From assembly GCA_947468275.1 (NCBI GenBank), contig CANIKO010000001.1, positions 248,001-312,000 of the forward strand: a stretch of 64,000 nucleotides of DNA, read 5' to 3'. The notes beneath the pieces were generated by a model that saw nothing but the letters and a program-made list of their open reading frames with translations, was not told where the DNA came from and searched no databases. How positions within the stretch are numbered: position 1 is the first letter of the stretch; each line of letters opens with the position of its first letter. The stretch is from Bacteroidota bacterium (GTDB taxonomy: Bacteria > Bacteroidota > Bacteroidia > NS11-12g > UBA9320). Positions 1 to 64,000 of the stretch are shown one piece after another. The position numbers were made by a program, and so were the translations under genes.

Positions 1-128
1 ATGGACTTAATTAATGTCATAAACTGACTGCAAAAATATAGAAGATTTTTTGATAAGTTCTTATAAAACTTGGTTTAATGTGGAGACAGCTTTACAAGTA
101 AGCACCAAACATCCTAAGGATAAAGGGA

Positions 129-806
129 TTAATTATTTTGATTCTTTTCCTCTTCCTTAGCTTCTTGGTAAAACCAAGAAGCAGCAAATGCAGTAAATGT
201 TCCAAAAAGAGCTATTCCAGCGGTCATTAATATTGCGGCAATTATTCTTCCTTCGGTGGTTACTGGATATAACTCGCCATAGCTTACGGTTGTTAAAGTG
301 CTGTATGACCACCAAATAGCGTCTTCAGCAGTTTTAATATTGCTGCCGGGGTCATTTTATACCTGCAATATTGCAATAGATGAAAACAACAAGAGAAGAA
401 TAGATGTGATAGTGGCCGAGGCTAATGCACCTTCGGCTTTATTTTTAAAAATATGTTTTATTAATTGGTTAGTGGAACGAAAAGCTCTTACAATTCTAAG
501 CAATCGAATTAAACGCAACAAGCGTCCTGCTCTTAAAAAATTTACCATTGGTATACTTGATAAAAGGTCTATCCAGCCCCATTTCATAAACTCTAGTTTA
601 TTATCAGCCCTTTTAAATCGGATACTAAAATCAATAAAAAAAATGGCGCATATAACAAAATCAATATCGTTAAGTAATTTCGACATCTCGGGACTAAGTT
701 TATAAAAAGTTTCAATTAATACTGCTACTAAGATATAGATGGATAAAAGCAAAACAAGAAGGTTCAAAAAACCAAGTTTCTCATTTTTCGAATTTTCTTC
801 GGTCAT
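129..806 (-). pseudogene. Voltage-gated K+ channel, interrupted by an in-frame stop
   Basis: A six-helix voltage-gated ion channel of 225 codons read from the ATG at 806. S1 to S5 are visible: about residues 13-32, 46-63, 77-90, an arginine-rich S4 at 92-110, and 127-149. Codon 150 is TAA (357-359). The same frame then continues without any frameshift through the pore loop, filter, S6 and a charged tail to the TAA at 129-131. Relatives carry Glu after ILQV, so GAA to TAA is the likely change. The filter reads TVSYGE instead of TVGYGD, a second unusual change. Without the pore half the product cannot conduct. The call is a recent pseudogene; a sequencing error is the alternative. Confidence 0.82.
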
Positions 807-872
807 AGGGTTTCGAATTTTTTAATTTAAAAAAAACTGTTGAAATGATAAATTGTAAATAGCAAATTGATT

Positions 873-880
873 TATCTTTG
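873..880 (+). promoter_or_regulatory. Bacteroidota -7 promoter box for the ferredoxin gene
   Basis: TATCTTTG matches the phylum consensus TAnnTTTG and lies 13 bases before the ATG at 893. It overlaps the upstream TTG codon at 878, which argues against TTG and for ATG as the start. Confidence 0.5.
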
Positions 881-892
881 TTGCTTAAAATT

Positions 893-1240
893 ATGGCGAT
901 AATAATAACCGATGATTGCATTAATTGCGGAGCTTGCGAGCCTGAATGTCCTAATAATGCTATTTATGAAGCTGGCGCAATGTGGGCTTTAAAAGATGGA
1001 ACAGACCTAAGTGGGATGTATACTATGAAAGATGGAACCTTGTTGGACTCAAGTGCTCAGCAAAGTCCTATTTCTGCCGATGTTTATTATATCGTGCCTG
1101 ATAAATGTACAGAATGTCAAGGGTTTCATGAAGAGCCGCAATGTGCTGCAGTTTGTCCGGTAGATTGCTGTATATCCGATGAGTTGAATGTGGATTCACA
1201 CGATGAATTAATGGCTCGTAAACTAAGACTGCATTTATAG
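893..1240 (+). CDS. 2[4Fe-4S] ferredoxin, Bacteroidota type
   Basis: A 115-residue soluble electron carrier. The first cluster motif is [12 protein letters not shown] (Cys9, 12, 15, 19). The second is C72-x2-C75-x8-C84-x3-C88-P, with further cysteines at 92 and 93. Each motif should bind one [4Fe-4S] cluster, with a ligand exchanged between motifs as in other dicluster ferredoxins. The ~50-residue insert between the motifs and the 115-residue length fit the family common in Bacteroidota. An in-frame TTG at 878 is possible, but the promoter box overlaps it. The next gene starts one base after the stop, so the two are probably cotranscribed. The redox partner is unknown. Confidence 0.9.
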
Positions 1241-1241
1241 T

Positions 1242-1979
1242 ATGACCGGTATTTGTCACCTAAGTTCTATTGCCCTTCGCAGCGAGCCATCACACCGCAG
1301 TGAAATGGTAAGTCAGTTAATTTATGGTGAAAAATACGAAGTTTTAGAAACTGTAAATAATGATTGGTTAAAAGTTAAATGCAGTTTTGATAATTACGAG
1401 GGCTTTATGCCTAAGCCTCAATATTCAGAGTTTAATTTTGAAAATGAGTCTTTAATATTTACGGGAGCTTTGGGTAATGATGAGGTAAATAATTTAATTC
1501 CCAAAGGAGCCGAAATTTATGATACTGAAACCCTTGTAGAAGTTGATGAAGATGAATTGATGAATTTAAATCATATCCATTTTACTACAGACCAGTTAAA
1601 AGAAAATATTTTTTATCACAGTACTTCACTGATTAACACACCTTATTTGTGGGGGGGAAGGACCCCTTGGGGCATTGATTGCAGTGGTTTTACCCAAATA
1701 ATTTTTAAGGTTTGCGGAATTGCTTTGCCACGTGATAGTAGCCAGCAAGCTTTGCTTGGGCAAAGTATTTCATTGGGTGATTCAGGCTTGGGAGACTTGG
1801 CCTTTTTTACTAATGAAAAAGGAATTGTAAACCATGTAGGCATTGTTTTTGGGGAGCAAATGATTATTCATTGCAGCAGCATGGTAAGGGTTGACCAGTT
1901 AAATATGAATGGTATTATTAATTTAGATACCAAGCTAAAAACTCATTCACTACATTCTATCAAGCGGGTTATTTCTTAA
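1242..1979 (+). CDS. SH3-like + NlpC/P60 cell-wall endopeptidase
   Basis: A cysteine peptidase likely to cut peptidoglycan stem peptides (gamma-D-Glu to diamino acid bond is typical for the family). Residues ~1-60 resemble a bacterial SH3 wall-binding domain. The catalytic domain at ~118-245 shows the nucleophile in GIDCSGF (Cys147), the histidine in NHVGIVF (His198) and a third polar residue at His210. No clear signal peptide is visible, as in several cytoplasmic or unconventionally exported relatives. Its ATG is one base after the ferredoxin stop, so an operon is likely, though a functional link to the ferredoxin is not evident. Confidence 0.88.
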   Translation: MTGICHLSSIALRSEPSHRSEMVSQLIYGEKYEVLETVNNDWLKVKCSFDNYEGFMPKPQYSEFNFENESLIFTGALGNDEVNNLIPKGAEIYDTETLVEVDEDELMNLNHIHFTTDQLKENIFYHSTSLINTPYLWGGRTPWGIDCSGFTQIIFKVCGIALPRDSSQQALLGQSISLGDSGLGDLAFFTNEKGIVNHVGIVFGEQMIIHCSSMVRVDQLNMNGIINLDTKLKTHSLHSIKRVIS

Positions 1980-1980
1980 A

Positions 1981-2085
1981 AAAAAACACAGAATCACAGA
2001 GAACACAAAAACACAGAGGTCATTTTTGTAATCTATCTGATAAGTTATTTCCGTGAAACTCTTTTTCTCCGTGCCTCCGCGTTAA
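1981..2085. repeat. CACAGAG/CTCCGTG intergenic repeat
   Basis: A stretch rich in CACAGA words (CACAGAATCACAGAGAACAC, then ACACAGAGG) followed after ~35 bases by the roughly complementary CTCCGTGCCTCCGCGTT. The halves form an imperfect inverted repeat. Elements of this type are scattered between genes in many bacteria. It lies between convergent genes and has no T-run, so it is not a clear terminator. Confidence 0.45.
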
Positions 2086-2088
2086 ATA

Positions 2089-2988
2089 TTATTTTTGGTA
2101 GGCCGGAATTAGCACCACCAAACAAATAATTATTACCAAAAAAATCTTGTAAAAAGTGTGAATTATTTGAATATTTCGCTCATTTTCATGGTGGTATAAT
2201 TTTAAATATACCAACACATTTAAACTAATAGTTAGCAATAATAATGTGCTGCTCAAAATAAAAAGGTTATAACCTTGGAAAAGAATTAGAAGTGGGATTA
2301 TTGCGAGGGTATTAATAATAAATATTACTACGGTTGATTTTCTTTTTCCCAACCATGTAGTCAATGTTCCATAACCAAATATAGTGTCGCCTTTATAGGC
2401 TTCAATTCCTTTTAATATTTCACGCGAAAAAATAATTAGCATGGCAAAACACCCGTAAATAAACAAAGGCCAGGTAATGTATTTATAAAAAATACCAATA
2501 CTAAAAAAGGAAGTTACAGAAAGAAGGGAAGCGGTGATTTCTCTTATATATGGAATTTTTTGAAACTTATGCGAATATGCCCAAAGCCCAACAGAAAATA
2601 AGAAGTAGAAAAGAAACATTCGCCAAGATGCTAGTGATGCAATAGCCAAACCAATCGTATTAAACAGGAAATAGCAATTTAAGCAGAACTGACGACTGAC
2701 GATTCTTCCAAACAGAGTTTTCTCAGGCCGGTTTACCAAATCTTTTTCAAGGTCGTAAAAGCTATTGATAATATAGCCTCCGGCAATAATAAAGGCTGAG
2801 GCAAAGGTCATTAAATGCAATTTAGGATTACTTAAAACGTCGAAATAATTTTTGGAAGGATTGAGTATGAAAACCGCGGCCAGGTATTGTGCAAAAATGG
2901 TAAGCAAAATATTGAGCCAACGCACAATGGATAGAAGTGCAAAAACTTTAATGAGTACTAACCGCTTTTGTCGCTTGGTGGATGCCAC
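2089..2988 (-). CDS. UbiA-family prenyltransferase
   Basis: A membrane prenyltransferase of 299 residues with about eight hydrophobic segments. The first Asp-rich motif is N75-x3-D79-x3-D83, which binds Mg-diphosphate. The second conserved region is around residues 199-212 (KGD...GYGTLT). Similar proteins in Bacteroidota are annotated as geranylgeranylglycerol-phosphate geranylgeranyltransferase-like; the acceptor (quinone ring, heme or glycerol phosphate) cannot be decided here. It ends the isoprenoid cluster, five bases after the GHMP kinase, suggesting that it uses a product of the mevalonate pathway. Confidence 0.85.
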   Translation of the reverse strand: MASTKRQKRLVLIKVFALLSIVRWLNILLTIFAQYLAAVFILNPSKNYFDVLSNPKLHLMTFASAFIIAGGYIINSFYDLEKDLVNRPEKTLFGRIVSRQFCLNCYFLFNTIGLAIASLASWRMFLFYFLFSVGLWAYSHKFQKIPYIREITASLLSVTSFFSIGIFYKYITWPLFIYGCFAMLIIFSREILKGIEAYKGDTIFGYGTLTTWLGKRKSTVVIFIINTLAIIPLLILFQGYNLFILSSTLLLLTISLNVLVYLKLYHHENERNIQIIHTFYKIFLVIIICLVVLIPAYQK

Positions 2989-2993
2989 TTTTT

Positions 2994-3935
2994 TTAAAAA
3001 GTATAAATCACTTCGGGATTATAGGCTTTTAACTTTGGTAAGGCTTTTTCATAATCAGGAGCAAAGCCCAAAATATAGCCACCACCACCTGAACCGCAAA
3101 GTTTAAGGTAGTAGGTGTTTGAGTCAATTCCTTCTTTCCAAAGTTTATGAAATGTTGTTGGAATCATTGGTTTAAAATGTTCCAAAACCACATGAGATAG
3201 TTTTTTAAGATTGTTGAACAATGGATTAAAATCGTGTTTTAAAAACGCCTTAATACATTCATCATTGTATTTTTTGAATTGTTCAGAAATAACTTTTCTG
3301 AAACCTTCATTCTTCATTTTTTCTAAAAAGATATTTACCATAGGCTGCGTATCGCCGGGGCTTCCACTGTCCAAAAGGAAAATAGCTCCTTTACCATCTG
3401 CGTTTTGTGAAGGGATACCAATGGTATCCACATCCGTTTTAGATTTAATAAGTACCGGAAGATTGAGGTAGCAAATTAATGGATCTAAACCGCTGCTTTT
3501 GCCGTGGAAATAACTTTCCATTTGGCCAAACCAAGTTTTTAGTTGTAAAATATCTTTTTTGTCAATACTTGTTTCAGGTTCAATTTTGGTAAAAGCATAT
3601 TGGTCATAAATAGCCGCTACCAATGCTCCGCTGCTTCCTACGCCAAAACCTTGGGGAATACTGCTGTCAAAGGTTAATCCATTGTCAATATCTTCTTTAA
3701 ATTTATTAAGATTAAGCTTCGGAAATAATTCAGTTACTTCTGATTTTGAAACCAAATATGTATAAAATTTTGATAAAGATTTGTTGGATTCAGCTTCTTC
3801 ACTTGATGATAAACCTGAAAAAACTAATTTTCCTTTGAAAAAATTAAAAGGGATAGAAAGCCCCATCGAATCTTGAATAATGCCATATTCACCGAACAAT
3901 AATATTTTGGCATAAAACAAAGGGTTTTTTAACAT
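2994..3935 (-). CDS. GHMP kinase, probable mevalonate kinase
   Basis: A small-molecule kinase of 313 residues. The ATP-binding GHMP motif is GFGVGSSGAL at ~97-106. The N-terminus has the FGEYGI-type substrate region (~14-19), and the C-terminus has the glycine-rich CGSGGGG loop typical of GHMP kinases. Neighbouring diphosphomevalonate decarboxylase and UbiA genes point to mevalonate or phosphomevalonate as the substrate. The sequence alone does not separate the two kinases. It is read with mvaD and the prenyltransferase on the same strand. Confidence 0.82.
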   Translation of the reverse strand: MLKNPLFYAKILLFGEYGIIQDSMGLSIPFNFFKGKLVFSGLSSSEEAESNKSLSKFYTYLVSKSEVTELFPKLNLNKFKEDIDNGLTFDSSIPQGFGVGSSGALVAAIYDQYAFTKIEPETSIDKKDILQLKTWFGQMESYFHGKSSGLDPLICYLNLPVLIKSKTDVDTIGIPSQNADGKGAIFLLDSGSPGDTQPMVNIFLEKMKNEGFRKVISEQFKKYNDECIKAFLKHDFNPLFNNLKKLSHVVLEHFKPMIPTTFHKLWKEGIDSNTYYLKLCGSGGGGYILGFAPDYEKALPKLKAYNPEVIYTF

Positions 3936-4038
3936 ACTATTTCTGGGCTCAAAGATAATTAATAAATTTTAAAAATGGGGCTGTTTTGGATAAAGCGTGT
4001 ATTTCAATATTAAGACAATTCTGTTTTGATAAAGTTCA

Positions 4039-5070
4039 TTAAGCCATTTTTATAGGCCCACTTCCCACTTGGTCATGTATAAATTTATTATTGGAGCAAT
4101 ATTGTGCAAGTTCTTTGGTTATAAAAGCCTGAACTTTGATTCTTTCAGAGGCAGGATATAGTAAATGAACATTGGCTCCTGCGTCCAAGGTGATAGTCAT
4201 ATTCAAACCGAGTTGTTTTCTGCTTTCCCAAACCTTCTGAATAATGGCTACAGTTCCGGGTTTCATTAATAAAAAGTAGGGATTGCTGCTCATCATCATG
4301 GCATGCAACATCATGGCTTCTTGCTCCACCACTTGGTTAAAAAGAATTAAATCACCTATCATTAAGGCCCTTTTTAGTGATTCAATGTTTTTATTGGCTT
4401 CTTCAAAACGTGCCGGGGCAAATGGGTGATTGTTTAACAAGGAATGACCCACCGAACTTGAGATATTTTTTGTCCCTTCGTCTACTAATAAAATTGTATC
4501 GCAAAAAGTTTTAAATATATCATGTACCTCGTCAACTTGAATGGCAAATTCATCACTACTTCCAACATACAAATTAGATTGGCCCCACATAGATAATGGT
4601 CCATGAACTGAGCGACTCGCACTTCCGCTGCCCAGCCTCGCAGCTATAGATGCTTTTTTGTAAAAATCGTCATCCGATAAAGTGTTTCCAATTTCCTTTT
4701 CCAAACTGCATAAGCAAAGAGCTAATGCCCCCATACCAGAAGCCGATGAAGCTATTCCGCTGCTGTGCGGAAAAGTGTTGGTAGTATTTATTTCGAGAAT
4801 AGAACCGGGCAAAAATGGGAAAAGACTTTCTACTTTATTAAAGAAAATCTCAAGTTTGGGTTCAAACGAAGGCATGGGCTGGCCATCGTAGGCAAAGGAT
4901 ACCAATAAAGTGCCATCATTTTCTTTAGGCTTAAAACTTAGCGTTGTAATGGTGTGGCAATTACTCAACGTAAAACTGATGGAAGGATTGGCAGGCAACT
5001 GATTTCCTTTTTTTCCCCAGTATTTAACTAAGGCAATATTCGACGGGCATTTCCATGTAACACTTGACAC
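4039..5070 (-). CDS. mvaD: Diphosphomevalonate decarboxylase
   Basis: Makes isopentenyl diphosphate from mevalonate 5-diphosphate with ATP. The 343-residue protein has the family N-terminus (PSNIALVKYWGKK, ~9-21), the NPSISFTLS segment (28-36) and the GHMP loop PHSSGIASSASG (101-112). Length is normal. The start is GTG at 5068-5070, because the frame has no better upstream ATG and a TAATTTTG promoter box sits only a few bases before it, giving a very short leader. It is the first gene of the isoprenoid cluster. Its presence indicates the mevalonate route rather than the MEP route for isoprenoids. Confidence 0.93.
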   Translation of the reverse strand: MSSVTWKCPSNIALVKYWGKKGNQLPANPSISFTLSNCHTITTLSFKPKENDGTLLVSFAYDGQPMPSFEPKLEIFFNKVESLFPFLPGSILEINTTNTFPHSSGIASSASGMGALALCLCSLEKEIGNTLSDDDFYKKASIAARLGSGSASRSVHGPLSMWGQSNLYVGSSDEFAIQVDEVHDIFKTFCDTILLVDEGTKNISSSVGHSLLNNHPFAPARFEEANKNIESLKRALMIGDLILFNQVVEQEAMMLHAMMMSSNPYFLLMKPGTVAIIQKVWESRKQLGLNMTITLDAGANVHLLYPASERIKVQAFITKELAQYCSNNKFIHDQVGSGPIKMA

Positions 5071-5075
5071 GGGGG

Positions 5076-5083
5076 CAAAATTA
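5076..5083 (-). promoter_or_regulatory. -7 promoter box upstream of mvaD
   Basis: On the minus strand TAATTTTG fits TAnnTTTG and lies about five bases before the GTG start, so the transcript is nearly leaderless. Confidence 0.45.
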
Positions 5084-5133
5084 GGAATTTAGTTGGTTTA
5101 TAGTTTGGTAAATAATAAGTAGTTTTGTTTTAG

Positions 5134-5586
5134 ATGTCGGGTACATTTTCACAAATCTATATTCAACTCGTATTTGCTGTTAAGGGTAGAAATTGTTTAA
5201 TAAGCAATTTATGGGAAGAAGAATTATATAAATACATTACAGGAATTGTTAGAAATAAAGAGCAAAAAATGCTAGCTATAAATGGAATGCCTGACCATGT
5301 CCATTTATTTATCGGTATGAAACCTTCTTGTTGCTTATCTGATCTGGTTAGAGAAATAAAAAAGTCATCAAATGATTTTATAAATGAAAAAAAGTTTACA
5401 AATTTTAAGTTTCAATGACAGGAGGGATACGGTGCATTTTCATACAGTCATTCTAATTTAGATAACGTTATAAAATATTTAATGAATCAAAAGGAGCACC
5501 ATAAACGTAAAAGTTTTAAAGATGAATATTTGGAATTTTTGCAAAAATTTGAAATTGAATTTAAGGATGAATATTTATTTAAATAG
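5134..5586 (+). pseudogene. IS200-like/RAYT transposase with an internal stop
   Basis: A Y1-type HUH transposase of 150 codons. The HUH motif is present (DHVHLF, His55 and His57). Codon 95 is TGA at 5416-5418. The same frame continues with QEGYGAFSYS, where relatives have WQEGYGAFSYS, so TGG (Trp) to TGA is the likely mutation. The candidate catalytic tyrosine (Tyr115 in VIKYLMNQKEHH) and the C-terminal helix lie after the stop, so the truncated product should be inactive. Three units of a hairpin repeat follow immediately, as expected for a REP-associated transposase. Confidence 0.85.
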
Positions 5587-5603
5587 ATAGATTGATTCTT
5601 TTT

Positions 5604-5982
5604 AATTCAAAGGATTCTGATGTTTATGTCATAACATTTTTGAAATTATCATGCGACCCCTTCGGGGTCGAAGACTAAATTGTCAGCTGTTATTATAAAC
5701 ATTTAATCCCTTCGGGATTATTAAACGCCGAAAAGAATCCATAGGATTCAAATGTTTATAGAAACAATAGTTTCTCAAAATATTCGACCCCGAAGGGGTC
5801 GAACAGCCGTATATCATTTTTTGCAATAAACATAAAATCCCTTCGGGATTTAGAATTAACGGAAGGAATCCGAAGGATTCTAAATGTTAGTAACATAATA
5901 ATCGCAGATTACATTCGACCCCTTCGGGGTCGCACAATCCAAATATTTCAAATTTCTATAAACATAAAATCCCTTTAGGATT
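5604..5982. repeat. Three tandem 131-bp three-hairpin units (REP/REPIN-like)
   Basis: Hairpin A is GAATCCnnnGGATTC (half-site 5612-5617, then 5735-5749, 5866-5880). Hairpin B is CGACCCC-nnn-GGGGTCG (5654-5670, 5785-5801, 5916-5932). Hairpin C is AATCCCttcGGGATT (5705-5719, 5836-5850, 5968-5982). B repeats exactly every 131 bases, and A and C every 131-132, while most spacer sequence has diverged. Each unit is itself an imperfect palindrome: ATGTTTATA follows A and TATAAACAT precedes C. The middle B hairpin has loop GAA where the outer two have TTC. I see no gene in 5587-6027. Confidence 0.85.
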
Positions 5983-6027
5983 AATATATTTGCTAACTGA
6001 TTCCTAATTCTCAATTCCCAATTAACC

Positions 6028-6783
6028 ATGTTCATCCTCTCCAAAATAATTAACATTTTTTTAAGCCCTTTAATCTGGGTACTAGTTAGTCTGTTTTTTG
6101 TTTGGCGCATAAAAAATGCCAAGAAGAAAAAATATCTCATTTGGGTTTGGATGATTTTCATATTTATATTAACCAATAATTTCATTGTTCATAAATGCCT
6201 TGAAAAATACGAAACCCCTTATCAGCCAATAGCTGCCGGTAAAGTTTACGATTGCGCTATTGTGTTATCCGGCGCTTCAGGATATGATAGTTTTTCACGG
6301 TCTTTACAATTTAACCAGTCAGCCGAACGCTTAACCGAGCCGGTAATACTTTATAAAAGGGGGATTGTAAAAAAACTCCTAATCAGTGGTGGTTCGGCAA
6401 GTGTGTTTCCTCCATACCTAAAGGAAGCCACTTATGTGAGGCGGTTTTGGTTGGATATGGGTGTGCCTGATAAAGATATTATTGTAGAATCGGAATCACG
6501 GAATACGATTGAGAATGCCAAATTTTCAAAGGAAATGTTGGAGAAAAAGGCAGTTGGGAAAAATGTTTTGTTAATCACTTCAGCGTTGCACATGCCCCGC
6601 AGTAAGTATATTTTTAATAACATGGGAATACTGGTAGATATTTATCCGGTTGATTTTAAAGTAAGGCGAATTGAAGAACCCAGTTATGACATCACCAATT
6701 ACATTTTACCTAAAACCGGAGCCTTGGAAGCCTGGGGTGAATTGATACATGAATGGGTAGGATTGCTGGCTGCAAAAATTTAA
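6028..6783 (+). CDS. YdcF/DUF218-family membrane-anchored protein
   Basis: A 251-residue protein with two N-terminal membrane segments (~4-24 and ~34-54) and a DUF218 domain outside. Family signatures include DCAIVLSGA near residue 76, the LLISGG segment, and the VESESRNTIENAKFS stretch. ElyC/SanA-type members act in envelope maintenance, often linked to lipid carrier recycling; the exact reaction is not established. It stands alone between the hairpin array and the monooxygenase. The ATG at 6028 gives a good membrane-anchor start. Confidence 0.85.
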   Translation: MFILSKIINIFLSPLIWVLVSLFFVWRIKNAKKKKYLIWVWMIFIFILTNNFIVHKCLEKYETPYQPIAAGKVYDCAIVLSGASGYDSFSRSLQFNQSAERLTEPVILYKRGIVKKLLISGGSASVFPPYLKEATYVRRFWLDMGVPDKDIIVESESRNTIENAKFSKEMLEKKAVGKNVLLITSALHMPRSKYIFNNMGILVDIYPVDFKVRRIEEPSYDITNYILPKTGALEAWGELIHEWVGLLAAKI

Positions 6784-6859
6784 AGCTTTTTTACAATTCA
6801 CCTTCAAATATAATCACAATCTGAGTGAACAAAACGATATTTTTCTCTCTTTAATTAAT

Positions 6860-7900
6860 ATGGAAATAGGAATTGACAGTTTTGCTGCGGCAAAACTTAG
6901 TGACGATAAACAAACTGCAGTTAACAGCAAACATTCACTGGCCGAATTGCTGGAAAGAATGGAATTTGCCGATAAAGTGGGGTTGGATATATTTGGAATA
7001 GGGGAGCACCATCGCAAGGAGTTTCTCGATTCTGCTCCCGCTCTTATTTTGGCTGCCGCTGCCGCCCGAACCAAACGTATACGGCTTACAAGTGCCGTTA
7101 CCGTTCTCAGTGCCATTGACCCGGTGAGAGCCTTTCAGGAATTTGCCACTTTGGATTTAATTTCACAAGGACGTGCCGAAATGGTGGTGGGACGAGGTTC
7201 ATTTACCGAGGCTTTTCCATTGTTTGGGTATAATCTTCACGATTATGATGCCTTGTTTACTGAAAAACTCAATCTATTGCTTACCATTCGGGATAACGAG
7301 GTGGTTAATTGGTCGGGAAAATTTCGTCCTGCACTGCACAATCAGGCCATTTACCCACGACCGGTGCAAGCTAAATTACCTATTTGGCTGGGGGTAGGAG
7401 GTACTCCTGAATCGTTTGCCCGTGCGGGCAGTTTGGGTTTGCCGCTTATGGTGGCTGTAATTGGTGGCGAAACCCACCGTTTCCGCCCTTTGGTAGACTT
7501 ATACCGCGAGGCCGGAAGACGAGCCGGCTATAAACCCGAAGAACTAAAAGTGGGATTGCATTCCTTGGGTTATGTGGCCAACACCTGCGAGGAAGCCATA
7601 GAGGAATATTATCCGGGGTATGCCGAAACCTTTACCCGAATAGGGAAGGAGCGGGGTTGGCCCCCCGTAAGCCGAGGCCGTTTTGAAGCGCAAATTGGGC
7701 CAACGGGAGCTTTGCTGGTAGGCAGCCCCGAAGAAATAGCCCAACGGATTTTGCACCACAGTGAGGCATTGGGTGGTATTTCCCGCCTTACCTTTCAAAT
7801 GGATAATGCAGGCTTATCGCATGAAAAGCTTTTAAAATCTATTGAGTTGATAGGAGAGAAGGTGAGTAAGTTGGTGAAAAATCCAATTACTTTCTCCTAA
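6860..7900 (+). CDS. Luciferase-like (LLM) flavin-dependent monooxygenase
   Basis: A TIM-barrel flavin monooxygenase of 346 residues. The N-terminal MEIGIDSF strand, the FGIGEHHR segment (~51-58), the TSAVTVLSAIDPVRAFQEFATLD stretch and a second-half LGVGGTPES loop are typical of this superfamily, which uses reduced FMN and oxygen. The substrate is unknown. The gene is clearly richer in G and C, with more C-ending codons than its neighbours, suggesting acquisition from another lineage. It lies directly upstream of the cassette-like array, but there is no attC-like site before it. Confidence 0.88.
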   Translation: MEIGIDSFAAAKLSDDKQTAVNSKHSLAELLERMEFADKVGLDIFGIGEHHRKEFLDSAPALILAAAAARTKRIRLTSAVTVLSAIDPVRAFQEFATLDLISQGRAEMVVGRGSFTEAFPLFGYNLHDYDALFTEKLNLLLTIRDNEVVNWSGKFRPALHNQAIYPRPVQAKLPIWLGVGGTPESFARAGSLGLPLMVAVIGGETHRFRPLVDLYREAGRRAGYKPEELKVGLHSLGYVANTCEEAIEEYYPGYAETFTRIGKERGWPPVSRGRFEAQIGPTGALLVGSPEEIAQRILHHSEALGGISRLTFQMDNAGLSHEKLLKSIELIGEKVSKLVKNPITFS

Positions 7901-7953
7901 AAAAAAGCGTTACTTGCAGGTGTAAAAAAAAATTACTTTATAGCGTAAAGCCA

Positions 7954-8037
7954 GCTAACGTGTGGCAGATAACCGCTATAGAGTTTCGCTTATCTACAAG
8001 TTATGCGTTACCCTGTGAAAACTGCCACACCATTGAT
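7954..8037 (+). repeat. Degenerate attC-like palindrome, site A
   Basis: GCTAAC followed by GTGTGGCAG (7960-7968), matched by CTGCCACAC (8022-8030) after a 53-base spacer. The spacer contains GTTATGCG. It resembles the three better sites downstream in layout, but the terminal bases are poorly conserved. It could mark the left edge of the array. Confidence 0.4.
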
Positions 8038-8080
8038 AATAATTTAAATTGACATAATCCATTATTAATTCAATATCTTC

Positions 8081-9211
8081 ATGCTAAAAATTTTTCTTTC
8101 ATTTGCTCTAATAATTCTTATCAATAAAAATTCTACAGCACAGATTAGAATATTTTACCGCTCACAATGTAAAGAATACCATCTCGACGAATATTATCCA
8201 CGCTATATTCAGCCAAGAGCCAAAAGCAAGGAACTTGTTCACTTTTTTTATGTTTCTGGGATTGAAAACAAAATAATTCAACAAAGAATAAATGATCAAC
8301 TCTTGTTAATTTATTGCTACCCAGAAGAGGAGTTTTTATTTACTAAGTTAGATAATCTAATAATTTTAGGCCAAAAGCCTTATACTGGTGATAGGCCTTT
8401 TTTGAACGATAACTTAGTAATAGATAGCATATACAGCGATATTGAGTTGAAGAATGGTAGATACTTTGATTTTAAAATTTCAGATACAACTGAAAGTATA
8501 ATTCATAATTTATTTTCAAATTTTGATTTAATTAATTCTCATAAAGTTTGGAGTGCTAACATAGACTGGGAAATTCTAAAAAATAAATATCTAATAATTA
8601 CAACAACAGGTATCTCAGGAATATTTTTAACTGAGGAGAGTGTTATTGCTTCAGACAGAATCCGTTATGAAAAAGGATTCAATAAGGAAAAAGATTATAC
8701 ATTCCGCAATAGTACTTATTCTTTTGTTTTTGATTTGAAAACTGGCAATCTTTTAAATTTCTGGGATTTAATTAAAGTTAAAAAACGTTATAAGTTCTTA
8801 GAATACTTTGACAAGCAAAATCGGGCTAAATATTCTAATGATAGTTTATTAGCTGATTATAATACTAATATTGAATGGCCTTCTTCATATATAGATACAA
8901 TAGTAAATAGTTACGTTCGTACTGACTTAGACATAACACTTATAAAATCAAACTATAATTTCAGGAGAACAGGTTTCTATAACCATCTCGGGACAAATCC
9001 AATGTTTAGTATATACCGAGATTCCATAAATAAAATTTCAGGTATTGTTCTTTACGGTGAAGGTAGATTAGGGCAGTTTATTGTAAATCCATTTATCTCA
9101 AATTTTGGTCGAAATAATTATTGCCATATTTATGAGACAACTACTCTTTTGCAACCCAGAGAGCTTAAAAAATTTATGAAGAAAGATCAATTTGAATTAC
9201 TCTTTAAATGA
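8081..9211 (+). CDS. Secreted protein of unknown function (cassette ORF 1)
   Basis: A 376-residue protein I do not recognise. Residues ~1-20 form a signal peptide ending near STAQ. The rest is soluble, rich in Asn, Ile, Tyr and Lys, with no repeats or membrane segments. The ATG follows the degenerate palindrome by about 43 bases, and the attC-like site B begins 42 bases after the stop, so the gene is laid out like one cassette. A+T content is higher than in the preceding monooxygenase. Confidence 0.7.
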   Translation: MLKIFLSFALIILINKNSTAQIRIFYRSQCKEYHLDEYYPRYIQPRAKSKELVHFFYVSGIENKIIQQRINDQLLLIYCYPEEEFLFTKLDNLIILGQKPYTGDRPFLNDNLVIDSIYSDIELKNGRYFDFKISDTTESIIHNLFSNFDLINSHKVWSANIDWEILKNKYLIITTTGISGIFLTEESVIASDRIRYEKGFNKEKDYTFRNSTYSFVFDLKTGNLLNFWDLIKVKKRYKFLEYFDKQNRAKYSNDSLLADYNTNIEWPSSYIDTIVNSYVRTDLDITLIKSNYNFRRTGFYNHLGTNPMFSIYRDSINKISGIVLYGEGRLGQFIVNPFISNFGRNNYCHIYETTTLLQPRELKKFMKKDQFELLFK

Positions 9212-9252
9212 TTATAGATACACAATCATATCGAAGAAACCAGAAGGGCAAA

Positions 9253-9383
9253 CGCATAACATCACCTACAAGCAAGGCTCAGTGTGCGTATCGCTGGAAA
9301 CATTTCGGTTTATCAAATTTTGTTTTTCCGTTCAGAATTTTATCTTTGGAGTCGCCCTGCTTGTAGCTGAAAAACGTTATGCG
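9253..9383 (+). repeat. attC-like imperfect palindrome, site B
   Basis: Left arm 9253-9278 starts CGCATAAC and ends CTACAAGCAAGGC. Right arm 9354-9383 starts GCCCTGCTTGTAG and ends CGTTATGCG. The arms pair with unpaired bases in the inner half. The site shares AAGGCT and GCCCT inner boxes and GCATAAC/CGTTA ends with sites C and D. Length is 131 bases. Confidence 0.7.
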
Positions 9384-9462
9384 CAACCATTTGGAGACTC
9401 TCAATTTTGAAAATTCATGATCAATTTATAAGTTCCCTTATAGCAGAAACAGCATCAAAATA

Positions 9463-10020
9463 ATGAATAGATTAATATTTCTTTTAATATCACTTGTTTT
9501 TTCAAATTTTGGTTCTAAAAGTTTTGGACAAAGAGTTTTAGAGGATAAAGTTCTATTTAGTCTAATTAGTCAATCTGATTCGGTATTTATAAATGCCAAA
9601 AAAATATTTCTGGTAAACAAAGCAATTCATTTTTATGCCCCAGAGTACATATACCCTTTACTCAAGAAAATTGATTTTGATACAACAATTTTTAATAGCA
9701 CCAAGTTTATGATTGATTCCCTTAATCGTCTAAGTAAAAATTGGAATTTTAAAAATCGTAAGTTGAAAATATACCCCAATGACAAGGCTGCCGATAAAGC
9801 TTTACGCAAACAACTTAATATTAGGCATTCTAAATCAAGATATGTAAAATTTATTAGATTTGGTTGTAGTCAAGTTCTTTATTGTAATAATTTATATCTG
9901 ATTTCCTACTGGCACGAACTAGGGGGTTTATCAAGAAGACTAAGTGTAGCCGTTTTGAAAATAAATAATGATAATAAGTTTGAGTTAATAGAGATTTATG
10001 ACCTCCCTGGAGGATCCTAG
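9463..10020 (+). CDS. Secreted protein of unknown function (cassette ORF 2)
   Basis: A 185-residue protein with a signal peptide (~1-22, ending SFGQ) and an otherwise soluble body. I see no known motif. It lies 80 bases after site B, and site C starts 21 bases after its TAG stop. The layout matches the ORFs on both sides. No promoter box is evident, so it may depend on read-through or an unrecognised promoter. Confidence 0.65.
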   Translation: MNRLIFLLISLVFSNFGSKSFGQRVLEDKVLFSLISQSDSVFINAKKIFLVNKAIHFYAPEYIYPLLKKIDFDTTIFNSTKFMIDSLNRLSKNWNFKNRKLKIYPNDKAADKALRKQLNIRHSKSRYVKFIRFGCSQVLYCNNLYLISYWHELGGLSRRLSVAVLKINNDNKFELIEIYDLPGGS

Positions 10021-10040
10021 ATATTTGAAAGAATGGCAGC

Positions 10041-10168
10041 GCATAACAGGGTACAGCCAAAAGGCTGGTTTTGCGGTTAGGAAAGTTCGTTTCCCCAAGT
10101 TACTTTTGTTCTAAGTGGAAGTTGGTCAGCTCCGAGGGCCGCCCTTCGGCTGCACCCGACCGTTATTC
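10041..10168 (+). repeat. attC-like imperfect palindrome, site C
   Basis: Left arm 10041-10065 (GCATAACAGG...CAGCCAAAAGGC) pairs with right arm 10141-10168 (GCCCTTCGGCTG...CCGTTATTC). The arms carry two extra bases on one side. The centre holds a small hairpin, GGAAA...TTTCC. Length is 128 bases. Confidence 0.7.
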
Positions 10169-10228
10169 ACCAGGCTATGACAACCCGACATTTTATTCGA
10201 AACCCAAACATTCAACATTTTTATTTTG

Positions 10229-10236
10229 TAAATTTG
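10229..10236 (+). promoter_or_regulatory. -7 promoter box inside the toxin cassette
   Basis: TAAATTTG fits TAnnTTTG and ends four bases before the PIN gene ATG. The cassette therefore carries its own promoter and probably makes a nearly leaderless mRNA. Confidence 0.5.
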
Positions 10237-10240
10237 GCAA

Positions 10241-10705
10241 ATGAAACAACGAATCTATGTTGACACTTCAGTTTTCGGAGGCTACTTTGACGAAGAGTTC
10301 GCTGAACATACAGTGCCATTGTTTGAAAGGTTGAAAAACAATGAATTTACCTTGCTATTTTCTACAGTAACTCAAGACGAACTTGAAAATGCACTAGAAA
10401 AGATAAAGAACTTTGTTAAAAGCATTAAATTAATCAACACAGAATTTCTTGACACAAGTAACGAAGCAGTAGAACTGGCAATGGAATACATTTCTGAAAA
10501 AGTTGTAGGACAGACAAGCTTTGCAGATTGTTTACATATAGCCCTTGCTACAATTAGTAGGGCTGATTTTTTGGTAAGTTGGAATTTTAAACATATTGTT
10601 AATGTGCAAAGAATCCGAGGTTACAACTCCATAAACATTAAAAACGGTTACAAACAATTAGAAATACGTTCACCAAGAGAATTTGAAAAATATGAAGACG
10701 ATTGA
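10241..10705 (+). CDS. PIN-domain ribonuclease toxin
   Basis: A 154-residue PIN nuclease, probably the toxin of a toxin-antitoxin pair. The first acidic residue is in YVDTSVF (Asp8), the second in a DELE motif (~47), the third in SFADCLHIA, and the C-terminal SWNFKHI strand matches the family. PIN toxins cut RNA using Mg2+. A close paralogue is at 41818-42279 in the mfd block. The antitoxin-like ORF overlaps its 3' end by 14 bases, so toxin precedes antitoxin, the reverse of the usual order. It sits between attC-like sites C and D. Confidence 0.85.
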   Translation: MKQRIYVDTSVFGGYFDEEFAEHTVPLFERLKNNEFTLLFSTVTQDELENALEKIKNFVKSIKLINTEFLDTSNEAVELAMEYISEKVVGQTSFADCLHIALATISRADFLVSWNFKHIVNVQRIRGYNSINIKNGYKQLEIRSPREFEKYEDD

Positions 10706-10844
10706 AAAACAATTTGATGCAGTAAACTTTATGCGTCAACAGCGAGACAGATTAAGCAAAAAATTATCAAGTATGACGAAGACTGAGATTTTAGAATATT
10801 TCAAAAACCGTAAGGCAGAAACGACAATAAAGCCCAGTGCATAA
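10692..10844 (+). CDS. Small antitoxin-like protein paired with the PIN toxin
   Basis: A 50-residue charged protein starting MKTIEKQFDAV. Its ATG lies inside the last codons of the PIN gene (14-base overlap), implying translational coupling. The helix-rich segment FDAVNFMRQQRDRL...EILEYF aligns with a small ORF in the same position beside the second PIN gene (41664-41828). That conservation is the main support that it is real. The stop TAA (10842-10844) falls within the GCATAAC end of site D. The antitoxin role is inferred from position. Confidence 0.75.
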   Translation: MKTIEKQFDAVNFMRQQRDRLSKKLSSMTKTEILEYFKNRKAETTIKPSA

Positions 10845-10966
10845 CACGGCATACCAAAAAGGCTTAGCTCGCATTTCCGTAGATAATTTTGTAGATGTTT
10901 GGAGTTTCGTCATCGCAGGATAACTTTGCGGTTGGTGTCGCCCTTCTGGTATGCCCAACCGTTAAC
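10839..10966 (+). repeat. attC-like imperfect palindrome, site D
   Basis: Left arm 10839-10863 (GCATAACACGGCATACC...AAGGC) pairs with right arm 10940-10966 (GCCCTTCTGGTATGCC...CCGTTAAC). The inner GGTGTCGCCCT resembles GGAGTCGCCCT of site B. Length is 128 bases. This is the last site before ppx. Confidence 0.7.
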
Positions 10967-10983
10967 CAACTTATTTATTGAAA

Positions 10984-11880
10984 TTACCCCAATCCACTTT
11001 TATACTCCTTATACAAGCTCCTTACCATTCCATCACTAAGCCCTGTTTGGGGAACATAAATTTTAGAACTTCCGGTTTGTTCGGCTACCTTTAAAAATAT
11101 TTCCATGGCCGGTACAATCACATCCGCTCGGTCGGGATTTAGCATGTAGGTAATCATGCGTTCGTCATTATCCATGGGTTTCATTTCATTATGTAGTTTA
11201 AGAAGTTGCTGAGTAGTTATAAATTTTTCCTTGGAGTCAGAAACCATATTAATAATTTTATTGATGTTTCCTCCCGAGCCAATAATTGGAATGTCTTTAT
11301 AAATCGGGACATTTACTTTTATCCAATTTTTTAGGTTGGCCCATTCCGACAATGAAACGCGATTGTGAAGCAACCGGATGGTGCCAATATCAAACGAGCG
11401 ACCGGCAGTTTTTTCGCCTTTATCAATCAATGAAAGTTCTGTACTTCCACCACCTACATCCATATAAATAACCTGTTTTTTTGATTTTAGGTTATTGGGT
11501 AAAAACCGGCTGGAAATAAGATCGGCTTCCTTGTCACCAGAAATTATTTCAATATTAATACCGCTGCCAATTTTTACTTTTTCCAGTATTTCGGCAGTAT
11601 TTGAAGCATCGCGCATGGCCGATGTAGCAAAGGCTTTGTAGGAAATAACCTCGTGGGCTTTCATTAAAAAAGCAAAGGCTTTCATGCAATCCGTCAAATG
11701 GGTAATATTTTCATCTGATATTTTGCCTGTAATAAAGGCATCTTCTCCCAATCGGATAGGAACTCTTACGAGCAGTGCTTTTTTAAAAACAGGTCCATTG
11801 GTGGTTTCAAACACGTTGTCGAACAACAAACGAATGGCATTGGAGCCAATATCAATGGAAGCGAATTTAAGGTATTTCAA
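10984..11880 (-). CDS. ppx: Ppx/GppA exopolyphosphatase
   Basis: Removes terminal phosphate from polyphosphate, or from pppGpp in some members. The 298-residue protein matches the N-terminal two-domain core of the family. Phosphate-binding motifs of the ASKHA fold are visible: DIGSNAIRLL (~9-18), ATSAMRDASN (~85-94), MDVGGGSTEL and the later GSGGNINK loop. It lacks the extra C-terminal HD-like domain of E. coli PPX, as is common in Bacteroidota. Its start overlaps the end of ppk1 by 14 bases, giving a ppk1-ppx operon that makes and degrades polyphosphate. Confidence 0.9.
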   Translation of the reverse strand: MKYLKFASIDIGSNAIRLLFDNVFETTNGPVFKKALLVRVPIRLGEDAFITGKISDENITHLTDCMKAFAFLMKAHEVISYKAFATSAMRDASNTAEILEKVKIGSGINIEIISGDKEADLISSRFLPNNLKSKKQVIYMDVGGGSTELSLIDKGEKTAGRSFDIGTIRLLHNRVSLSEWANLKNWIKVNVPIYKDIPIIGSGGNINKIINMVSDSKEKFITTQQLLKLHNEMKPMDNDERMITYMLNPDRADVIVPAMEIFLKVAEQTGSSKIYVPQTGLSDGMVRSLYKEYKSGLG

Positions 11881-13939
11881 TGGCGTCGGGTCTCGACTTT
11901 AAATAGTCGAAGAAATCCGATTGCGAACGTACCATTTTATCTTCACAGGTTATAAACCTGTTATCCATAGCGGCATTATGTTCTCTCGCCTTTTGGTTAT
12001 CACTCATTATAATATTCAGATAATTATCAATTTCTTTTTTGATAGATTTATCATAAATGGGGCAGGCCACTTCAATTCGGTAATCTAAATTTCGCATCAT
12101 CCAATCAGCTGATGATATGAAATACAAAGGTTTGCCTTCGTTGCCAAAAACAAAAATTCGGGAATGTTCCAAAAAACGGTCCACAATACATGTGGCTCTT
12201 ATGTTTTCACTCAACCCTTTTATTCCCGGTATCAGGCAACAAATTCCTCTTACAAATAAATCAATTTTAACTCCTGCATTGCTGGCTTCGTATAGGTGGT
12301 CGATTAAATTTTCATCTACCAAATTATTGAGTTTTATTCGTATAAACGCTTCCTTGCTATTTAGTGCCGCTTGGGTTTCGTTTTGAATAAGTTTAACTAG
12401 TTTTTTTCGCATGCCCACTGGTGACACCAAGAGATGCTTAAATGTATGTGGTAAATAAGGCTTTTCTATCATATGAAAAACTTTGTTTACCTCAGTGGTT
12501 ATTTGAGGGTCAGCTGTAAATAAAGCTACATCTGTATAAATTTTTGAAGTAGTTTCATTGAAATTACCTGTGGCCACATATGCAAAATGATGCTCCTTGT
12601 TTTTTACAACGCGTGTTATAGCAACTAATTTGGCGTGGGTTTTAAGTCCACTAAGTCCAAAAATTAGTTTAACACCGGCATCGGTTAATTTTTTACTCCA
12701 ATTAAGATTAGCTTCTTCATCAAATCTTGCCTGAAGTTCCAATATTGCTGTAACGCTCTTACCATTTCTTACAGCATTAATCAAGGCATTTATTATCATT
12801 GAATTTTTTGCCAAGCGGTAAAGCGTAATTTTTATAGATTTTACGGTTGGGTCAATGGCTGCTTCCCGCAAAAAATGAATTACATAATCAAAAGGCTGAT
12901 ACGGAAAAAAAAGTAAATGGTCTTTTACCGAAATAGCGTGAAGCATGCTCATCGATTTTTCAAACGGAGGATGAGTAATTCGCTTCACAGGCGGATATTC
13001 CAATTGTGGTTCACCTACGTTTGGGAATTTTATGAAGTCTTTAAAATTATGATACTTACCACCTGGAATTATATTTTCATTATCGGATATTTTTAGTTTT
13101 TTTAGCAAAACATTCAGATACGATTTAGGCATGTTTTCATCATAAATAAATCTTACCGGTTCCGCCTTTTTGCGGTTTTCAAGGCTTTTTTCCATTTGCT
13201 CAAAAAAACTGTCTGATAGGTCTCCTTCAATTGTTAATTCAGCATCGCGGGTAAGTTTAATAATATACGATTCAAAATTATCAGGTTCAAATAATTGGAA
13301 TATTTCAGGTAGGTTCAATCGTATCACATCATCTAGATAGATGATATATTTTTTGGCTCCTTGATTGGGTAATAATACAAATCTTGAAATTATATCGGTG
13401 GGAATTTCTATAAGTGCAAATAGCTTTTGCTTTGTTTTTTTTACAGTGAATTTTACAAAAAGATAAATACTTTTATCCCTTAAACTTGGAGTAGGTGAAG
13501 CTTCGTTTAAAATTATAGGAACCAACAACGGCTGAACTTTTTCTTTAAAAAACTCATGAAGATGGCCATAGTGTTTCTTAATGATTTTCTTTTCGTCTAA
13601 AATAAAAATATTTTTAACTTCTAGCTCCTTTTGAATCTGCTTGTAGGTTTTGTCAAATTCTTTTTGAAGCGTAATAACCTTATGGTGGATATCCTTGAGA
13701 ACTGCTTGATTGAAAGATTGATTGGGTTTTGAGCCTTTTTTTTCAAGACTTATCAAGCGCCTAATTGTGGCAACCCTAACCCTAAAAAACTCGTCCAAAT
13801 TATTAGAAAATATGGCTAAAAATTTCATGCGTTCAACCAACGGGACAGTGCTATCGGCAGCTTCCTGCAATACACGGGCATTAAATGCGAGCCAACTTAA
13901 TTCGCGGTTGAGGTATTTGTCTTTCACAGTTTCAAACAT
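11867..13939 (-). CDS. ppk1: Polyphosphate kinase 1
   Basis: Transfers the ATP gamma-phosphate reversibly to polyphosphate. The 690-residue length is normal. The N domain starts with YLNRELSWLAFNARVL (~9-24). The head domain and two phospholipase D-like C domains follow. The catalytic histidine lies in the GLKTHAKL segment, with the TGNFNE motif just after it, and a second histidine region (DRFLEHSRIF) lies in the last domain. It is the first gene of the operon with ppx and is read on the minus strand from 13939. Confidence 0.95.
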   Translation of the reverse strand: MFETVKDKYLNRELSWLAFNARVLQEAADSTVPLVERMKFLAIFSNNLDEFFRVRVATIRRLISLEKKGSKPNQSFNQAVLKDIHHKVITLQKEFDKTYKQIQKELEVKNIFILDEKKIIKKHYGHLHEFFKEKVQPLLVPIILNEASPTPSLRDKSIYLFVKFTVKKTKQKLFALIEIPTDIISRFVLLPNQGAKKYIIYLDDVIRLNLPEIFQLFEPDNFESYIIKLTRDAELTIEGDLSDSFFEQMEKSLENRKKAEPVRFIYDENMPKSYLNVLLKKLKISDNENIIPGGKYHNFKDFIKFPNVGEPQLEYPPVKRITHPPFEKSMSMLHAISVKDHLLFFPYQPFDYVIHFLREAAIDPTVKSIKITLYRLAKNSMIINALINAVRNGKSVTAILELQARFDEEANLNWSKKLTDAGVKLIFGLSGLKTHAKLVAITRVVKNKEHHFAYVATGNFNETTSKIYTDVALFTADPQITTEVNKVFHMIEKPYLPHTFKHLLVSPVGMRKKLVKLIQNETQAALNSKEAFIRIKLNNLVDENLIDHLYEASNAGVKIDLFVRGICCLIPGIKGLSENIRATCIVDRFLEHSRIFVFGNEGKPLYFISSADWMMRNLDYRIEVACPIYDKSIKKEIDNYLNIIMSDNQKAREHNAAMDNRFITCEDKMVRSQSDFFDYLKSRPDAIEIP

Positions 13940-14002
13940 AAAATCAATGGATATGTAATGTTATATGCTTTGCAAAAAAACAGGTTACATATTAACTCAA
14001 AG

Positions 14003-14782
14003 TTAATAATTCATGAGGTATATAAACGATAGCTTAATAGATTTGCCTCTAGTATCTCTCGTGTAAGGCAGATTAAGATTGTTTAATAATGGGTTTCCAT
14101 GTGCATCGGTATCCTGTGATAGAAGTTTTCCAAAAGAATACTTAATATTGATCTCCATTGGGCTAGCGTTTCTCATAAAAGTAAAACCAGCACTAATACA
14201 TGGTAGAACAAAGGCTTTATTATAAAAATTGGCAGAGGATGTGGAACTTATCAACCCTATTTTATTCATTTCAAATCCCGCTCCTGCACTAAAACCGAAA
14301 TCTTTTTGAGTAGTATAAGTAGACCCATTTCCTAGGTTTAATTTTAGTAATAAAGGAATTTGAATGGAGCCAAATCCCTGTGCCCCTTTCACCACCAGTT
14401 CATCTGCAGCAGCAGAGAAAGATGAGCCTATACCAATACTTATAGGGGTTGATACGGATATCGATGTATTTTCGTCAAATTCTTTGAGGTTAAAACGGGG
14501 CTCAATTCCCATTGAAAAAATATTAAACTCCTTGGTTTGATATGGAATATCGCCGTAGGTAGGGTCTCCTTTTTGATCAAATAAACCCGTGGGTCCGTAA
14601 TAATATTTTAGTGGGGATACAATAATATCAGTATAAGTTGATGTAGAAATGGCAAGAAAAAATTTATTAGTTAAGTCATTTTTTTTGTCTTTTGCTTCAG
14701 TTTCTTGACTTCCTTCTTGTGCAAAAACTGAAGTCATAAAAGCGAGAAGAAGTGTAGCGGATAAAATTATTTTTTTACTCAT
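14003..14782 (-). CDS. Secreted, probably outer-membrane protein of unknown function
   Basis: A 259-residue protein. I chose the ATG at 14782 because a signal peptide (MSKKIILSATLLLAF..., ending VFAQ near residue 21) starts there. The open frame extends upstream to 14902 with no membrane-targeting logic. The body is rich in alternating polar and aromatic residues and glycines and ends in an aromatic residue, as in small beta-barrels. No specific family is recognised. Confidence 0.65.
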   Translation of the reverse strand: MSKKIILSATLLLAFMTSVFAQEGSQETEAKDKKNDLTNKFFLAISTSTYTDIIVSPLKYYYGPTGLFDQKGDPTYGDIPYQTKEFNIFSMGIEPRFNLKEFDENTSISVSTPISIGIGSSFSAAADELVVKGAQGFGSIQIPLLLKLNLGNGSTYTTQKDFGFSAGAGFEMNKIGLISSTSSANFYNKAFVLPCISAGFTFMRNASPMEINIKYSFGKLLSQDTDAHGNPLLNNLNLPYTRDTRGKSIKLSFIYLMNY

Positions 14783-14923
14783 TTTGTATGTTATTTTAGC
14801 TGTGAATAAACTTTGAGTTTGTTTATAGCAGTGAAACAAAAATAATGCCAAAAAGAACGTTTTGTTATGCTGTTCTATATAGTTTTGCTTTTTAACTACC
14901 AACGTGATGGCGTAAATTTTATT

Positions 14924-16147
14924 TTAGACTTTTATTATTTCTGAAGGTTTTGAATTGGAATAAAGAAACCAAAGCAAGGATATAATAACAACGCCATGTT
15001 GACGGTCAAATAGGCATTCGAACATACAAGCAAATAATGATAGCGACCACAAGGCTATAAATAATGATGGTAATTGATTGAAACTATTAAAAATAGGAAA
15101 CGCAAAAAATAAGAGCAGGATAATGAAACCTATAATTCCATGAATAGCGGCTTCAATGACAAATTGATTGTGTGGCAAAATTCGATTTTCTATAAATAAG
15201 TTTGTATTGTTCCGCTCATATTGCATGCTCATGGCTTGCTTTATATTACTTGATCCCACTCCAATTGCTGGATGTTTTTTAAATAAATCGAAGGCTGTTT
15301 TAGAGGCTTCAATTCTCATTCCCATAGATTGATAGTTGGCGTCTTTTTGATACCAAATCACCTTGAGGTCTTCCATTGAATTTAATACCCTATTATGAAA
15401 TGAACTCATGCTGTAAAAAGCAATTATTGGGAAAAGGCAAATTGCAACCAAAGCTCCTAATAAATAATGAAGTTTAGGTTTTGTGTTTATAACATAAACG
15501 AATCCAAGAATTAAACAGGCGGAGTAAAATCCTGCTAAACCGGTTCGTGCAGCAAGAATATGAAGCCCAATAAGATTAATAATTGTAAAAATCCAAAGCC
15601 ATTTTATTTTTTGATTCCATGCTAAATGTGCGGATACAATTATAGCAAAAGCGCAAAAAACCGAAAATGTAATATGATGAATTTCTCCAATAATAGGAAT
15701 AGGCTTGGATTGAAGAATCAAGGCATTAAGCTCGGTATAATGTAGAATGTAATTAATGGTACTTACTATAGTTGCCGTTGCTATGGCCACGCAATAAATA
15801 ATAGAAAATAGTTGCAAAAAGTTTGGAGTAATTTTTGATTTAAATGTCAAAACCGAGAAAGAAAATAAGACTAAAGGTAACTTTACACCAAAGTAAGAAA
15901 ACCATTCAGCAGTCGATTCTGCCCTAAATATATCCACCAGACATAATAATACCAATGCCGATAAACAAATAAAATATTTATCTTTTGGAACTTGAACTTT
16001 ATTAATAATAATTTCTGCTAAAGCTGATGCAAAAATTAACGCGGTGGAAATACTGATGATTGCCCTCGACCAAGGCATTGCCGCTATAAATAGAATAAGG
16101 GCACCTTTGAAAACTATAAAAGGATAATTTCGGAGATTATTTGGCAA
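14924..16147 (-). CDS. O-antigen ligase / polymerase family membrane protein
   Basis: A 407-residue integral membrane protein with about 10-12 hydrophobic segments and one large periplasmic loop (~250-310). That loop contains GVGSSNIKQA and later HNQFVIEAAIHG, matching the Wzy_C/RfaL pattern of O-antigen ligases. Such enzymes join polysaccharide to a lipid or protein acceptor at the outer face of the inner membrane. Its start overlaps the LysM gene by 11 bases, so they are translationally coupled. The acceptor cannot be told from the sequence. Confidence 0.8.
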   Translation of the reverse strand: MPNNLRNYPFIVFKGALILFIAAMPWSRAIISISTALIFASALAEIIINKVQVPKDKYFICLSALVLLCLVDIFRAESTAEWFSYFGVKLPLVLFSFSVLTFKSKITPNFLQLFSIIYCVAIATATIVSTINYILHYTELNALILQSKPIPIIGEIHHITFSVFCAFAIIVSAHLAWNQKIKWLWIFTIINLIGLHILAARTGLAGFYSACLILGFVYVINTKPKLHYLLGALVAICLFPIIAFYSMSSFHNRVLNSMEDLKVIWYQKDANYQSMGMRIEASKTAFDLFKKHPAIGVGSSNIKQAMSMQYERNNTNLFIENRILPHNQFVIEAAIHGIIGFIILLLFFAFPIFNSFNQLPSLFIALWSLSLFACMFECLFDRQHGVVIISLLWFLYSNSKPSEIIKV

Positions 16148-17183
16148 AACTTATTTTAATAGAGAATTTATCTTTTTTGCTCAATCCAAGATATTCGGCT
16201 GTGCTTTTGGTTATATAAACAATAACTGGGTCGCTTTGTTCCCTGTTAAAATTCTTAACTACTTTGGCATAGACTGATTTATTATTGGCGGGATTGGTTA
16301 TTCTGATTATAGTATTTTCGGGGGCATTATGATGAATAACAAAATCTTTACCTTGGTTAATTTTTTTATCACTCATAACCTTTCCAAATCCTGTTTCAGT
16401 TATTTTTTCTACATTGTATTCAGGGAAATTTTCTGTAGTAACTGAATACCCTGTAAGATCATTCGCGGGCTTTTTATCATCCTGTTCAATTATTTCTGTC
16501 TTGTCTTTTTTGGCATTTGATGAATCCTTAAACTCAATTACTGTTTCATCTTTTATTTTGGTCGTTGATTTTTTAAGGTCGTTTAAAGTTATATTAGATT
16601 CAGCCTCATTCTGCTTTGCAATAGAATCGGCTTTGGCTTCATCCACAATTGGAACTAATATTTCCAAGCCCTCATGTAAATTTTCTTCATTTAATTTATT
16701 GAGTTGCTTTAAAAAATCTACTGTTGTAAAAAACTTTTGGGCTAGACTAAATAAGGTTTCACCTTTTTTAACAATATATGATGTTGTAAAGGAAGTTTTT
16801 TTTGGCGGAGGGAGGTCTTTTTTATCAACACTCTCCACTTCTTTTGCCATAGGTGCCTTTACCGGTTTGGTGTATTCCCCTTTATTTTTTGAATATTTAG
16901 GTGGGTTGGTTCCAAAGAATTGTTTTTCAGTTTTACCCGTTGGTACTAACAAAGTTTGCCCAATATTTATTTTGATTTCTGACCCAGGATTAGCGTCTCG
17001 TATTTGGGTCCAAACTGTTTTATAGCGCCTAGCTACAGCATAAAGGCCTTCGCTTTTTTCAACTTTATGAAGAATAAATATTTTTCCATCCTTCAATATT
17101 ACTCCGATAGAATCATCAACGGACGCAAATGAAGATAAACTGAGAAGGCACAAAAAGAGTATAAATTTTATTTTTAACAACAT
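16137..17183 (-). CDS. Double-LysM secreted protein with C-terminal beta-barrel domain
   Basis: A 348-residue exported protein with a signal peptide (~1-20). Two LysM modules bind peptidoglycan: ~38-83 (HKVEKSEGLYAVARRYKT, ending TLLVPTG) and ~134-178 (YIVKKGETLFSLAQKF, ending EILVPI). A Lys/Glu-rich linker follows. The last ~95 residues (GFGKVMSD... to the end) look like a double-psi beta-barrel of the RlpA kind, without an obvious catalytic set. It overlaps the O-antigen ligase gene. A role anchoring or shaping the envelope is inferred. Confidence 0.82.
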   Translation of the reverse strand: MLLKIKFILFLCLLSLSSFASVDDSIGVILKDGKIFILHKVEKSEGLYAVARRYKTVWTQIRDANPGSEIKINIGQTLLVPTGKTEKQFFGTNPPKYSKNKGEYTKPVKAPMAKEVESVDKKDLPPPKKTSFTTSYIVKKGETLFSLAQKFFTTVDFLKQLNKLNEENLHEGLEILVPIVDEAKADSIAKQNEAESNITLNDLKKSTTKIKDETVIEFKDSSNAKKDKTEIIEQDDKKPANDLTGYSVTTENFPEYNVEKITETGFGKVMSDKKINQGKDFVIHHNAPENTIIRITNPANNKSVYAKVVKNFNREQSDPVIVYITKSTAEYLGLSKKDKFSIKISFAK

Positions 17184-17353
17184 ATAAATAAGTAATACGA
17201 ATTTACTTTAAAAATTGATAGACTTTGTTAAAGTAATTTCAACGAATTTTGCCGTTAATACAATTTTTTATACATACAGTTGATTTTAATTTTTTGTATG
17301 ATTTTTTAAAGCAATTGTAATTTAAAAATATTAGGTTATTGCAAACTAGAGTA

Positions 17354-18337
17354 ATGAAGATAGTAGTTATTAGGTTGAGTTCTATTGGAGATATAGTGCT
17401 TACTTCACCGATTATTCGATGCCTAAAAAATCAATTACCTCCCAATTCTGAAATCCATTATTTAACAAAACCGGGCTTTAATATTTTGTTAAACGAAAAT
17501 CCGTATATTGATAAATTATGGCTTTTAAAACCAAATCTAAATGACACAATAGCTGAAATTAAGTCTCAAAAATTTGATTATATAATTGATTTGCATAATA
17601 ATTTAAGGACCATGATTATTAAAAAGCGGTGTGGTGTAAAGGCATTTTCTTTTGATAAATTGAATTTTAAAAAATTTATTTTAACCCATTTTAAAATAAA
17701 TCATTTGCCTTCTACTCATATTGTTGACCGATATTTTAAAACTGTGAAAAGTATTGGCGTTGTTAATGATAATAAAGGTTTGGATTACTTCAATCCCGCA
17801 TCTGTAAATGATATTTTCAATAAATATGAAGTTTTAAAAAACTTGGATTTTGTAGCGATGGCAATAGGCGGGCAACATTCAACCAAAAAATTACCAGCGA
17901 CACAACTTATTGAAATATTATCGTCTTCGAATTTTAAAGTAGTTTTATTGGGAGGGAAAGAAGATGTTGGGATTGCTAATGTATTAGAATTCTCTATTCC
18001 TGATAAGGTTATCAATCTAGTGGGCCGTCTAACGCTTCATGAAAGTGCCGGAGTTGTGGCATTAAGCAAAGGGTTGGTGACACATGATACAGGTATGATG
18101 CATATAGCTGCGGCCTTAAAAAAGCCAGTAATTGCTATCTGGGGAAACACAATTCCTGGCTTTGGAATGACAGCTTATTATGGTAATTACTCGATTTTTA
18201 ATAAAAACTTTGAGGTGCAAAATTTAAAGTGTAGGCCCTGCAGTAAAATAGGATTTGATAAATGCCCTAAAGGTCATTTTGATTGTATGAATTTGCAGAA
18301 TACGCAATCTATTTCTGAAACATTGAATAATTTATGA
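17354..18337 (+). CDS. Glycosyltransferase family 9 (heptosyltransferase-like)
   Basis: A 327-residue GT-B enzyme of the ADP-heptose:LPS heptosyltransferase family. The N-terminal IVVIRLSSIGDIVLTSP motif (~3-19) is diagnostic. The later GLVTHDTGMMHIAAALKKPVIAIWG region matches the nucleotide-sugar site. ATG at 17354 places this motif at the normal distance; the frame also opens at a TTG at 17339. The stop overlaps the next gene's ATG (ATGA), so the pair is an operon for surface glycan assembly, probably the LPS core. Confidence 0.9.
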   Translation: MKIVVIRLSSIGDIVLTSPIIRCLKNQLPPNSEIHYLTKPGFNILLNENPYIDKLWLLKPNLNDTIAEIKSQKFDYIIDLHNNLRTMIIKKRCGVKAFSFDKLNFKKFILTHFKINHLPSTHIVDRYFKTVKSIGVVNDNKGLDYFNPASVNDIFNKYEVLKNLDFVAMAIGGQHSTKKLPATQLIEILSSSNFKVVLLGGKEDVGIANVLEFSIPDKVINLVGRLTLHESAGVVALSKGLVTHDTGMMHIAAALKKPVIAIWGNTIPGFGMTAYYGNYSIFNKNFEVQNLKCRPCSKIGFDKCPKGHFDCMNLQNTQSISETLNNL

Positions 18338-19224
18338 TTTTTTCTAAACCTGAAATATTAGAATATAAAGCAGATGAATCTAAAAATGCAAAATTTAGCA
18401 TAATTATTCCCTCTTGGAATAATATAGAAATGCTAAAATTTTGCATAAATTCAATTCTTGAAAATTCGGAATTTGCTCATCAAATTATTGTACATGTAAA
18501 TGAAGGGACTGATGGAACCCTAGATTGGGTGAAGAAAAAAGGTTTCGATTATACCTATTCTGAAACAAATGCCGGAGTTTGTTATTCTGTTAATGCCATG
18601 GCAAAATTGGCCACAACCTCATTGTTGCTCTATTTAAATGATGATATGTATGTGTGTCCAAATTGGGATAAATATTTGTTCGAAGAAGTTGGCAAGCAGC
18701 CTAATAATTATTGGTATTTTAGTGGAACAATGATTGAGCCGTTTGGTAATAATCCTTGCGCCGTTACGCCATTTAATTTTGGCTCTGAGCCGAATAATTT
18801 TAAGGAAACCGACTTGCTTAAATTTGCAGCATCTTTTGATAAAAAAGATTGGTTTGGGGCTTGTTGGCCGCCAGCTTTAGTTCACAAAGAATTATTTGAT
18901 AAAGTAGGGGGATATAGTGAAGAGTTTAGCCCCGGAATGTACAGCGATCCTGATTTTGCTATGAAACTTTGGAAAGCCGGGGTTCGCAATTTTAAAGGTA
19001 TAGGTAAAAGTATGGTGTATCATTTTCAATCTCGCAGCACTGCTCGAGTTCAAAAAAATAACGGGCGCATGCAATTTGCAAAGAAATGGAAAGTTCCTAG
19101 TTCTTATTTTTATAAAAAAGTTCTGTTACTTGGAAAACCCTTTGATAGCGAAATAAAACTTACTGATAGTTTTAATTTGTCTTTTCTCATGGCTCGATTA
19201 AGAGCTGTTTTTATAAGTCGTTGA
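18334..19224 (+). CDS. Glycosyltransferase family 2
   Basis: A 296-residue GT-A enzyme. The N-terminal FSIIIPSWNN motif (~21-30) binds the nucleotide. The DxD-type site is LYLNDDMYV (~99-107), the acceptor region GACWPPALV follows, and an ED-like segment is near YSDPDFAMKLWKAG. There is no membrane segment. It overlaps the GT9 gene by four bases and probably acts on the same cell-surface glycan. Confidence 0.88.
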   Translation: MIFSKPEILEYKADESKNAKFSIIIPSWNNIEMLKFCINSILENSEFAHQIIVHVNEGTDGTLDWVKKKGFDYTYSETNAGVCYSVNAMAKLATTSLLLYLNDDMYVCPNWDKYLFEEVGKQPNNYWYFSGTMIEPFGNNPCAVTPFNFGSEPNNFKETDLLKFAASFDKKDWFGACWPPALVHKELFDKVGGYSEEFSPGMYSDPDFAMKLWKAGVRNFKGIGKSMVYHFQSRSTARVQKNNGRMQFAKKWKVPSSYFYKKVLLLGKPFDSEIKLTDSFNLSFLMARLRAVFISR

Positions 19225-19233
19225 CAAAACTTG

Positions 19234-20037
19234 TTAAGTATTCTTATGCTTTTTTATATGTTTTGGATACCCAAATACAATTGAACCAATTAATGGCGCA
19301 AAGAAAATTATAAGAGTAAGCAAAGAAAATAATTTATCCATATTTTCTTTCACATTCTGCTCAATATTGCCACTAGATCCGATATACTTAAAAAAGCTCA
19401 AATCAGGGTAATAATGGGTGATTGCAGAAATCCCCAATTTTAATCCCAGAACTCCGATAATTATATAAGCCGAAGTTTCGAGAAACGGATATTTGACCAT
19501 CAATGTTACAAACCAGGTAGCCACAAACCTCATTGTTATAATTCCAATTACTACACCTAGGATAATAAGGCTCATATTCTTTGTAAAAGCAACTACTGCC
19601 AAAACGTTATCAATGGAAAAGGCCAAATCCATCAATTGGATCATAAAGACAGTTGCCACAAATGGAGTGATGTATTTGCTTATAAACGAGTATGTCTTAG
19701 GTTTCTTTAATTCATGGTCAACTGAAATTTCTTTGTTCTTTTTTTTAAAATAATTAAAAACTAAAAGTAGGAGATAAATTCCACCTATAGGCTCTATCCA
19801 CCAAATTTGCAGGAGATAAGCAGCCAAAAATAAACACACTATCCTGAAACCAATAGCCCCTATCATTCCATAAAAAAGTGCTTTTTTTCGTTGATTTTTA
19901 GGTAAGTCCATTACCATAGAAGCTAATACTGCTGCATTATCTATGGAAAGTAAACTTTCCATTATTATTATATTTAAGACTAAAAGAAGTGTGGCTTTGA
20001 GGTCAGTTCCTAGTATATTAGCTGCTATTTCATTCAT
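19234..20037 (-). CDS. TerC-family integral membrane protein
   Basis: A 267-residue protein with seven or more membrane segments. The TerC signature of paired acidic and Asn residues inside the membrane is seen twice: ESLLSIDNAAVLA (~27-39) and LAFSIDNVLAVVAF (~137-150). Family members are linked to metal export, for example Mn2+ during exoenzyme folding, and to tellurite resistance. Which metal applies here is unknown. It is convergent with the glycosyltransferase gene. Confidence 0.88.
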   Translation of the reverse strand: MNEIAANILGTDLKATLLLVLNIIIMESLLSIDNAAVLASMVMDLPKNQRKKALFYGMIGAIGFRIVCLFLAAYLLQIWWIEPIGGIYLLLLVFNYFKKKNKEISVDHELKKPKTYSFISKYITPFVATVFMIQLMDLAFSIDNVLAVVAFTKNMSLIILGVVIGIITMRFVATWFVTLMVKYPFLETSAYIIIGVLGLKLGISAITHYYPDLSFFKYIGSSGNIEQNVKENMDKLFSLLTLIIFFAPLIGSIVFGYPKHIKKHKNT

Positions 20038-20173
20038 TTTTTTAGAGGTGCAAAAATATATGGATTCGTTTGAAAATTATTAATCTCAAAATTTTAATAA
20101 TTTTAAAATATTTAAACTTTTTTTGAATTTCGGCGGTCTTATCATAAATTAGACCCCTAAAATAATTATTAAA

Positions 20174-20518
20174 ATGGGAGTAATAAAAGAATTTAAAGAA
20201 TTTGCTATGCAAGGCAATGTGATTGACTTAGCAGTTGGTATTATTATTGGAGCTGAATTTGGTAAAATTGTTAATTCATTAGTAAATGATGTATTGATGC
20301 CGCCGTTAGGAAAATTAATGGGGGGAGTGAATATCACAGATTTAAATATCTCATTAGATGGGACAACTTACAAAACCTTGGCAGCTGCCAAAGAAGCTGG
20401 CGCACCTGTTATTGGGTATGGTTCATTTGCGCAAGCTGTCCTTAATTTTGTTATTGTTGCTATTTGTATTTTTATAATGATAAAAGCAGTAAATAAGATG
20501 AAGAAAAAGGAGGTATAG
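20174..20518 (+). CDS. mscL: Large-conductance mechanosensitive channel MscL
   Basis: A 114-residue channel that opens under membrane tension to release solutes. The N-terminal helix and TM1 ([31 protein letters not shown], ~7-37) are highly typical. The periplasmic loop (~48-72) and TM2 (~85-104) follow, then a lysine-rich end. At 114 residues it is a little shorter than E. coli MscL, mostly at the C-terminus. It stands alone with a promoter in the gap from 20038. Confidence 0.95.
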
Positions 20519-20605
20519 GTCTTTTATTGTTTTTTTTAATTATCTAAAAAAAAAGATTTGCATATGTTATCCACAATGACTACAATTGTGGCCCGATCTT
20601 AAATT

Positions 20606-21016
20606 TTGGTTACATTACGCAATCATAATATTATATTAGATGCAGAGTTTATAAAGAAACTGCACCCAAAAGTCATATATGAACTTGGTAAAATTTGTCC
20701 TGAAAATCAAATTCGATTTCAAGAAATTTATTCAAAAAGAGAACGATCATTAAGATTCGCCTTTATTTGTCTCTTTTTTTTCCCAGGTACACATTACGCA
20801 TTTTTAGGTCGATGGCAATTGCAAATTATGTATTGGCTTACTTTTGGTGGAGCCTTGATTTGGTGGGTGATTGATATGTTTAGATTACCTGCTTTATTAA
20901 AGGAAAGTAATCATTATGAACAGAAAAAAATCCTTTTTGAAATTAATTCAATAAATGTTTTCCATACTTCCCAACTTTTAAATAAACCTTCTTTAAATAA
21001 GGCTAAGGTGGCTTGA
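20606..21016 (+). CDS. TM2-domain membrane protein
   Basis: A 136-residue protein with a polar N-terminal half and a TM2 domain at ~49-98: a helix, the GTHYAFLGRWQLQIMYW turn, and a second helix ending in WVIDMFRLP. These signatures are typical of TM2 proteins, whose function is unknown. The start is TTG at 20606: a stop codon sits two codons upstream, and the first in-frame ATG would remove half of the protein. It is convergent with the metalloprotease gene, one base apart. Confidence 0.72.
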   Translation: MVTLRNHNIILDAEFIKKLHPKVIYELGKICPENQIRFQEIYSKRERSLRFAFICLFFFPGTHYAFLGRWQLQIMYWLTFGGALIWWVIDMFRLPALLKESNHYEQKKILFEINSINVFHTSQLLNKPSLNKAKVA

Positions 21017-21017
21017 T

Positions 21018-22793
21018 TTATTCAAATTTAATTATCTTTTTTGCTAGGTATTGCTTTCCATCTGAAGCTATAAACCTTAAATAATATACTCCTGATTTAT
21101 AAGCTTCTGGGTATATAACAATTTCTTTATTACTTAGAATTGAACTAAGTTTTTGTCCAATATTATCATAAATTTCAATTGTATTAAATAAAGATGGATT
21201 TGTCAATTGAATTCGAAGCGGAGCTAATCCTCTGCTGAAATCAGAAGTGTTCAAAATTTTAATTTCGGTATTAATACTGATTGAATTTATTTTGGTTAAG
21301 TTATTAGGCACTGAATCTAAAATTCCACGGTCGGCAAAACATTGCCAAATAAAAGCTACATCTTTACCTTTAAATAGAATACTATCAATTTTAAGAATTA
21401 CTCTCGCCATTTGAGGCATAGTAATTTGAGAAGCCTGTAAAAAATAACTTGAATAGATTAAACTATCCGATTTTGTGCCTCTGAATTTATCATTAATACA
21501 TAATAATGCTGTTGACCAAATTTCTCTGTCAACGTCTTTAATCCCTGTTAGGTCTTTATACATTCGGCTTGTATTTGTTGTAAATCCTCCCCAATATTCA
21601 TTATGACCATCCCAACTAAATACTTCATTACGTTTGTTTTTACTTAATGATCTGGAATAGGACATGGCAACGTAATCGGCTTGTCCTTCTTCCATTGCAA
21701 TTCGTTGACTTCCTTGCACTGTTCCGGGTGAAGCTATTGTTGATAATGAATGGCCAAATTCATGAATAACCACCTGTCCATCTTCCGCATCATCTACATT
21801 TCCGGTTCCAAATTCTAATACGTATGGGTAAACTCCTGGGTCAAAACTACTATTGTCATCTCCACCATTTCCATGTGTATCTACATAAATAGAATCAAGA
21901 AGTTTAGTGAACCCTATTTTTTTAAGGTACTTGCTATAGTTGTGCAAATGATAAAAAGCATTAATATCTTCAAATCCTGATTGGTCGCGGGTGTAATTTA
22001 AAAAAGTATCCGTAGGTTCTACAGGCATAATAGCAGGATCGTGAATATTTTTAATTGTAATAACACCATCGGTAAGTTTAAATTTTCCATTCGCATACTT
22101 TAAAGGAATTCTAACTTTACTTCTAGCATTTGTTAATTCGGTAGTGTTTTTATCGCCATTATCAACAAAACCTTTCGCTCCATAGGTAGCATTTGCAGCT
22201 ACAATTGGGTTGGGTAAATAAACCATTGCCGTCACCATACTGTCAGGAGATTGATAATATAATTTTGGATTAAAAGTAAAAAGTTGTCGATGGTCAATCG
22301 AATAAAAATATTCGGTGGATTGGTGAGTTATGCTATCCCAATTTGTGATTTTGTAGGCGGGTGTAAGTCCATAATTTGTATTCATCCAAAAATTTCCATT
22401 TGAACTCAATGATTTTGGAATATAGTAATCCTCATATTTCACCAAATTATTAATTATCAAAATTAAATTTCCTGATGGGTCATAATTAGCCTGAATAGAA
22501 GATTGATAAACCTCCATACCTTTCACCAAATGCTTAAATCTATAATGCATTCCAATTGGAGAGTTTTTTATACTTTCAAGTTCTAGCTTTTGGTCGCTAT
22601 ATTGATTATTTAAATATTTTGATTCCAAATAGGACGTTAAATTTTCAGTTGATTGGAATTTTAAATTATAATTAATATTAATAAAATTAGGGTTTGAAGG
22701 GGTGTAAACTAAATCAGGTTTCCCAATTGAGTTAGTATTGGAAAAGCTAAAAAAGTTTAAAAATATCAGGATTATATTTATAAAGTATTTCAT
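21018..22793 (-). CDS. Secreted M36-like zinc metalloprotease with T9SS sorting domain
   Basis: A 591-residue exported peptidase. The signal peptide is ~1-20. An FTP-like propeptide occupies ~45-135. The zinc site is VVIHEFGHSLS (HExxH, ~342-352), with the third ligand in EEGQADYVA about 25 residues later. This fits the M36 fungalysin or a related gluzincin clan. The C-terminal ~75 residues have the type A T9SS sorting pattern (IEIYDNIGQKL..., YKSGVYYLRF..., ending KKIIKFE), so it should cross the outer membrane through the type IX system. Confidence 0.82.
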   Translation of the reverse strand: MKYFINIILIFLNFFSFSNTNSIGKPDLVYTPSNPNFININYNLKFQSTENLTSYLESKYLNNQYSDQKLELESIKNSPIGMHYRFKHLVKGMEVYQSSIQANYDPSGNLILIINNLVKYEDYYIPKSLSSNGNFWMNTNYGLTPAYKITNWDSITHQSTEYFYSIDHRQLFTFNPKLYYQSPDSMVTAMVYLPNPIVAANATYGAKGFVDNGDKNTTELTNARSKVRIPLKYANGKFKLTDGVITIKNIHDPAIMPVEPTDTFLNYTRDQSGFEDINAFYHLHNYSKYLKKIGFTKLLDSIYVDTHGNGGDDNSSFDPGVYPYVLEFGTGNVDDAEDGQVVIHEFGHSLSTIASPGTVQGSQRIAMEEGQADYVAMSYSRSLSKNKRNEVFSWDGHNEYWGGFTTNTSRMYKDLTGIKDVDREIWSTALLCINDKFRGTKSDSLIYSSYFLQASQITMPQMARVILKIDSILFKGKDVAFIWQCFADRGILDSVPNNLTKINSISINTEIKILNTSDFSRGLAPLRIQLTNPSLFNTIEIYDNIGQKLSSILSNKEIVIYPEAYKSGVYYLRFIASDGKQYLAKKIIKFE

Positions 22794-22877
22794 ATAATGT
22801 TTATTTTTTTAGTAATTTCAAATTAAATGCCAATATTTTTTAGCGGCTAGAATGGCAGTTTTTTATAAATACATTTA

Positions 22878-23492
22878 TCATTCGGTCCTTAAAAAAGTAT
22901 ATTCAAAAGTAGCCAAATTCTTGCATTCATTTATAAATGCTTCGTTTTTTGCTCCATTAATTGACAAAGTTATTACCACGTTTTGTGTATGAGCGGTTTC
23001 GATTATTGTTGCCGAAAATTTTCGGGCCAGGTTATAAATAATATGTTCGTTTTCAAAATTAGTTTCAATTTTAAAATAATCCATTAGTGTTTTGGTAATA
23101 ATTTCGCATTTGGCTAGGCTCTGTTTAGCAGCTAATCCATAGGCTTCAATCAATCCTGGGATTCCTAATTTTTTGCCGCCGAAGTATCTAACTACTACTA
23201 ATAAAATATTCGTAAGGTTAAGCGCATTTATTTGCTTCAGAATTGGTCGCGCCGCTGTATTAGCGGGTTCCCCATCGTCATTTATCCGTTGAGCTGATTT
23301 GTCAGCATTTAGTATCCACACATAGCAGTGGTGGGTGGCATCAGGATATTCTGATTTTAAATTTGAAAGGTGAATTTTAATTTGCTGTTCGTCTTTTACA
23401 GGGTAAGCAAATGCTAAAAATCGGCTTCCCTTGTCGGTATATACTACCTCGGAGGAATTTGCTATTGATTTATAATCTCTATCGAAAAGCAT
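22878..23492 (-). CDS. YigZ / IMPACT family protein
   Basis: A 204-residue cytosolic protein. The N-terminal UPF0029/IMPACT domain shows SRFLAFAYPV, the ATHHCYVWIL segment, the NDDGEPANTAARPIL motif (~75-89) and VVRYFGGKKLGIPGLIEAYG. The C-terminal DUF1949-like domain follows. The biochemical role in bacteria is not settled; eukaryotic relatives regulate translation. Its ATG overlaps the ribD stop region by one base. Confidence 0.92.
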   Translation of the reverse strand: MLFDRDYKSIANSSEVVYTDKGSRFLAFAYPVKDEQQIKIHLSNLKSEYPDATHHCYVWILNADKSAQRINDDGEPANTAARPILKQINALNLTNILLVVVRYFGGKKLGIPGLIEAYGLAAKQSLAKCEIITKTLMDYFKIETNFENEHIIYNLARKFSATIIETAHTQNVVITLSINGAKNEAFINECKNLATFEYTFLRTE

Positions 23493-24532
23493 TAAAATGT
23501 AAAGTGTTCAATAAAATTATCTTCTAAATAAAAATGGTAATTAGGGAAGCCATTTAAAAAGGGCGCTTTTATTCCATTTCCCCATTTTTTTTGTGTTGTA
23601 ATTCTAACTATTTCGTATGGAATTTTAGATTCAATAAAGGATTGAATCGTTTTGCTTCCACCTTCTAACAAAACTGAGTTGATCCCCAACTCCTTCAATT
23701 TTTTAGTAATGGTTTGCCAAAATATGGTACTATCAAAACTTATTTGCTTATAAATAATGCTTCCAACTATTTCCTCTTTTAGGTCATTAAAAATTATAAT
23801 ATTCCTATCAAGTTTAAATAAATTGGAATTCAATGGAATTTTCAAAGTTCTATCAATAACAATGGCTGTAGGTAGTTTGCCAACCCAATACCGGTTATCT
23901 AGAATAGGATTGTCGGTCAATGCTGTATTTATTCCAATCATTATGGCATCGGTATCGCTCCTTAGTTTATGTACAAATCGCTTCACCAAACCGTTCGACA
24001 ATTCACGTTCTTCGATTGAATCATATTTTTCTTTTCCCATGTATCCATCGGCACTTTCAGCCCATTTAATTATAAAATTAACAGATTTATTGGCTTCAAA
24101 TTGCTCAAAAAAGGATTGGTTTAATTTCAAACACTCCTTATTCAGAATACCGCTAGTCACTGAAATTCCTGCCTCTTCCAATAATTTTACTCCTTTGCCA
24201 GCCACCAATGGGTTGGGGTCCAAACTTCCGATCACAACATTTTTAATTCCCGAATCAATAATCAGTTGAGTGCAAGGAGGTGTTTTGCCCCAATGACAGC
24301 ATGGTTCAAGGTTTACATAAATGGTAGATTCTTTAAGTAAATCTTTGTCTTTTACAGAATTGATGGCATTTACTTCGGCATGCGAACCGCCATAATTTTG
24401 ATGAAATCCCTCACCGATGATTTTTTTATCATAAACAACAACCGCGCCAACCATTGGATTGGGATGTACTTTACCTTTGGCTAGTTTGGCCAAATTAAGG
24501 CAACGGTGGATGTAAAGTTCGGGGGTTGTCAA
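23492..24532 (-). CDS. ribD: Bifunctional riboflavin deaminase/reductase RibD
   Basis: Catalyses two steps of riboflavin synthesis: deamination of the pyrimidine and NADPH-dependent reduction of the ribosyl side chain. The 346-residue protein has an N-terminal zinc deaminase (HAEVNAI at ~51-57 and EPCCHWGKTPPCTQLI at ~77-92) and a C-terminal DHFR-like reductase (IIKWAESADGYMG, IGINTALTDNP, LLEGGSKTI). It heads an operon with the YigZ gene and is divergent from prmC across 43 bases, which leaves no room for an FMN riboswitch. Confidence 0.95.
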   Translation of the reverse strand: MTTPELYIHRCLNLAKLAKGKVHPNPMVGAVVVYDKKIIGEGFHQNYGGSHAEVNAINSVKDKDLLKESTIYVNLEPCCHWGKTPPCTQLIIDSGIKNVVIGSLDPNPLVAGKGVKLLEEAGISVTSGILNKECLKLNQSFFEQFEANKSVNFIIKWAESADGYMGKEKYDSIEERELSNGLVKRFVHKLRSDTDAIMIGINTALTDNPILDNRYWVGKLPTAIVIDRTLKIPLNSNLFKLDRNIIIFNDLKEEIVGSIIYKQISFDSTIFWQTITKKLKELGINSVLLEGGSKTIQSFIESKIPYEIVRITTQKKWGNGIKAPFLNGFPNYHFYLEDNFIEHFTF

Positions 24533-24575
24533 TATGGCAAAAATAAGCAGGTTTAATAGTTAATTTGCAATCTCA

Positions 24576-25436
24576 ATGACCAACCTCCAAATTCAAAAAC
24601 ATTTTTTTAATGAACTTGCTTCTTTTTATTCGAAAAATGAATTGGCCGCCATTTGGAAGCAATTTTTGGAGTTTGAATTAAATATGAATCCCATTGTTTT
24701 TATAATCAAACCAGAGGAAGAAATAGGAGGGGAAAAGGTTGTAAAATTGGAAGACACAATTCGAAGGCTTAAAAAATCAGAACCCATTCAATACATTACA
24801 GGCAAAACTTGGTTTTGTGACAGTATTTTTAATGTGAATCCTGCTGTGCTAATCCCTCGGCCTGAGACGGAGGAATTGGTTTATAAGGTTTGTGAATATT
24901 TAAGTCAAAGTGCTGATAATGTTTTGGATATTGGCACAGGTAGCGGTTGCATTGCGATTAGCATTAAAAAAAATAACCCCAAAAGCAATGTAGTGGCGGT
25001 TGATATTTCAGAAGAAGCCTTGAATGTGGCCAACAGCAATGCCGCTCAAATATTGGCCGATACTTCGGTTTCTTTTATTAATCGGGATGTTTTAAAACTA
25101 GATTTTGTAGAAATTTTTAAAATAAAATTTGATATCATTGTTAGCAATCCGCCTTATATTCCTGTCATTGAAAAAAGCACAATCAGTAATAATGTTTTAA
25201 ATTTCGAACCGCATTTAGCGCTTTTTTGTGATACGGACCCATTGCAATTTTATAAAGCAATCACAAATCAAGCCAAACAATTATTGAAGCCTAATGGTTT
25301 CTTGTTTTTTGAAGTGCATGAAAATTTTTGGAAGGAAGTTCAGGATATGTTGCTAGAAACTGATTTTAAAGAAGTGGAGGTAATCAAAGATTTTCAAGGC
25401 AAATGCCGAATGATTAAAGCAATAAACGTCCTATGA
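24576..25436 (+). CDS. prmC: Release factor glutamine methyltransferase PrmC
   Basis: Methylates the GGQ glutamine of release factors RF1/RF2. The 286-residue protein has a helical N domain and an SAM-dependent domain: motif I DIGTGSGCIAIS (~112-123), the acidic VVAVDIS, and the catalytic NPPYIP (~191-196). LIPRPETEELV before motif I is also diagnostic. Its stop overlaps the start of the K+ channel gene by four bases. Confidence 0.94.
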   Translation: MTNLQIQKHFFNELASFYSKNELAAIWKQFLEFELNMNPIVFIIKPEEEIGGEKVVKLEDTIRRLKKSEPIQYITGKTWFCDSIFNVNPAVLIPRPETEELVYKVCEYLSQSADNVLDIGTGSGCIAISIKKNNPKSNVVAVDISEEALNVANSNAAQILADTSVSFINRDVLKLDFVEIFKIKFDIIVSNPPYIPVIEKSTISNNVLNFEPHLALFCDTDPLQFYKAITNQAKQLLKPNGFLFFEVHENFWKEVQDMLLETDFKEVEVIKDFQGKCRMIKAINVL

Positions 25437-26341
25437 TAAAACAATTGAGAGACCCGGGGTTGGGTGAAAAATTTTACCAAAACAAAAGCCGGATGGTTAA
25501 TAAAGACGGTTCGTTTAACTCTAAACGAAAGGGTATGAAACGCCATCTTTATCATTATTTAATAACCATTGGTCCGTTAAAAATTTCAAGTATAATTATA
25601 GCTACATATTTGGCCGCGAATATTTTTTTTGCCATAATATACACCTTGGTGGGTATTGAAAAATTGGGAGGTCAGCATTTTGAAAGTCCGTTTTTAACAG
25701 GGTTTCTTTTTAGCATGCAAGCCTTTACCACTGTGGGTTTTGGAGCTATTTATCCGCATGATTATTTAACAGGGCTCATCAGTGGAATGGAAGCTTTGTT
25801 TGGTCTTTTATTTTTTGCGTTTGCAACAGGTATAGTTTACGGACGTTTCTCAAAACCAACAGCATTTATCAAGTTTAGTGAAAGTGCCATCATGGCTCCT
25901 TATAGGGATGGTAGAGCTTTTATGTTTCGTATTGTAAATGCTAGACCTAATACATTAATAAATATGAATGTAGGAATAATTCTGGCGATGAAAACTGAAG
26001 AGGAAAATGATATTAACCGGAAATATTTCAATCTTGATATTGAAACTGCTTCGGTGGTTTTCTTTCCTATGCCTTGGACGATTGTTCATCATATCAATGA
26101 AAACAGTCCTCTAAATGGGTTATCAAAAAGTGATTTGGAAAAACTGGATGCAGAATTTTTAATTCATATTACGGGTTTTGATGAAACGTATGCCCAGAAT
26201 ACAAATACTATTTTTTCATATAAATTTTATGAAATGGAATGGGGTAAAAAATTTAAATTAAACTATAACTTAAATGATGCTGGCCAAATAGAATATGATA
26301 TTAATAGAATTGGAGAAACGGAAGAAGTGCCGTTGCCCTAA
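25433..26341 (+). CDS. Inward-rectifier-type (KirBac-like) K+ channel
   Basis: A 302-residue channel with two membrane helices (~50-75 and ~110-135) around a pore loop with filter TTVGFGAIYP (~98-107). After the pore comes the Kir cytoplasmic beta-sandwich, starting with GRAFMFRIVNARPNTLINMNV. GFG instead of GYG occurs in part of the Kir family. It overlaps prmC by four bases. It is the second K+ channel gene in the window and appears intact, unlike the voltage-gated one at the left end. Confidence 0.88.
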   Translation: MIKQLRDPGLGEKFYQNKSRMVNKDGSFNSKRKGMKRHLYHYLITIGPLKISSIIIATYLAANIFFAIIYTLVGIEKLGGQHFESPFLTGFLFSMQAFTTVGFGAIYPHDYLTGLISGMEALFGLLFFAFATGIVYGRFSKPTAFIKFSESAIMAPYRDGRAFMFRIVNARPNTLINMNVGIILAMKTEEENDINRKYFNLDIETASVVFFPMPWTIVHHINENSPLNGLSKSDLEKLDAEFLIHITGFDETYAQNTNTIFSYKFYEMEWGKKFKLNYNLNDAGQIEYDINRIGETEEVPLP

Positions 26342-26342
26342 T

Positions 26343-26783
26343 TTACATTAAAGCAATTTTCTTCACTCTGTTTTTGTGACGTCCACCTTCAAAATCTGCC
26401 GCTAAAAATGCTTCTAAAATTTCTATAGCTGTAGCCTCAGAAATGTATCGGGCAGGCAGGCATAGAATATTGGCATCATTATGAAGCCGGGCTAATTCGC
26501 CCAGTTCCTTATTCCAGCAAAGTGCTGCACGAATTTGTTGATGTTTATTAGCGGTCATGCATACACCATTTCCACTTCCACAAATTACAATTCCAAATTC
26601 GTATTGCCCATTAGCCACCGACATTGCCAATGGATGAACAAAGTCAGGGTAGTCAACAGAATTATCTGAAAAACATCCAAAGTCTTTAATTTCGAAACGG
26701 TCGGAAAATGATGGCATTAGTTTTTGTTTAAGTTCAAATCCAGCATGATCGCAGCCAAAGGCTATTCGAGTTTTTGTTTCCAT
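26343..26783 (-). CDS. rpiB: Ribose-5-phosphate isomerase B
   Basis: Interconverts ribose 5-phosphate and ribulose 5-phosphate. The 146-residue protein has FGCDHAGFELKQKL at ~8-21, the active-site cysteine region ICGSGNGVCMTANKH (~68-82) and the NDANILCLPARYIS motif. Length is typical. It is 24 bases from tatC on the same strand. Confidence 0.94.
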   Translation of the reverse strand: METKTRIAFGCDHAGFELKQKLMPSFSDRFEIKDFGCFSDNSVDYPDFVHPLAMSVANGQYEFGIVICGSGNGVCMTANKHQQIRAALCWNKELGELARLHNDANILCLPARYISEATAIEILEAFLAADFEGGRHKNRVKKIALM

Positions 26784-26807
26784 ATTTTTTAGTTGGTACG
26801 AAATAAG

Positions 26808-27626
26808 TTAATTTTCAGATTCAGATTTGGCTTTTTTTTCCACTCTTTTTGTAATAATTACCCCTACTTCATAAAGAATAAGAAGTGGAATACTCACTAA
26901 TATTTGGCTACCCGCATCTGGAGGGGTAACTACGGCGGCTACTATCACAATAATTAAAATCGCATAGCGGCGGTATTTTTTTAGGAAGGCTGCATTTATC
27001 AATCCTAACTTAGCCAAGAAATACATGACAAGTGGTAGCTCAAAAATTAAACCCGTTGCCACTGTGAGCATTGACATAAATGAAATATAACTTTGAATAG
27101 TCCATGTGTTTGCTATCTGATCCGATATGGAATAGGATGCCATAAAGAAAAGTGAACATGGTGCCAACAAAAAATATCCAAATAACACTCCCACTAAGAA
27201 TAAACCAGAACTAACAAGTATAATTCCTGTTGTTTTCTTTTGTTCCCGAGGCTTGAGTGCCGGTTTAAAAAATTTCCAAAATTCATAAATTATATAAGGA
27301 AATGCCAAAATTATACCCACAACAAATGCAATCATTAGGCCCATAATAAACTGTCCGGTGACATCTGTATTTATTATAGTAAAATTAAAACCTTCGAAAC
27401 ACGCATCTTTATTAAGATGGCAAAGAATTCTAAAGGTGATGAAATCTTTGGAACGAGGACCAAAGATTACAGAATTCATTACGAAGTCGCTATACACAAA
27501 GGATAAAATGCCTCCAATGACGACAGCTATTAACGATCGCATTATATGTCCCCTTAGTTCACTGATATGATCAAAAAACGACATATTTTTTTCATTCCCG
27601 TCTATATCTGTTTGGTCTAATGACAT
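26808..27626 (-). CDS. tatC: Sec-independent translocase subunit TatC
   Basis: The core membrane subunit that recognises twin-arginine signal peptides. The 272-residue form has six membrane segments and the TatC signatures FFDHISELRGHIMRSL (~12-27) and the FWKFFKPALKPREQKK loop. The frame opens at 27665, but a TAAATTTG promoter box (27647-27654) lies inside that extension, so the ATG at 27626 (MSLDQTD) is preferred. No tatA gene is in the window. It is divergent from rsmG. Confidence 0.92.
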   Translation of the reverse strand: MSLDQTDIDGNEKNMSFFDHISELRGHIMRSLIAVVIGGILSFVYSDFVMNSVIFGPRSKDFITFRILCHLNKDACFEGFNFTIINTDVTGQFIMGLMIAFVVGIILAFPYIIYEFWKFFKPALKPREQKKTTGIILVSSGLFLVGVLFGYFLLAPCSLFFMASYSISDQIANTWTIQSYISFMSMLTVATGLIFELPLVMYFLAKLGLINAAFLKKYRRYAILIIVIVAAVVTPPDAGSQILVSIPLLILYEVGVIITKRVEKKAKSESEN

Positions 27627-27646
27627 TATTTTTTTTAATAATGGCG

Positions 27647-27654
27647 CAAATTTA
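27647..27654 (-). promoter_or_regulatory. -7 promoter box for tatC
   Basis: TAAATTTG on the minus strand fits TAnnTTTG. It is downstream of the longer ORF start and ~20 bases before ATG 27626, so it fixes the likely translation start. Confidence 0.45.
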
Positions 27655-27695
27655 AGGTTTAACATTACATAAGGTTTATAAATTTAAAAATCATT

Positions 27696-27703
27696 TAATT
27701 TTG
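27696..27703 (+). promoter_or_regulatory. -7 promoter box for rsmG
   Basis: TAATTTTG fits TAnnTTTG and ends seven bases before the TTG start, so the transcript would be leaderless or almost so. Confidence 0.45.
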
Positions 27704-27710
27704 CAGTGAA

Positions 27711-28349
27711 TTGAAATTACTAAAAAAATACTTCCCAACTATTTCCGACGAGCAACTAAAACAATTTCAACTTTTGGTAGATTTGTTCAGTGAATATAAT
27801 TTAAACGTAAATATGATTAGCCGTAAGGATGTTGAAAATCTTGAAGAAAGGCATATTCTGCATTCCTTAGCCATAGCTAAATTTATAAAATTTAAATCAC
27901 AAACTCGTATTTTAGATATTGGCACAGGAGGGGGATTCCCTGGATTACCTTTAGCCATTTTATTCCCGGATTGTAAATTTTATTTGGTAGATTCAATTGG
28001 GAAAAAAATAAATGTAGTAAAAGAATTGGTGGCTCAGCTTGAACTAAAAAATGTAGAGGCTATAAATGCACGAGCTGAATCACTGGCTATAGATGTTGAT
28101 TTTGTGGTTTCAAGAGCCGTAGCCCCGATTTCTGATTTATACCGATGGACCAAAAATCGGTTAACTAAAGATAGATACAACGATAAGCCCAATGGATTTA
28201 TTTTACTAAAAGGGGGGAACTTAACCGAGGAAAAAAATGAATTTAAAGAAATGTTGAGAAAGAGTATTAAAATACAGGAAGTGCCTTTGGATTCATACTT
28301 TCATGAAGAATATTTTGATACAAAAAAAATAATTTATTTTTCTATTTAA
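27711..28349 (+). CDS. rsmG: 16S rRNA (guanine-N7) methyltransferase RsmG (GidB)
   Basis: Methylates a guanine in the 530 loop of 16S rRNA with SAM. The 212-residue protein shows the N-terminal helices (LVDLFSEYNLNVNMISRKD), motif I LDIGTGGGFPGLPLAI (~64-79) and VVSRAVAPI (~129-137). The start is TTG at 27711; no ATG fits before the conserved N-terminal helix, and the promoter is immediately upstream. Confidence 0.92.
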   Translation: MKLLKKYFPTISDEQLKQFQLLVDLFSEYNLNVNMISRKDVENLEERHILHSLAIAKFIKFKSQTRILDIGTGGGFPGLPLAILFPDCKFYLVDSIGKKINVVKELVAQLELKNVEAINARAESLAIDVDFVVSRAVAPISDLYRWTKNRLTKDRYNDKPNGFILLKGGNLTEEKNEFKEMLRKSIKIQEVPLDSYFHEEYFDTKKIIYFSI

Positions 28350-28415
28350 TAGGTTCAATATTAATTTTATTAAAATCGGTAATGATTTTAGTAAGTTTGT
28401 CGTCAAAAAAATATC

Positions 28416-29378
28416 ATGCACAAATTTTCAATAATCTTTTTTTTATTTTTCGCATTTACATTTAGCAGTCAAGCTCAGATTAAAGTTTCCTCCTCTGCCG
28501 GAACTTTTGATACCCTTGCAATAGGAACCCTAATATATTATCAACATGCTTGGGACGACCCATTAGATGAAGATTATCCAGCTGTTTTTAAATTGCCTCA
28601 TTCGATTAAGGCGTTTGAAAGTATTTGGGACTCAATGTGGGTTTCTGATGGATCAATCTATTTAACTTCTTCTACTGATAGCTCAGGGTATATCATCCTC
28701 GATGCCACTGGCTGGGATTTAGTTGATAAAGGATATGAAGATGCTATAAATTATCCAAATATTTCCCAAATCACTGTTTCATCTGCTGGTAATGAAGTAG
28801 AGTGGTTGGGTTTCGGGTTTTACAATGAATTGGATAGTTTGAAGGCATTACCAAGTACGGGAAGCGTTAAGATTTCAATCGATTCAACCAACAAGGTTGA
28901 TTTTATTTACGGTGATTTTAATATCGTCCGCCCCGACCTTTGTTTTGAAGGATTTGGAAGTTTACACCCATCTGTGACTTATGTTGATAAAGTTACAGGA
29001 TATACTAGTTGGTTTATTTATGATGACCCAACATCCCCAACAATTGATACTTTTTCAGATAAAGCGTTTACCTACTTGCCACCGCTAGGACAAAAAATAA
29101 CTATCGATTTTAATAAAACCAATTGGATTAAACAATTGACTAAAATTTCAATTTCTGTTTCACCAAATCCTGCCATAGATTTGATAACTATCAATGGGGG
29201 AAAGGATTTTACCGGGAATTCATATCAGTTAATATCTATTGAAGGAAGAACAATTTTTAAAGGTAAAATAGAATCTAATCAAATTGATGTATCGCAATTG
29301 AAAGTGGGAAATTATATTCTGAAAATTCAGGGCAAAAACCAGATTTATTACTCCAGATTTATAAAAGCCAACAATTAA
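28416..29378 (+). CDS. Secreted protein with T9SS sorting domain, function unknown
   Basis: A 320-residue exported protein with a signal peptide ending near SSQAQ (~20). The middle ~210 residues are beta-rich, with many Asp, Ser and aromatic residues and no recognised enzyme motif. The last ~75 residues are a type A T9SS sorting domain (ISVSPNPAIDLITI, SIEGRTIFKG, VGNYILKIQ). It should be displayed on or released from the surface by the type IX system. Confidence 0.75.
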   Translation: MHKFSIIFFLFFAFTFSSQAQIKVSSSAGTFDTLAIGTLIYYQHAWDDPLDEDYPAVFKLPHSIKAFESIWDSMWVSDGSIYLTSSTDSSGYIILDATGWDLVDKGYEDAINYPNISQITVSSAGNEVEWLGFGFYNELDSLKALPSTGSVKISIDSTNKVDFIYGDFNIVRPDLCFEGFGSLHPSVTYVDKVTGYTSWFIYDDPTSPTIDTFSDKAFTYLPPLGQKITIDFNKTNWIKQLTKISISVSPNPAIDLITINGGKDFTGNSYQLISIEGRTIFKGKIESNQIDVSQLKVGNYILKIQGKNQIYYSRFIKANN

Positions 29379-29382
29379 TAAA

Positions 29383-30717
29383 TTAGGTTAATCGGTCTTT
29401 AATATTTGCTGCGTCAATTATTAATTGTTCGTAGACTTTTTTCCAACCACCTTTCCATCGTAGCCTTCCTGATAAGGATTCATTGTGCCAAAGGCTAATA
29501 AAAGTTCCGTTTACATTTTTTACTTTTTTCAGTAGTTCACGATTTTTTTCAATGGCTTGATCAGGTGTTAATTGGTAATAATGCAACGGTGTAATATCCA
29601 TGCTGCAAAAAGGATAAAGCAACAAATTGGTAGCTTCATCCTTCTCTAAATCATAAAAATAAAATGGTGAAGCAATACCGGCTCTAAAGCCATATTGGCT
29701 GGTGTAGCCCATAGTGTAATCTTCTGCTACCCCTCTTTTTATTAGCTTTTGATAGGTTATTGGAAACTGATGAATTAGAAAATGCTGACGGCTTAAAAGT
29801 TGCTTTTGGTATCCCTGGGTTATGTTTTGTAATCGACCAATTTCCTTATCCAAAAGTTCTTCTTTGTAATTGGATTGGTAGGACGGGTGAATTCCATAAA
29901 AATTAGATTTCATCAGCTTTTGTATAACAGCCGCTTGACGTTTATTTTTCCAACTTATATTTTTATCAAATTTGGCATAATTACCTAGAAGCCAGAAATA
30001 AATAGTTTCTGTTTTATTCTCTTTATGTAAAATTTCAAGTTCATCATATATGCCAAAAGCATCTTTATTAATCCCGGACAAAGTTTTGATCCGATCCCCA
30101 ACTTCTTCAAAATCGCCTTTTATTATGTCTTTTAAAAATCCTGATAGTGACCAAAAAAAGCCTTTTTCCTTGTATTGAAATGTACTGTCAATATCAATAG
30201 TGGAGATAAATCGGAACTTTGGTTCATCAAATTCTAAATTGGGCCATTGGGTTAACAATTGATGTTTTAATTTTTGCACCCAAATATTTACTAACGGAAA
30301 TTCAAAGCTTTTGGTTTGGTGTAAAATACTGGCTTCGGGCGGGAAACGATGATGAGCATCGGGTGTAAAACCTTTATATTCCTCATACCGACTTACTAAA
30401 TAAAAAATAGCTGCAAATAAATCAAAGTTCCATTCAGTTGATTTTGGCGTTTCATTTGGAAATAAAATAGTTTCGCCTCCTGAGTTTTTATAAGGAACAT
30501 CCATTGGTTCAAAACCTTTGGAATTTAGTAAATCACAGCAAACGGGAATTGTTATGGAAGATGAATTTTTAAAGCTTTTGGAATAAATAATATGTGCCGT
30601 TTCAGTTTCTGAAACCATTTCATAGTCAATTCCTAAAAGTTGCATAAATACTAAATCAAAAACAAAGCGTGTTCTGTTTGTTTGAAATTGGGAATGTATT
30701 TTTAGATATTTTTTCAA
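29383..30717 (-). CDS. Polysaccharide deacetylase-like protein (DUF7033 type)
   Basis: A 444-residue protein resembling the DUF7033 polysaccharide deacetylase-like proteins of Bacteroidota. The FISTIDIDSTFQYK segment (~160-173) carries the DxD of a deacetylase barrel. The GIHPSYQSN and FISLWHNESL segments could supply histidine ligands. There is no clear signal peptide. It is convergent with the T9SS protein gene, five bases apart. The substrate is unknown. Confidence 0.65.
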   Translation of the reverse strand: MKKYLKIHSQFQTNRTRFVFDLVFMQLLGIDYEMVSETETAHIIYSKSFKNSSSITIPVCCDLLNSKGFEPMDVPYKNSGGETILFPNETPKSTEWNFDLFAAIFYLVSRYEEYKGFTPDAHHRFPPEASILHQTKSFEFPLVNIWVQKLKHQLLTQWPNLEFDEPKFRFISTIDIDSTFQYKEKGFFWSLSGFLKDIIKGDFEEVGDRIKTLSGINKDAFGIYDELEILHKENKTETIYFWLLGNYAKFDKNISWKNKRQAAVIQKLMKSNFYGIHPSYQSNYKEELLDKEIGRLQNITQGYQKQLLSRQHFLIHQFPITYQKLIKRGVAEDYTMGYTSQYGFRAGIASPFYFYDLEKDEATNLLLYPFCSMDITPLHYYQLTPDQAIEKNRELLKKVKNVNGTFISLWHNESLSGRLRWKGGWKKVYEQLIIDAANIKDRLT

Positions 30718-30898
30718 TGATTGCTTTATAAAAATTATGCCCTATGGTAAAGCTTTCATAAAAAACACTCTCATTTAAATTTGGTGATATGGATTCAAAG
30801 ATAATTAGAAAGGTTTGGGTAAAAAGATTGTTGGATATTTATTAAATTAATTTGTGGTAACCAAAATTATTTTGATAAAGTTGCTTCTCCGATTTAAA

Positions 30899-31846
30899 TT
30901 ATTTTGTTTTTTTATTAATGGCTTTTATTAACTGTTTCATTTGCAATTTTCTATTTGGAGGTTGAAATACATCACTCCTAAATATCAATTCACCCATATT
31001 ACTGTAGACATCTAGATTAGAGCTTTCTTCCAGAAAAATATAATAATAAAACTTTTTCTTTGAGTTTAATTTTTTATTCAATTCATCCATAGTAATGAAT
31101 TTGTAATTAAATGGATATTTACTCATCAAATCTGTTTCTTCTAACTTCTCAATTTCACAATCTTCAAAGTAATTTACTTTATATAAAAAATTCGTGGTTA
31201 TATAAAGAGTATCCCTCGATAAATCTAGTAAAGCATCTTGAGCTACATTGTGCGGAGCACAAATAGAAACTTGGCTTGAAAATGACTTACTCATAATCTT
31301 AAGATAATTTGCAATTATATAAGGTTTGAAATTTACGATCTTATTTTTTTGCTGAAGTATTTCATTCACTTGATTTGATTTTGCTACAGCTAATTTGTGG
31401 CGAATATCACATTCATATTCTATATTAAAACTTCCAAAGACTAATTTGTTATTATCGTTAAATCCAAACCCTTTTTCAGAATTTTTAAATTTCCACAATT
31501 CATAATAAGTCTCACTTATTCTCCCATTAAATAATGAATAGCCTAACGATAAAAAGACTGCATTTTCATGTCCAAGATAATTATCGAATTTGGTTTCATC
31601 AATAATTTCAATTTTAGAGTACTTCCAACTTTTCTTAATCACTTCACTAAAGGCAACCTCATCTTCAATAAGGTATTTGGGAACCACAAAATAAACAGTG
31701 CTTTTTTTTAATTGTTCAAAATTATTGTCAGAAAGTTTTATACCATAACAAGCATCGCTTCCATAAACAGTTATTTGGGCAGAAGAATGTTGAATCGAAA
31801 ATATGAAAAGAGAAAATAGAAGAGTTTTAAATATTTGATTTTTCAT
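30899..31846 (-). CDS. Secreted protein of unknown function
   Basis: A 315-residue protein with a signal peptide (~1-23, ending SSAQ). The rest is soluble and rich in Lys, Asn, Tyr and Phe, with scattered cysteines (for example CYG near 34, ECDIRH and CAPHN). No family is recognised. It is divergent from gmd, with the promoter region between them. Confidence 0.6.
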   Translation of the reverse strand: MKNQIFKTLLFSLFIFSIQHSSAQITVYGSDACYGIKLSDNNFEQLKKSTVYFVVPKYLIEDEVAFSEVIKKSWKYSKIEIIDETKFDNYLGHENAVFLSLGYSLFNGRISETYYELWKFKNSEKGFGFNDNNKLVFGSFNIEYECDIRHKLAVAKSNQVNEILQQKNKIVNFKPYIIANYLKIMSKSFSSQVSICAPHNVAQDALLDLSRDTLYITTNFLYKVNYFEDCEIEKLEETDLMSKYPFNYKFITMDELNKKLNSKKKFYYYIFLEESSNLDVYSNMGELIFRSDVFQPPNRKLQMKQLIKAINKKTK

Positions 31847-31885
31847 ACTGCTAAATAAACCCTTTTACCATAGCATAACAAATTT

Positions 31886-31893
31886 TAAATTTG
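31886..31893 (+). promoter_or_regulatory. -7 promoter box for gmd
   Basis: TAAATTTG fits TAnnTTTG, 26 bases before the TTG start of gmd. Confidence 0.45.
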
Positions 31894-31919
31894 CACCTAA
31901 CATTATTAAATATTAAGCA

Positions 31920-33059
31920 TTGCAAAAGCGAGCACTCATTACAGGCATAACAGGACAGGACGGAGCATATTTGGCTGAGTTTTTGTTGAACAAAGGCTAT
32001 GAAGTTCACGGTATAAAACGCCGTAGTTCTTTGTTTAACACCGATAGAATAGACCATTTGTACCAAGATCCGCACGAAAGGAACTTGAAATTGAAACTTC
32101 ATTACGGTGATTTAACGGATAGCACCAATTTGATTCGTATTATTCAGGAAGTTCAACCGGATGAAATTTACAACCTTGCAGCCATGAGCCATGTAAAAGT
32201 GAGTTTTGAAACTCCCGAATACACCGCCAATGCTGATGGAATAGGAACCTTACGGATTTTGGAAGCCATGCGAATTTGTAACTTAACTGAAAAATGCCGG
32301 TTTTATCAAGCATCCACTTCTGAATTATATGGTTTGGTGCAGCAAGTTCCACAAAGTGAAACGACACCCTTTTATCCTCGTTCGCCTTATGCCGTGGCCA
32401 AAATGTATGGTTATTGGATTACTGTTAACTACCGCGAAGCCTATAATATGTATGCTTGCAATGGAATTCTTTTTAACCATGAATCACCCATAAGAGGCGA
32501 AACTTTTGTGACCCGAAAAATAACCCGAGCTGCCAGCCGCATAGCCATTGGGTTACAAGATAAATTATTTCTTGGAAATTTGGATGCCAAGCGTGATTGG
32601 GGCCATGCTAAAGATTATATAGAAGCTATGTATTTGATGCTTCAACAACCAAAAGCTGAAGATTATGTAATAGCCACAGGAATTACTACTGAGGTTAGAG
32701 AATTTGTAAGAATGAGTTTTGCAGATTTAGGTATTGGGATTGAGTTTAAAGGAACAGGTGTAAAAGAAATAGGATTTATTACATCTATAGATAAAGCCAG
32801 AATGGAATTTTTGGAACTAAAAAATCCAAACCTAAAAGAAGGCAAAGAGGTGGTTTTTGTTGACCCGCTTTATTTCCGTCCTACGGAAGTAGATTTATTA
32901 ATTGGTGACCCAACTAAAGCTAAAACGCAATTGGGTTGGGAACCAAAGTATGATTTAAATTCTTTGGTAAATGATATGATGAAAGGTGATTTGAAATTAA
33001 TGAAAAAAGAAAAATATCTTCAAGACGGAGGTTTTAGAGTATTTAATTATTTTGAGTAA
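31920..33059 (+). CDS. gmd: GDP-mannose 4,6-dehydratase
   Basis: First step from GDP-mannose to GDP-L-fucose: oxidation and dehydration to GDP-4-keto-6-deoxymannose using NADP. The 379-residue SDR enzyme shows [16 protein letters not shown] (~8-23), the RRSS motif of the dehydratase, and the active site with Tyr in [12 protein letters not shown] (~157-168). The start is TTG at 31920, since the conserved N-terminus begins right there and no ATG precedes it. It is followed by fcl. Confidence 0.95.
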
Positions 33060-33152
33060 GGCTGGTTAATTAGTTATTTAGTTATTGGTTAATTTAAAAT
33101 ATTAAATTATAAATAACTCAGTAACAGATAACTCAATAACCATTAACAAAAC

Positions 33153-34079
33153 ATGAATATCAATAGCAAAATATATATAGCCGGCCACCGCGGTATGGTA
33201 GGTTCAGCCGTTAAGCGAGCTTTAGAAAAACAGGGTTTTACAAATCTTATTTATCAAACTTCAGCCGAGCTTGACCTAAGAAATGCAAATGCAGTAGCTG
33301 ATTTTTTGGATGCTGAACAACCGGAATATGTTTTTTTGGCCGCAGCTAAAGTAGGAGGGATAGTCGCCAATAATACCTATCGTGCCCAGTTTTTATATGA
33401 AAATTTACAAATCCAAAACAACGTAATTCATAATTCTTATTTGCAAGGTGTAAAAAAACTTATGTTTTTTGGTTCGTCGTGTATTTACCCAAAGTTAGCA
33501 CCTCAACCTTTAAAGGAAGACTATCTTTTAACAGGATTATTGGAGCCAACCAATGAGCCTTATGCCATTGCTAAAATTACGGGTATAAAAATGTGTGAAG
33601 CCTATAGAAGCCAGTATGGGTGCAATTTTATATCAGTGATGCCTACTAATTTGTATGGTCTAAATGATAATTATGATGCTCAAAATAGTCATGTATTGCC
33701 AGCTTTGATTCGTAAATTTCATGAAGCTAAAGTTAATCATTCATCCGAAGTGATTATTTGGGGAACTGGTTCACCACTGCGTGAATTTTTGTTTGCAGAT
33801 GATTTGGCTGATGCCGCCGTAAAATTGATGTTGGAATATAATGGAGAAAAGTTTGTAAATATTGGAACCGGTCATGATTTAACTATTAAGGAATTAGCTG
33901 AACTAGTAAAAAGTATTATAGGTTTTGACGGGGAATTGATTTTTGATACAACCAAACCTGATGGAACACCGAGAAAGTTAATGGATGTTTCCTTTTTAAG
34001 TTCTTTGGGGTGGAAATATAAGACCGAATTGGAAGTAGGTATTAAAATGGCCTATCAAGATTTTTTGAAAAAGGTTTAA
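33153..34079 (+). CDS. fcl: GDP-L-fucose synthase
   Basis: Epimerises and reduces the Gmd product to GDP-L-fucose. The 308-residue SDR protein has [18 protein letters not shown] (~7-24), the AAAKVGGI motif (~62-69), FGSSCIYPK and the catalytic Tyr/Lys in EPYAIAKI (~134-141). It lies 93 bases after gmd, in a gap with short TTAGTTAT direct repeats but no gene. Together they supply fucose for surface glycans. Confidence 0.95.
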
Positions 34080-34088
34080 TAATAGACA

Positions 34089-34136
34089 CTAACTTTAAAA
34101 AAAATCAAATTATATCATTCTGATTTTTAAGGTTAG
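34089..34136. terminator. Bidirectional terminator-like hairpin
   Basis: CTAACTTTAAAAA...ATCA pairs with TGATTTTTAAGGTTAG around a 13-base loop between the convergent fcl and cysteine desulfurase genes. A/T runs on both sides suit termination in both directions. Confidence 0.55.
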
Positions 34137-34165
34137 AAATAGTAACATAAATAAAAAAATAAAAT

Positions 34166-35296
34166 TTATTCCTGTATTACCTTCTTTAGTTTTTCGACTC
34201 CAAAACGAATTTCATCTTCTGTCGTATATTTTCCGAATGAAAACCTTACACCAGTTCGGTTATCCGGATGGTGAATAGCGGCTAAAACGTGACTACCTTT
34301 ACTTGCACCGCTGCTGCAGGCTGAACCTCCACTGGCGCAAACTCCTTCAATATCTAATTTAAATAATAACATATCTCCGGCGCTATTGGGCGGAAGGCTA
34401 ACATTAAGCACAGTATATAGACTTTTATCAGGATCTGATGGACCATTGAAATTAACGCCTGGAATTTCTGCGGAAATTAAATCACGCATTAATGATTTCA
34501 AGGCCTGCAAACGTTTTTGTTTTTCAGGTATTAAATTATTTGAAATTTCTAAAGCTTTAGCCAATCCAACTATTCCATAAAAATTCTCGGTTCCAGCCCG
34601 TAAGTTTTTTTCTTGACCACCCCCTGTTATGATTGGTTTTATTTTATGGGTATTCCTTAAAAAAAGGAATCCAGAACCTTTCGGTCCATTAAACTTATGT
34701 GCTGAACAGGCTAAAAAATCCAAACCTAATTCTTCAACATCAATTTTGAATTGTCCCATCGTTTGCACCGTATCAGAATGGAAAAGACAATTGTGCTTTT
34801 TAGCAATAATAGATACTTTTTTTAAATCTAATAAAGTCCCAATTTCATTATTAGCATGCATAAGAGTTATTAAACTATTAGGAAATTGAGATGCTAATTG
34901 TTCTAAATCCTTCAAGTCAACTTCACCATTATCATTTATTGATACCAAATGCATTTCCGCCAAGCCTTTATCATTCAATTCAGTTACAGTATTTAAAACT
35001 GCATGATGTTCGATAGGAGATGTAATAATGTGTTTGACCCCTAAATCATAAACAGCGCATCTAATCGCAATATTATCAGCTTCGGTACCTCCGGATGTAA
35101 ATATTATTTCTGAAGGCTTTGCATTGATAAGTTCAGCTATCTTACGACGAGCCATTTCCATTATGCCTTTAGCATTTCTGCCAATAGCGTGCTGTGCGCT
35201 AGGATTACCGTAGCAATTGGTAATTACTTCACACATCGCTTTTGCAACTTCAGGGTCTATTGGTGTGGTGGCGGCGTTATCTAAGTATATATGCAT
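34166..35296 (-). CDS. Cysteine desulfurase (NifS/IscS-like)
   Basis: A PLP enzyme that moves sulfur from cysteine to a persulfide for Fe-S clusters and thiolation. The 376-residue protein starts with YLDNAATTPIDPEV (~4-17). The PLP lysine is in SAHKFNGPKGSGFL (~200-213), and the sulfur-carrying cysteine is in SGGSACSSGA (~325-334). The loop form suggests the group II-like or NifS branch. It is followed by speB on the same strand, one base apart. Confidence 0.92.
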   Translation of the reverse strand: MHIYLDNAATTPIDPEVAKAMCEVITNCYGNPSAQHAIGRNAKGIMEMARRKIAELINAKPSEIIFTSGGTEADNIAIRCAVYDLGVKHIITSPIEHHAVLNTVTELNDKGLAEMHLVSINDNGEVDLKDLEQLASQFPNSLITLMHANNEIGTLLDLKKVSIIAKKHNCLFHSDTVQTMGQFKIDVEELGLDFLACSAHKFNGPKGSGFLFLRNTHKIKPIITGGGQEKNLRAGTENFYGIVGLAKALEISNNLIPEKQKRLQALKSLMRDLISAEIPGVNFNGPSDPDKSLYTVLNVSLPPNSAGDMLLFKLDIEGVCASGGSACSSGASKGSHVLAAIHHPDNRTGVRFSFGKYTTEDEIRFGVEKLKKVIQE

Positions 35297-35297
35297 T

Positions 35298-36215
35298 TTA
35301 TTTGAAGCAATATTTGGAAATAAAATTGGGATTAAGCGTACAATACCCTAAAATTTTATAAAGTAATTTGGCTAAATTAAATTGTGTTAAAATTTCTCCT
35401 TCCTTAGGAGCACATTCAACAATATCAAACCCAACTACTTCTTTTTGAGTACAAACTTTCTTTAAAAATTGTAAGGTTTCAAACCAGCCTAAACCTCCAG
35501 GTTCAGCTGTTCCCACTGCTGGCATTACTGATGGGTCAAAACCATCAGCATCAATAGTTAAATATATTTTTTTAGGCAATGCCGCTAATATTTCATCCTG
35601 CCAATTTTTATTAGCTGCTATTTGATGAGCATACCAGGTGTTTATTAGAGGTGATTTTTTTATTAATTCAGCTTCCTCCTTGCATTGGGCCCTGATACCA
35701 ACTTGATATAAATTTACCCCTAAATCATGTATTCGTGCCAATACGGAGGCATGACTATATGGATTATCGTTATAGCTTTGGCGTAAATCCGAATGGGCAT
35801 CAATTTGTAAAATTGCAATATCAGGATGCTTTGTTAAATGAGCTTTAAAGAATCCAAGAGTAACCGTATGTTCAGCCCCAAGACTTATTACAAATTTTTC
35901 ATTATTTATATTTTCAGTGGTTGCTTTTTCAATTAGTTCAATGGCTTCAGCATCTACTTTCCCATTAAAATCAAGCGGCGTTAATGTAGCAATTCCTGTT
36001 TTTTTATAAGTTTCTTGGTCAAGTTCTTCATCGTAAAATTCAACAAAATGTGAGGCTTTGATAATAGCCTCAGGTCCTTTGTCCGAGCCTGCTAAGTATG
36101 AAGATGTATGCTCATACGGGGCAGATTGGATAACTACTTTTGCATCATCATAATTGTATAAATTTTCTTCGGTTATCGCAAGAAAATTGTGTCCAGTATT
36201 TAAATAAGAAATCAT
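35298..36215 (-). CDS. speB: Agmatinase / ureohydrolase
   Basis: A dinuclear Mn2+ hydrolase that releases urea from agmatine to give putrescine. Metal-binding motifs are GAEHTVTLG (~113-121), IDAHSDLRQSY (~136-146) and TIDADGFDPSVMPAVGTAEPGG (~224-245). The 305-residue length fits agmatinase better than arginase. Guanidinobutyrase or formimidoglutamase activity cannot be excluded. It shares its strand with efp upstream and the desulfurase downstream. Confidence 0.88.
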   Translation of the reverse strand: MISYLNTGHNFLAITEENLYNYDDAKVVIQSAPYEHTSSYLAGSDKGPEAIIKASHFVEFYDEELDQETYKKTGIATLTPLDFNGKVDAEAIELIEKATTENINNEKFVISLGAEHTVTLGFFKAHLTKHPDIAILQIDAHSDLRQSYNDNPYSHASVLARIHDLGVNLYQVGIRAQCKEEAELIKKSPLINTWYAHQIAANKNWQDEILAALPKKIYLTIDADGFDPSVMPAVGTAEPGGLGWFETLQFLKKVCTQKEVVGFDIVECAPKEGEILTQFNLAKLLYKILGYCTLNPNFISKYCFK

Positions 36216-36298
36216 GAAATAGTTTGGTGATTCAATAGGAAGTTAAAGCCAGGTTTTATAAGAATGGTAGTATGTGTTTTAGATTTTGTATTAGCAAT

Positions 36299-36865
36299 TT
36301 AATGTTTTTTTACTCTTTCCACATATTCTCCGGTCGTTGTATTTACTCTTATCACTTCACCAATTTCACAAAATAAAGGAACCCTTACTTCAGCTCCAGT
36401 TTCTACGGTGGCTGGTTTTCCAGTATTAGTTGCAGTATCGCCTCTAACTCCAGGCTCAGTATATGTTATTTCAAGTTCTACGTTCAATGGTGCTTGGCCA
36501 CCAATTGGTTGCTCACCTTCAAACTGCACCATAACAGTCATTCCTTCTTTCATAAATTTAGCAGCGTTACCAAACATATATTCAGGAATATTTATTTGAT
36601 CATAGGTTTCATTATCCATACATACCAAAGCATCCCCTTCTTTATATAGATATTGCATTTCTTTTACATCAACTCTTATTACCACTATTTCTTCGCCACT
36701 GCGAAAACGGTTTTCAAGATTTTTTCCGTTTTTCACATTACGCATTTTACATTGATAAAAAGCCCTTAAATTTCCCGGGGTGCGGTGTTGCCATTCAGTA
36801 ACCTGACACAGTTCGTTATTGAACCTGATAAACATTCCTGTTGAGATATCTGCTGTAGTTGCCAT
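36299..36865 (-). CDS. efp: Elongation factor P
   Basis: Binds stalled ribosomes and helps form proline-proline bonds. The 188-residue, three-domain protein ends with the family's GEYVERVK. The tip loop of domain I is RTPGNLRAF (~28-36). Where E. coli has the modified Lys34 (PGKGQ), this protein has Asn (PGNLR), so it cannot be beta-lysylated there. This loop occurs in related Bacteroidota. Confidence 0.95.
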   Translation of the reverse strand: MATTADISTGMFIRFNNELCQVTEWQHRTPGNLRAFYQCKMRNVKNGKNLENRFRSGEEIVVIRVDVKEMQYLYKEGDALVCMDNETYDQINIPEYMFGNAAKFMKEGMTVMVQFEGEQPIGGQAPLNVELEITYTEPGVRGDTATNTGKPATVETGAEVRVPLFCEIGEVIRVNTTTGEYVERVKKH

Positions 36866-36994
36866 TTAATAATTGATAAATAAAATTTAGTGCGAAAATA
36901 CGATTTGAAAATTTGAAAATGAGATGATTTGAATATTTGGAGATTTTATAAAGGCTTTTAGTAAGATATCTGGTTTTTAGAAGAATTTCAAATT

Positions 36995-38269
36995 TTATCC
37001 AAATCGTTTTATGATTTCTTTTTCAAGCCATTCTCGATGCGCCGGATGTGCAATTGCCAAAAGAGCCATGGCCCGTTGTTTTAAATTTTTACCGAATAAA
37101 TAAGCTACTCCATATTCCGTTACTACATAATGAACATGAGCCCTTGTGGTAACTACTCCTGCTCCGTTTTTCAATAAAGGAACAATTTTAGATTCGCCCG
37201 TATGGGTGGTGCTTGGCATTGCTATAATTGGTTTGCCGCCATCGGATAAAGCAGCTCCACGCATAAAATCCATTTGTCCCCCAACGCCTGAATATTGATA
37301 AGTGCCAATAGAATCGGAACAAACTTGACCAGTAATATCAATTTCGATAGCTGAATTAACGGCCACTACTTTATTGTTTTGCCTAATAACTTTGGTGTCG
37401 TTTACATATTCTATTTCCAAAAATACTACCTGCGGATTATCATCAATAAAATCATAAAGTTTTTTGGTGCCTATAGCAAATCCGGTAACTATTTTGCCAC
37501 GGTGCTTCTTTTTGTATTTGTTTGTAATAATGCCTTTTTCAACCAAAGGTATTACACCATCCGAAAACATTTCGGTATGAATTCCCAAATCTTTATGATT
37601 GTGCAAACATGAAAGCACCGCATCAGGTATGGCTCCTATTCCCATTTGCAAAGCGGATCGGTCGTCAATTAATTCGGCACAATAGCGCCCAATCGTCAAT
37701 GAAGTTTCATTCACCAAACTTTGATAACTTACTTCCGGCAAGGCTTCATCCACTTCTACCAACGAATCAATTTCTTTTAAATGAATCATTCCATCGCCAT
37801 GGGTTCTTGGCATTTGTTTATTAACTTGAGCAATTACAAATTTTGAATTTTTAACAGCTGAACGGGCAATATCTACAGAAGTGCCTAAAGAGCAAAAGCC
37901 ATGTTTATCAGGTGGCGAAACATGAATAAGTGCAACATCCAGCGGCAATATTTTCTTTTCAAATAGCAAACTTATCTCGCTCAAAAAAACCGGAATGTAA
38001 TCGCCATGGTCCGTGTTTACTATCTTTCTGGTATTTTGAGAAACAAAGAGGGAGTTCATGAAAAAACTTTTTCCTAAATCCGGCTCATCAAATATTCCAT
38101 CACCCAAAGTGCTGATGCTAACTATTTCAACAGTTTCAAGTTCATGTCGGCGTTTTATTAAAGCCTTTAAAAGATGAAGAGGCGTGGCAGCGCTCCCGTG
38201 AACAAAAATTCTAGTTCCCGATTTTATAGCTTTTACAGCTTCTTCAGCTGATTTATAATTTATTTCCAT
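36995..38269 (-). CDS. Acetyl-CoA hydrolase/transferase family protein
   Basis: A 424-residue two-domain CoA transferase, similar to 4-hydroxybutyrate or butyrate CoA-transferases. The N domain contains the LKALIKRRH and HVSPPDKHGFCSLGTSVD segments. The catalytic glutamate is probably in TEYGVAYLFGKNLKQRA near residue 390, and a GVGGQMDF CoA loop lies at ~330. It swaps CoA between an acyl-CoA and a free acid. The natural substrate is not decided by sequence. Confidence 0.88.
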   Translation of the reverse strand: MEINYKSAEEAVKAIKSGTRIFVHGSAATPLHLLKALIKRRHELETVEIVSISTLGDGIFDEPDLGKSFFMNSLFVSQNTRKIVNTDHGDYIPVFLSEISLLFEKKILPLDVALIHVSPPDKHGFCSLGTSVDIARSAVKNSKFVIAQVNKQMPRTHGDGMIHLKEIDSLVEVDEALPEVSYQSLVNETSLTIGRYCAELIDDRSALQMGIGAIPDAVLSCLHNHKDLGIHTEMFSDGVIPLVEKGIITNKYKKKHRGKIVTGFAIGTKKLYDFIDDNPQVVFLEIEYVNDTKVIRQNNKVVAVNSAIEIDITGQVCSDSIGTYQYSGVGGQMDFMRGAALSDGGKPIIAMPSTTHTGESKIVPLLKNGAGVVTTRAHVHYVVTEYGVAYLFGKNLKQRAMALLAIAHPAHREWLEKEIIKRFG

Positions 38270-38493
38270 TTAGTGTTTTGTAATAAATTTTAATTTTTTT
38301 TTTGTTGTTGGCGACGAAGTTAGCATTCCTATTTTCAACCCAAAAATTAAACCTTTAACTTTCGTGCAAACTTTTGCTAGAGTAGCCAAGCTCGTTTTAT
38401 ATGTTTTTAATTGCAGATGCTTTTATACGAGGATTAGACATCTAATTGAAATTAATTTCAACTTTATAGCCTACCAATTGAATAATTCAGGAA

Positions 38494-38724
38494 TTATTTT
38501 GTTAGATAAGTAAACAAAACAGTGAATACAAGAACAATTGCAAGTAAAGTGAGATAAGAATAAGGATTTGCAAAATTTATGGTCCAGCCTAAATATTGCA
38601 ATCGCTTGGGAGGGAAGATTCGTTTATCCTCTTTGTTATAGTAAAATACGCCCCATTTCCAATTAGAAGGGTCATCATGCCATGCTTTCAATGTTTCTTT
38701 ACTTGGTTGGTCATTAGGTTTCAT
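38494..38724 (-). CDS. Small membrane protein, DUF5808-like
   Basis: A 76-residue protein with a polar N-terminus, a DUF5808-type motif (WKWGVFYYNKEDKRIFPPKR, ~23-42, then GWTINFANP) and one C-terminal membrane helix (~54-73). The same short domain occurs in many bacterial membrane proteins and has no known function. It is monocistronic. Confidence 0.72.
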   Translation of the reverse strand: MKPNDQPSKETLKAWHDDPSNWKWGVFYYNKEDKRIFPPKRLQYLGWTINFANPYSYLTLLAIVLVFTVLFTYLTK

Positions 38725-38833
38725 GCCACAAATTTAAAAACTTATTGTTATATAACCTCCCTTTATATACTCCACTGCATATACAAATTAGTAACGTCAA
38801 GCATACTCGCATTAGTAGTAAAATTGGGTATAA

Positions 38834-38871
38834 AAAAACAGTATAAAACATTTGGTTCTATACTGTTTTTA
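38834..38871 (-). terminator. Terminator after the lipoprotein gene
   Basis: AAAAACAGTAT and ATACTGTTTTT form a stem of about 11 pairs with a short loop and flanking A/T runs, just beyond the 3' end of the minus-strand lipoprotein gene. Confidence 0.6.
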
Positions 38872-38892
38872 GGTAGTGTTTAATGAAAAATT

Positions 38893-39567
38893 TTAATGTA
38901 CCAGTTTTTGTTTCTTAAGCTTATCCCCAAATTTTCTTTGGAATACTGCAGCATCTGTTTTTAAAATTTTTATTAGTTCGGCTGATGAAATACCCACTCG
39001 TAAATTATGCCCATTATAGGAGGTGTAATATATTACTCCGTTTGGACCTTTCATTTCATAAATGGTAGCATTAAGATTGGGGATTTCCATAATAGTAGTA
39101 GTCATCTCCCTATTCAGAGTATAAATCATATTTAATTCTGAAGAAATAGCATTATCCCCCAAGCCGACAATGCTATAGTTGTTATTATCATTTTTTATGC
39201 TAACAACAGCAATAACTTCCTTCCCAGTTATTAAAGGCACAATACTAGCATCGGTATTGGTAGAAATCTTTTCAAATGCGGTTGTAGAATCGGCAGACAA
39301 AAGAGCATTCATATCCAATTCATTCCGAATAATAGCCTCACCCGGGTTTGATGACCTTAACTTTTCTTTGTCCACGCCAAAGTTTACATTTTTATCCATT
39401 GCAGTCATCATATCATTTTTAGCAGCCTTGGCAGCTTCCATTGGGCTGGCAAATTCTTTTGGTTTATTGCCGTTGTTTCCTCCCGGATTGTCTTTGTTTT
39501 TCATATTTGAACAATTAATAAGAAATACGGTTAACCCTAGATATATAATAAGTTTTAAATGTTTCAT
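38893..39567 (-). CDS. Lipoprotein of unknown function
   Basis: A 224-residue protein with a lipoprotein signal: hydrophobic stretch ~4-17 and lipobox FLINCS with Cys19. An Asn/Gly/Lys-rich spacer follows. The C-terminal ~170 residues contain alternating beta segments and no known catalytic motif. It lies 25 bases from the downstream end of the papain-like protease gene on the same strand, so they may be cotranscribed. Confidence 0.7.
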   Translation of the reverse strand: MKHLKLIIYLGLTVFLINCSNMKNKDNPGGNNGNKPKEFASPMEAAKAAKNDMMTAMDKNVNFGVDKEKLRSSNPGEAIIRNELDMNALLSADSTTAFEKISTNTDASIVPLITGKEVIAVVSIKNDNNNYSIVGLGDNAISSELNMIYTLNREMTTTIMEIPNLNATIYEMKGPNGVIYYTSYNGHNLRVGISSAELIKILKTDAAVFQRKFGDKLKKQKLVH

Positions 39568-39592
39568 GATTGAGTTTATTTAAAGTTAAATT

Positions 39593-40189
39593 TTATTTTT
39601 TAGCTATGTTATAAAATGTACTCCAATGGGTAGATGCCCCAGCAGGGTCAGCATATTGCGCATAAGTAATGATTCTTTCCTGACCAGTGCAAGGTGACCA
39701 GGGATCATTTAATATTAGGTAATCTGTGCCGTTTAAGGTTATATAACCTTTGATTACAAGAACATGTCCTACAACTCCTGGGGTCCCGTAGGCATAACCC
39801 ATAGGGTTTTTAGTGCAATACAATTGTTTTCGTAAATCGGCCCAAGGCAAACCCGCGCCGCTTTCTGAAAATTTAATACCAACGAAATCTAACATTGGCC
39901 AACCTGGTTGATTGCATTCATTGCGCTTTGGACAAGGTGTTCCATCTGATTGCGGGTCGCAGCAATCAGTTCGACCTAAATCCTGATTGGAAAGTGAACA
40001 TTGGGTAACAGAAATTCCTAAATGCTGAGCCAGCATTTGCGTAGTAGCAGCCCAGCACCAATTGTTGGTTTCTTGAGGCCTTAAAGTGTTTGGAACATTT
40101 CCTGAAATTTCAGGATCGCAGCAACTTCCGAGAACGAAAGGGATACTAAATACCAATGGTATTAGTACCCAAAAAAGTGTTTTTTTCAT
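39593..40189 (-). CDS. Papain-like cysteine protease (C39/AvrRpt2-like), lipid-anchored
   Basis: A 198-residue exported protease. The N-terminus is a signal with a possible lipobox (VLGSC, Cys23). The catalytic Cys sits in NNWCWAATTQM (~42-52), the His in GHVLVIKGY (~141-149), and the Asn/Asp in ILNDPWSP (~159-166). This resembles the papain-like cysteine proteases grouped with AvrRpt2 and C39-like enzymes. Seven extra cysteines (for example CCDPQ and CPKRNEC) suggest disulfides. The target is unknown. The following lipoprotein gene may be a partner. Confidence 0.78.
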   Translation of the reverse strand: MKKTLFWVLIPLVFSIPFVLGSCCDPEISGNVPNTLRPQETNNWCWAATTQMLAQHLGISVTQCSLSNQDLGRTDCCDPQSDGTPCPKRNECNQPGWPMLDFVGIKFSESGAGLPWADLRKQLYCTKNPMGYAYGTPGVVGHVLVIKGYITLNGTDYLILNDPWSPCTGQERIITYAQYADPAGASTHWSTFYNIAKK

Positions 40190-40333
40190 GGTGAATTATG
40201 TTTAGTTAACACAAACTAAAACATTAATAATAAAAAAAACAAGAATAATTATTATTAACTTTTAGTTTAGGAATAATTGAATTTTAGAACAATCTACCGT
40301 GTTTCCATTGTAATTTTCGATTCGGTTGATGTC

Positions 40334-40972
40334 TTACATCCAATTCCCAAAGTCCCTTAAAAGGTATTCAAGTAAACCGATTATAATTACTGCAAATGTT
40401 ATTGAACTCAAACAGCAGGTTTTAAATGTTTTTTGTGCCTTTGATTTTTCCTTTTTTATTTTAATTTTTTTCTCAGGGTCATTTGATGATATATTATCAG
40501 AATTTTCAGTTGAATCTTGGCCTTCAATTTGGTCTGCGGTATCCTCTTCTGTTAATATATTTCTAATAATATAGGATTTATAACTAATGCTTTTAAGTGG
40601 TAAACTATTTCTGCCAGCAGGTACATATTCAATTGTATTTCCGTTTATTTTTTTTATAATTCCTCGAATGGTATCCGCATCACCAATAATAATTAGATCA
40701 TAAATCCTCATAACCGTTTTTTGATGTTCATTAATTTCAATTCTATAATTTAATGACTCTATTCGCAACACATCCACTGTATTTATATCCGCAAGATTTC
40801 CATTTTTAACATATTCAATGCTGTTGGAACCTATTTTCCATAAGATTACTTCATCAATATTTTTACCGGCATGAGGAATGATTTTGAATGTTTCTTTTGG
40901 AAGAGTAGTATCCTGTGCATTCGATGCAACTGCCTGAAGTAGGAGGTAAACTAAAATTGTTGAATATTTCAT
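40334..40972 (-). CDS. Exported protein with C-terminal membrane helix, function unknown
   Basis: A 212-residue protein with a signal peptide (~1-19), a beta-rich domain (~25-135), an acidic then lysine-rich linker (~145-180) and a hydrophobic segment near the C-terminus (~188-205). Repeated phrases about NSIEYVKNG/NTIEYVPAG suggest two copies of one small beta motif. No family is recognised. Confidence 0.6.
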   Translation of the reverse strand: MKYSTILVYLLLQAVASNAQDTTLPKETFKIIPHAGKNIDEVILWKIGSNSIEYVKNGNLADINTVDVLRIESLNYRIEINEHQKTVMRIYDLIIIGDADTIRGIIKKINGNTIEYVPAGRNSLPLKSISYKSYIIRNILTEEDTADQIEGQDSTENSDNISSNDPEKKIKIKKEKSKAQKTFKTCCLSSITFAVIIIGLLEYLLRDFGNWM

Positions 40973-41220
40973 GAGCCTATTTTAATGACATTTCAAAATT
41001 ATTAAACTCATATTTAAAATATAATTGATTTTAATCACTTACACGGATGCTCTTGAATATTTTGCAACCTGTTGAAGTTAAAATTTATACGAATTGCATT
41101 TTTTAATTATTTAAAGGAATTATTAATAAATTAAATGCACTATTTGCAATAAATAGTTGGAGTGTTTGCATTAATTACCTGAAATTTATATGGCGTATTT
41201 AGGAGCAAACAAATAATATT

Positions 41221-41305
41221 TTTTTTATAAGTTGGTGTCACACCTAACGAATACCTGAAATGTACTATTGCTAAATTTCGGCCGGTGATTAATCCGAAGA
41301 ATAAA
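41221..41305. repeat. Copy of the palindrome that follows mfd (degenerate)
   Basis: This stretch aligns with 44766-44850 (shared words GTTGGTGTC, TTGCTAAATTTCGG, AATAAACTCACCCC) and leads straight into a copy of the mfd tail. The palindrome is eroded here. The rest of 40973-41220 is A+T-rich with no gene that I can support. Confidence 0.65.
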
Positions 41306-41643
41306 CTCACCCCTCCATCTCCGCCAACAACCCCAAGGCTTCCCCCAATCCTTTAATATCCGCTATTTTTAAAGTTAGTAAATCTTTGGTTTGTTTTAAT
41401 ACGGCTTTGTTTAGCAATTAACTTATTTTTATTTTTTAGTTATAGGTATTGCTGAATCTTCGATTTAGCAATTAACTTATTTTTATTTTTTAGTTATAGG
41501 TATTGCTGAATCTTCGATTTAGCAATTAATTCATTTTATTTTTTAGTTATAGGTATTGCTGAATCTTCGATTTGGGTTTTGGCGTATGTATTCCAGTATG
41601 CGCCAAATATTTCGCCCTGAAAATAGCGGTATTAGATGGTAAA
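41306..41643 (-). pseudogene. mfd 3'-end remnant, copy 1, split by a 161-base insert
   Basis: 41306-41412 and 41574-41643 match the 3' end of mfd (44852-45029). The last 34 codons before the TGA are open. Against the real mfd they differ by five synonymous codons and one Thr-to-Ala change. Further upstream the copy is frameshifted and has a stop. An insert of 161 bases with three 54-base repeats splits it. It ends about 20 bases before the antitoxin gene end. Confidence 0.8.
41413..41573. repeat. Three tandem 54-bp repeats inside the mfd remnant
   Basis: The unit starts AGCAATTAACTTATTT and ends GAATCTTCGATTT. Copies begin at 41413, 41467 and 41521. The third differs slightly (AATTAATTCATTTTA). 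The array interrupts the mfd tail cleanly between TTT and GGG. Confidence 0.85.
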
Positions 41644-41663
41644 CAAGCAAAACAAGATAAAAA

Positions 41664-41828
41664 TTATTTCGTTCCTTTCCTGAACTCTTCGCTACCTTTT
41701 CTTAGATATTCTTTCATTTGTTCAAAATTCATATCAGCCATTTCTTCTGATATTTTTTCCTTAATTGCTCTAAAGGTTTTAACCGTATCAAATGATTTGG
41801 TTTTTTGTATAACTTTTTTAGTCTTCAT
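41664..41828 (-). CDS. Small antitoxin-like protein paired with the second PIN toxin
   Basis: A 54-residue charged protein starting MKTKKVIQKTKSFDTV. Its ATG lies inside the end of the PIN gene (11-base overlap). The FDTVKTFRAIKEKI...EQMKEYLRK segment aligns with the small ORF at 10692-10844. Two copies with the same position and start make a real partner likely. Antitoxin function is inferred. Confidence 0.75.
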   Translation of the reverse strand: MKTKKVIQKTKSFDTVKTFRAIKEKISEEMADMNFEQMKEYLRKGSEEFRKGTK

Positions 41829-42279
41829 ATTTTAAAATTTCCTGAGGTGACCTAATCTCTAATTGAATATAACCATTGCTTAAATTTATGCCATTATAAC
41901 CTCTTATTCTATAAACATTCACAATGTGTTTAAAATTCCAGCTTATGAGTATATCTGCTTTGTAAATAGTGGCAGTTGCAATATGAATGCAATCATCCAA
42001 ACTTGTTTTTCCTACTACATTCGCATCTATATATTTTTTTGCCAAAGCCAGTGCCTCATCGTTTACAACGCAGAATTCAAGATTTTCTTTTGGTAACGAT
42101 TGAAAATAATCTTTAACCCTCTCAGGTGCCTTTATCAATTCTCGTTCTAATAAATCAGAATAAACACAAGTAATTTGCCCAAGTTTTACCCTTTCAAATA
42201 ATTGGAAACTTGCTTCTTCAAATTCTTCATCGAATACACCTCCAAAAACTGAAGTATCAAAATATAATCGCGGTTTCAA
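41818..42279 (-). CDS. PIN-domain ribonuclease toxin, second copy
   Basis: A 153-residue PIN nuclease closely related to that at 10241-10705 over its whole length (YFDTSVFGG..FDEEF at the N-terminus, SWNFKHIVN..RIRGYN..N near the C-terminus, roughly half of residues identical by eye). Acidic active-site residues are in YFDTS (Asp8), an ERELI motif and SLDDCIHIA. The antitoxin-like gene follows and overlaps. The module is flanked by two mfd-tail remnants in direct orientation. Confidence 0.86.
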   Translation of the reverse strand: MKPRLYFDTSVFGGVFDEEFEEASFQLFERVKLGQITCVYSDLLERELIKAPERVKDYFQSLPKENLEFCVVNDEALALAKKYIDANVVGKTSLDDCIHIATATIYKADILISWNFKHIVNVYRIRGYNGINLSNGYIQLEIRSPQEILKYED

Positions 42280-42326
42280 TATTTATTTATTGCCTAACAA
42301 AAATACAATTTTGTTTTTAAAATTTC

Positions 42327-42412
42327 CTACCCCTCCATCTCCGCCAACAACCCAAGCGCTTCTCCCAATCCTTTAATATCTGAGATTTTTAAAGTCAGTA
42401 AATCTTTGGTTT
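42327..42412 (-). pseudogene. mfd 3'-end remnant, copy 2
   Basis: Matches the last 27 codons of mfd plus a TAG stop in place of TGA. It differs by four synonymous codons and one Thr-to-Ser change at the same residue that varies in copy 1. It begins about 50 bases beyond the PIN gene start and is cut off by the hairpin element at 42415. Confidence 0.8.
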
Positions 42413-42414
42413 AC

Positions 42415-42532
42415 TTCCCAGCTGAGTCTCAACTGGAAGGGTTTGTGATAGGAGTTGGACTCGGCGGTTCCAAGTTTGGCCGCCGAGTCCCCGCCATGCT
42501 AATGCCTTTGCTCATGGGAGACTCGGCTGGAA
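42415..42532. repeat. Nested-hairpin, G+C-rich element
   Basis: Outer arms TTCCCAGCTGAGTCTC (42415-42430) and GGGAGACTCGGCTGGAA (42516-42532) pair imperfectly. Inner arms GGACTCGGCGG (42457-42467) and CCGCCGAGTCC (42480-42490) pair perfectly. The word GACTCGGC recurs in arms of both pairs. It is much richer in G+C than its surroundings and lies between mfd copy 2 and the ice-binding gene. Confidence 0.75.
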
Positions 42533-42565
42533 AACAACCGGTAAAGGGAGGACTATTCGGGGTAA

Positions 42566-44488
42566 CTATTTTTGAATTAGAATTTTAAAGACTACTATTT
42601 TGGATTTTAGGTGAACATGTACAAAATATACACCTGCTTTGTGGTGCGATAAATCAAATTTTGATTGTGACCCAATTATCTCATCTTGTTTTTGACCTAT
42701 CGAGTTGAATATTTCGGTTGAATAAATCTCAGGGGTTATACCGATACCTGTATATTCCAAGTCAAATATACCATCAGTAGGATTCGGGGAAGGAATTAAA
42801 TATTCATCATTACCGGTTCCACATTTTTTTACATTAATAATTTGACTGTAATCATATTTATCGTCAAAATCTGTCTGCTTTAACCTGTAATAATAATTAA
42901 CAGATTTTGCCTGGAGATTATCCATAAAAGAATATGACTGATTTACTGATGAAGTGCCGGCTCCTGCAATTGTTCCAACCAAATCCCAAATAATTCCTTC
43001 ACTACTTCTCTCAATTGTAAAAATTTTATTATTAATTTCAGATGCAGTATTCCATCTTAACATAGTGTTATGCTGTTCACAATTACCTGTAAATGAAGTT
43101 AACTTAATAGGAAGAGGGACACCAACACCACGGGTACCACAAAGGCTATAACTTGTAAAAGTAGTGGCTGAATTAAAACCAACTGCTCCAGCGGTAGAAA
43201 GCATTCTTCCTTCAATAAAACCATTGGCGCCCATATCATTTGCCCCATTGTTTGCAATGGTTGTTCCCTTCATGAAAGTAAAAGCACCCATTGAAATAGC
43301 ACCTTCAGCTATCCAAAATATTTTACATCGGCGGGCTCCATTAATCAAAATAACTTTAGATCCCGTAGAAGTTGTGAATGCCCCCGCGAACTTAAAAATA
43401 AATAAGGCATTTGTATCTCCACCTCCATTTAAAAAAAGGGTTCCGGCCAAAGATCCAGCTGATCCAATTTTATAAACTCCTTTAGTTAGTGTATCTCCAC
43501 TTCCAAAAGCAGCAGTGTGAGTAGAATCAGTTACTGAAATTTTTACAAGCTTAGTGTAGGCAGCAGTCAAATCTTTTTTTGCTTGCGCCGTTGTAGAATT
43601 AGCATTGTGTTGAGAACCTATAACAATTGATGTGGACCATCCACTTATTGCCCCAGCGTCAGAACCTATATCACCTATTACCCCTGAAATACCTGTGTTA
43701 GCCACAGCTCCTGCACTTGTAAACAGGGTAAAGTTTGCTGCCGACCTTAAAAAAGTATCGGTGCAAGTATTTACACATTCAATTGGAATAGTACTGAGGC
43801 TAACGGGTTTACTTATTACACCGCTGTAAATACTAATAGCACCGGATGTAGAAAGCATTCTTCCTTCAAGATTGCAACCTGCTCCCAATGTAACTGCACC
43901 AGGGTGTGCAATAAGGGTTCCTTTTAAGACAGAGGAGGCACCTACAGAAATTGCACCCTCTCCAATCCAAAATACGTTAGATGAACTAGCTCCATTAGTT
44001 AAAACGACCTTGGCCCCGACTCCGGTTGTAAAAGCTCCTTCAAATTTAAAAATAAATACAGCATCAGGATTTCCCTGCCCATTTAAAGTAATTGTTCCTG
44101 CTAGTGATCCGGCACTAGCTATGAGATATACTCCCTTGGTAAGGGTTTCGCTTCCAAATGCAGGAGCATGAGCGGTGTTGGTTACCCTAATGTTGTTAAG
44201 ATTTATGTATAGATTCAATAAATCTATTTTAGCTTGTTTGGTTATAGAATTAGCATTATAACAAGAACCAATCATGGTTGTAGGTGAACCAAATCCAGAA
44301 ATAGAGCCCAGATCAGAGCCAATATTTCCTGTATCTATAGATTTACCTGTGTTTGAGACTGCCCCTTCAATAGTAAAGAGTGTAAATGGTTCTATAGCAC
44401 CCAAGTCTAGTATTTGCGCAAAAATTTTAGTTGGTAGGCATAAAAGGGTAATGGCTGTAAATAAAAAATTTAATAATTTGTTTTTCAT
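42566..44488 (-). CDS. Secreted ice-binding-like protein, two DUF3494 domains, T9SS
   Basis: A 640-residue exported protein. After a signal peptide (~1-25) come two DUF3494 ice-binding-like domains (~30-215 and ~250-430). They share the phrases ANFTLFTSAGAV/EPFTLFTIEGAV, LTKGVY, SAGSLAGT, FIFKFxGAFTT and EGRMLST. A linker and beta domain follow, then a T9SS sorting domain in the last ~80 residues (PSPNPTDGIFDLEY). DUF3494 proteins bind ice in cold-adapted microbes and are often horizontally acquired. Adhesin use is also possible. Confidence 0.85.
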   Translation of the reverse strand: MKNKLLNFLFTAITLLCLPTKIFAQILDLGAIEPFTLFTIEGAVSNTGKSIDTGNIGSDLGSISGFGSPTTMIGSCYNANSITKQAKIDLLNLYINLNNIRVTNTAHAPAFGSETLTKGVYLIASAGSLAGTITLNGQGNPDAVFIFKFEGAFTTGVGAKVVLTNGASSSNVFWIGEGAISVGASSVLKGTLIAHPGAVTLGAGCNLEGRMLSTSGAISIYSGVISKPVSLSTIPIECVNTCTDTFLRSAANFTLFTSAGAVANTGISGVIGDIGSDAGAISGWSTSIVIGSQHNANSTTAQAKKDLTAAYTKLVKISVTDSTHTAAFGSGDTLTKGVYKIGSAGSLAGTLFLNGGGDTNALFIFKFAGAFTTSTGSKVILINGARRCKIFWIAEGAISMGAFTFMKGTTIANNGANDMGANGFIEGRMLSTAGAVGFNSATTFTSYSLCGTRGVGVPLPIKLTSFTGNCEQHNTMLRWNTASEINNKIFTIERSSEGIIWDLVGTIAGAGTSSVNQSYSFMDNLQAKSVNYYYRLKQTDFDDKYDYSQIINVKKCGTGNDEYLIPSPNPTDGIFDLEYTGIGITPEIYSTEIFNSIGQKQDEIIGSQSKFDLSHHKAGVYFVHVHLKSKIVVFKILIQK

Positions 44489-44768
44489 AATATCGTTCGA
44501 AGTTCGACCTTTAATATTTGATATATCAATAAATGTTACGCATATGCTTAATAATGATATTATAAGTAAGTTTTTTGTAAAAAAAAATAAAATGCACTTA
44601 CCATGGTTTTGTATAGAATGTTTTACGAATTCATTAGAAATGAATTATAATATGAAGATAATATAAATACAAAATAAATTCATATTTAGAAACAGACTAA
44701 TTACTCGAAGATGTTTATCATTTTTTAATAAAAACAAGCTGTTTAAAGTTATTATTAATTAATTTTTT
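44489..44768. other. A+T-rich gap upstream of the ice-binding gene
   Basis: 280 bases between the ice-binding gene start and the mfd-flanking palindrome. It presumably contains the ice-binding gene promoter. I see no gene, and the short open frame that runs into it lacks any protein-like signal. Confidence 0.5.
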
Positions 44769-44850
44769 TTTATCGGTTGGTGTCCCACCAAACGAAAAAC
44801 TATAAAGTGCAATTGCTAAATTTCGGTTGGTGAAGACACCATCCGATAAA
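44769..44850. repeat. Long imperfect palindrome directly after the mfd stop
   Basis: TTTATCGGTTGGTGTCCCAC pairs with GAAGACACCATCCGATAAA, about 28 bases per arm with few mismatches around a ~22-base centre. Each arm has its own GGTG...CACC dyad. It starts one base beyond the TGA of mfd. There is no T-run on the mfd transcript side (it is an A-run), so it is not a standard terminator. A degenerate copy sits at 41221-41305. Confidence 0.8.
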
Positions 44851-44851
44851 C

Positions 44852-47800
44852 TCACCCCTCCATCTCCGCCAACAACCCCAAAGCTTCTCCCAATCCTTTA
44901 ATATCTGTAATTTTTAAAGTCAGCAAATCTTTGGTTTGTTTTAATACGGCTTTGTTTGGGTTTCGGCGTATGTATTCCAGTATACGGCCAAATATTTCAC
45001 CCTGAAAATAGCGGTCATCTTTGGTAAACCAGCCGGTAAGAGATTTTTGCCGCAAGGCTATTTTTTCAAAACCAAGGCGGCGGCCCAGCCATTTTAGTTT
45101 TACACTGCGTATAAGGTCGTTCACCTGCCGGGGCATAGTGCCAAAGCGGTCTTTCATTCGGTTGGCAAATTGTTCAAGTTCTTCTTCCGTTGTTATGCGG
45201 GCCAGTTCGTTATACAAACTCAGGCGTTCGCTGATGTTGCGAATGTACTGGTCCGGAATCATTATATCTAGGTCTGTTTCTATTTGGCAATCGCGGATAG
45301 TAGGTTCATCGCTGTGCTCAAACATATCGTAAAATTCGTCTTCTTTCAGTTCCTTAATGGCCTCGTCCAATATTTTATGGTACATCTCAAACCCAATATC
45401 GCTGATAAAACCGCTTTGTTCGCCTCCCAGTAAGTTTCCCGCACCACGAATATCCAAATCGCGCATGGCCACATTAAATCCGCTGCCCAAATCACTGAAT
45501 TCTTCAATGGCCTTGAGGCGGCGTTTAGCTTCGTCGGTAAGGCTTTGCAATGGTGGACCAAACAGGTAACAATATGCTTTTTTATTGCTTCTCCCTACCC
45601 GGCCACGCATTTGGTGCAGGTCGCTCAGGCCAAAGTAATGGGCGTTGTTTATAATCATTGTATTAGCATTACTAATGTCCAGCCCTGATTCAATAATAGT
45701 AGTCGCCACAAGCACATCGTATTCTCCTTCCACAAATTTGAGCATTACATCTTCTAAAGCATCACCACTGAGTTGGCCGTGACCAACACATACTTTCGCC
45801 CTTGGGCAAAGTTCTTCAATCAGGCGTGCCATTTCATAAATGTCCTTAACACGGTTATGAACAAAAAATACTTGACCCCCACGTGATATTTCATGGTCAA
45901 TAGCTGATTTTAATATTTCTTTGTTAAATACATGCAATTCCGTATTTACCGACTGTCGGTTCGGTGGTGGGGTATTTATGATTGACAAATCCCTCGCCCC
46001 CATTATACTAAAATGCAATGTCCGAGGAATAGGCGTGGCTGTGAGAGTGAGAGTATCCACATTTACCCTAAACTCCTTTAACCGATCTTTGGCCCCAACT
46101 CCAAATTTTTGTTCTTCATCGATGATTAATAAACCAAGGTCTTTAAATTTTGTGTCCTTGCTTAGCAATTTATGGGTCCCGATAATAATATCAACTTTGC
46201 CTTCGGCCAAATTTTTAAGGGTTTCCTTTTGCTGTTTGGCCGTGCGGAATCGACTGATGTAATCCACCTTTACTGGGAAATCGTGCAATCGTTCTTTAAA
46301 AGTGCGATAATGCTGTTGTGCCAAAATAGTAGTAGGAACTAAAATAGCCACCTGTTTATTATCGCAACATGCTTTAAACGCGGCTCGGATTCCAACCTCC
46401 GTTTTCCCAAAACCCACATCGCCGCATACAAGCCGGTCCATAGGATGAGGTGACATCAAATCACGTTTCACATCCTCAATGGCTTTGGCCTGATCCGGTG
46501 TATCTTCATACATAAAACTAGCTTCTAGCTCAGTCATCATATAATTGTCTGGCGAAAAACTATACCCTGGCTGGGATTTGCGTTTGGCATATAACAAAAT
46601 TAAATCGCGAGCAATATCCTTTACCTTCGATTTAGTTTTTCGTTTAAGATTTTGCCAAGCATCGCTTCCCAATTTATTTAGAGTTGGCTCCGTGCCTTCC
46701 TTTCCGCTGTATTTCGAAATTTTGTGCAGTGAATGGATGTTGACATATAATAGATCGTTATTTTTATAACTAATCCTTACAGCCTCTTGCATGGTTCCTG
46801 CCATCTCTATTTTTTGCAGGCCTTCAAATTTTCCAACCCCGTGGTCAATATGCACCACATAATCTCCTGGAACTAAATCACGCAATTCTTTCAGGGTTAA
46901 AGCCTGATTGCGGGTATAGCGGGTTTTCGTTTTAAAGCGGTAATATTTATTGAAAATTTGATGTTCGGTATAATAAGCCATTTTACCATCGCCATCCATA
47001 AAGCCCTTTGACAAGCCTTGGTAAACAGGTATAAAATCAATATTGGCACTTAAATCTTCAAAAATGGATTGAAGTCGCTCTATTTGCTTCCCTGTTTCCG
47101 AAAAAACAAGATTGGTGATTTTGGACTGGTCGTTTTGTCTTAGGTGGCTTATTAATAAATCAAAACTTTTGTCAAACGTGGGTTGTGGTGAAATTTTAAA
47201 ATCAACCAATTCACCAGATTTAAATACGGTCCTTGGGCCATTTTCGATTACCCTAAAACGGCTAATTTTGGTTTGAATAAAATTAGGAGGGTCGAACAGA
47301 ACAGCAGGAGAGGTTAGACCTTCGGTAATGTCTTTATCTTCAAAAAAATGATATGCTTTATCAATACCATGATGAATAATATCAAGGCTTAATTGTAAAT
47401 CTTCAGTGAAAATAAGACTATCATCAGATATGTAATCCCATATAGTTGTTCGTTCTGAAATAATTTCATCATTAGTAATATTAGGAACGATGCTAGCAAA
47501 CTGAAGGTCTTTTACGGAAAGCTGAGAAATGGGGTCGAATGCCCTAATGGATTCAATTGCGTTACCATCCAGTTCAATTCGGTAAGGAAAATCAAAAGAA
47601 AATGAGAACACGTCTACAATACCCCCACGTATAGAGTATTGACCAGGTTCATACACAAAATCCACCCTCTCAAAATGGTATTCATTTAAAAATTCGATGA
47701 TAAAATCTATATCAAATTTATCTCCGATGTTGATCTCTACACGATTCTTTTTTAAGTCTTCATGCGGAATAACCGTTTCTGCCAAACCTTCTGGATAGGA

Positions 47801-48163
47801 TATGAATATATAGGGATTTTTGCGCTTGTAAAGCCCGTTTAAAATCTCGGTCCGTTGCTGAATATTGAATGAATCAGGCTGGTGGATATAAAATGGTTTG
47901 GTAAATGAATCGGGTAAAAAAAGAATTTTGTTATCGCCTATTAAATTTTCAATATCCGATTTAAAATAATTTGCAGATTCCTTATCCGGCAATATGGCCA
48001 CGATGGATTTACCATAGTTTTGGAATAAGCCGGCTACAATAAAGGCGTTCGAACTTCCGCTAGCATTTTGAATATTGGTATTGGCATATGCCTGCACCGA
48101 TTCCATCAGCGAACGAAAATTCCGGCCACTGCAAAAATGATCTAAGACTTGTTTGGCGTTCAA
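44852..48163 (-). CDS. mfd: Transcription-repair coupling factor Mfd
   Basis: Removes RNA polymerase stalled at DNA damage and recruits UvrA. The 1103-residue length is normal. The N part has UvrB-like modules. A central RNA-polymerase interaction domain (VPGDYVVHIDHGVGKFEGL, ~432-450) precedes the RecG-like motor: Walker A CGDVGFGKTEVGIRAA (~582-597), LLIIDEEQKFGVGAKDRL and TLTATPIPRTLH. The TRCF C-terminal domain ends EALGLLAEMEG. A TACTTTTG promoter box (48185-48192) lies ~20 bases upstream. Its 3' end is duplicated twice nearby. Confidence 0.97.
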   Translation of the reverse strand: MNAKQVLDHFCSGRNFRSLMESVQAYANTNIQNASGSSNAFIVAGLFQNYGKSIVAILPDKESANYFKSDIENLIGDNKILFLPDSFTKPFYIHQPDSFNIQQRTEILNGLYKRKNPYIFISYPEGLAETVIPHEDLKKNRVEINIGDKFDIDFIIEFLNEYHFERVDFVYEPGQYSIRGGIVDVFSFSFDFPYRIELDGNAIESIRAFDPISQLSVKDLQFASIVPNITNDEIISERTTIWDYISDDSLIFTEDLQLSLDIIHHGIDKAYHFFEDKDITEGLTSPAVLFDPPNFIQTKISRFRVIENGPRTVFKSGELVDFKISPQPTFDKSFDLLISHLRQNDQSKITNLVFSETGKQIERLQSIFEDLSANIDFIPVYQGLSKGFMDGDGKMAYYTEHQIFNKYYRFKTKTRYTRNQALTLKELRDLVPGDYVVHIDHGVGKFEGLQKIEMAGTMQEAVRISYKNNDLLYVNIHSLHKISKYSGKEGTEPTLNKLGSDAWQNLKRKTKSKVKDIARDLILLYAKRKSQPGYSFSPDNYMMTELEASFMYEDTPDQAKAIEDVKRDLMSPHPMDRLVCGDVGFGKTEVGIRAAFKACCDNKQVAILVPTTILAQQHYRTFKERLHDFPVKVDYISRFRTAKQQKETLKNLAEGKVDIIIGTHKLLSKDTKFKDLGLLIIDEEQKFGVGAKDRLKEFRVNVDTLTLTATPIPRTLHFSIMGARDLSIINTPPPNRQSVNTELHVFNKEILKSAIDHEISRGGQVFFVHNRVKDIYEMARLIEELCPRAKVCVGHGQLSGDALEDVMLKFVEGEYDVLVATTIIESGLDISNANTMIINNAHYFGLSDLHQMRGRVGRSNKKAYCYLFGPPLQSLTDEAKRRLKAIEEFSDLGSGFNVAMRDLDIRGAGNLLGGEQSGFISDIGFEMYHKILDEAIKELKEDEFYDMFEHSDEPTIRDCQIETDLDIMIPDQYIRNISERLSLYNELARITTEEELEQFANRMKDRFGTMPRQVNDLIRSVKLKWLGRRLGFEKIALRQKSLTGWFTKDDRYFQGEIFGRILEYIRRNPNKAVLKQTKDLLTLKITDIKGLGEALGLLAEMEG

Positions 48164-48184
48164 ATGCCTTTAAAAATAAGGGTG

Positions 48185-48192
48185 CAAAAGTA
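48185..48192 (-). promoter_or_regulatory. -7 promoter box for mfd
   Basis: TACTTTTG on the minus strand fits TAnnTTTG and lies about 20 bases upstream of the ATG at 48163. Confidence 0.4.
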
Positions 48193-48335
48193 AGGGAGAA
48201 TTAAGATAGAAGATTGTCAAATTTAGGATATAAGATTTTTTTATACCTAGATGGTAAAAATTTGCTCCGAAGGAAAATGAATTCACTAAAGTACTTATGC
48301 GTGAGGGTTTAGGTTTAATGACTTTTAAAAAGCTG

Positions 48336-48566
48336 TCATTTTATCTGAAAATTAGACTCAATTTCTTCTATGCGATAGCCAATTTTATTTAAAGATTGTT
48401 CCACCTGTTCCTTAGTCGCGGTTTCTGAATTTATGGTCAGTATTTTATCTTTATTGGCAATATCAACGGTCCAGTTTCCTGCCCCAACGGTTTCGTTCAA
48501 GGTATTAGTAACATTGGTCACGCAACTGCCGCAATTAATGTTTGATTTATAATGTAATTGTTTCAT
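48336..48566 (-). CDS. Heavy-metal-associated (HMA) copper chaperone
   Basis: A 76-residue, single HMA-domain protein of the CopZ type. The metal-binding motif is NCGSC (Cys12 and Cys15, CxxC). The predicted betaalphabetabetaalphabeta layout ends with NKIGYRIEEIES. It lies three bases after copA on the same strand and is likely its Cu(I) donor or partner. Confidence 0.85.
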   Translation of the reverse strand: MKQLHYKSNINCGSCVTNVTNTLNETVGAGNWTVDIANKDKILTINSETATKEQVEQSLNKIGYRIEEIESNFQIK

Positions 48567-48569
48567 ATG

Positions 48570-50786
48570 TTATTGTTTTAAATTGGCAAATTTTAAACGT
48601 AAACTATTGCTTACAACACTTACTGAGCTTAGAGCCATAGCTGCACCGGCAAGCATCGGGTTTAATAAAAATCCTGAAAAAGGATATAAAACCCCTGCTG
48701 CAATAGGTATTCCTATAAGGTTATAAATAAAGGCCCAGAAAAGATTCTGCCTTATGGTTTTTATGGTTTTTTTAGAAAGGACCAATGCCTTTGGAATAAC
48801 ATTGAGGTCGGAAGTTATCAAAGTCATTTTAGCTACGTCCATTGCAATGTCCGAGCCTTTTCCCATGGCAATACTTACATCGGCTTGCGCTAAAGCTTGA
48901 CTATCATTAATTCCATCGCCAACCATTGCTACTATTTTCCCTTGTAGTTGTAATTCTTTAATAAAATTAGCTTTATCCGAGGGTAAAGTTTCAGCTTTGA
49001 AATGTTTTAAGCCTATCTGATTTGCAACTGCTTCAGCCGTTTGGTAATTATCACCTGTTAACATATACACCTCGATTCCCATATTTTGAAGGTTTGAGAT
49101 TGCTTGTTTTGAGGATTCCTTTATTTTGTCGGAAATAGCGGCAATAGCCAAAACTTCCGTTTCATTAAAAAAATAAATGACGGTTTGGGCCTGATTTTGC
49201 CAGATTTCAGAAAGATTTAAAAAATCTTCGGAAACAGAAATTTTGTTTTCTTGAACCAATAAAAGATTGCCAGTATTGTATGTTAAACTCTCATAAACGG
49301 CTTCAACTCCTTTTCCTGTAATACTTTTATAATGACTGAAATTTAAGGATTCATATTTACCAAAAGCCAGATGTTGAATAACCGCCTGAGCCAATGGATG
49401 CTCAGATTTAGCTTCAATAGAATAAAATATTTGTTTATCAATTTCAGTTATTCCTTCTTTCCATTTAATTTCAATCACGCTTGGTTTTCCTTCGGTAATA
49501 GTTCCGGTTTTATCTAAAATAAGTGCATTGGTTTTAAAGGCAAGTTCCAAACTTTCCGCATCCTTAATTAAAATATTATTTTCAGCACCCCGGCCAATCC
49601 CAACCATAATAGCAGTTGGTGTAGCCAATCCTAAAGCACATGGACAAGCAATTACCAAAACCGTAATAGAACATAGTAGCGCATGTGTAAATGCATTTTC
49701 ACCCCCAATCAAAGTCCAAATTATAAAGGTAAGAACAGAAACTATAAGAATAGTAGGAACAAAAATGCTTGAAATTTTATCAACTGTTTTCTGTACCGGC
49801 GCCTTGCTAGCCTGGGCTTCCTTCACCATTTTAATAATTTGAGCTAGCAAGGTATCACCCTCAACTTTTTGAGCTTTGAAATTTATGGTCCCTTTTTGAT
49901 TTATAGTTCCGGTAAAAACCTCACTGCCTATTTCTTTCAATACAGCGATTGGTTCCCCGCTAATCATACTTTCATCTATATAAGTACTACCCGAAACAAC
50001 TCTTCCATCCACTGCTATTTTTTCGCCAGGTTTTACTATAATTTCATTGCCAATAACTACTTGATCTATAGGGATTTCAATCTCCTTGTTATTTTGAATA
50101 ACCCAAACTGTTTTAGGTTGTAAACCCATAAGTTTCTTAATGGCGGAAGAAGTATTTGATTTTGCACGTTCTTCCAATAATTTTCCAAAAGAGATAAAGG
50201 CAATCACTGCAGCAGAAGCTTCAAAATATACATGGGGGTGTAAACCGCGATTGTGCCAAAATTGAGGGTAGACCGTATTAAACACACTAAATAAAAATGC
50301 AACTCCAGTGCTTATAGCTACCAAAGTATCCATGTTTGTGTTAAGATGCTTGGCTTGTTTCCAGGCATTGATATAAAAATTTTTACCGAACCAAAAAACC
50401 ACAGGAATGTTGAGAAACATCATAACCCAGTTAGCATAAGGTAAATTCATGAAAAACATTCCTATAACAACAATTGGAAATGAAAAAATAGAAGACCAAA
50501 TGACTTGTGATTTTAGTTTATTGTAATTGTCTTCAATGGCCTCTTCTTTAAGTTGCTCGCTATTTTCTTCGTCAATTATTAAATCGTATCCAATACTTTG
50601 AAGGGCTTGCTTTAGTTGTAAAGGAGAAATAACATCGGGTTTGAATTCCACTCGCAGCGAAGTATCTGCAAAATTCACCGCGGCATTTAAAACACCATTT
50701 TGGCCTTTAGTAATTGACTCAGCACTCGAAGCGCATGCGGAGCATGACATGCCGGTAACAGGAAATATTTTAGTAATAGAAGCCAA
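48570..50786 (-). CDS. copA: Copper-exporting P1B-type ATPase
   Basis: Pumps Cu(I) out of the cytoplasm using ATP. The 738-residue protein has one N-terminal HMA domain with GMSCSACASS (CxxC ~14-17), eight membrane helices, the metal-channel CPCALGLATP motif (~382-391), phosphorylation site DKTGTITEGK (~429-438), the nucleotide-domain HP pair in EHPLAQAV and the hinge MVGDGINDSQAL. All catalytic residues are present. It forms a cluster with HMA genes on both sides. No copper-responsive regulator is in the window. Confidence 0.95.
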   Translation of the reverse strand: MASITKIFPVTGMSCSACASSAESITKGQNGVLNAAVNFADTSLRVEFKPDVISPLQLKQALQSIGYDLIIDEENSEQLKEEAIEDNYNKLKSQVIWSSIFSFPIVVIGMFFMNLPYANWVMMFLNIPVVFWFGKNFYINAWKQAKHLNTNMDTLVAISTGVAFLFSVFNTVYPQFWHNRGLHPHVYFEASAAVIAFISFGKLLEERAKSNTSSAIKKLMGLQPKTVWVIQNNKEIEIPIDQVVIGNEIIVKPGEKIAVDGRVVSGSTYIDESMISGEPIAVLKEIGSEVFTGTINQKGTINFKAQKVEGDTLLAQIIKMVKEAQASKAPVQKTVDKISSIFVPTILIVSVLTFIIWTLIGGENAFTHALLCSITVLVIACPCALGLATPTAIMVGIGRGAENNILIKDAESLELAFKTNALILDKTGTITEGKPSVIEIKWKEGITEIDKQIFYSIEAKSEHPLAQAVIQHLAFGKYESLNFSHYKSITGKGVEAVYESLTYNTGNLLLVQENKISVSEDFLNLSEIWQNQAQTVIYFFNETEVLAIAAISDKIKESSKQAISNLQNMGIEVYMLTGDNYQTAEAVANQIGLKHFKAETLPSDKANFIKELQLQGKIVAMVGDGINDSQALAQADVSIAMGKGSDIAMDVAKMTLITSDLNVIPKALVLSKKTIKTIRQNLFWAFIYNLIGIPIAAGVLYPFSGFLLNPMLAGAAMALSSVSVVSNSLRLKFANLKQ

Positions 50787-50844
50787 TTTTTACTTTTTTA
50801 AAATGGTAATGCGCATTTTAAAAAACATACAATTTGTTAGTGTT

Positions 50845-51189
50845 TTATTTTTTTCGGTCGTATTGGCAACAGGCATGCAAATTTGCGTAGGCCTTATCAT
50901 CTGCTGTGAAATTTTCTGTATCATATCCTACAGCAGCAATGGCTTTTTGAATAGTTTCATTGGTGGTTTCGGATGGTTTATAAGTTACAGTTAGTTTTTT
51001 TTTGTCAACATCCCAATCTGCTTTAACCACACCAGCTACCTTTTTAGTCGCCTTTTCAATTGTGGATTCACACATTTCGCAATTCCCCCAAACTTTTATA
51101 GTTTCTGTTTTAGTAGGTGTTTTTTCTTTCGCAGTAATGGAAGAGATAGTCAAAAACACTAGAGTTAACATGATAATAATTTTGTTCAT
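50845..51189 (-). CDS. Exported HMA-domain metal-binding protein
   Basis: A 114-residue protein with a signal peptide (~1-20) and one HMA domain with the motif GNCEMCE (CxxC, ~36-39). The C-terminus ends with HACCQYDRKK, which gives additional possible ligands. It lies 58 bases upstream of copA on the same strand. A periplasmic Cu(I) carrier for the exporter is inferred from context. Confidence 0.82.
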   Translation of the reverse strand: MNKIIIMLTLVFLTISSITAKEKTPTKTETIKVWGNCEMCESTIEKATKKVAGVVKADWDVDKKKLTVTYKPSETTNETIQKAIAAVGYDTENFTADDKAYANLHACCQYDRKK

Positions 51190-51278
51190 AATAGATTTTT
51201 ATAAATTATTTTACAAAGTTAAGGCTAATAAAAATGATAAACTTCGTTTTTTGATTTTAAACTATAAAATTCAGTAAT

Positions 51279-51309
51279 AAAAAAAGGGAGTCGAAAACTC
51301 CCTTTTTTT
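51279..51309 (-). terminator. Intrinsic terminator
   Basis: GGGAGT-cgaaa-ACTCCC with an A-run before and a T-run after, so it can work in both directions. On the minus strand it ends the transcript of the 51333-52424 gene before the HMA/copA cluster. Confidence 0.8.
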
Positions 51310-51332
51310 ATTATATATTTTTTTAAAAAATA

Positions 51333-52424
51333 TTAATAGCCAATAAATTTATTGTATCTGGCGCTATAATCTTTTAAGAATGCTGTTTTGTCACTATATG
51401 CTCTACTATAATCTTCACCTGTAAGTTTATAGTTAGCTAATGCTTCAATCGATTTATCAAAATCCTTTATCCAAATATTTGCTTCTGCAATATTAAGATA
51501 AGTGGCTGCAGCTATATCTGAATTAATACGTCCGTCTTTATTGGATTTGTCAAATTCTTTAAGGCTAGTTTCCCAAATAGTAATTGCTTCTTTAAGATTT
51601 GCGGTCATTTCAGCCTGTTTGCTAGGCATGTTACAATAAATAAACGCCATTTTTACTTTTTCAAATGCCACGTGATATTCAGGATAGGTCTGTTTTTTAT
51701 CCTTGACATCATAAAAACCACGCTCATCCTTTAATAAGTTAAAGCCGTAATTGGCTTTTAAATAAATATTAAGGTTTTTTACGGCTTCATTTTTAGCATT
51801 GGTTTCAAGCCCTTTTAGAGTTGAAAGATAACTATTTCCTAATGCATTGGAATTAGTTGCTGTATGAGTCATCGATTTGCTATTGTTGGGAACCTCACCT
51901 TGAAATGAAACTTCGCCCTTGTCATTTGTAACTGTTAAAATGATTTTTAAAGGATAATATGTGATAATAGTTTGGGTTTGGTCAAGAGAATATCCAAGCT
52001 CAAAAAACATAACACTAATTGTTCCTTTGGCCCCTGTGTTTTTTGAATATCCGGGTATATTAATAGAACCTTTTATGCCATCCACAGGAAAAAGTGTAGG
52101 TATAAAGGTTTGATTAAAAAATTGTCCAGATGGTTTGTTTTCTCCCAATAGAACTTTTTTAGCCATTTTCTCACCCAATGATTTTTTTTCATAGTCTGCT
52201 TTTTCTTTTGCCGCGGCGTCTTTGCTGGCAGAAACTTCGGCGATTGCCGCCTCTGTTTTGGCTGCATAATCATATTCTACAATTATGTCAAACTTTTTTT
52301 CTTTTGAAATAATGTCAAGCGGCAGCATTTCAGTTTCGAAATCGATTTTTGATTTATCCGTTTTTTGGGCCGAAACCGCTACCATAGATAAAATGGCCAA
52401 GGAGGTAATTAAGATTTTTTTCAT
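51333..52424 (-). CDS. Exported protein of unknown function
   Basis: A 363-residue protein with a signal peptide (~1-19, ending VSAQ). A lysine/alanine-rich, probably helical, segment (~55-95) is followed by a beta-rich region (~100-200) and a C-terminal helical part (~205-360) resembling tetratricopeptide-like pairs. Similar proteins exist in Bacteroidota without a known role. A strong terminator follows it. Confidence 0.65.
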   Translation of the reverse strand: MKKILITSLAILSMVAVSAQKTDKSKIDFETEMLPLDIISKEKKFDIIVEYDYAAKTEAAIAEVSASKDAAAKEKADYEKKSLGEKMAKKVLLGENKPSGQFFNQTFIPTLFPVDGIKGSINIPGYSKNTGAKGTISVMFFELGYSLDQTQTIITYYPLKIILTVTNDKGEVSFQGEVPNNSKSMTHTATNSNALGNSYLSTLKGLETNAKNEAVKNLNIYLKANYGFNLLKDERGFYDVKDKKQTYPEYHVAFEKVKMAFIYCNMPSKQAEMTANLKEAITIWETSLKEFDKSNKDGRINSDIAAATYLNIAEANIWIKDFDKSIEALANYKLTGEDYSRAYSDKTAFLKDYSARYNKFIGY

Positions 52425-52615
52425 TTTTGTCAGGAAAGGTGTGGTGATTTGTAAATATTTTTTTTAAGTCCGCAATATTATCACTTAATTTAAAATTATT
52501 TTTTTTTAAAACTCAATTTACCTGTAATTAGCGCTAATTTTAAAATAATATATTTTCTATTGAGGCCAATGTATTGGGTAAAAATTTAAATACATTAAAA
52601 ATATTTCTTGATGTA

Positions 52616-53341
52616 TTACCTGAACTTTTTTTCACCTAAAATCCACCAAGCTTTTTGCTTTATTGTTAAACCAAATTGTGTAATTGTATGGTTTTTGATA
52701 TGATTTACGATTTCATCCTCATAGTCAGAAACCAAGTAAAGGTGTTTATCTTCTTCCGAAATAGTCCCATTTTTGCACATAGCTTCAATATAATCTAAAA
52801 GCTCCTGATGAAATCCAAGACTGTAAATAGCGATTGGAAAGTGTTTGATTTTATCGGTCTGAATTAACGTAAGTGCTTCAAAAAACTCATCCATAGTTCC
52901 AAATCCCCCTGGGAAAACCACAAAACCATAAGAGTATTTTAACAATAGTGTCTTCCTTACGAAGAAGTAGCGAATATTAACGGACTTGTCAATATAGGGA
53001 TTGGGAAGTTGTTCAAACGGTAATTCTATATTGCATCCAACTGATTTGCCACCGACTTCTTTGGCACCGCGATTGGCAGCCTCCATTATACCAGGGCCAC
53101 CACCTGTCATGATAGTAAACCCGAGTCTTGCAATTTTGCCTGAGATGGATTGCGCCTTTTGATAATATTCATGATCTTCTTTAAATCGTGCCGAACCGAA
53201 AATGGTAACACACGGTCCTACAAAATGTAAAATTCTGAATCCTTTAACAAATTGATAGGTTATTTTAATAACAAACCATAAATCTTTTAATCGTGATTGA
53301 GGGCCATTTAGAAATTTGATTTCCTCTTTTATAGTAGGCAT
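52616..53341 (-). CDS. LOG-family (TIGR00730) Rossmann-fold protein
   Basis: A 241-residue protein of the lysine-decarboxylase-like/LOG family. Motifs are GGGPGIMEAANRGA (~79-92) and PGGFGTMDEFFEAL (~143-156). Members often release cytokinin bases from nucleotide monophosphates, or act as nucleotide 5'-monophosphate phosphoribohydrolases. It is not a lysine decarboxylase despite older names. The physiological substrate here is unknown. Confidence 0.88.
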   Translation of the reverse strand: MPTIKEEIKFLNGPQSRLKDLWFVIKITYQFVKGFRILHFVGPCVTIFGSARFKEDHEYYQKAQSISGKIARLGFTIMTGGGPGIMEAANRGAKEVGGKSVGCNIELPFEQLPNPYIDKSVNIRYFFVRKTLLLKYSYGFVVFPGGFGTMDEFFEALTLIQTDKIKHFPIAIYSLGFHQELLDYIEAMCKNGTISEEDKHLYLVSDYEDEIVNHIKNHTITQFGLTIKQKAWWILGEKKFR

Positions 53342-53467
53342 TTGACAAAATTATAATAATAATAATCAATCCATCAAAAAATCAAGAAGTTTATACTCTT
53401 TTCTTAGTTATTTTAAATAAGAAAAAACAATCTAAAAAAATGCTTGATTAATAAAGATAATAATATT

Positions 53468-53474
53468 TATTTTG
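53468..53474 (+). promoter_or_regulatory. Promoter and start region of rpsU
   Basis: TATTTTG, one base short of TAnnTTTG, is followed by CACTCCTTAAAAATA. The same TTTTGCA-TCCTTAAAAATA arrangement appears in front of the tRNA/tuf cluster, suggesting shared control of translation genes. Confidence 0.4.
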
Positions 53475-53493
53475 CACTCCTTAAAAATACAAA

Positions 53494-53688
53494 ATGATAA
53501 TAGTAAACGTTAAAGAAAACGAATCATTAGACAAAGCGATTAAAAAGTTTAAAAAGAAGTTTGAAAAAACTGGTGTTGTTAGAGAATTGAGAGAACGTCA
53601 AGCATTTACAAAACCAAGCATTAAGCGTAGAATGCAAGTAATTAAAGCTACTTACAAGCAAACTATGCAACAAGAAGAAAGTAACTAA
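53494..53688 (+). CDS. rpsU: 30S ribosomal protein bS21
   Basis: The 64-residue bS21, which sits near the 3' end of 16S rRNA. The sequence MIIVNVKENESLDKAIKKFKKKFEK... and the Arg-rich middle are typical, and it ends just after MQQEESN. Unlike other Bacteroidota cases, I see no AGGAGG before the ATG; the leader has CTCCTT instead. A terminator follows. Confidence 0.95.
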   Translation: MIIVNVKENESLDKAIKKFKKKFEKTGVVRELRERQAFTKPSIKRRMQVIKATYKQTMQQEESN

Positions 53689-53713
53689 TTATTTAAAAAT
53701 TTTGATATAACTT

Positions 53714-53745
53714 GCCCATGCTAATTTAGTATGGGCTTTTTTTTT
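53714..53745 (+). terminator. rpsU terminator overlapping the xerC start
   Basis: GCCCATGCTA pairs with TAGTATGGGC (one mismatch) around a three-base loop, followed by nine T. The xerC ATG (53731) lies in the right arm, so the hairpin both ends rpsU transcripts and can hide the xerC start on read-through mRNA. Confidence 0.8.
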
Positions 53746-54618
53746 ACAGATCAATTTATAGAATATCTTCAGTACCAACGGAAATTTAGTCCGAATACCT
53801 TGCTTGCCTATAAAAGTGATTTATTAGAATTTATTAATTTTAGTATAGAGCGATTTGAAATCCAAAAATCGGAGGCCATAAAAAATGACATGGTTCGGTC
53901 TTGGGTAAGTGAGTTGATCGGAAATGGCTTAGAGCCTGTTTCAGTGCGACGCAAAGTTTCAACCCTTCGTTCCTATTTTAAATATCTCCAAAAAGAGAAC
54001 ATTTTAAAAAAGAGTCCTTTAACGAATATCCCTCAATTAAAACTTTCAAAAAAACTTCCAATAGTTTTAAGTAACGAATCTATCGATTCGATATTTGATA
54101 ATTTATCTCTAGATGCTTCCTATTTAGAAAGTTTAAATCACATAATAATATGTATTCTTTATGGTACAGGTATCAGAAGGGCTGAATTAATAGGTTTGAA
54201 AGCCTCTAATGTTGATCTTGAGCAAAGGCAAATTAAGGTTTTAGGGAAACGCAGTAAAGAACGAATAGTTCCAATTACTTTTGAATTGGCCGAACAAATT
54301 TCAGCATTTATCGAAATCAAAAGGAAAACAGGCATTGTTTCTGAAAATCTTGTCGTTACTATTAAAAATGAAATATTATATCCCGGTTATATTTATAATG
54401 TGGTAAAAAAAACTCTAACTTTGCACAAGGTAAATGGCAAGCGAAGCCCTCATATATTGAGGCATACCTATGCGACACGTCTGCTTCAAAATGGTGCAGA
54501 ATTATTAAGTGTTAAAGAATTATTAGGGCATTCAAGTCTAGCTTCTACTCAAGTTTATACCCATGTTAATATTGAAGACCTCAAAAGGATCTATAAAAAA
54601 AATCATCCCAAGCAATAA
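53731..54618 (+). CDS. xerC: Tyrosine recombinase XerC-like
   Basis: A 295-residue site-specific recombinase, presumably for chromosome dimer resolution. The N-terminal SAM-like domain is ~1-90. Catalytic residues are in GTGIRRAEL (Arg150/151), the beta-hairpin Lys in LGKRSKE, SPHILRHTYATRLL (His and Arg, ~243-256), HSS, and VYTHV (Tyr ~281). It sits between rpsU and hpf. It is not an integron integrase: it has no additional alpha2 insertion that I can see. Confidence 0.9.
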   Translation: MGFFFTDQFIEYLQYQRKFSPNTLLAYKSDLLEFINFSIERFEIQKSEAIKNDMVRSWVSELIGNGLEPVSVRRKVSTLRSYFKYLQKENILKKSPLTNIPQLKLSKKLPIVLSNESIDSIFDNLSLDASYLESLNHIIICILYGTGIRRAELIGLKASNVDLEQRQIKVLGKRSKERIVPITFELAEQISAFIEIKRKTGIVSENLVVTIKNEILYPGYIYNVVKKTLTLHKVNGKRSPHILRHTYATRLLQNGAELLSVKELLGHSSLASTQVYTHVNIEDLKRIYKKNHPKQ

Positions 54619-54624
54619 CCTATT

Positions 54625-54927
54625 ATGAACATAAAAATCCAATCCATTCATTTCGACGCTGACAAAAAGTTAATTGATTACATTACACTAAAAATCGAAA
54701 AACTTGAACACTTTTATGATAGAATTCTAGAGGCTAATGTTTACCTAAAGTTGAACAATCATCACACCAAAAACAATAAACATGTAGAAGTTAAAATAAA
54801 TATTTCCAATAATACTCTTTTTAAAGAAGCGGAGGCAGAGTCATTTGAGGCCGCATCAGATATGGTAGTGGAAGCTTTAAAAATTCAAATAAAGAAGCAC
54901 AAAGAACTACTTTTAGAAAAATCTTAA
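54625..54927 (+). CDS. hpf: Ribosome hibernation factor HPF/RaiA family
   Basis: A 100-residue short HPF/YfiA protein that binds the small subunit and stores inactive ribosomes. The fold signature is MNIKIQSIHFDADKKLIDYI..., VYLKLNN, and EAASDMVVEALKIQIKKHKE near the end. It follows xerC by six bases and shares the operon. The long C-terminal domain of long-HPF is missing. Confidence 0.9.
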   Translation: MNIKIQSIHFDADKKLIDYITLKIEKLEHFYDRILEANVYLKLNNHHTKNNKHVEVKINISNNTLFKEAEAESFEAASDMVVEALKIQIKKHKELLLEKS

Positions 54928-54935
54928 AAAATATT

Positions 54936-54950
54936 GTTCAACGCTTGAAC
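54936..54950. promoter_or_regulatory. Perfect palindrome near the tRNA/tuf promoter
   Basis: GTTCAACGCTTGAAC, a perfect 6+6 dyad with centre CGC, lies 18 bases before the -7 box. It covers the -33 position and could be an operator or simply contain the TTG of the -33 element. Confidence 0.4.
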
Positions 54951-54967
54951 TTTTAAAAAATTAGACA

Positions 54968-54975
54968 TACTTTTG
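54968..54975 (+). promoter_or_regulatory. -7 promoter box of the tRNA-tuf operon
   Basis: TACTTTTG matches TAnnTTTG and is followed by CAGTCCTTAAAAATA, nearly the same as the start region of rpsU. Confidence 0.5.
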
Positions 54976-55026
54976 CAGTCCTTAAAAATAATGTGTAGGA
55001 AAGCTATTATTATTTTTAATGAAAAA

Positions 55027-55099
55027 GCCACTTTAGCTCAGCTGGTAGAGCAACTGATTTGTAATCAGTAGGTCATTGGTTCGATCCCGATAAGTGGCT
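55027..55099 (+). tRNA. tRNA-Thr (TGT)
   Basis: 73 bases with acceptor arms GCCACTT/AAGTGGC, a D-loop AGCTCAGCTGGTAGAGC, the anticodon stem-loop ACTGA-TTTGTAA-TCAGT (anticodon TGT), and T-arm GGTTCGATCC. CCA is not encoded. It is the first tRNA of four before tuf. Confidence 0.95.
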
Positions 55100-55185
55100 C
55101 ATTTAAAACAAAGGGGATGGTGTGTGGGAGATTACGTTTTTTGACATATTGAAACATTTCAAAAGGGGAATTTCAAAATTACTAA

Positions 55186-55266
55186 GGGGAGTTACCAGAG
55201 TGGCCAAATGGGGCAGACTGTAAATCTGCTGCGAGAGCTTCGGTGGTTCGAATCCACCACTCCCCA
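55186..55266 (+). tRNA. tRNA-Tyr (GTA)
   Basis: 81 bases with acceptor arms GGGGAGT/ACTCCCC, anticodon loop containing GTA (CTGTAAA), and the long variable arm typical of bacterial tRNA-Tyr (CTGCGAGAGCTTCGG region). T-arm is GGTTCGAATCC. Confidence 0.95.
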
Positions 55267-55286
55267 CTTTAATAATTTGAATATTT

Positions 55287-55359
55287 GCGGGAGTAGCTCA
55301 GTTGGTAGAGCGACAGCCTTCCAAGCTGTAGGTCGCGGGTTCGAGCCTCGTCTCCCGCT
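55287..55359 (+). tRNA. tRNA-Gly (TCC)
   Basis: 73 bases with acceptor arms GCGGGAG/CTCCCGC, anticodon stem-loop ACAGC-CTTCCAA-GCTGT (anticodon TCC) and T-arm GGGTTCGAGCC. Confidence 0.95.
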
Positions 55360-55371
55360 CTATAATACCAA

Positions 55372-55443
<72 letters not shown>

Positions 55444-55542
55444 CTAACTTTATTACAAGAAATAAACGAAATGTTTCAATAAAATAAAAACAATTAAAGG
55501 TTAAATAAATATTTTAAAAACAATAATTAAACAAATACCAAA

Positions 55543-56730
55543 ATGGCAAAAGAAAAATTCGACCGGTCAAAACCGCACGTAAACATCGGTACAATTGGTC
55601 ACGTTGACCACGGTAAAACAACCTTGACCGCTGCTATTACTAAAGTACTAGCAGAAAAAGGTTTATCTGAAATGAGATCATTCGAGTCAATTGACTCAGC
55701 TCCGGAAGAAAAAGAGCGTGGTATTACTATTAATACTGCTCACGTTGAGTATTCAACGGCAAATCGTCACTATGCTCACGTTGACTGTCCAGGTCACGCG
55801 GATTATGTAAAGAACATGGTAACAGGTGCTGCTCAGATGGATGGTGCAATTATAGTGGTTGCAGCTACTGATGGTCCTATGCCTCAAACTAAAGAACATA
55901 TCCTTCTTGCTCGTCAGGTTGGTGTTCCTCGTCTTGTTGTATTCATGAATAAAGTGGATATGGTGGATGATGATGAAATATTGGAAATTGTAGAAATGGA
56001 AATTCGTGATTTGTTGAAATTCTATGAATTTGATGCTGATAATACACCAATTATTCAAGGATCTGCTTTAGGTGGATTGAATGGTGAGCCAAAATGGGTT
56101 GATAAAATTATGGATCTAATGGAAGCCGTTGATAATTGGATTCCAATTCCTCCACGTTTAACTGATCTTCCATTCTTAATGCCTGTAGAGGATGTTTTCT
56201 CTATTACCGGTCGTGGTACTGTAGCTACAGGACGTATCGAAAGAGGTGTTATTAATGTGGGAGACCCAGTTGAAATTATTGGAATGGGTGCAGAAAATTT
56301 AACTTCTACATGTACAGGAGTTGAAATGTTCCGTAAACTTTTAGATAGAGGTGAGGCTGGTGATAATGCAGGTTTATTGCTTCGTGGTATTGATAAAACA
56401 ATGATTCGCAGAGGTATGGTAATTTGTGCACCAAAATCTGTAACTCCACACAAAAAATGTAAAGCTGAAGTTTATGTGCTTTCAAAAGAAGAAGGTGGAC
56501 GTCATACTCCATTCTTTAACAAATATCGTCCACAATTCTATTTCCGTACAACTGATGTTACAGGTGAAATTACCTTACCAGCAGGAACGGAAATGGTAAT
56601 GCCAGGAGATAACTTAACAATCACCGTAGATCTTTTAAGTCCAATTGCAATGGAAAAAGGATTGAAGTTTGCTATCCGTGAAGGTGGTAGAACAGTTGGT
56701 GCCGGACAAGTAACTGAAATATTAGATTAA
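55543..56730 (+). CDS. tuf: Elongation factor Tu
   Basis: Carries aminoacyl-tRNA to the ribosome as a GTP complex. The 395-residue protein is complete: G1 GHVDHGKT (~19-26), G2 around [10 protein letters not shown]3 DCPGHADYV (~81-89), G4 NKVDMVDD (~136-143), then the two beta-barrel domains ending [10 protein letters not shown]. The 99-base leader after the tRNA cluster suggests cotranscription. Codon use is visibly biased, as expected for a highly expressed gene. Confidence 0.98.
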
Positions 56731-56748
56731 TATATACTGATATTACAA

Positions 56749-56819
56749 ACGGACATAGTTCAATGGTAGAATAGAGGTCTCCAAAACCTTTGATCAGGGT
56801 TCGAATCCTTGTGTCCGTG
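56749..56819 (+). tRNA. tRNA-Trp (CCA)
   Basis: 71 bases with acceptor arms ACGGACA/TGTCCGT, a short D-loop, anticodon loop CTCCAAA (anticodon CCA), T-arm GGGTTCGAATCC and a G discriminator. It lies between tuf and secE, a conserved position in Bacteroidota. Confidence 0.93.
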
Positions 56820-56831
56820 CAAAATAAATAA

Positions 56832-57026
56832 ATGGAAAAGATAAAACTACTTTGGCATAATACCATGGATGAGCTTTTGAACAAAGTGTCATGGCCATCA
56901 TGGGATGAGTTAAGAACAAGCACTATTATTGTGCTAGTAGCTGCCCTTATCTTTGGTGTAATTATTTATGCTATTGATACAACATTCGGATTTACATCCA
57001 GTATGTTTTATAAATTTATGGAGTAA
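56832..57026 (+). CDS. secE: Protein translocase subunit SecE
   Basis: The 64-residue small subunit that clamps SecY in the inner membrane. A short amphipathic helix contains the NKVSWPSWDELRTSTI signature (~16-31), followed by the single membrane helix (~32-54). The next gene, nusG, starts within a few bases of its stop. Confidence 0.93.
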   Translation: MEKIKLLWHNTMDELLNKVSWPSWDELRTSTIIVLVAALIFGVIIYAIDTTFGFTSSMFYKFME

Positions 57027-57031
57027 ATGTG

Positions 57032-57583
57032 ATGGAAAGGTCGCAGGATGAATTTAAGTGGTACGTGGTTAGAGCCATAAGCGGTCAGGAACGCAAGGTG
57101 AAAGCAATGATTGAATCAGAGCTCACACGTGAAAAAATTGCGCATAATGTCCCAACCATTTTAATTCCAATGGAGAAGGTTTATGAGATAAAGAATGGTA
57201 AGAAATCCTCAAAAGAGAAGAGTTTTTACCCTGGATATATTTTGATTAACGCTAATTTAGTTGGAGAAGTTGTTCCAACCATAAAAGCAATTAACGGAGT
57301 TGTTGGATTTTTGGGCACTCAAGGGGTACCTATTCCACTTCGCCAATCAGAAGTAAATAGAATATTAGGTGCAGTGGATGAAAATAATGAAAAAGGTGAA
57401 TCAAATGTAGAGCCGTTCATTATGGGAGAGTTTGTTAAAGTAATTGATGGTCCTTTCAACGGTTTTAGTGGCGTGATAGAAGAGATTAACGATGAAAAGA
57501 AAAAATTAAAAGTAATGGTGAAGATCTTTGGAAGAAAGACACCGTTAGAATTGAATTACTTACAAGTAGAAAAAGAACAATAA
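57032..57583 (+). CDS. nusG: Transcription antitermination protein NusG
   Basis: Links RNA polymerase to Rho or the ribosome. The 183-residue protein has the NGN domain ([20 protein letters not shown], ~7-26; YPGYILINA) and the C-terminal KOW domain ([21 protein letters not shown], ~130-150). GTG at 57029 would add one residue; I prefer ATG 57032. It lies in the order secE-nusG-rplK. Confidence 0.95.
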
Positions 57584-57587
57584 AAAG

Positions 57588-58028
57588 ATGGCAAAACAAA
57601 TATCAGGCTTTGTAAAATTACAGGTAAAAGGCGGTCAGGCGAATCCTGCACCTCCTATTGGTCCAGCTTTAGGATCAAAAGGGGTTAACATAATGGAATT
57701 CTGTAAGCAATTTAATGCTAGAACTCAGGAGAAGCAAGGAAAAATTTTACCGGTTATCATTACTGTTTATGCTGATAAGTCTTTCGATTTTATCATTAAA
57801 ACTCCTCCGGTTGCTGCACAATTATTAGAGGTGACCAAAATTCAGAAGGGTTCAGATCAATCCAATCGTAAACGTGTTGCAAGTGTAACTATGGATCAGG
57901 TTCGTAAAATTGCAGAAGAAAAAATGCCCGACTTAAATTGTTTTACAGTTGATGCCGCAATGAGAATGGTGCAAGGTACTGCTAGAAGTATGGGAATAGC
58001 TATAACAGGTGACTCAACCAATAATTAA
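57588..58028 (+). CDS. rplK: 50S ribosomal protein uL11
   Basis: The 146-residue uL11 of the GTPase-associated centre. It begins [37 protein letters not shown], with the Pro-rich linker loop, and the C-terminal rRNA-binding domain ends [13 protein letters not shown]. It is four bases after nusG. Confidence 0.97.
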
Positions 58029-58042
58029 TTTTTCAAAAGAAA

Positions 58043-58735
58043 ATGACCAAATTAACCAAAAACAGAAAAGTAGTATTATCTAAGTACGATAAAAATAAGG
58101 TATACACTTTAAAGGAAGCTACTAACGTAGTTAAAGATATTACATTTACAAAATTTGATTCATCAGTTGATATTGATGTTAAGTTAGGTGTTGATCCTCG
58201 TCAAGCCAATCAAATGGTTAGAGGAAGTGTTTCTCTTCCGCATGGTACAGGTAAAGAAGTAAAGGTACTTGTACTTTGTACACCTGATAAAGAAGAAGAA
58301 GCAAAAGCAGCCGGTGCTGATTTTGTAGGTTTAGATGATTATATTGAAAAAATTTCAGGAGGTTGGGTAGATGTGGATGTTATCATTACAATGCCAAGTA
58401 TTATGGGTAAGCTAGGTCGTTTGGGTAAAATTTTAGGACCTCGTAACTTAATGCCAAATCCTAAGACTGGAACCGTGACAATGGATATCGCTAAAGCAGT
58501 TGAAGCAGTAAAAGCTGGTAAAATTGATTTTAAAGTTGACAAAACTGGTATTATTCATACCGCGGTTGGTAAAGTGAGTTTTAATCCTGATAAGATATTT
58601 GATAACGCTAAAGAAGTAATCGATACCATTACTAAATTAAAACCTTCATCATCAAAAGGAACTTATGTCCAAAGTATTACTTTGTCTAGTTCTATGAGCC
58701 CAGCTATTAAAATAGATATTAAGTCAATCGTTTGA
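58043..58735 (+). CDS. rplA: 50S ribosomal protein uL1
   Basis: The 230-residue uL1 of the L1 stalk. Typical segments are [20 protein letters not shown] (~44-63), [19 protein letters not shown] (~134-152) and the C-terminal [17 protein letters not shown]. In many bacteria uL1 represses its own operon by binding the mRNA; no leader structure was examined here. Confidence 0.97.
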
Positions 58736-58760
58736 TAAATAATAATATAAAGAGAAGATA

Positions 58761-59276
58761 ATGACCAGGGAAGAAAAGAATAACGTAGTAAATGAGCTTT
58801 CTGAATATTTTACAAATTATAAATTTGTTTATGTAACGGATGCCTCGTCAATGAGTGCAAAGGATACTAATAATATGAGAAGAATATTTTTTAACAAGCA
58901 GATTAAAATGCGTGTTGCAAAAAATACTCTAATTATTAAAGCTCTGGAAAAATCAAATGTTGATTTCAAAGAATTAACCGATACACTTAAAGGTTCAACT
59001 GCATTGTTGTTTGCTGAAAATGCAAAAGATGCTGCTAAGGCTATAACTGAGTTTCGTAAGAAAGGAACTAAACCTCAACTTAAAGGAGCTTATATTGACT
59101 CTGATGTATTTGTTGGTGACGATAAATTAGATTTATTAGCAAATTTAAAGAGCAAAGAAGATTTAGTGGGAGACATTATAGGTCTTCTACAATCACCAGC
59201 CAAAAATGTTATTTCAGCACTTCAATCAGGTGGTGGAAAATTGGCAGGGATAATTAAAACATTATCAGAAAGATAA
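58761..59276 (+). CDS. rplJ: 50S ribosomal protein uL10
   Basis: The 171-residue uL10 that anchors bL12 dimers to the stalk base. MTREEKNNVVNELSEYF at the start and the C-terminal helix (ALQSGGGKLAGIIKTLSER) match the family. It lies 25 bases after rplA and 41 before rplL. Confidence 0.95.
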   Translation: MTREEKNNVVNELSEYFTNYKFVYVTDASSMSAKDTNNMRRIFFNKQIKMRVAKNTLIIKALEKSNVDFKELTDTLKGSTALLFAENAKDAAKAITEFRKKGTKPQLKGAYIDSDVFVGDDKLDLLANLKSKEDLVGDIIGLLQSPAKNVISALQSGGGKLAGIIKTLSER

Positions 59277-59317
59277 AATAAACAATTAAAACAAAAACAA
59301 ATTTTTAAATAAATAAA

Positions 59318-59698
59318 ATGGCAGACTTAAAAGCATTTGCAGAACAACTTGTAAATTTAACCGTAAAAGAAGTAAACGAATTAGCTTCTATTTTGAAGGA
59401 TGAGTATGGTATCGAGCCGGCAGCGGCAGCGGTAGCAGTAGCAGCTGGCCCAGCCGGTGGAGGCGGAGCAGCAGAAGCAGCAGAGCAAACAGAATTTACT
59501 GTTGTGCTTAAACACGCAGGTCCTTCTAAATTAAATGTAGTTAAGACAGTTAAAGATATTACAGGTCTTGGTCTTAAAGAAGCAAAAGATTTAGTAGACG
59601 GAGCTCCAAAAGAAGTGAAAACCAATATCTCGAAAGAGGAAGCTGAGATGATCAAAGCTAAATTGGTAGAAGCTGGAGCAGAAGTTGAAGTTAAGTAA
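59318..59698 (+). CDS. rplL: 50S ribosomal protein bL12 (L7/L12)
   Basis: The 126-residue acidic stalk protein. An N-terminal dimer domain (~1-35) is joined by an Ala/Gly-rich hinge (~39-58) to the C-terminal factor-binding domain ([20 protein letters not shown], ~82-101). The GCAGCGGCAGC-like hinge codons make a local G+C-rich patch. Confidence 0.96.
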
Positions 59699-59721
59699 TA
59701 ACAACTCAACTCATTAAACGA

Positions 59722-59748
59722 AAGACCCTGGAATTTTCCGAGGGTCTA
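59722..59748 (+). terminator. Attenuator-like hairpin between rplL and rpoB
   Basis: AGACCCT-gg-aatttt-cc-(g)-AGGGTCT folds into a 7-9 bp stem, followed only by a loose T-rich stretch. It probably causes partial termination, which would lower rpoB expression relative to the ribosomal proteins, as known for E. coli at this position. Confidence 0.6.
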
Positions 59749-59804
59749 TCGTTGTTTATATAGATTTAATATTATTTTTTAACGTTTTTTAATTTCTTAC
59801 AGTC

Positions 59805-62800
59805 TTGTCAAAAAACATAACATCTACCGAAAGGGTTAATTTTGCAAGTATCGAGAAGGTAATAGATTACCCTGATTTTCTCGATATTCAAGTACAATCA
59901 TTCGGAGAATTTTTCCAGTTGGAAACATCTTCCGAAAACAGAAAAAATGAAGGCTTATTTAAAGTATTTGCTGAAAATTTTCCAATTACAGATACCAGAA
60001 ATATATTCGTTTTGGAATTTTTGGATTATTTTGTGGATCCACCAAGATACAATACAGATGAGTGTATTGAAAGAGGTTTAACCTATGCGGTACCTCTAAA
60101 AGCTAAACTTAAACTTTCGTGTAACGATATTGAACACGAAGATTTTGAAACTATTGTTCAGGATGTGTATTTAGGACCTATTCCTTACATGACTCCGAGC
60201 GGTACTTTCATTATAAATGGTGCAGAACGAGTTATTGTTTCTCAATTGCATCGTTCACCAGGAGTGTTTTTTGGTCAAACCTATCACTCGAATGGAACTA
60301 AACTTTATTCGGCTCGTATCATTCCCTTTAAAGGAAGTTGGATAGAGTTTGCAACAGACGTTAACAACGTTATGTATGCTTATATCGACAGGAAAAAGAA
60401 ATTTCCTGTTACTACTCTTTTACGTGCTATCGGTTATGAAACAGATAAGGATATATTAGATATTTTTGGTCTTGCGGAAGAAATAAAAGTTAGCAAATCA
60501 GGTCTTAAAAAAGTTTTAGGACGTCGTTTAGCGGCTAGGGTTCTTCGTAGTTGGATAGAGGATTTTGTAGATGAGGATACAGGAGAGGTTGTTTCCATCG
60601 AGCGTAATGAAATTATTATCGAGCGTGATACAATATTAGAAGATCGTCAGATTGATGATATTATAGATGCTGGTGTTAAAACGATTATTTTAACCCGTGA
60701 AGATGATAACAAAAATGATTTTGCAATTATTCAAAATACTTTACAAAAGGATACATCTAACTCCGGTAAAGAAGCGGTAGAGCATATTTACCGTCAATTA
60801 CGTAATACGGATCCACCTGATGAGGAAACTGCCCGTGGTATTATTGAACGACTTTTCTTTTCTGACAAACGTTATGATTTAGGGGATGTAGGTCGTTATA
60901 GAATTAATAAAAAATTGAAACTTGATATTCCAATGGAAACAAAGGTTTTAACTAAACCTGATATTATTTCCATCATCAAGTTCCTAATAGATTTGAGTAA
61001 TTCACGTACTGACGTGGATGATATTGACCATTTAAGTAACAGAAGGGTAAGAACAGTAGGTGAACAATTGTATGCTCAGTTTGGAGTAGGATTGGCGCGT
61101 ATGGCTCGTACTATTCGTGAAAGGATGAACATTAGAGATAATGAAGTATTTACACCTACAGATCTTATTAATGCTAGAACATTAGCATCGGTAATAAATT
61201 CTTTTTTTGGTACCAATCAATTATCACAGTTTATGGATCAAACCAATCCATTGGCTGAGATAACTCACAAACGCCGTTTATCGGCACTTGGACCCGGTGG
61301 ACTTTCAAGAGATAGAGCTGGTTTTGAAGTACGTGACGTTCACTATACTCACTATGGTAGACTTTGTACGATTGAAACACCTGAAGGACCGAATATTGGT
61401 TTGATTTCTTCTCTTTGTGTGCATGCAAAAATAAACACACTTGGTTTTATAGAAACCCCTTATAGAAAAGTAGTAGGAGGTAAAGTTGACAATAAAGGTG
61501 GAGTAATTTACTTAAGTGCTGAAGAGGAAGACGGAAAAATAATTGCTCAGGCTAATGCACAATTAGATGCTGAAGGAAATTTTCAAACAAATGAAGTAAA
61601 AGCAAGGTTTGAAGGTGATTTTCCAATGGTTGAACCTGAAAAGCTTCAATTTATGGATGTTGCTCCAAATCAGATTGTATCTATTGCAGCATCATTGATT
61701 CCATTTCTTGAACATGATGATGCAAACCGTGCCTTGATGGGTTCGAATATGCAACGTCAGGCTGTTCCTTTATTTAGACCAGAATCACCAATTGTTGGAA
61801 CTGGACTTGAAAAGAAAGTGGCGACAGATTCAAGGACTTTAATGATTTCTGATGGCGATGGAGTTGTTGAATATGTAGACGCTACTGAAATAAGAGTTAG
61901 ATATATTCATACTGAAGAAATGGAATTGGCATCCTTCGGTGGTGAAGTAAAATCTTATAAACTTACTAAATTCCGCAGAACCAATCAAAATACCACTGTT
62001 AATTTACGTCCAATCGTTAGTAAAGGACAAAAAGTAAAAAAAGGAGATGTTTTAGTAGAGGGTTATGCTACACAATTAGGAGAATTGGCTTTAGGCCGAA
62101 ATCTTATGGTAGCCTTTATGCCTTGGCAAGGATATAACTTTGAGGATGCGATTGTAATTTCCGAAAAAGTAGTTAAAGAGGATTATTTCACTTCTTTACA
62201 CATTACTGAATATGATTTGGAAGTTAGAGATACTAAACGTGGTGAAGAGGAATTGACCAATGATATCCCTAATGTTAGTGAAGAAGCTACTAAGAATCTT
62301 GATGAAAATGGCTTAATTAGAATTGGTGCCAGAGTAAAAGAAGGAGATATATTAATCGGAAAAATAACCCCTAAAGGTGAAACTGAACCATCACCTGAGG
62401 AGAAACTTTTACGTGCAATATTTGGTGATAAAGCTGGAGACGTTAAAGATGCATCATATAAAGCACCTCCAAGCACAGAAGGTATCATTGTTGATAAAAA
62501 ATTATTTAAAAGAACCAAAAAGGACAAAAATTCTAAGGCAGAAGAAAAAGGTCAATTGGTGAAAATAGAAGCCGAATACGATAAAAACATCGCTAAACTG
62601 AAATCTATCTTGATAGATAAATTATTTAGAGTGGTGAATGGTAAAACTTCCCAAGGCGTTTATAATATTTATGGCGAAGAAGTTATTTCGAAAGGAACTA
62701 AATTTACACTTAAAAATATTGGAGATATTGATTTCAGTATAGTATCTTATAACAATTGGACCACTGATCAAGAGAAAAATGCTCTGATTGTTCAAATTTT

Positions 62801-63617
62801 CAATAACTTTAAGTATAAATACAATGATATTACTACCGAATTTAAGCGTAAATATTATGCAATAAGTGTTGGTGATGAATTGCCAACAGGCATTCTTAAA
62901 ATGGCTAAGGTTTACATAGCCCATAAGCGTAAGCTGAAGGTTGGTGATAAAATGGCTGGACGTCACGGAAATAAAGGTATTGTTGCTAAAATTGTACCAG
63001 AAGAAGATATGCCATTCCTCGAAGATGGCACCCCCGTTGATATCGTTCTTAATCCTTTAGGTGTGCCTTCACGTATGAACCTAGGACAGATTTATGAAAC
63101 AGTTTTAGGATGGGCCGGTAAAGAATTAGGTTTAAAGTTTGCAACACCAATTTTTGATGGTGCCACAGGCGATGAGATATGTGAATATGTGGAGAAAGCT
63201 AAACTTCCTAAATGGGGATATACTCACCTTTACAATGGTTTAACTGGCGAAAGATTTGACCAAAAAACTACTGTGGGTGTTATTTATATGCTTAAACTTG
63301 GTCACTTGGTTGATGATAAAATGCACGCAAGAAGTATCGGACCATACTCACTTATTACGCAACAGCCATTGGGTGGTAAAGCTCAATTTGGAGGTCAGCG
63401 TTTTGGTGAGATGGAGGTTTGGGCACTTGAAGCATTTGGTGCAGCCAATATCCTACGTGAAATTTTAACCATAAAATCAGATGATATTATGGGGCGTGCC
63501 AAAGCTTATGAAGCCATAGTAAAAGGAGATAATCTTGGAGAACCAGGAATACCTGAATCCTTTAACGTATTGGTACACGAATTACGTGGATTAGGATTAG
63601 ATGTAACATTTGAATAA
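59805..63617 (+). CDS. rpoB: RNA polymerase beta subunit
   Basis: The 1270-residue beta subunit. It starts at TTG (59805): the conserved [21 protein letters not shown] segment begins at residue 9 and no ATG lies closer upstream. The rifampicin region (~460-520: [34 protein letters not shown]) is wild-type-like. [20 protein letters not shown] and [12 protein letters not shown] are conserved. An insert near 880-950 ([10 protein letters not shown]...) matches the lineage-specific insert region of Bacteroidota. Confidence 0.97.
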
Positions 63618-63641
63618 TTATTGATTATTTTTTAAAAGTAG

Positions 63642-64000
<359 letters not shown>

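Follow-up and report, generated by a model that had tools for sequence, protein, structure and literature searches.

Several features of the system described here are known from other Y1 transposases. ISDra2 and IS608 encode TnpA proteins that bind single-stranded DNA hairpins, with guide bases determining where they cut (PMC6006769), and their family, IS200/IS605, has the Y1/HUH catalytic type, subterminal hairpins and the lack of an obvious target duplication in common with our system. REPs and REPINs, together with their class 2 enzyme (RAYT or TnpAREP), resemble it in that palindromic hairpin units lie between genes and close to a Y1 gene, form mirror pairs, have hairpins of a transposase-specific class, carry a short fixed tag by the hairpin and occur as dispersed copies. 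TIRYTs and TIRtrons are Y1 genes between inverted repeats, some of which are self-complementary and repeated in the genome (PMC3733652). Structured repeats with copies elsewhere have also been found, by inspection, for the subclass 2.6 TnpAY1 of Bacteroidetes (PMC6006769). Subclass 1.2 TnpAY1 was described by Quentin (2018) as having the motif Y---Q--HH, the HUH motif DH[IV]H, the W motif WQ and a length of about 148 amino acids. It occurs mainly in Bacteroidetes and Cyanobacteria, with few copies per genome, without a listed REP and generally without the typical terminal structures of IS200 (Quentin 2018).

The array that we analyzed lies in a stretch of 64,000 nucleotides from a Bacteroidota bacterium (the window). 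Three tandem units at 5604-5982, each mirror-symmetric about a CGACCCC/GGGGTCG hairpin, adjoin a broken transposase gene. We consider it likely that this array consists of non-autonomous, REPIN- or MITE-like mobile units clustered in tandem, which belong to the adjacent dead subclass 1.2 transposase and were mobilized as single-stranded DNA. The features are as follows.

5134..5586, + strand: transposase gene, pseudogene of 150 codons, assigned from its motifs to subclass 1.2 Y1 (IS200-like, HUH)
5416..5418, + strand: in-frame TGA at codon 95, in place of a Trp that is invariant in aligned homologues
5604..5719, no strand: unit 1, in the order decayed left hairpin, ATGTTTATG motif, centre hairpin CGACCCC-TTC-GGGGTCG (5654-5670), TTATAAACAT motif, right hairpin AATCCC-TTC-GGGATT (5705-5719); covariance-model module matches at 5604-5668 on + (24.3 bits) and 5656-5718 on - (49.0 bits)
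5735..5850, no strand: unit 2, with left hairpin GAATCC-ATA-GGATTC (5735-5749), ATGTTTATAG, centre hairpin CGACCCC-GAA-GGGGTCG (5785-5801), AATAAACAT, right hairpin (5836-5850); module matches at 5736-5799 on + (56.2 bits) and 5787-5849 on - (42.7 bits)
5866..5982, no strand: unit 3, with left hairpin GAATCC-GAA-GGATTC (5866-5880), decayed motif, centre hairpin (5916-5932), CTATAAACAT, right hairpin AATCCCTTTAGGATT (5968-5982); module matches at 5867-5930 on + (23.7 bits) and 5918-5981 on - (47.5 bits)

The original prediction, made from this DNA alone, described three units with a fixed order of hairpins and a period of 131-132 bp, and the coordinates bear this out. The central hairpins are spaced 131 and 131 bp apart (5654-5670, 5785-5801 and 5916-5932), and the right outer hairpins AATCCC/GGGATT (5705, 5836 and 5968) 131 and 132 bp. 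Left outer hairpins GAATCC/GGATTC begin at 5735 and 5866, with a degenerate third at about 5604. Each unit also carries the mirrored word pair ATGTTTATA/TATAAACAT. The spacers between units have changed, as had been claimed, being 29-50% identical; in the central hairpin, 14-17 of 17 positions are identical. Folded as single-stranded DNA, unit 2 has a predicted energy of -26.5 kcal/mol compared to -9.4 kcal/mol for shuffles (z = -6.7). An Rfam search returned chance matches only, all under the gathering scores.

The mirror symmetry and the three hairpins per unit were thus described correctly, yet the basic element is smaller. When the 64-kb window is searched with a covariance model whose training set contained other species only, exactly six modules come out, every one within the array (E = 2.6e-13 to 6.9e-5). 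Units 1 and 3 have a low-scoring or partly decayed left hairpin, and one right hairpin has likewise decayed in part. Because the six matches form three inverted pairs, each with the central hairpin in common, the three-hairpin unit consists of two inverted two-hairpin modules fused at one hairpin. Neighbouring units are separated by only about 15-18 nt.

The adjacent gene is indeed dead, as predicted: a single TGA interrupts the otherwise open frame 5134-5586. It falls on the W codon of the W motif, (W)Q, where intact homologues have WQ. The HUH motif is DHVH and the tyrosine motif YLMNQKEHH (i.e., Y-x-x-x-Q-x-x-HH); together with the length of 150 codons, these agree with the published description of subclass 1.2 and lead us to assign the gene to it. 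The protein matches Pfam Y1_Tnp (2.5e-25) and, above the cut-off, NCBIfam transpos_IS200, and its structural relatives in the PDB are ISDra2 TnpA (2xm3/2xma) and IS608 TnpA (2a6m). The further claim that it is RAYT-like does not stand. We rejected a class 2 RAYT identity on the NCBIfam REP_Tyr_transpos score (27-29 bits, the cut-off being 80) and on the motif, which is Y---Q rather than Y---NP. In a sister genome (G005) an intact homologue, 93% identical, occupies the same place, and in another relative (G006) the homologue at that place carries a TAG stop.

The window's own genome (G000) holds three divergent subclass 1.2 copies. Two of them are intact, 59% (L009/L051, C9:104745-105185) and 50% (L008/L056, C1:166150-166596) identical to the window gene, and each has its own hairpin family: ACCCC/GGGGT with ATGATTATAG for the first, GCCCC/GGGGC plus GTCGC/GCGAC with GGTAG in front for the second.

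What the units have in common with those of other species is the module rather than the period. The building block is a triloop hairpin, 6 nt, the word TTTNTAG, about 26 nt and a second hairpin, with hairpin centres about 51 nt apart. Our flank survey covered the best 80 subclass 1.2 loci, drawn from named genomes; they are mostly from Bacteroidota, plus Ignavibacteria. Triloop hairpins with GC-rich stems of 5 or more occur there at 4.84 per kb within 250 bp of the genes and at about 0.2 per kb beyond 1.25 kb, a difference of about 20-fold. At least two hairpins lie within 600 bp at 88% of 67 loci, compared to 9% of control points. Gaps between successive hairpins measure 46-56 nt in 124 of 238 cases, mostly 47-54 nt.

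TTTNTAG starts invariantly 6 nt past the 5-bp core in all 40 modules examined, from 26 loci. A count that started from the word itself, without selecting on stems, took in 273 TTTNTAG words lying no more than 900 bp from a subclass 1.2 gene. In 96 of them a perfect hairpin core stands upstream at an offset of exactly 6 nt; every other offset gives 0-2 of 273, and words far from the genes 13 of 648. Tandem arrays with a period of at least 40 adjoin 27 of 83 genes and 1 of 108 background segments. Their periods beside relatives include 51-53, 102, 158, 199, 214, 228, 236 and 317, many of them close to multiples of 51-53. The idea that structure and distance matter holds for two conserved features, a step of 47-54 nt between hairpins and a 6-nt distance from hairpin to TTTNTAG. 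The 131-bp period, which ranges from about 50 to more than 300 bp in relatives, is local, and we rejected it as a conserved feature.

Two single loci illustrate the variation. Upstream of a gene in a related genome (G013 C224, L042/L112, 71-740) an array with the same centre hairpin has a period of 214 bp, not 131. A search of plasmids gave three records. One of them, a complete Bernardetia plasmid (NZ_CP147018, L260 2800-3000), has four GTTGC/GCAAC hairpins upstream of its subclass 1.2 tnpA. By eye these read GTTGC-AGC-GCAAC, 6 nt, TTTGTAG, plus the mirror, with the same offset and an unrelated stem. This copy lies outside the module set, and its GC-poorer stems were missed by the hairpin filter.

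Our results also show that modules and transposase occur together. In an evenly drawn sample of 148 Bacteroidota genomes, modules were found in 35 of 41 genomes with a strong homologue (85%) and in 7 of 79 without any detected homologue (9%, or about one in ten). Within the order, 24 of 108 genomes have both, 9 modules only, 11 the gene only and 64 neither (Fisher p = 7e-9); since related genomes are not independent, p-values are guides only. The link between hairpins and transposase that the original prediction assumed is thereby strengthened: hairpins spread everywhere with no such link, which would have spoken against it, were looked for, and the outcome favours the link. Modules flank most of the subclass 1.2 genes examined in Bacteroidota, and for these genes the reported absence of REP or terminal structures does not hold. 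In the literature searched, which included few subscription papers and no bioRxiv preprints, no such module was described for subclass 1.2.

The hairpin sequence class follows the transposase tree, on which three classes require 4 changes compared to 33.8 with shuffled labels. The stems also covary, a check that had been proposed at the outset. Among units of the genus chosen by the centre hairpin alone, the outer stem is 94% paired, with 49 double changes compared to 16 in shuffled and 2-15 in slid partners. A covariation count from another alignment (A2) was discarded as circular, because its members had been picked for perfect stems.

Copies of the elements are also found far from the array. 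The window's own genome contains at least 28-32 module matches (match counts per genome are lower bounds) compared to its 3 subclass 1.2 genes. The central hairpin recurs there at four further places, in three of the four with mirrored outer hairpins on both sides. Among nine related genomes it is present in G000, G003, G005, G006 and G013, which have a close homologue, and in G008, close to a 46% homologue; G002, G004 and G007 lack it. Centre hairpins number 7-8 and 2 where the enzyme is dead (G000 and G006) and 5 and 4 where it is intact (G005 and G003), four genomes being too few for a comparison. The syntenic array has three units in G000, four in G005 and one in G006, and unit-specific spacers are still recognizable across the orthologous arrays. 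The inverted GAA loop noticed in the middle unit, in place of TTC, is real, and it is inherited, because units 1 and 2 of G005 carry the same loop.

Some of these copies lack a counterpart in sister genomes. At one site of the window's genome (C4) a gene-less two-hairpin insert of 120 bp is missing from G005 and G006, and at the empty site in G006 the aligned flanks meet at adjacent bases. A second gene-less 120-bp insert (C20) is missing from two loci in G006. Neither insert shows an obvious target duplication, and two insertion sites are too few to define a target word. In the single clean insertion, C4, the element extends 24 and 28 nt beyond its hairpins. The ends of the C20 insert are different, the junctions of other empty sites have diverged, and the gaps of about 15-18 nt between array units are shorter than the C4 ends predict. 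No clean junction was obtained for the C2 insert, C11 or C7:113018, and C15 and C7:170486 have no two-sided ortholog in G003, G005 or G006. Beside the C2 unit, about 450 bp (L004, ~1655-2099) recur at several other sites in G000, G005 and G006 at 65-74% identity.

If the array is a cluster of mobile units, its parts could be explained as follows. The recognition module would be the pair of triloop hairpins at a distance of about 51 nt, the first of them followed on its 3' side, after 6 nt, by TTTNTAG. A unit would consist of two inverted modules with a common central hairpin, so that it would offer the same substrate on either strand once single-stranded. By analogy with ISDra2 and IS608 TnpA, the hairpin pair may be the binding site, occupied by a transposase dimer on the lagging-strand template, and TTTNTAG may be the cleavage or guide word, with the cut position set by it or by a guide motif. 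The unit would move as single-stranded DNA without target duplication, and tandem units could arise by unequal recombination or when a unit inserts beside one already present. Copy number is usually low, which leaves room for a contribution from selection or co-inheritance.

One could also argue that the hairpins are terminal recognition ends and regulatory flanks of the gene's own IS200-like element, and that repeated or aborted insertions of this full-length element, rather than independently mobile units, left their ends piled up in the array. Some genes do have modules on both sides (e.g., L158, at -77/-25 and +21/+71). One site (C18, L216) occurs in three states that suggest gene loss by recombination or excision between modules: it is empty in G006 (L240, C20), in G005 (C7, L055/L244) has direct module copies of 59 bp on either side of a transposase gene, and keeps a solo module in the window's genome. 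Nevertheless, most modules genome-wide lie away from any subclass 1.2 gene, the C4 and C20 inserts contain none, and hairpins are mostly one-sided in the window's clade, which makes this explanation unlikely.

It is very improbable that the hairpins act as transcription terminators or protect mRNA and are maintained by selection on host gene expression. In favour of this, their stems are stable, and all 11 dispersed elements inspected are intergenic, some between convergent genes. However, the hairpin is followed on its 3' side by the fixed word NNNATGTTTATAG and no T-run. Terminators need no partner hairpin at 51 nt, do not track the transposase tree and do not gather within 500 bp of a single gene family. 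Tandem duplication does occur, units 1/2 and 3/4 of G005 being near duplicates. That a chance duplication of one palindrome, with stems homogenized by recombination and no transposase link, produced the array is nevertheless hardly credible: independent stems differ in sequence yet pair, the geometry is common to different species, and the association of modules with the transposase across genomes already contradicts it.

We therefore return to mobile units of the transposase and to how they differ from described systems. As in REP systems, the palindromes are dispersed, multicopy and, where inspected, intergenic. In contrast to these systems, the enzyme belongs to class 1 (subclass 1.2), the hairpin pair is about 51 nt apart, tandem arrays stand beside the gene and copies number tens, not hundreds. 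REPs have a GTAG/GTGG 5' foot, whereas the tag here is TTTNTAG and lies on the 3' side, 6 nt away from the hairpin; read on the other strand it is a 5' CTANAAA. The window units have CTATAAACAT on the 5' side. GGTAG does precede the GCCCC-family stems at C1:166150, and some hairpin families may differ in their 5' tag. The original prediction was thus right that the unit is unlike the usual REPIN pair. The system works like REPIN/RAYT and is not a member, because enzyme class, tag and module differ.

Compared to IS200/IS605, several hairpins stand on each side, mirrored or in tandem, gene-less units outnumber genes, and a genome has few, mutually divergent subclass 1.2 genes (PMC6006769). Of the described TIRYTs, 20 of 26 belong to subclass 2.1 (PMC6006769), and many TIRs carry a GGGGWSAS motif rather than the hairpin-6-TTTNTAG module. 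Subclass 2.6, with its published atypical secondary structures, is set apart as another subclass (Y-x-x-x-NP).

The hairpin modules are new for subclass 1.2 relative to the earlier survey, which had no REP there (Quentin 2018), and they provide a proposed substrate for a little-studied subclass across Bacteroidota, together with a grammar that can be measured and a covariance model. As the hairpin class varies from one transposase clade to another, the recognition code can be tested directly. The system would be a further case of coevolution between an HUH enzyme and palindromes, outside the RAYT/REPIN lineage that dominates such work. We see roughly even chances that subclass 1.2 forms a separate REP-like single-stranded DNA system of Bacteroidota, with paired hairpins at a 51-nt step plus TTTNTAG, mobile gene-less mirror units and tandem arrays that serve as a donor nursery. 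The same genome also encodes two class-2-like Y1 proteins with open frames of 186 aa (L011, C7:111054; L012, C20:9250), whose flanks carry recurring CGAGTT-AAA-AACTCG hairpins, a separate repeat family.

Follow-up and report, generated by a model that had tools for sequence, protein, structure and literature searches.

The analysed window, a stretch of 64,000 nt from a 3.3-Mb Bacteroidota genome, carries an array of three gene cassettes on the plus strand (8000-10960), each ending in a hairpin site of about 130 bp, with no integrase alongside. The left flank, outside the array, is a luciferase-like monooxygenase gene (6860-7900, plus strand, PF00296), and the right flank is a Ppx/GppA phosphatase gene on the minus strand (10984-11880, PF02541). 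The array starts at an attI-like insertion point (7986-8002, plus strand), where TCGCTTATCTACAA is followed by GTT with its G at 8000. Cassette 1 (8000-9375) consists of an ORF of 376 aa (8081-9211) and site B (9248-9388; palindrome 9253-9383, left box 9248-9260, arms 9262-9279 and 9353-9370, right GTT at 9376). Cassette 2 (9376-10161) holds an ORF of 185 aa (9463-10020) and site C (10035-10174; palindrome 10041-10168, left box 10035-10047, arms 10049-10066 and 10140-10157, GTT at 10162). Cassette 3 (10162-10960) combines a PIN-domain ORF (10241-10705; PF01850, E 1.6e-8), a small ORF (10683-10844) whose stop codon falls inside the left box of site D, and site D itself (10833-10973; palindrome 10839-10966, left box 10833-10845, arms 10847-10864 and 10939-10956, GTT at 10961). 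All elements of the array lie on the plus strand, and the three palindromes occupy the places given in the original prediction, each behind an ORF or an ORF pair.

The PIN ORF and the small ORF of cassette 3 likely form a toxin-antitoxin pair. When the window cassettes were searched against Pfam, PADLOC and NCBIfam, PIN domains were the only matches above cut-off; at the limits applied, none of the three matched the 376-aa ORF, and no family matched the 185-aa ORF above its cut-off. An Rfam search of 5000-13000 (E up to 1) returned a single off-site match to a microRNA family, far under its cut-off (E 0.95). PIN relatives of cassette 3 were present in 39 of 395 genomes, our own included. Among 30 PIN loci examined, a site adjoins the gene in our genome and in two others (L162 and L155), with a partial and more distant one in L144; 26 of the 29 other loci had no site within about 1.5 kb, which indicates that this PIN gene is mostly not cassette-borne. 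The left-flank monooxygenase gene is also found in the congener G004, and the Ppx/GppA gene in G004 and G005. These two of six congeners, the ones in which the right flank was found, lack the array, which shows that the genus does not carry it throughout.

The short pattern AAGGC..GCCCT..CGTTA, taken from the three sites, occurred nowhere in the 3.3-Mb genome except at B, C and D, with no occurrence on the reverse strand and none in a backwards control. A covariance model built from B, C and D retrieved three further sites (E 1e-4 to 1e-6), which puts the three above chance, and all the new sites fell on one other contig, C12. There, four sites on the same strand lie directly behind a tyrosine recombinase of 360 aa. 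The C12 locus is an integron-like platform with integrase, attI-like point and cassettes. In 849 kb of sequence (the window plus the fetched loci), a structural scanner (AACA, 18-bp stem, MMCGTT) detected 61 sites, and it detected none in one Markov shuffle of the same sequence. Sites B, C and D, which are themselves among the 28 rows of the model R2, scored 84.0, 68.0 and 59.4 bits with it. The AAGGC and GCCCT boxes of the original description are present but local; more widely common are AACA and CGTT, a stem of 18 bp in which one A.C pair is fixed, and spacers that mostly measure 1 and 5 nt, with the proviso that AACA and CGTT were partly demanded at site picking and that some sites found with the model R1 deviate from CGTT.

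Within a search range of 1-3 and 3-7 nt, the 1/5 spacer occurred in 49 of 92 sites and the right spacer was the longer one in 91; the central spacer of these sites is unpaired and unequal, as asked of an integron site. The bottom strand folded better than the top strand in 45 of 58 sites in array form and in 51 of 58 in the reconstituted circle form, as in an integron. In 42 sites found with R1, 72 wobbles pair in the bottom strand only and 19 in the top strand only. Covariation across 28 sites amounted to 142 double-changed cells against 50.3 in shuffles (reached in 0 of 500); two other measures were weaker, with 18 against 15.0 for the number of doubly changed pairs (4 of 500) and 38 against 33.8 for the number of pair types (40 of 500). 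Most R2 rows were picked by a scanner that wants an ungapped stem and credits bottom-strand wobbles, which leaves covariation, strand bias and missing bulges not wholly independent of one another as tests. Site C showed hardly any fold difference between strands, and site D alone, in array form, folded no better than shuffles on either strand. The outer boxes of attC sites follow RYYYAAC and GTTRRRY, and their outer stem is 7 bp long; the sites described here fit these boxes in only 3 of 95 and 8 of 94 cases, and their outer stem is 13 bp with a fixed wobble. A left-arm bulge was favoured in 3 of 92 sites, a right-arm bulge in 4 and none in 85; the training of the models on ungapped stems may have made them miss bulged sites. 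As a control, a variant with a 14-bp stem was run on the locus L171, where it favoured the left-arm bulge (12.5) over the best ungapped alignments (5.0 and 11.0) in both classical attC found and detected no attC in two other gaps. On a class 1 integron stretch, R2 found none of the sites.

In 55 of 58 cassettes, the left box of the site is a better complement to the start of the cassette it belongs to than to that of the following one (in 2 the following start pairs better, and in 1 the two are equal). On average 7.81 of 10 positions agreed with the own start and 3.60 with the next, and the maximum of 10,000 shuffles was 4.59. Own-end pairing had no role in site picking, and 11 of 106 sites, having no clear AAC/GTT anchors, were left out of this test. 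Such pairing is what units moving as circles with a crossover at GTT are expected to show. In the window, the left box of cassette 2 agrees with its own start at 8 of 10 positions beyond GTT and with the start of the next cassette at 4, and that of cassette 3 at 7 and 3. What was first taken for a degenerate palindromic site A at the head of the array is instead the start of cassette 1, GTTATGCGTTACC (from 8000), nearly the complement of GCAAACGCATAAC, the left box of site B in the same cassette. As in an integron, the cassettes stand in tandem in one orientation and code on the same strand: the longest ORF is forward in 49 of the 58, reverse in 4, and in 5 no ORF reaches 60 aa. BLAST among the 58 cassettes gave no common stretch over 220 bp and no cassette common to two fetched arrays.

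Sites and integrase are linked by position. In the fetched loci, the structural scanner placed 41 sites downstream on the integrase strand and none upstream on that strand; five opposite-strand sites all lay upstream by coordinates, that is, divergently. In the phylum sample, among the matches listed on one contig within 50 kb, 41 were downstream on the same strand, 7 were divergent and 0 were placed otherwise. Flavobacterium sedimenticola has 14 consecutive sites behind its integrase. In 14 of 20 loci with a downstream site, a cassette starts 73-159 bp past the integrase; of the other 6, 5 have their best start further away and one (L131) has no fitting start. F. limi, whose integrase is frameshifted and which has 10 sites by R2, shows no recognisable attI start. 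In having an attI-like point beside the integrase as cassette entry point, these loci agree with integrons. Comparison of three Flavobacterium species whose upstream flanks are similar, and of three congeners, shows conservation behind the integrase up to the GTT of attI, with homology lost there or within about 15 nt past it. The window insertion point resembles the attI of the C12 integrase. In a weight matrix made from 14 attI stretches behind integrases, position 8000 ranked 8th of 2305 window GTT positions; this rank is only suggestive of an attI, and an unrelated window position equals the score of the held-out C7 attI (12.4).

These results bear on the possibility that the palindromes are dispersed repeats, REP-like elements or terminators behind genes, without cassette recombination. 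They do sit behind genes, solitary sites are present on several contigs, and a window ORF (5134-5418) looks by eye like the remnant of a REP-type transposase. However, copy-and-paste repeats would not pair the 5' flank of a gene with its own 3' repeat, the arrays stand in tandem behind one recombinase family, and homology ends at or just past GTT, which makes this explanation extremely improbable. The palindromes thus mark cassette ends, in keeping with the integron-like cassettes and attC-like sites of the original prediction.

In our genome, two integrases of the cassette system, both with open frames, are present, on C12 and C7 only. The absence of an integrase from the window held for cassette integrases, whereas a Xer-type tyrosine recombinase is encoded there at about 53.7-54.6 kb. 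Movement of gene modules by the chromosomal XerC/XerD at dif-like sites would suit a recombinase that is a Xer relative and a cargo with a likely toxin-antitoxin pair. It is nevertheless hardly credible: the sites are hairpins of about 130 bp and co-occur with a separate recombinase family, whose scores far exceed those of the Xer-type proteins in these genomes. In the tree, a split with 99/99 support separates XerD and the Xer-type protein of the window from all other sequences; IntI1 and two further outgroups, all on long branches, fall among the family. The integrases passed NF040815 ('tyrosine recombinase/integron integrase'; 230.3 and 223.6, cut-off 220), as did the genome's own XerD-type protein (229.6). 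With the IntI model TIGR02249 they reached 206.3 and 207.2 bits, under the curated 265-bit cut-off, which no protein of the whole genome exceeded. The structure model of a whole integrase (pTM 0.52) matched Xer and IntI4 as expected, and IntI4 was among the closest solved structures. At the place of the IntI-specific insertion, the integrase has 21 residues and IntI4 64; this insertion is absent in all 26 aligned family members and present in IntI1. The C-terminal SPLDKL has the counterpart SPLSRL in IntI4. The family often carries an extra N-terminal domain. HARP (PF07443) matched 4 of 24 N-termini at E up to 1 (best 0.0021 and 18 bits, cut-off 25), and DUF5710 matched 9 of 24 (best 3.2e-4). 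Foldseek on this domain weakly gave the SMARCAL1 HARP domain 4o66 first (E 0.28), and VIA-align did not place 4o66 among the best 50 matches (best Z 4.7).

A diverged classical integron, with a true IntI and attC below the thresholds of standard tools, has in its favour the similar overall logic, the TIGR02249 match of 206 bits, the closeness of IntI4 in structure and in the SPLDKL motif, and a published subgroup of integron-like tyrosine recombinases said to conserve the insertion not fully (PMC8138268). It is contradicted by the missing insertion and the sub-threshold score, by the poor fit of the outer boxes and by the rarity of the left-arm bulge that both classical attC favour, and the blindness of R2 to class 1 sites points the same way; we consider it unlikely. 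The IntI-specific insertion in the catalytic domain is reported to be necessary for activity (PMC9668308; PMC8138268), and extrahelical bases on the R''-L'' arm are described as 'common to all known' attC (PMC2727003). The doubt in the original prediction between a diverged CALIN and a different system was justified: the recombinase beside other arrays, the non-IntI tests, the failed box tests and the mostly failed extrahelical-base tests favour a different system that works like an integron.

This different system resembles classical integrons (class 1 and the V. cholerae superintegron) in its tyrosine recombinase beside an insertion point, one-orientation tandem cassettes made of a gene and a hairpin site of VCR-like size, better folding of the bottom strand, AAC/GTT ends, and defence and likely toxin-antitoxin cargo. 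It differs in that the recombinase lacks the IntI-specific insertion, often bears the additional N-terminal domain and is mostly co-directional with the cassettes, and in that the sites have other boxes, an unequal and often 1/5 spacer, a longer outer stem and rarely favoured extrahelical bases. A CALIN requires two or more sites that lie no further than 4 kb apart, with no integrase beside them (PMC9668308). The window array, with sites at 9254, 10041 and 10839 and no family integrase on its contig, corresponds to this in form, although its sites are of another type than classical attC and it begins at an attI-like point. Treponema integrons share the transcription of the integrase towards attI in cassette direction, but are described with intI (PMC3607928), whereas the tests applied here set the Bacteroidota recombinase apart from IntI. 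The 'integron-like' subgroup that Smyshlyaev et al. 2021 (PMC8138268) describe among tyrosine recombinases, integrases related to IntI with an insertion 'not fully conserved', may include the Bacteroidota family; the section on them describes no cassettes or sites for insertion-less members.

Taken together, the window very probably holds an integrase-less three-cassette array of an integron-like system of Bacteroidota. Site anatomy, strand bias of folding, own-end pairing, integrase-attI-array linkage, co-occurrence and homology loss near the attI GTT are all legible in the sequences. A complete locus comprises a tyrosine recombinase, mostly of 280-400 aa, behind it an attI-like TATAAnTA followed by GTT, and a row of cassettes in which every gene or small operon has a site of about 130 bp behind it. 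In the mechanism proposed, the bottom strand of the site would fold into a hairpin. Its outer stem would have 13 bp with a G.T wobble at position 11 and its inner stem 18 bp with such a wobble at position 14; an internal loop with unequal sides, as a rule 1 and 5 nt long, would separate the two stems, and a terminal loop of about 76 nt would close the inner one. The recombinase would bind this fold, presumably as single-stranded DNA, cut it and, at GTT, recombine it with an attI or with a further site. Once excised, a cassette would form a circle in which its own first bases complete its own site. The integrase of C12 or that of C7 may serve the window array in trans. That it is a dead relic which has lost integrase service is a possible but less probable reading: no integrase stands alongside, and C and D score below the C12 sites with R2, but hairpins, AAC/GTT and own-end pairing are intact, the array is missing from G004 and G005, and the two integrase frames are open.

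Across 395 Bacteroidota genomes, in which integrases were called at E 1e-60 and eight site candidates per genome were scored, sites were found in 182 and the integrase in 127; both occurred in 104, only the integrase in 23, only sites in 78 and neither in 190 (Fisher p 1.8e-23). Hence 78 of the 182 site-bearing genomes had no integrase at this threshold, and 23 of the 127 integrase genomes no detected sites. In 58 genomes (our own and relatives), sites were present in 25 of 26 with integrase and in 17 of 32 without it, at means of 11.6 and 2.1 sites. Judged from sequence, the system is integron-like, has a recombinase family of its own and a non-classical folded site, and is widespread in Bacteroidota; it seems so far to have been overlooked. 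Integrons are on record in the phylum, and within Bacteroidetes proper IntegronFinder 2.0 names one that is complete, that of Salinibacter ruber (PMC9024848; PMC9668308). Our literature search by titles and abstract starts, with preprints and most subscription papers outside its reach, returned no account of such a cassette system. We think it likely that Bacteroidota have their own phylum-wide integron counterpart, whose recombinases do without the IntI-specific insertion and in many cases have an additional N-terminal domain, possibly for reading folded DNA. The fixed G.T wobbles and the unequal loop, rather than extrahelical bases, would then determine which strand is used, the 13-nt cassette start would complete its own site only in the circle, and the reservoir would have been missed since search tools seek IntI and RYYYAAC/GTTRRRY.

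The observation in the original prediction is confirmed, and its interpretation is partly supported. If the system is real, nearly half of the sampled Bacteroidota species (182/395) carry sites of a gene-capture system, and the need for the IntI-specific insertion and extrahelical bases in folded-site recombination is questioned, with a ready comparison at hand. It would also be an additional cassette reservoir; besides the likely toxin-antitoxin pair, one cassette holds a complete three-gene anti-phage system, Shango SngABC. Cultured Flavobacterium hosts make the system testable.

The window holds an array without an integrase that belongs to a widespread, apparently undescribed integron-like system. 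Its three hairpin sites, B (9253-9383), C (10041-10168) and D (10839-10966), were found on the + strand where the original prediction had placed them, each with an ORF or ORF pair ahead of it. They have in common a left AACA, a right CGTT and an 18-bp stem; a pattern derived from them matched only B, C and D in the whole genome, with 0 matches on the reverse strand and 0 in the control. The small-ORF stop codon of cassette 3 (10842-10844) falls inside the left box of D (GCATAAC). A covariance model of the three sites (R1), searched over the window's own genome as had been proposed, returned three further sites, all on contig C12, and a fourth emerged there when the stretch was searched with less other sequence. 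All four are + strand sites downstream of a tyrosine recombinase of 360 aa (3139-4221 of the C12 locus, L047), the kind of enzyme that was to be looked for beside larger arrays. At this locus the cassette cargo includes a carboxylesterase, an esterase that has a secretion tail, unknown small ORFs and a complete Shango system; this three-gene anti-phage system (SngA, E 1.1e-46; SngB, E 5.5e-168; SngC, E 3.4e-216) is a single cassette between two sites (L047 5846-11261). A second integrase, with 54% identity to the C12 one, sits close to the end of contig C7, and a broader model built from 28 sites (R2) found 15 sites across 9 contigs of this genome.

Sites and integrase occurred together. Among 58 genomes (the window's own and its relatives), R2 found sites in 42 and the narrower R1 in 24. 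With integrase presence set at 190 bits or more, sites occurred in 25 of the 26 genomes with the integrase (mean 11.6) and in 17 of the 32 lacking it (mean 2.1; Mann-Whitney p 1.9e-6). The suggested search of other Bacteroidota recovered sites in 182 of 395 phylum genomes (E 1e-4; only 8 candidates per genome scored) and the integrase in 127 (E 1e-60); the two coincided in 104 genomes, 23 had the integrase alone, 78 had sites alone and 190 had neither (Fisher p 1.8e-23). The integrase is carried by named contigs of Flavobacterium fluviatile, F. hibisci, F. ajazii, F. pectinovorum, F. salmonis, F. sedimenticola, F. limi, an uncultured Olleya and a Chryseobacterium plasmid; on the plasmid its annotation reads 'site-specific tyrosine recombinase/integron integrase'. 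R2 detected sites in every one of these loci but the F. fluviatile one, whose contig is 5.5 kb long.

A structural scanner (AACA, 18-bp stem, MMCGTT) located 41 sites downstream of the integrase on the same strand in the fetched loci, 0 upstream on its own strand, and 5 on the other strand, upstream by coordinates, which is a divergent layout. Among the phylum-search matches listed with both elements on one contig within 50 kb, 41 were co-directional, 7 divergent and 0 otherwise arranged. Behind the F. sedimenticola integrase stands a run of 14 consecutive sites. The divergent layout, as in classical integrons, is the minority (loci L111, L112, L118 and L119; phylum genomes G064, G076, G095, G253 and G446). 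In its co-directional layout the Bacteroidota system is like the Treponema integrons, for which passages of one report (PMC3607928) record this order of integrase and cassettes.

If a cassette moved as a circle, its own first bases would complete its site. In 58 cassettes bounded by two sites, agreement with the left box over the ten positions beyond GTT averaged 7.81 for the cassette's own start and 3.60 for the next cassette's start; shuffled starts gave a mean of 3.79 and a maximum of 4.59 in 10,000. The own start agreed better in 55 cassettes, worse in 2 and equally in 1. The eleventh start base was A in 58/58, opposite a left-box C in 49, which gives G.T on the bottom strand. This test draws on 95 of 106 sites, the other 11 being left out for lack of anchors, and site picking made no use of own-end pairing; a first pass with different site calls favoured the own start in 31 of 35 (worse in 3, equal in 1). 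The window cassettes obey the same rule, with starts at 8000, 9376 and 10162 and left boxes that end at 9260, 10047 and 10845. In circle form the bottom strand outfolded the top in 51/58 cassettes, and the bottom-strand fold was better in circle form than in array form in 52/58. Own-end pairing, linkage and co-occurrence provide strong evidence; from the sequences we infer cassette recombination activity and a single-strand substrate.

Of 20 loci that have a site downstream, 14 place the first cassette's start, by the own-start rule, 73-159 bp past the integrase, and in those 14 a T/A-rich stretch with a TATAA-like motif precedes the start. The best start lay further off in 5 others, and F. 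limi (L131) had no fitting start; its integrase (10001-11040) is frameshifted near the beginning and its attI start unrecognisable, yet 10 sites follow. The C7 stretch, held out of the attI matrix, scored 12.4. Window position 8000 scored 7.5, rank 8 of 2305 GTT positions, which is suggestive only, because an unrelated window position scores 12.7. In F. ajazii, F. pectinovorum and F. salmonis, stretches upstream of the integrase are 86-91% identical; behind it, 83-92% identity extends over about 110-130 nt, ending at the attI GTT or within about 15 nt behind, and later matches of about 95-150 nt are site-sized. F. hibisci and F. limi share these upstream flanks, but gave no BLAST match directly behind the integrase. 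Among congeners G003, G005 and G004, 89% identity holds over the 80 nt that follow the integrase and ends at GTT, with no match between upstream flanks; GGGTATAAACAAGTTA is common to these stretches and C7. The G004 contig stops exactly at the attI GTT and that of a relative, G011, at a site's GTTA. Such ends would perhaps arise where the first cassette varies within a population; repeats could produce them too. These ends lie at L093 position 1 and L105 position 13870.

The stem itself covaries. Across 28 diverse sites, 82.3% of stem cells were paired (58.9% in shuffles), with 142 double changes (50.3) and covariation of 0.506 (0.149), none reached in 500 shuffles, a non-independent test because most rows were chosen by the structural scanner, which asks for pairing. 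Pairs with double changes (18 vs 15.0; 4/500 shuffles) and pair types (38 vs 33.8; 40/500) were weaker measures, and slid alignments gave far lower pairing and covariation. The scanner itself found 61 sites in real sequence and 0 in the shuffle control. Columns 22-117 form a non-standard pair in 27 of 28 rows, listed site by site as A.C in the top strand and G.T in the bottom. Several top-strand A.C mismatches in B, C and D likewise turn into G.T wobbles when the bottom strand is read, and in 42 R1-found sites the wobbles that form a pair in just one strand number 72 for the bottom and 19 for the top. In the proposed folding of the bottom strand, it outfolded the top for B (shuffle z -3.28 vs -1.20) and marginally for C (-1.95 vs -1.86), but for D neither strand beat shuffles. 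In 49 of 92 sites the spacers measure 1 and 5 nt. Degenerate direct repeats recur about every 18.5 nt within the terminal loops of 20 representative sites, for instance at L047 5508-5639 (z of 5.4 for a lag of 18 and of 9.3 for 37).

Judged by sequence, the system would function like an integron but falls outside integrons by the tests run. It resembles them in its integrase, attI, bottom-strand folded sites and circular cassettes, the circles and folding being proposed here. It differs in that the family stays below the IntI cut-off (TIGR02249, 206 and 207 bits against 265) and lacks the IntI-specific insertion, with 21 residues where IntI4 has 64 and a block of IntI1 missing from 26/26 members. 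Smyshlyaev et al. (PMC8138268) describe the insertion as incompletely conserved across their integron-like subgroup, yet essential to integron function; section 7 gives no cassettes for insertion-lacking members. Classical outer boxes, whose poor fit had been noted originally, fit in 3/95 and 8/94 sites. Extrahelical bases as in classical attC were rarely favoured, with the caveat for bulges that the site models were trained on ungapped stems; the best fit was ungapped in 85 of 92 sites, with a left-arm bulge in 3 and a right-arm bulge in 4. As a yardstick, a variant bulge script demanding classical boxes found two attC sites in a class 1 integron, both best with a left-arm bulge, and none in 2 other gaps; R2 found 0 sites there.

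The 26 members show no variation in catalytic R, K, H and H and almost none in the second R and the Y. Many members have an extra N-terminal domain of ~60 aa with the motif K-W-S-Q-T-L-K-x-W (e.g. 10001-10204 of the F. sedimenticola locus, L129), predicted to fold as beta-beta-alpha-beta-beta-alpha (mean pLDDT 80.5). HARP identity is a lead only, because its matches are weak (4/24, best E 0.0021), DUF5710 matches, also weak, occur in more members (9/24), and HARP is not among the VIA-align matches listed; the first Foldseek match was the SMARCAL1 HARP domain, 4o66 (E 0.28).

Of 6 congeners, G004 and G005 were the two in which the array's right flank was located. The luciferase-like and Ppx genes both occur in G004, where the aligned flanks are about 880 bp apart and enclose an unrelated 219-aa ORF; G005 has different genes in the corresponding stretch. 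Neither stretch carries a site, so the array, absent at both loci in the proposed comparison of close relatives, is not fixed in the genus. Elsewhere in the window, a second PIN-domain ORF (41821-42279, - strand), with 0 sites found near it, shares 57% identity with the cassette 3 PIN. A short ORF at 5134-5418 (+) resembles, by eye, a REP-type Y1 (IS200-like) transposase remnant, and a 295-aa Xer-type tyrosine recombinase outside the cassette family lies at about 53700-54600 (+).
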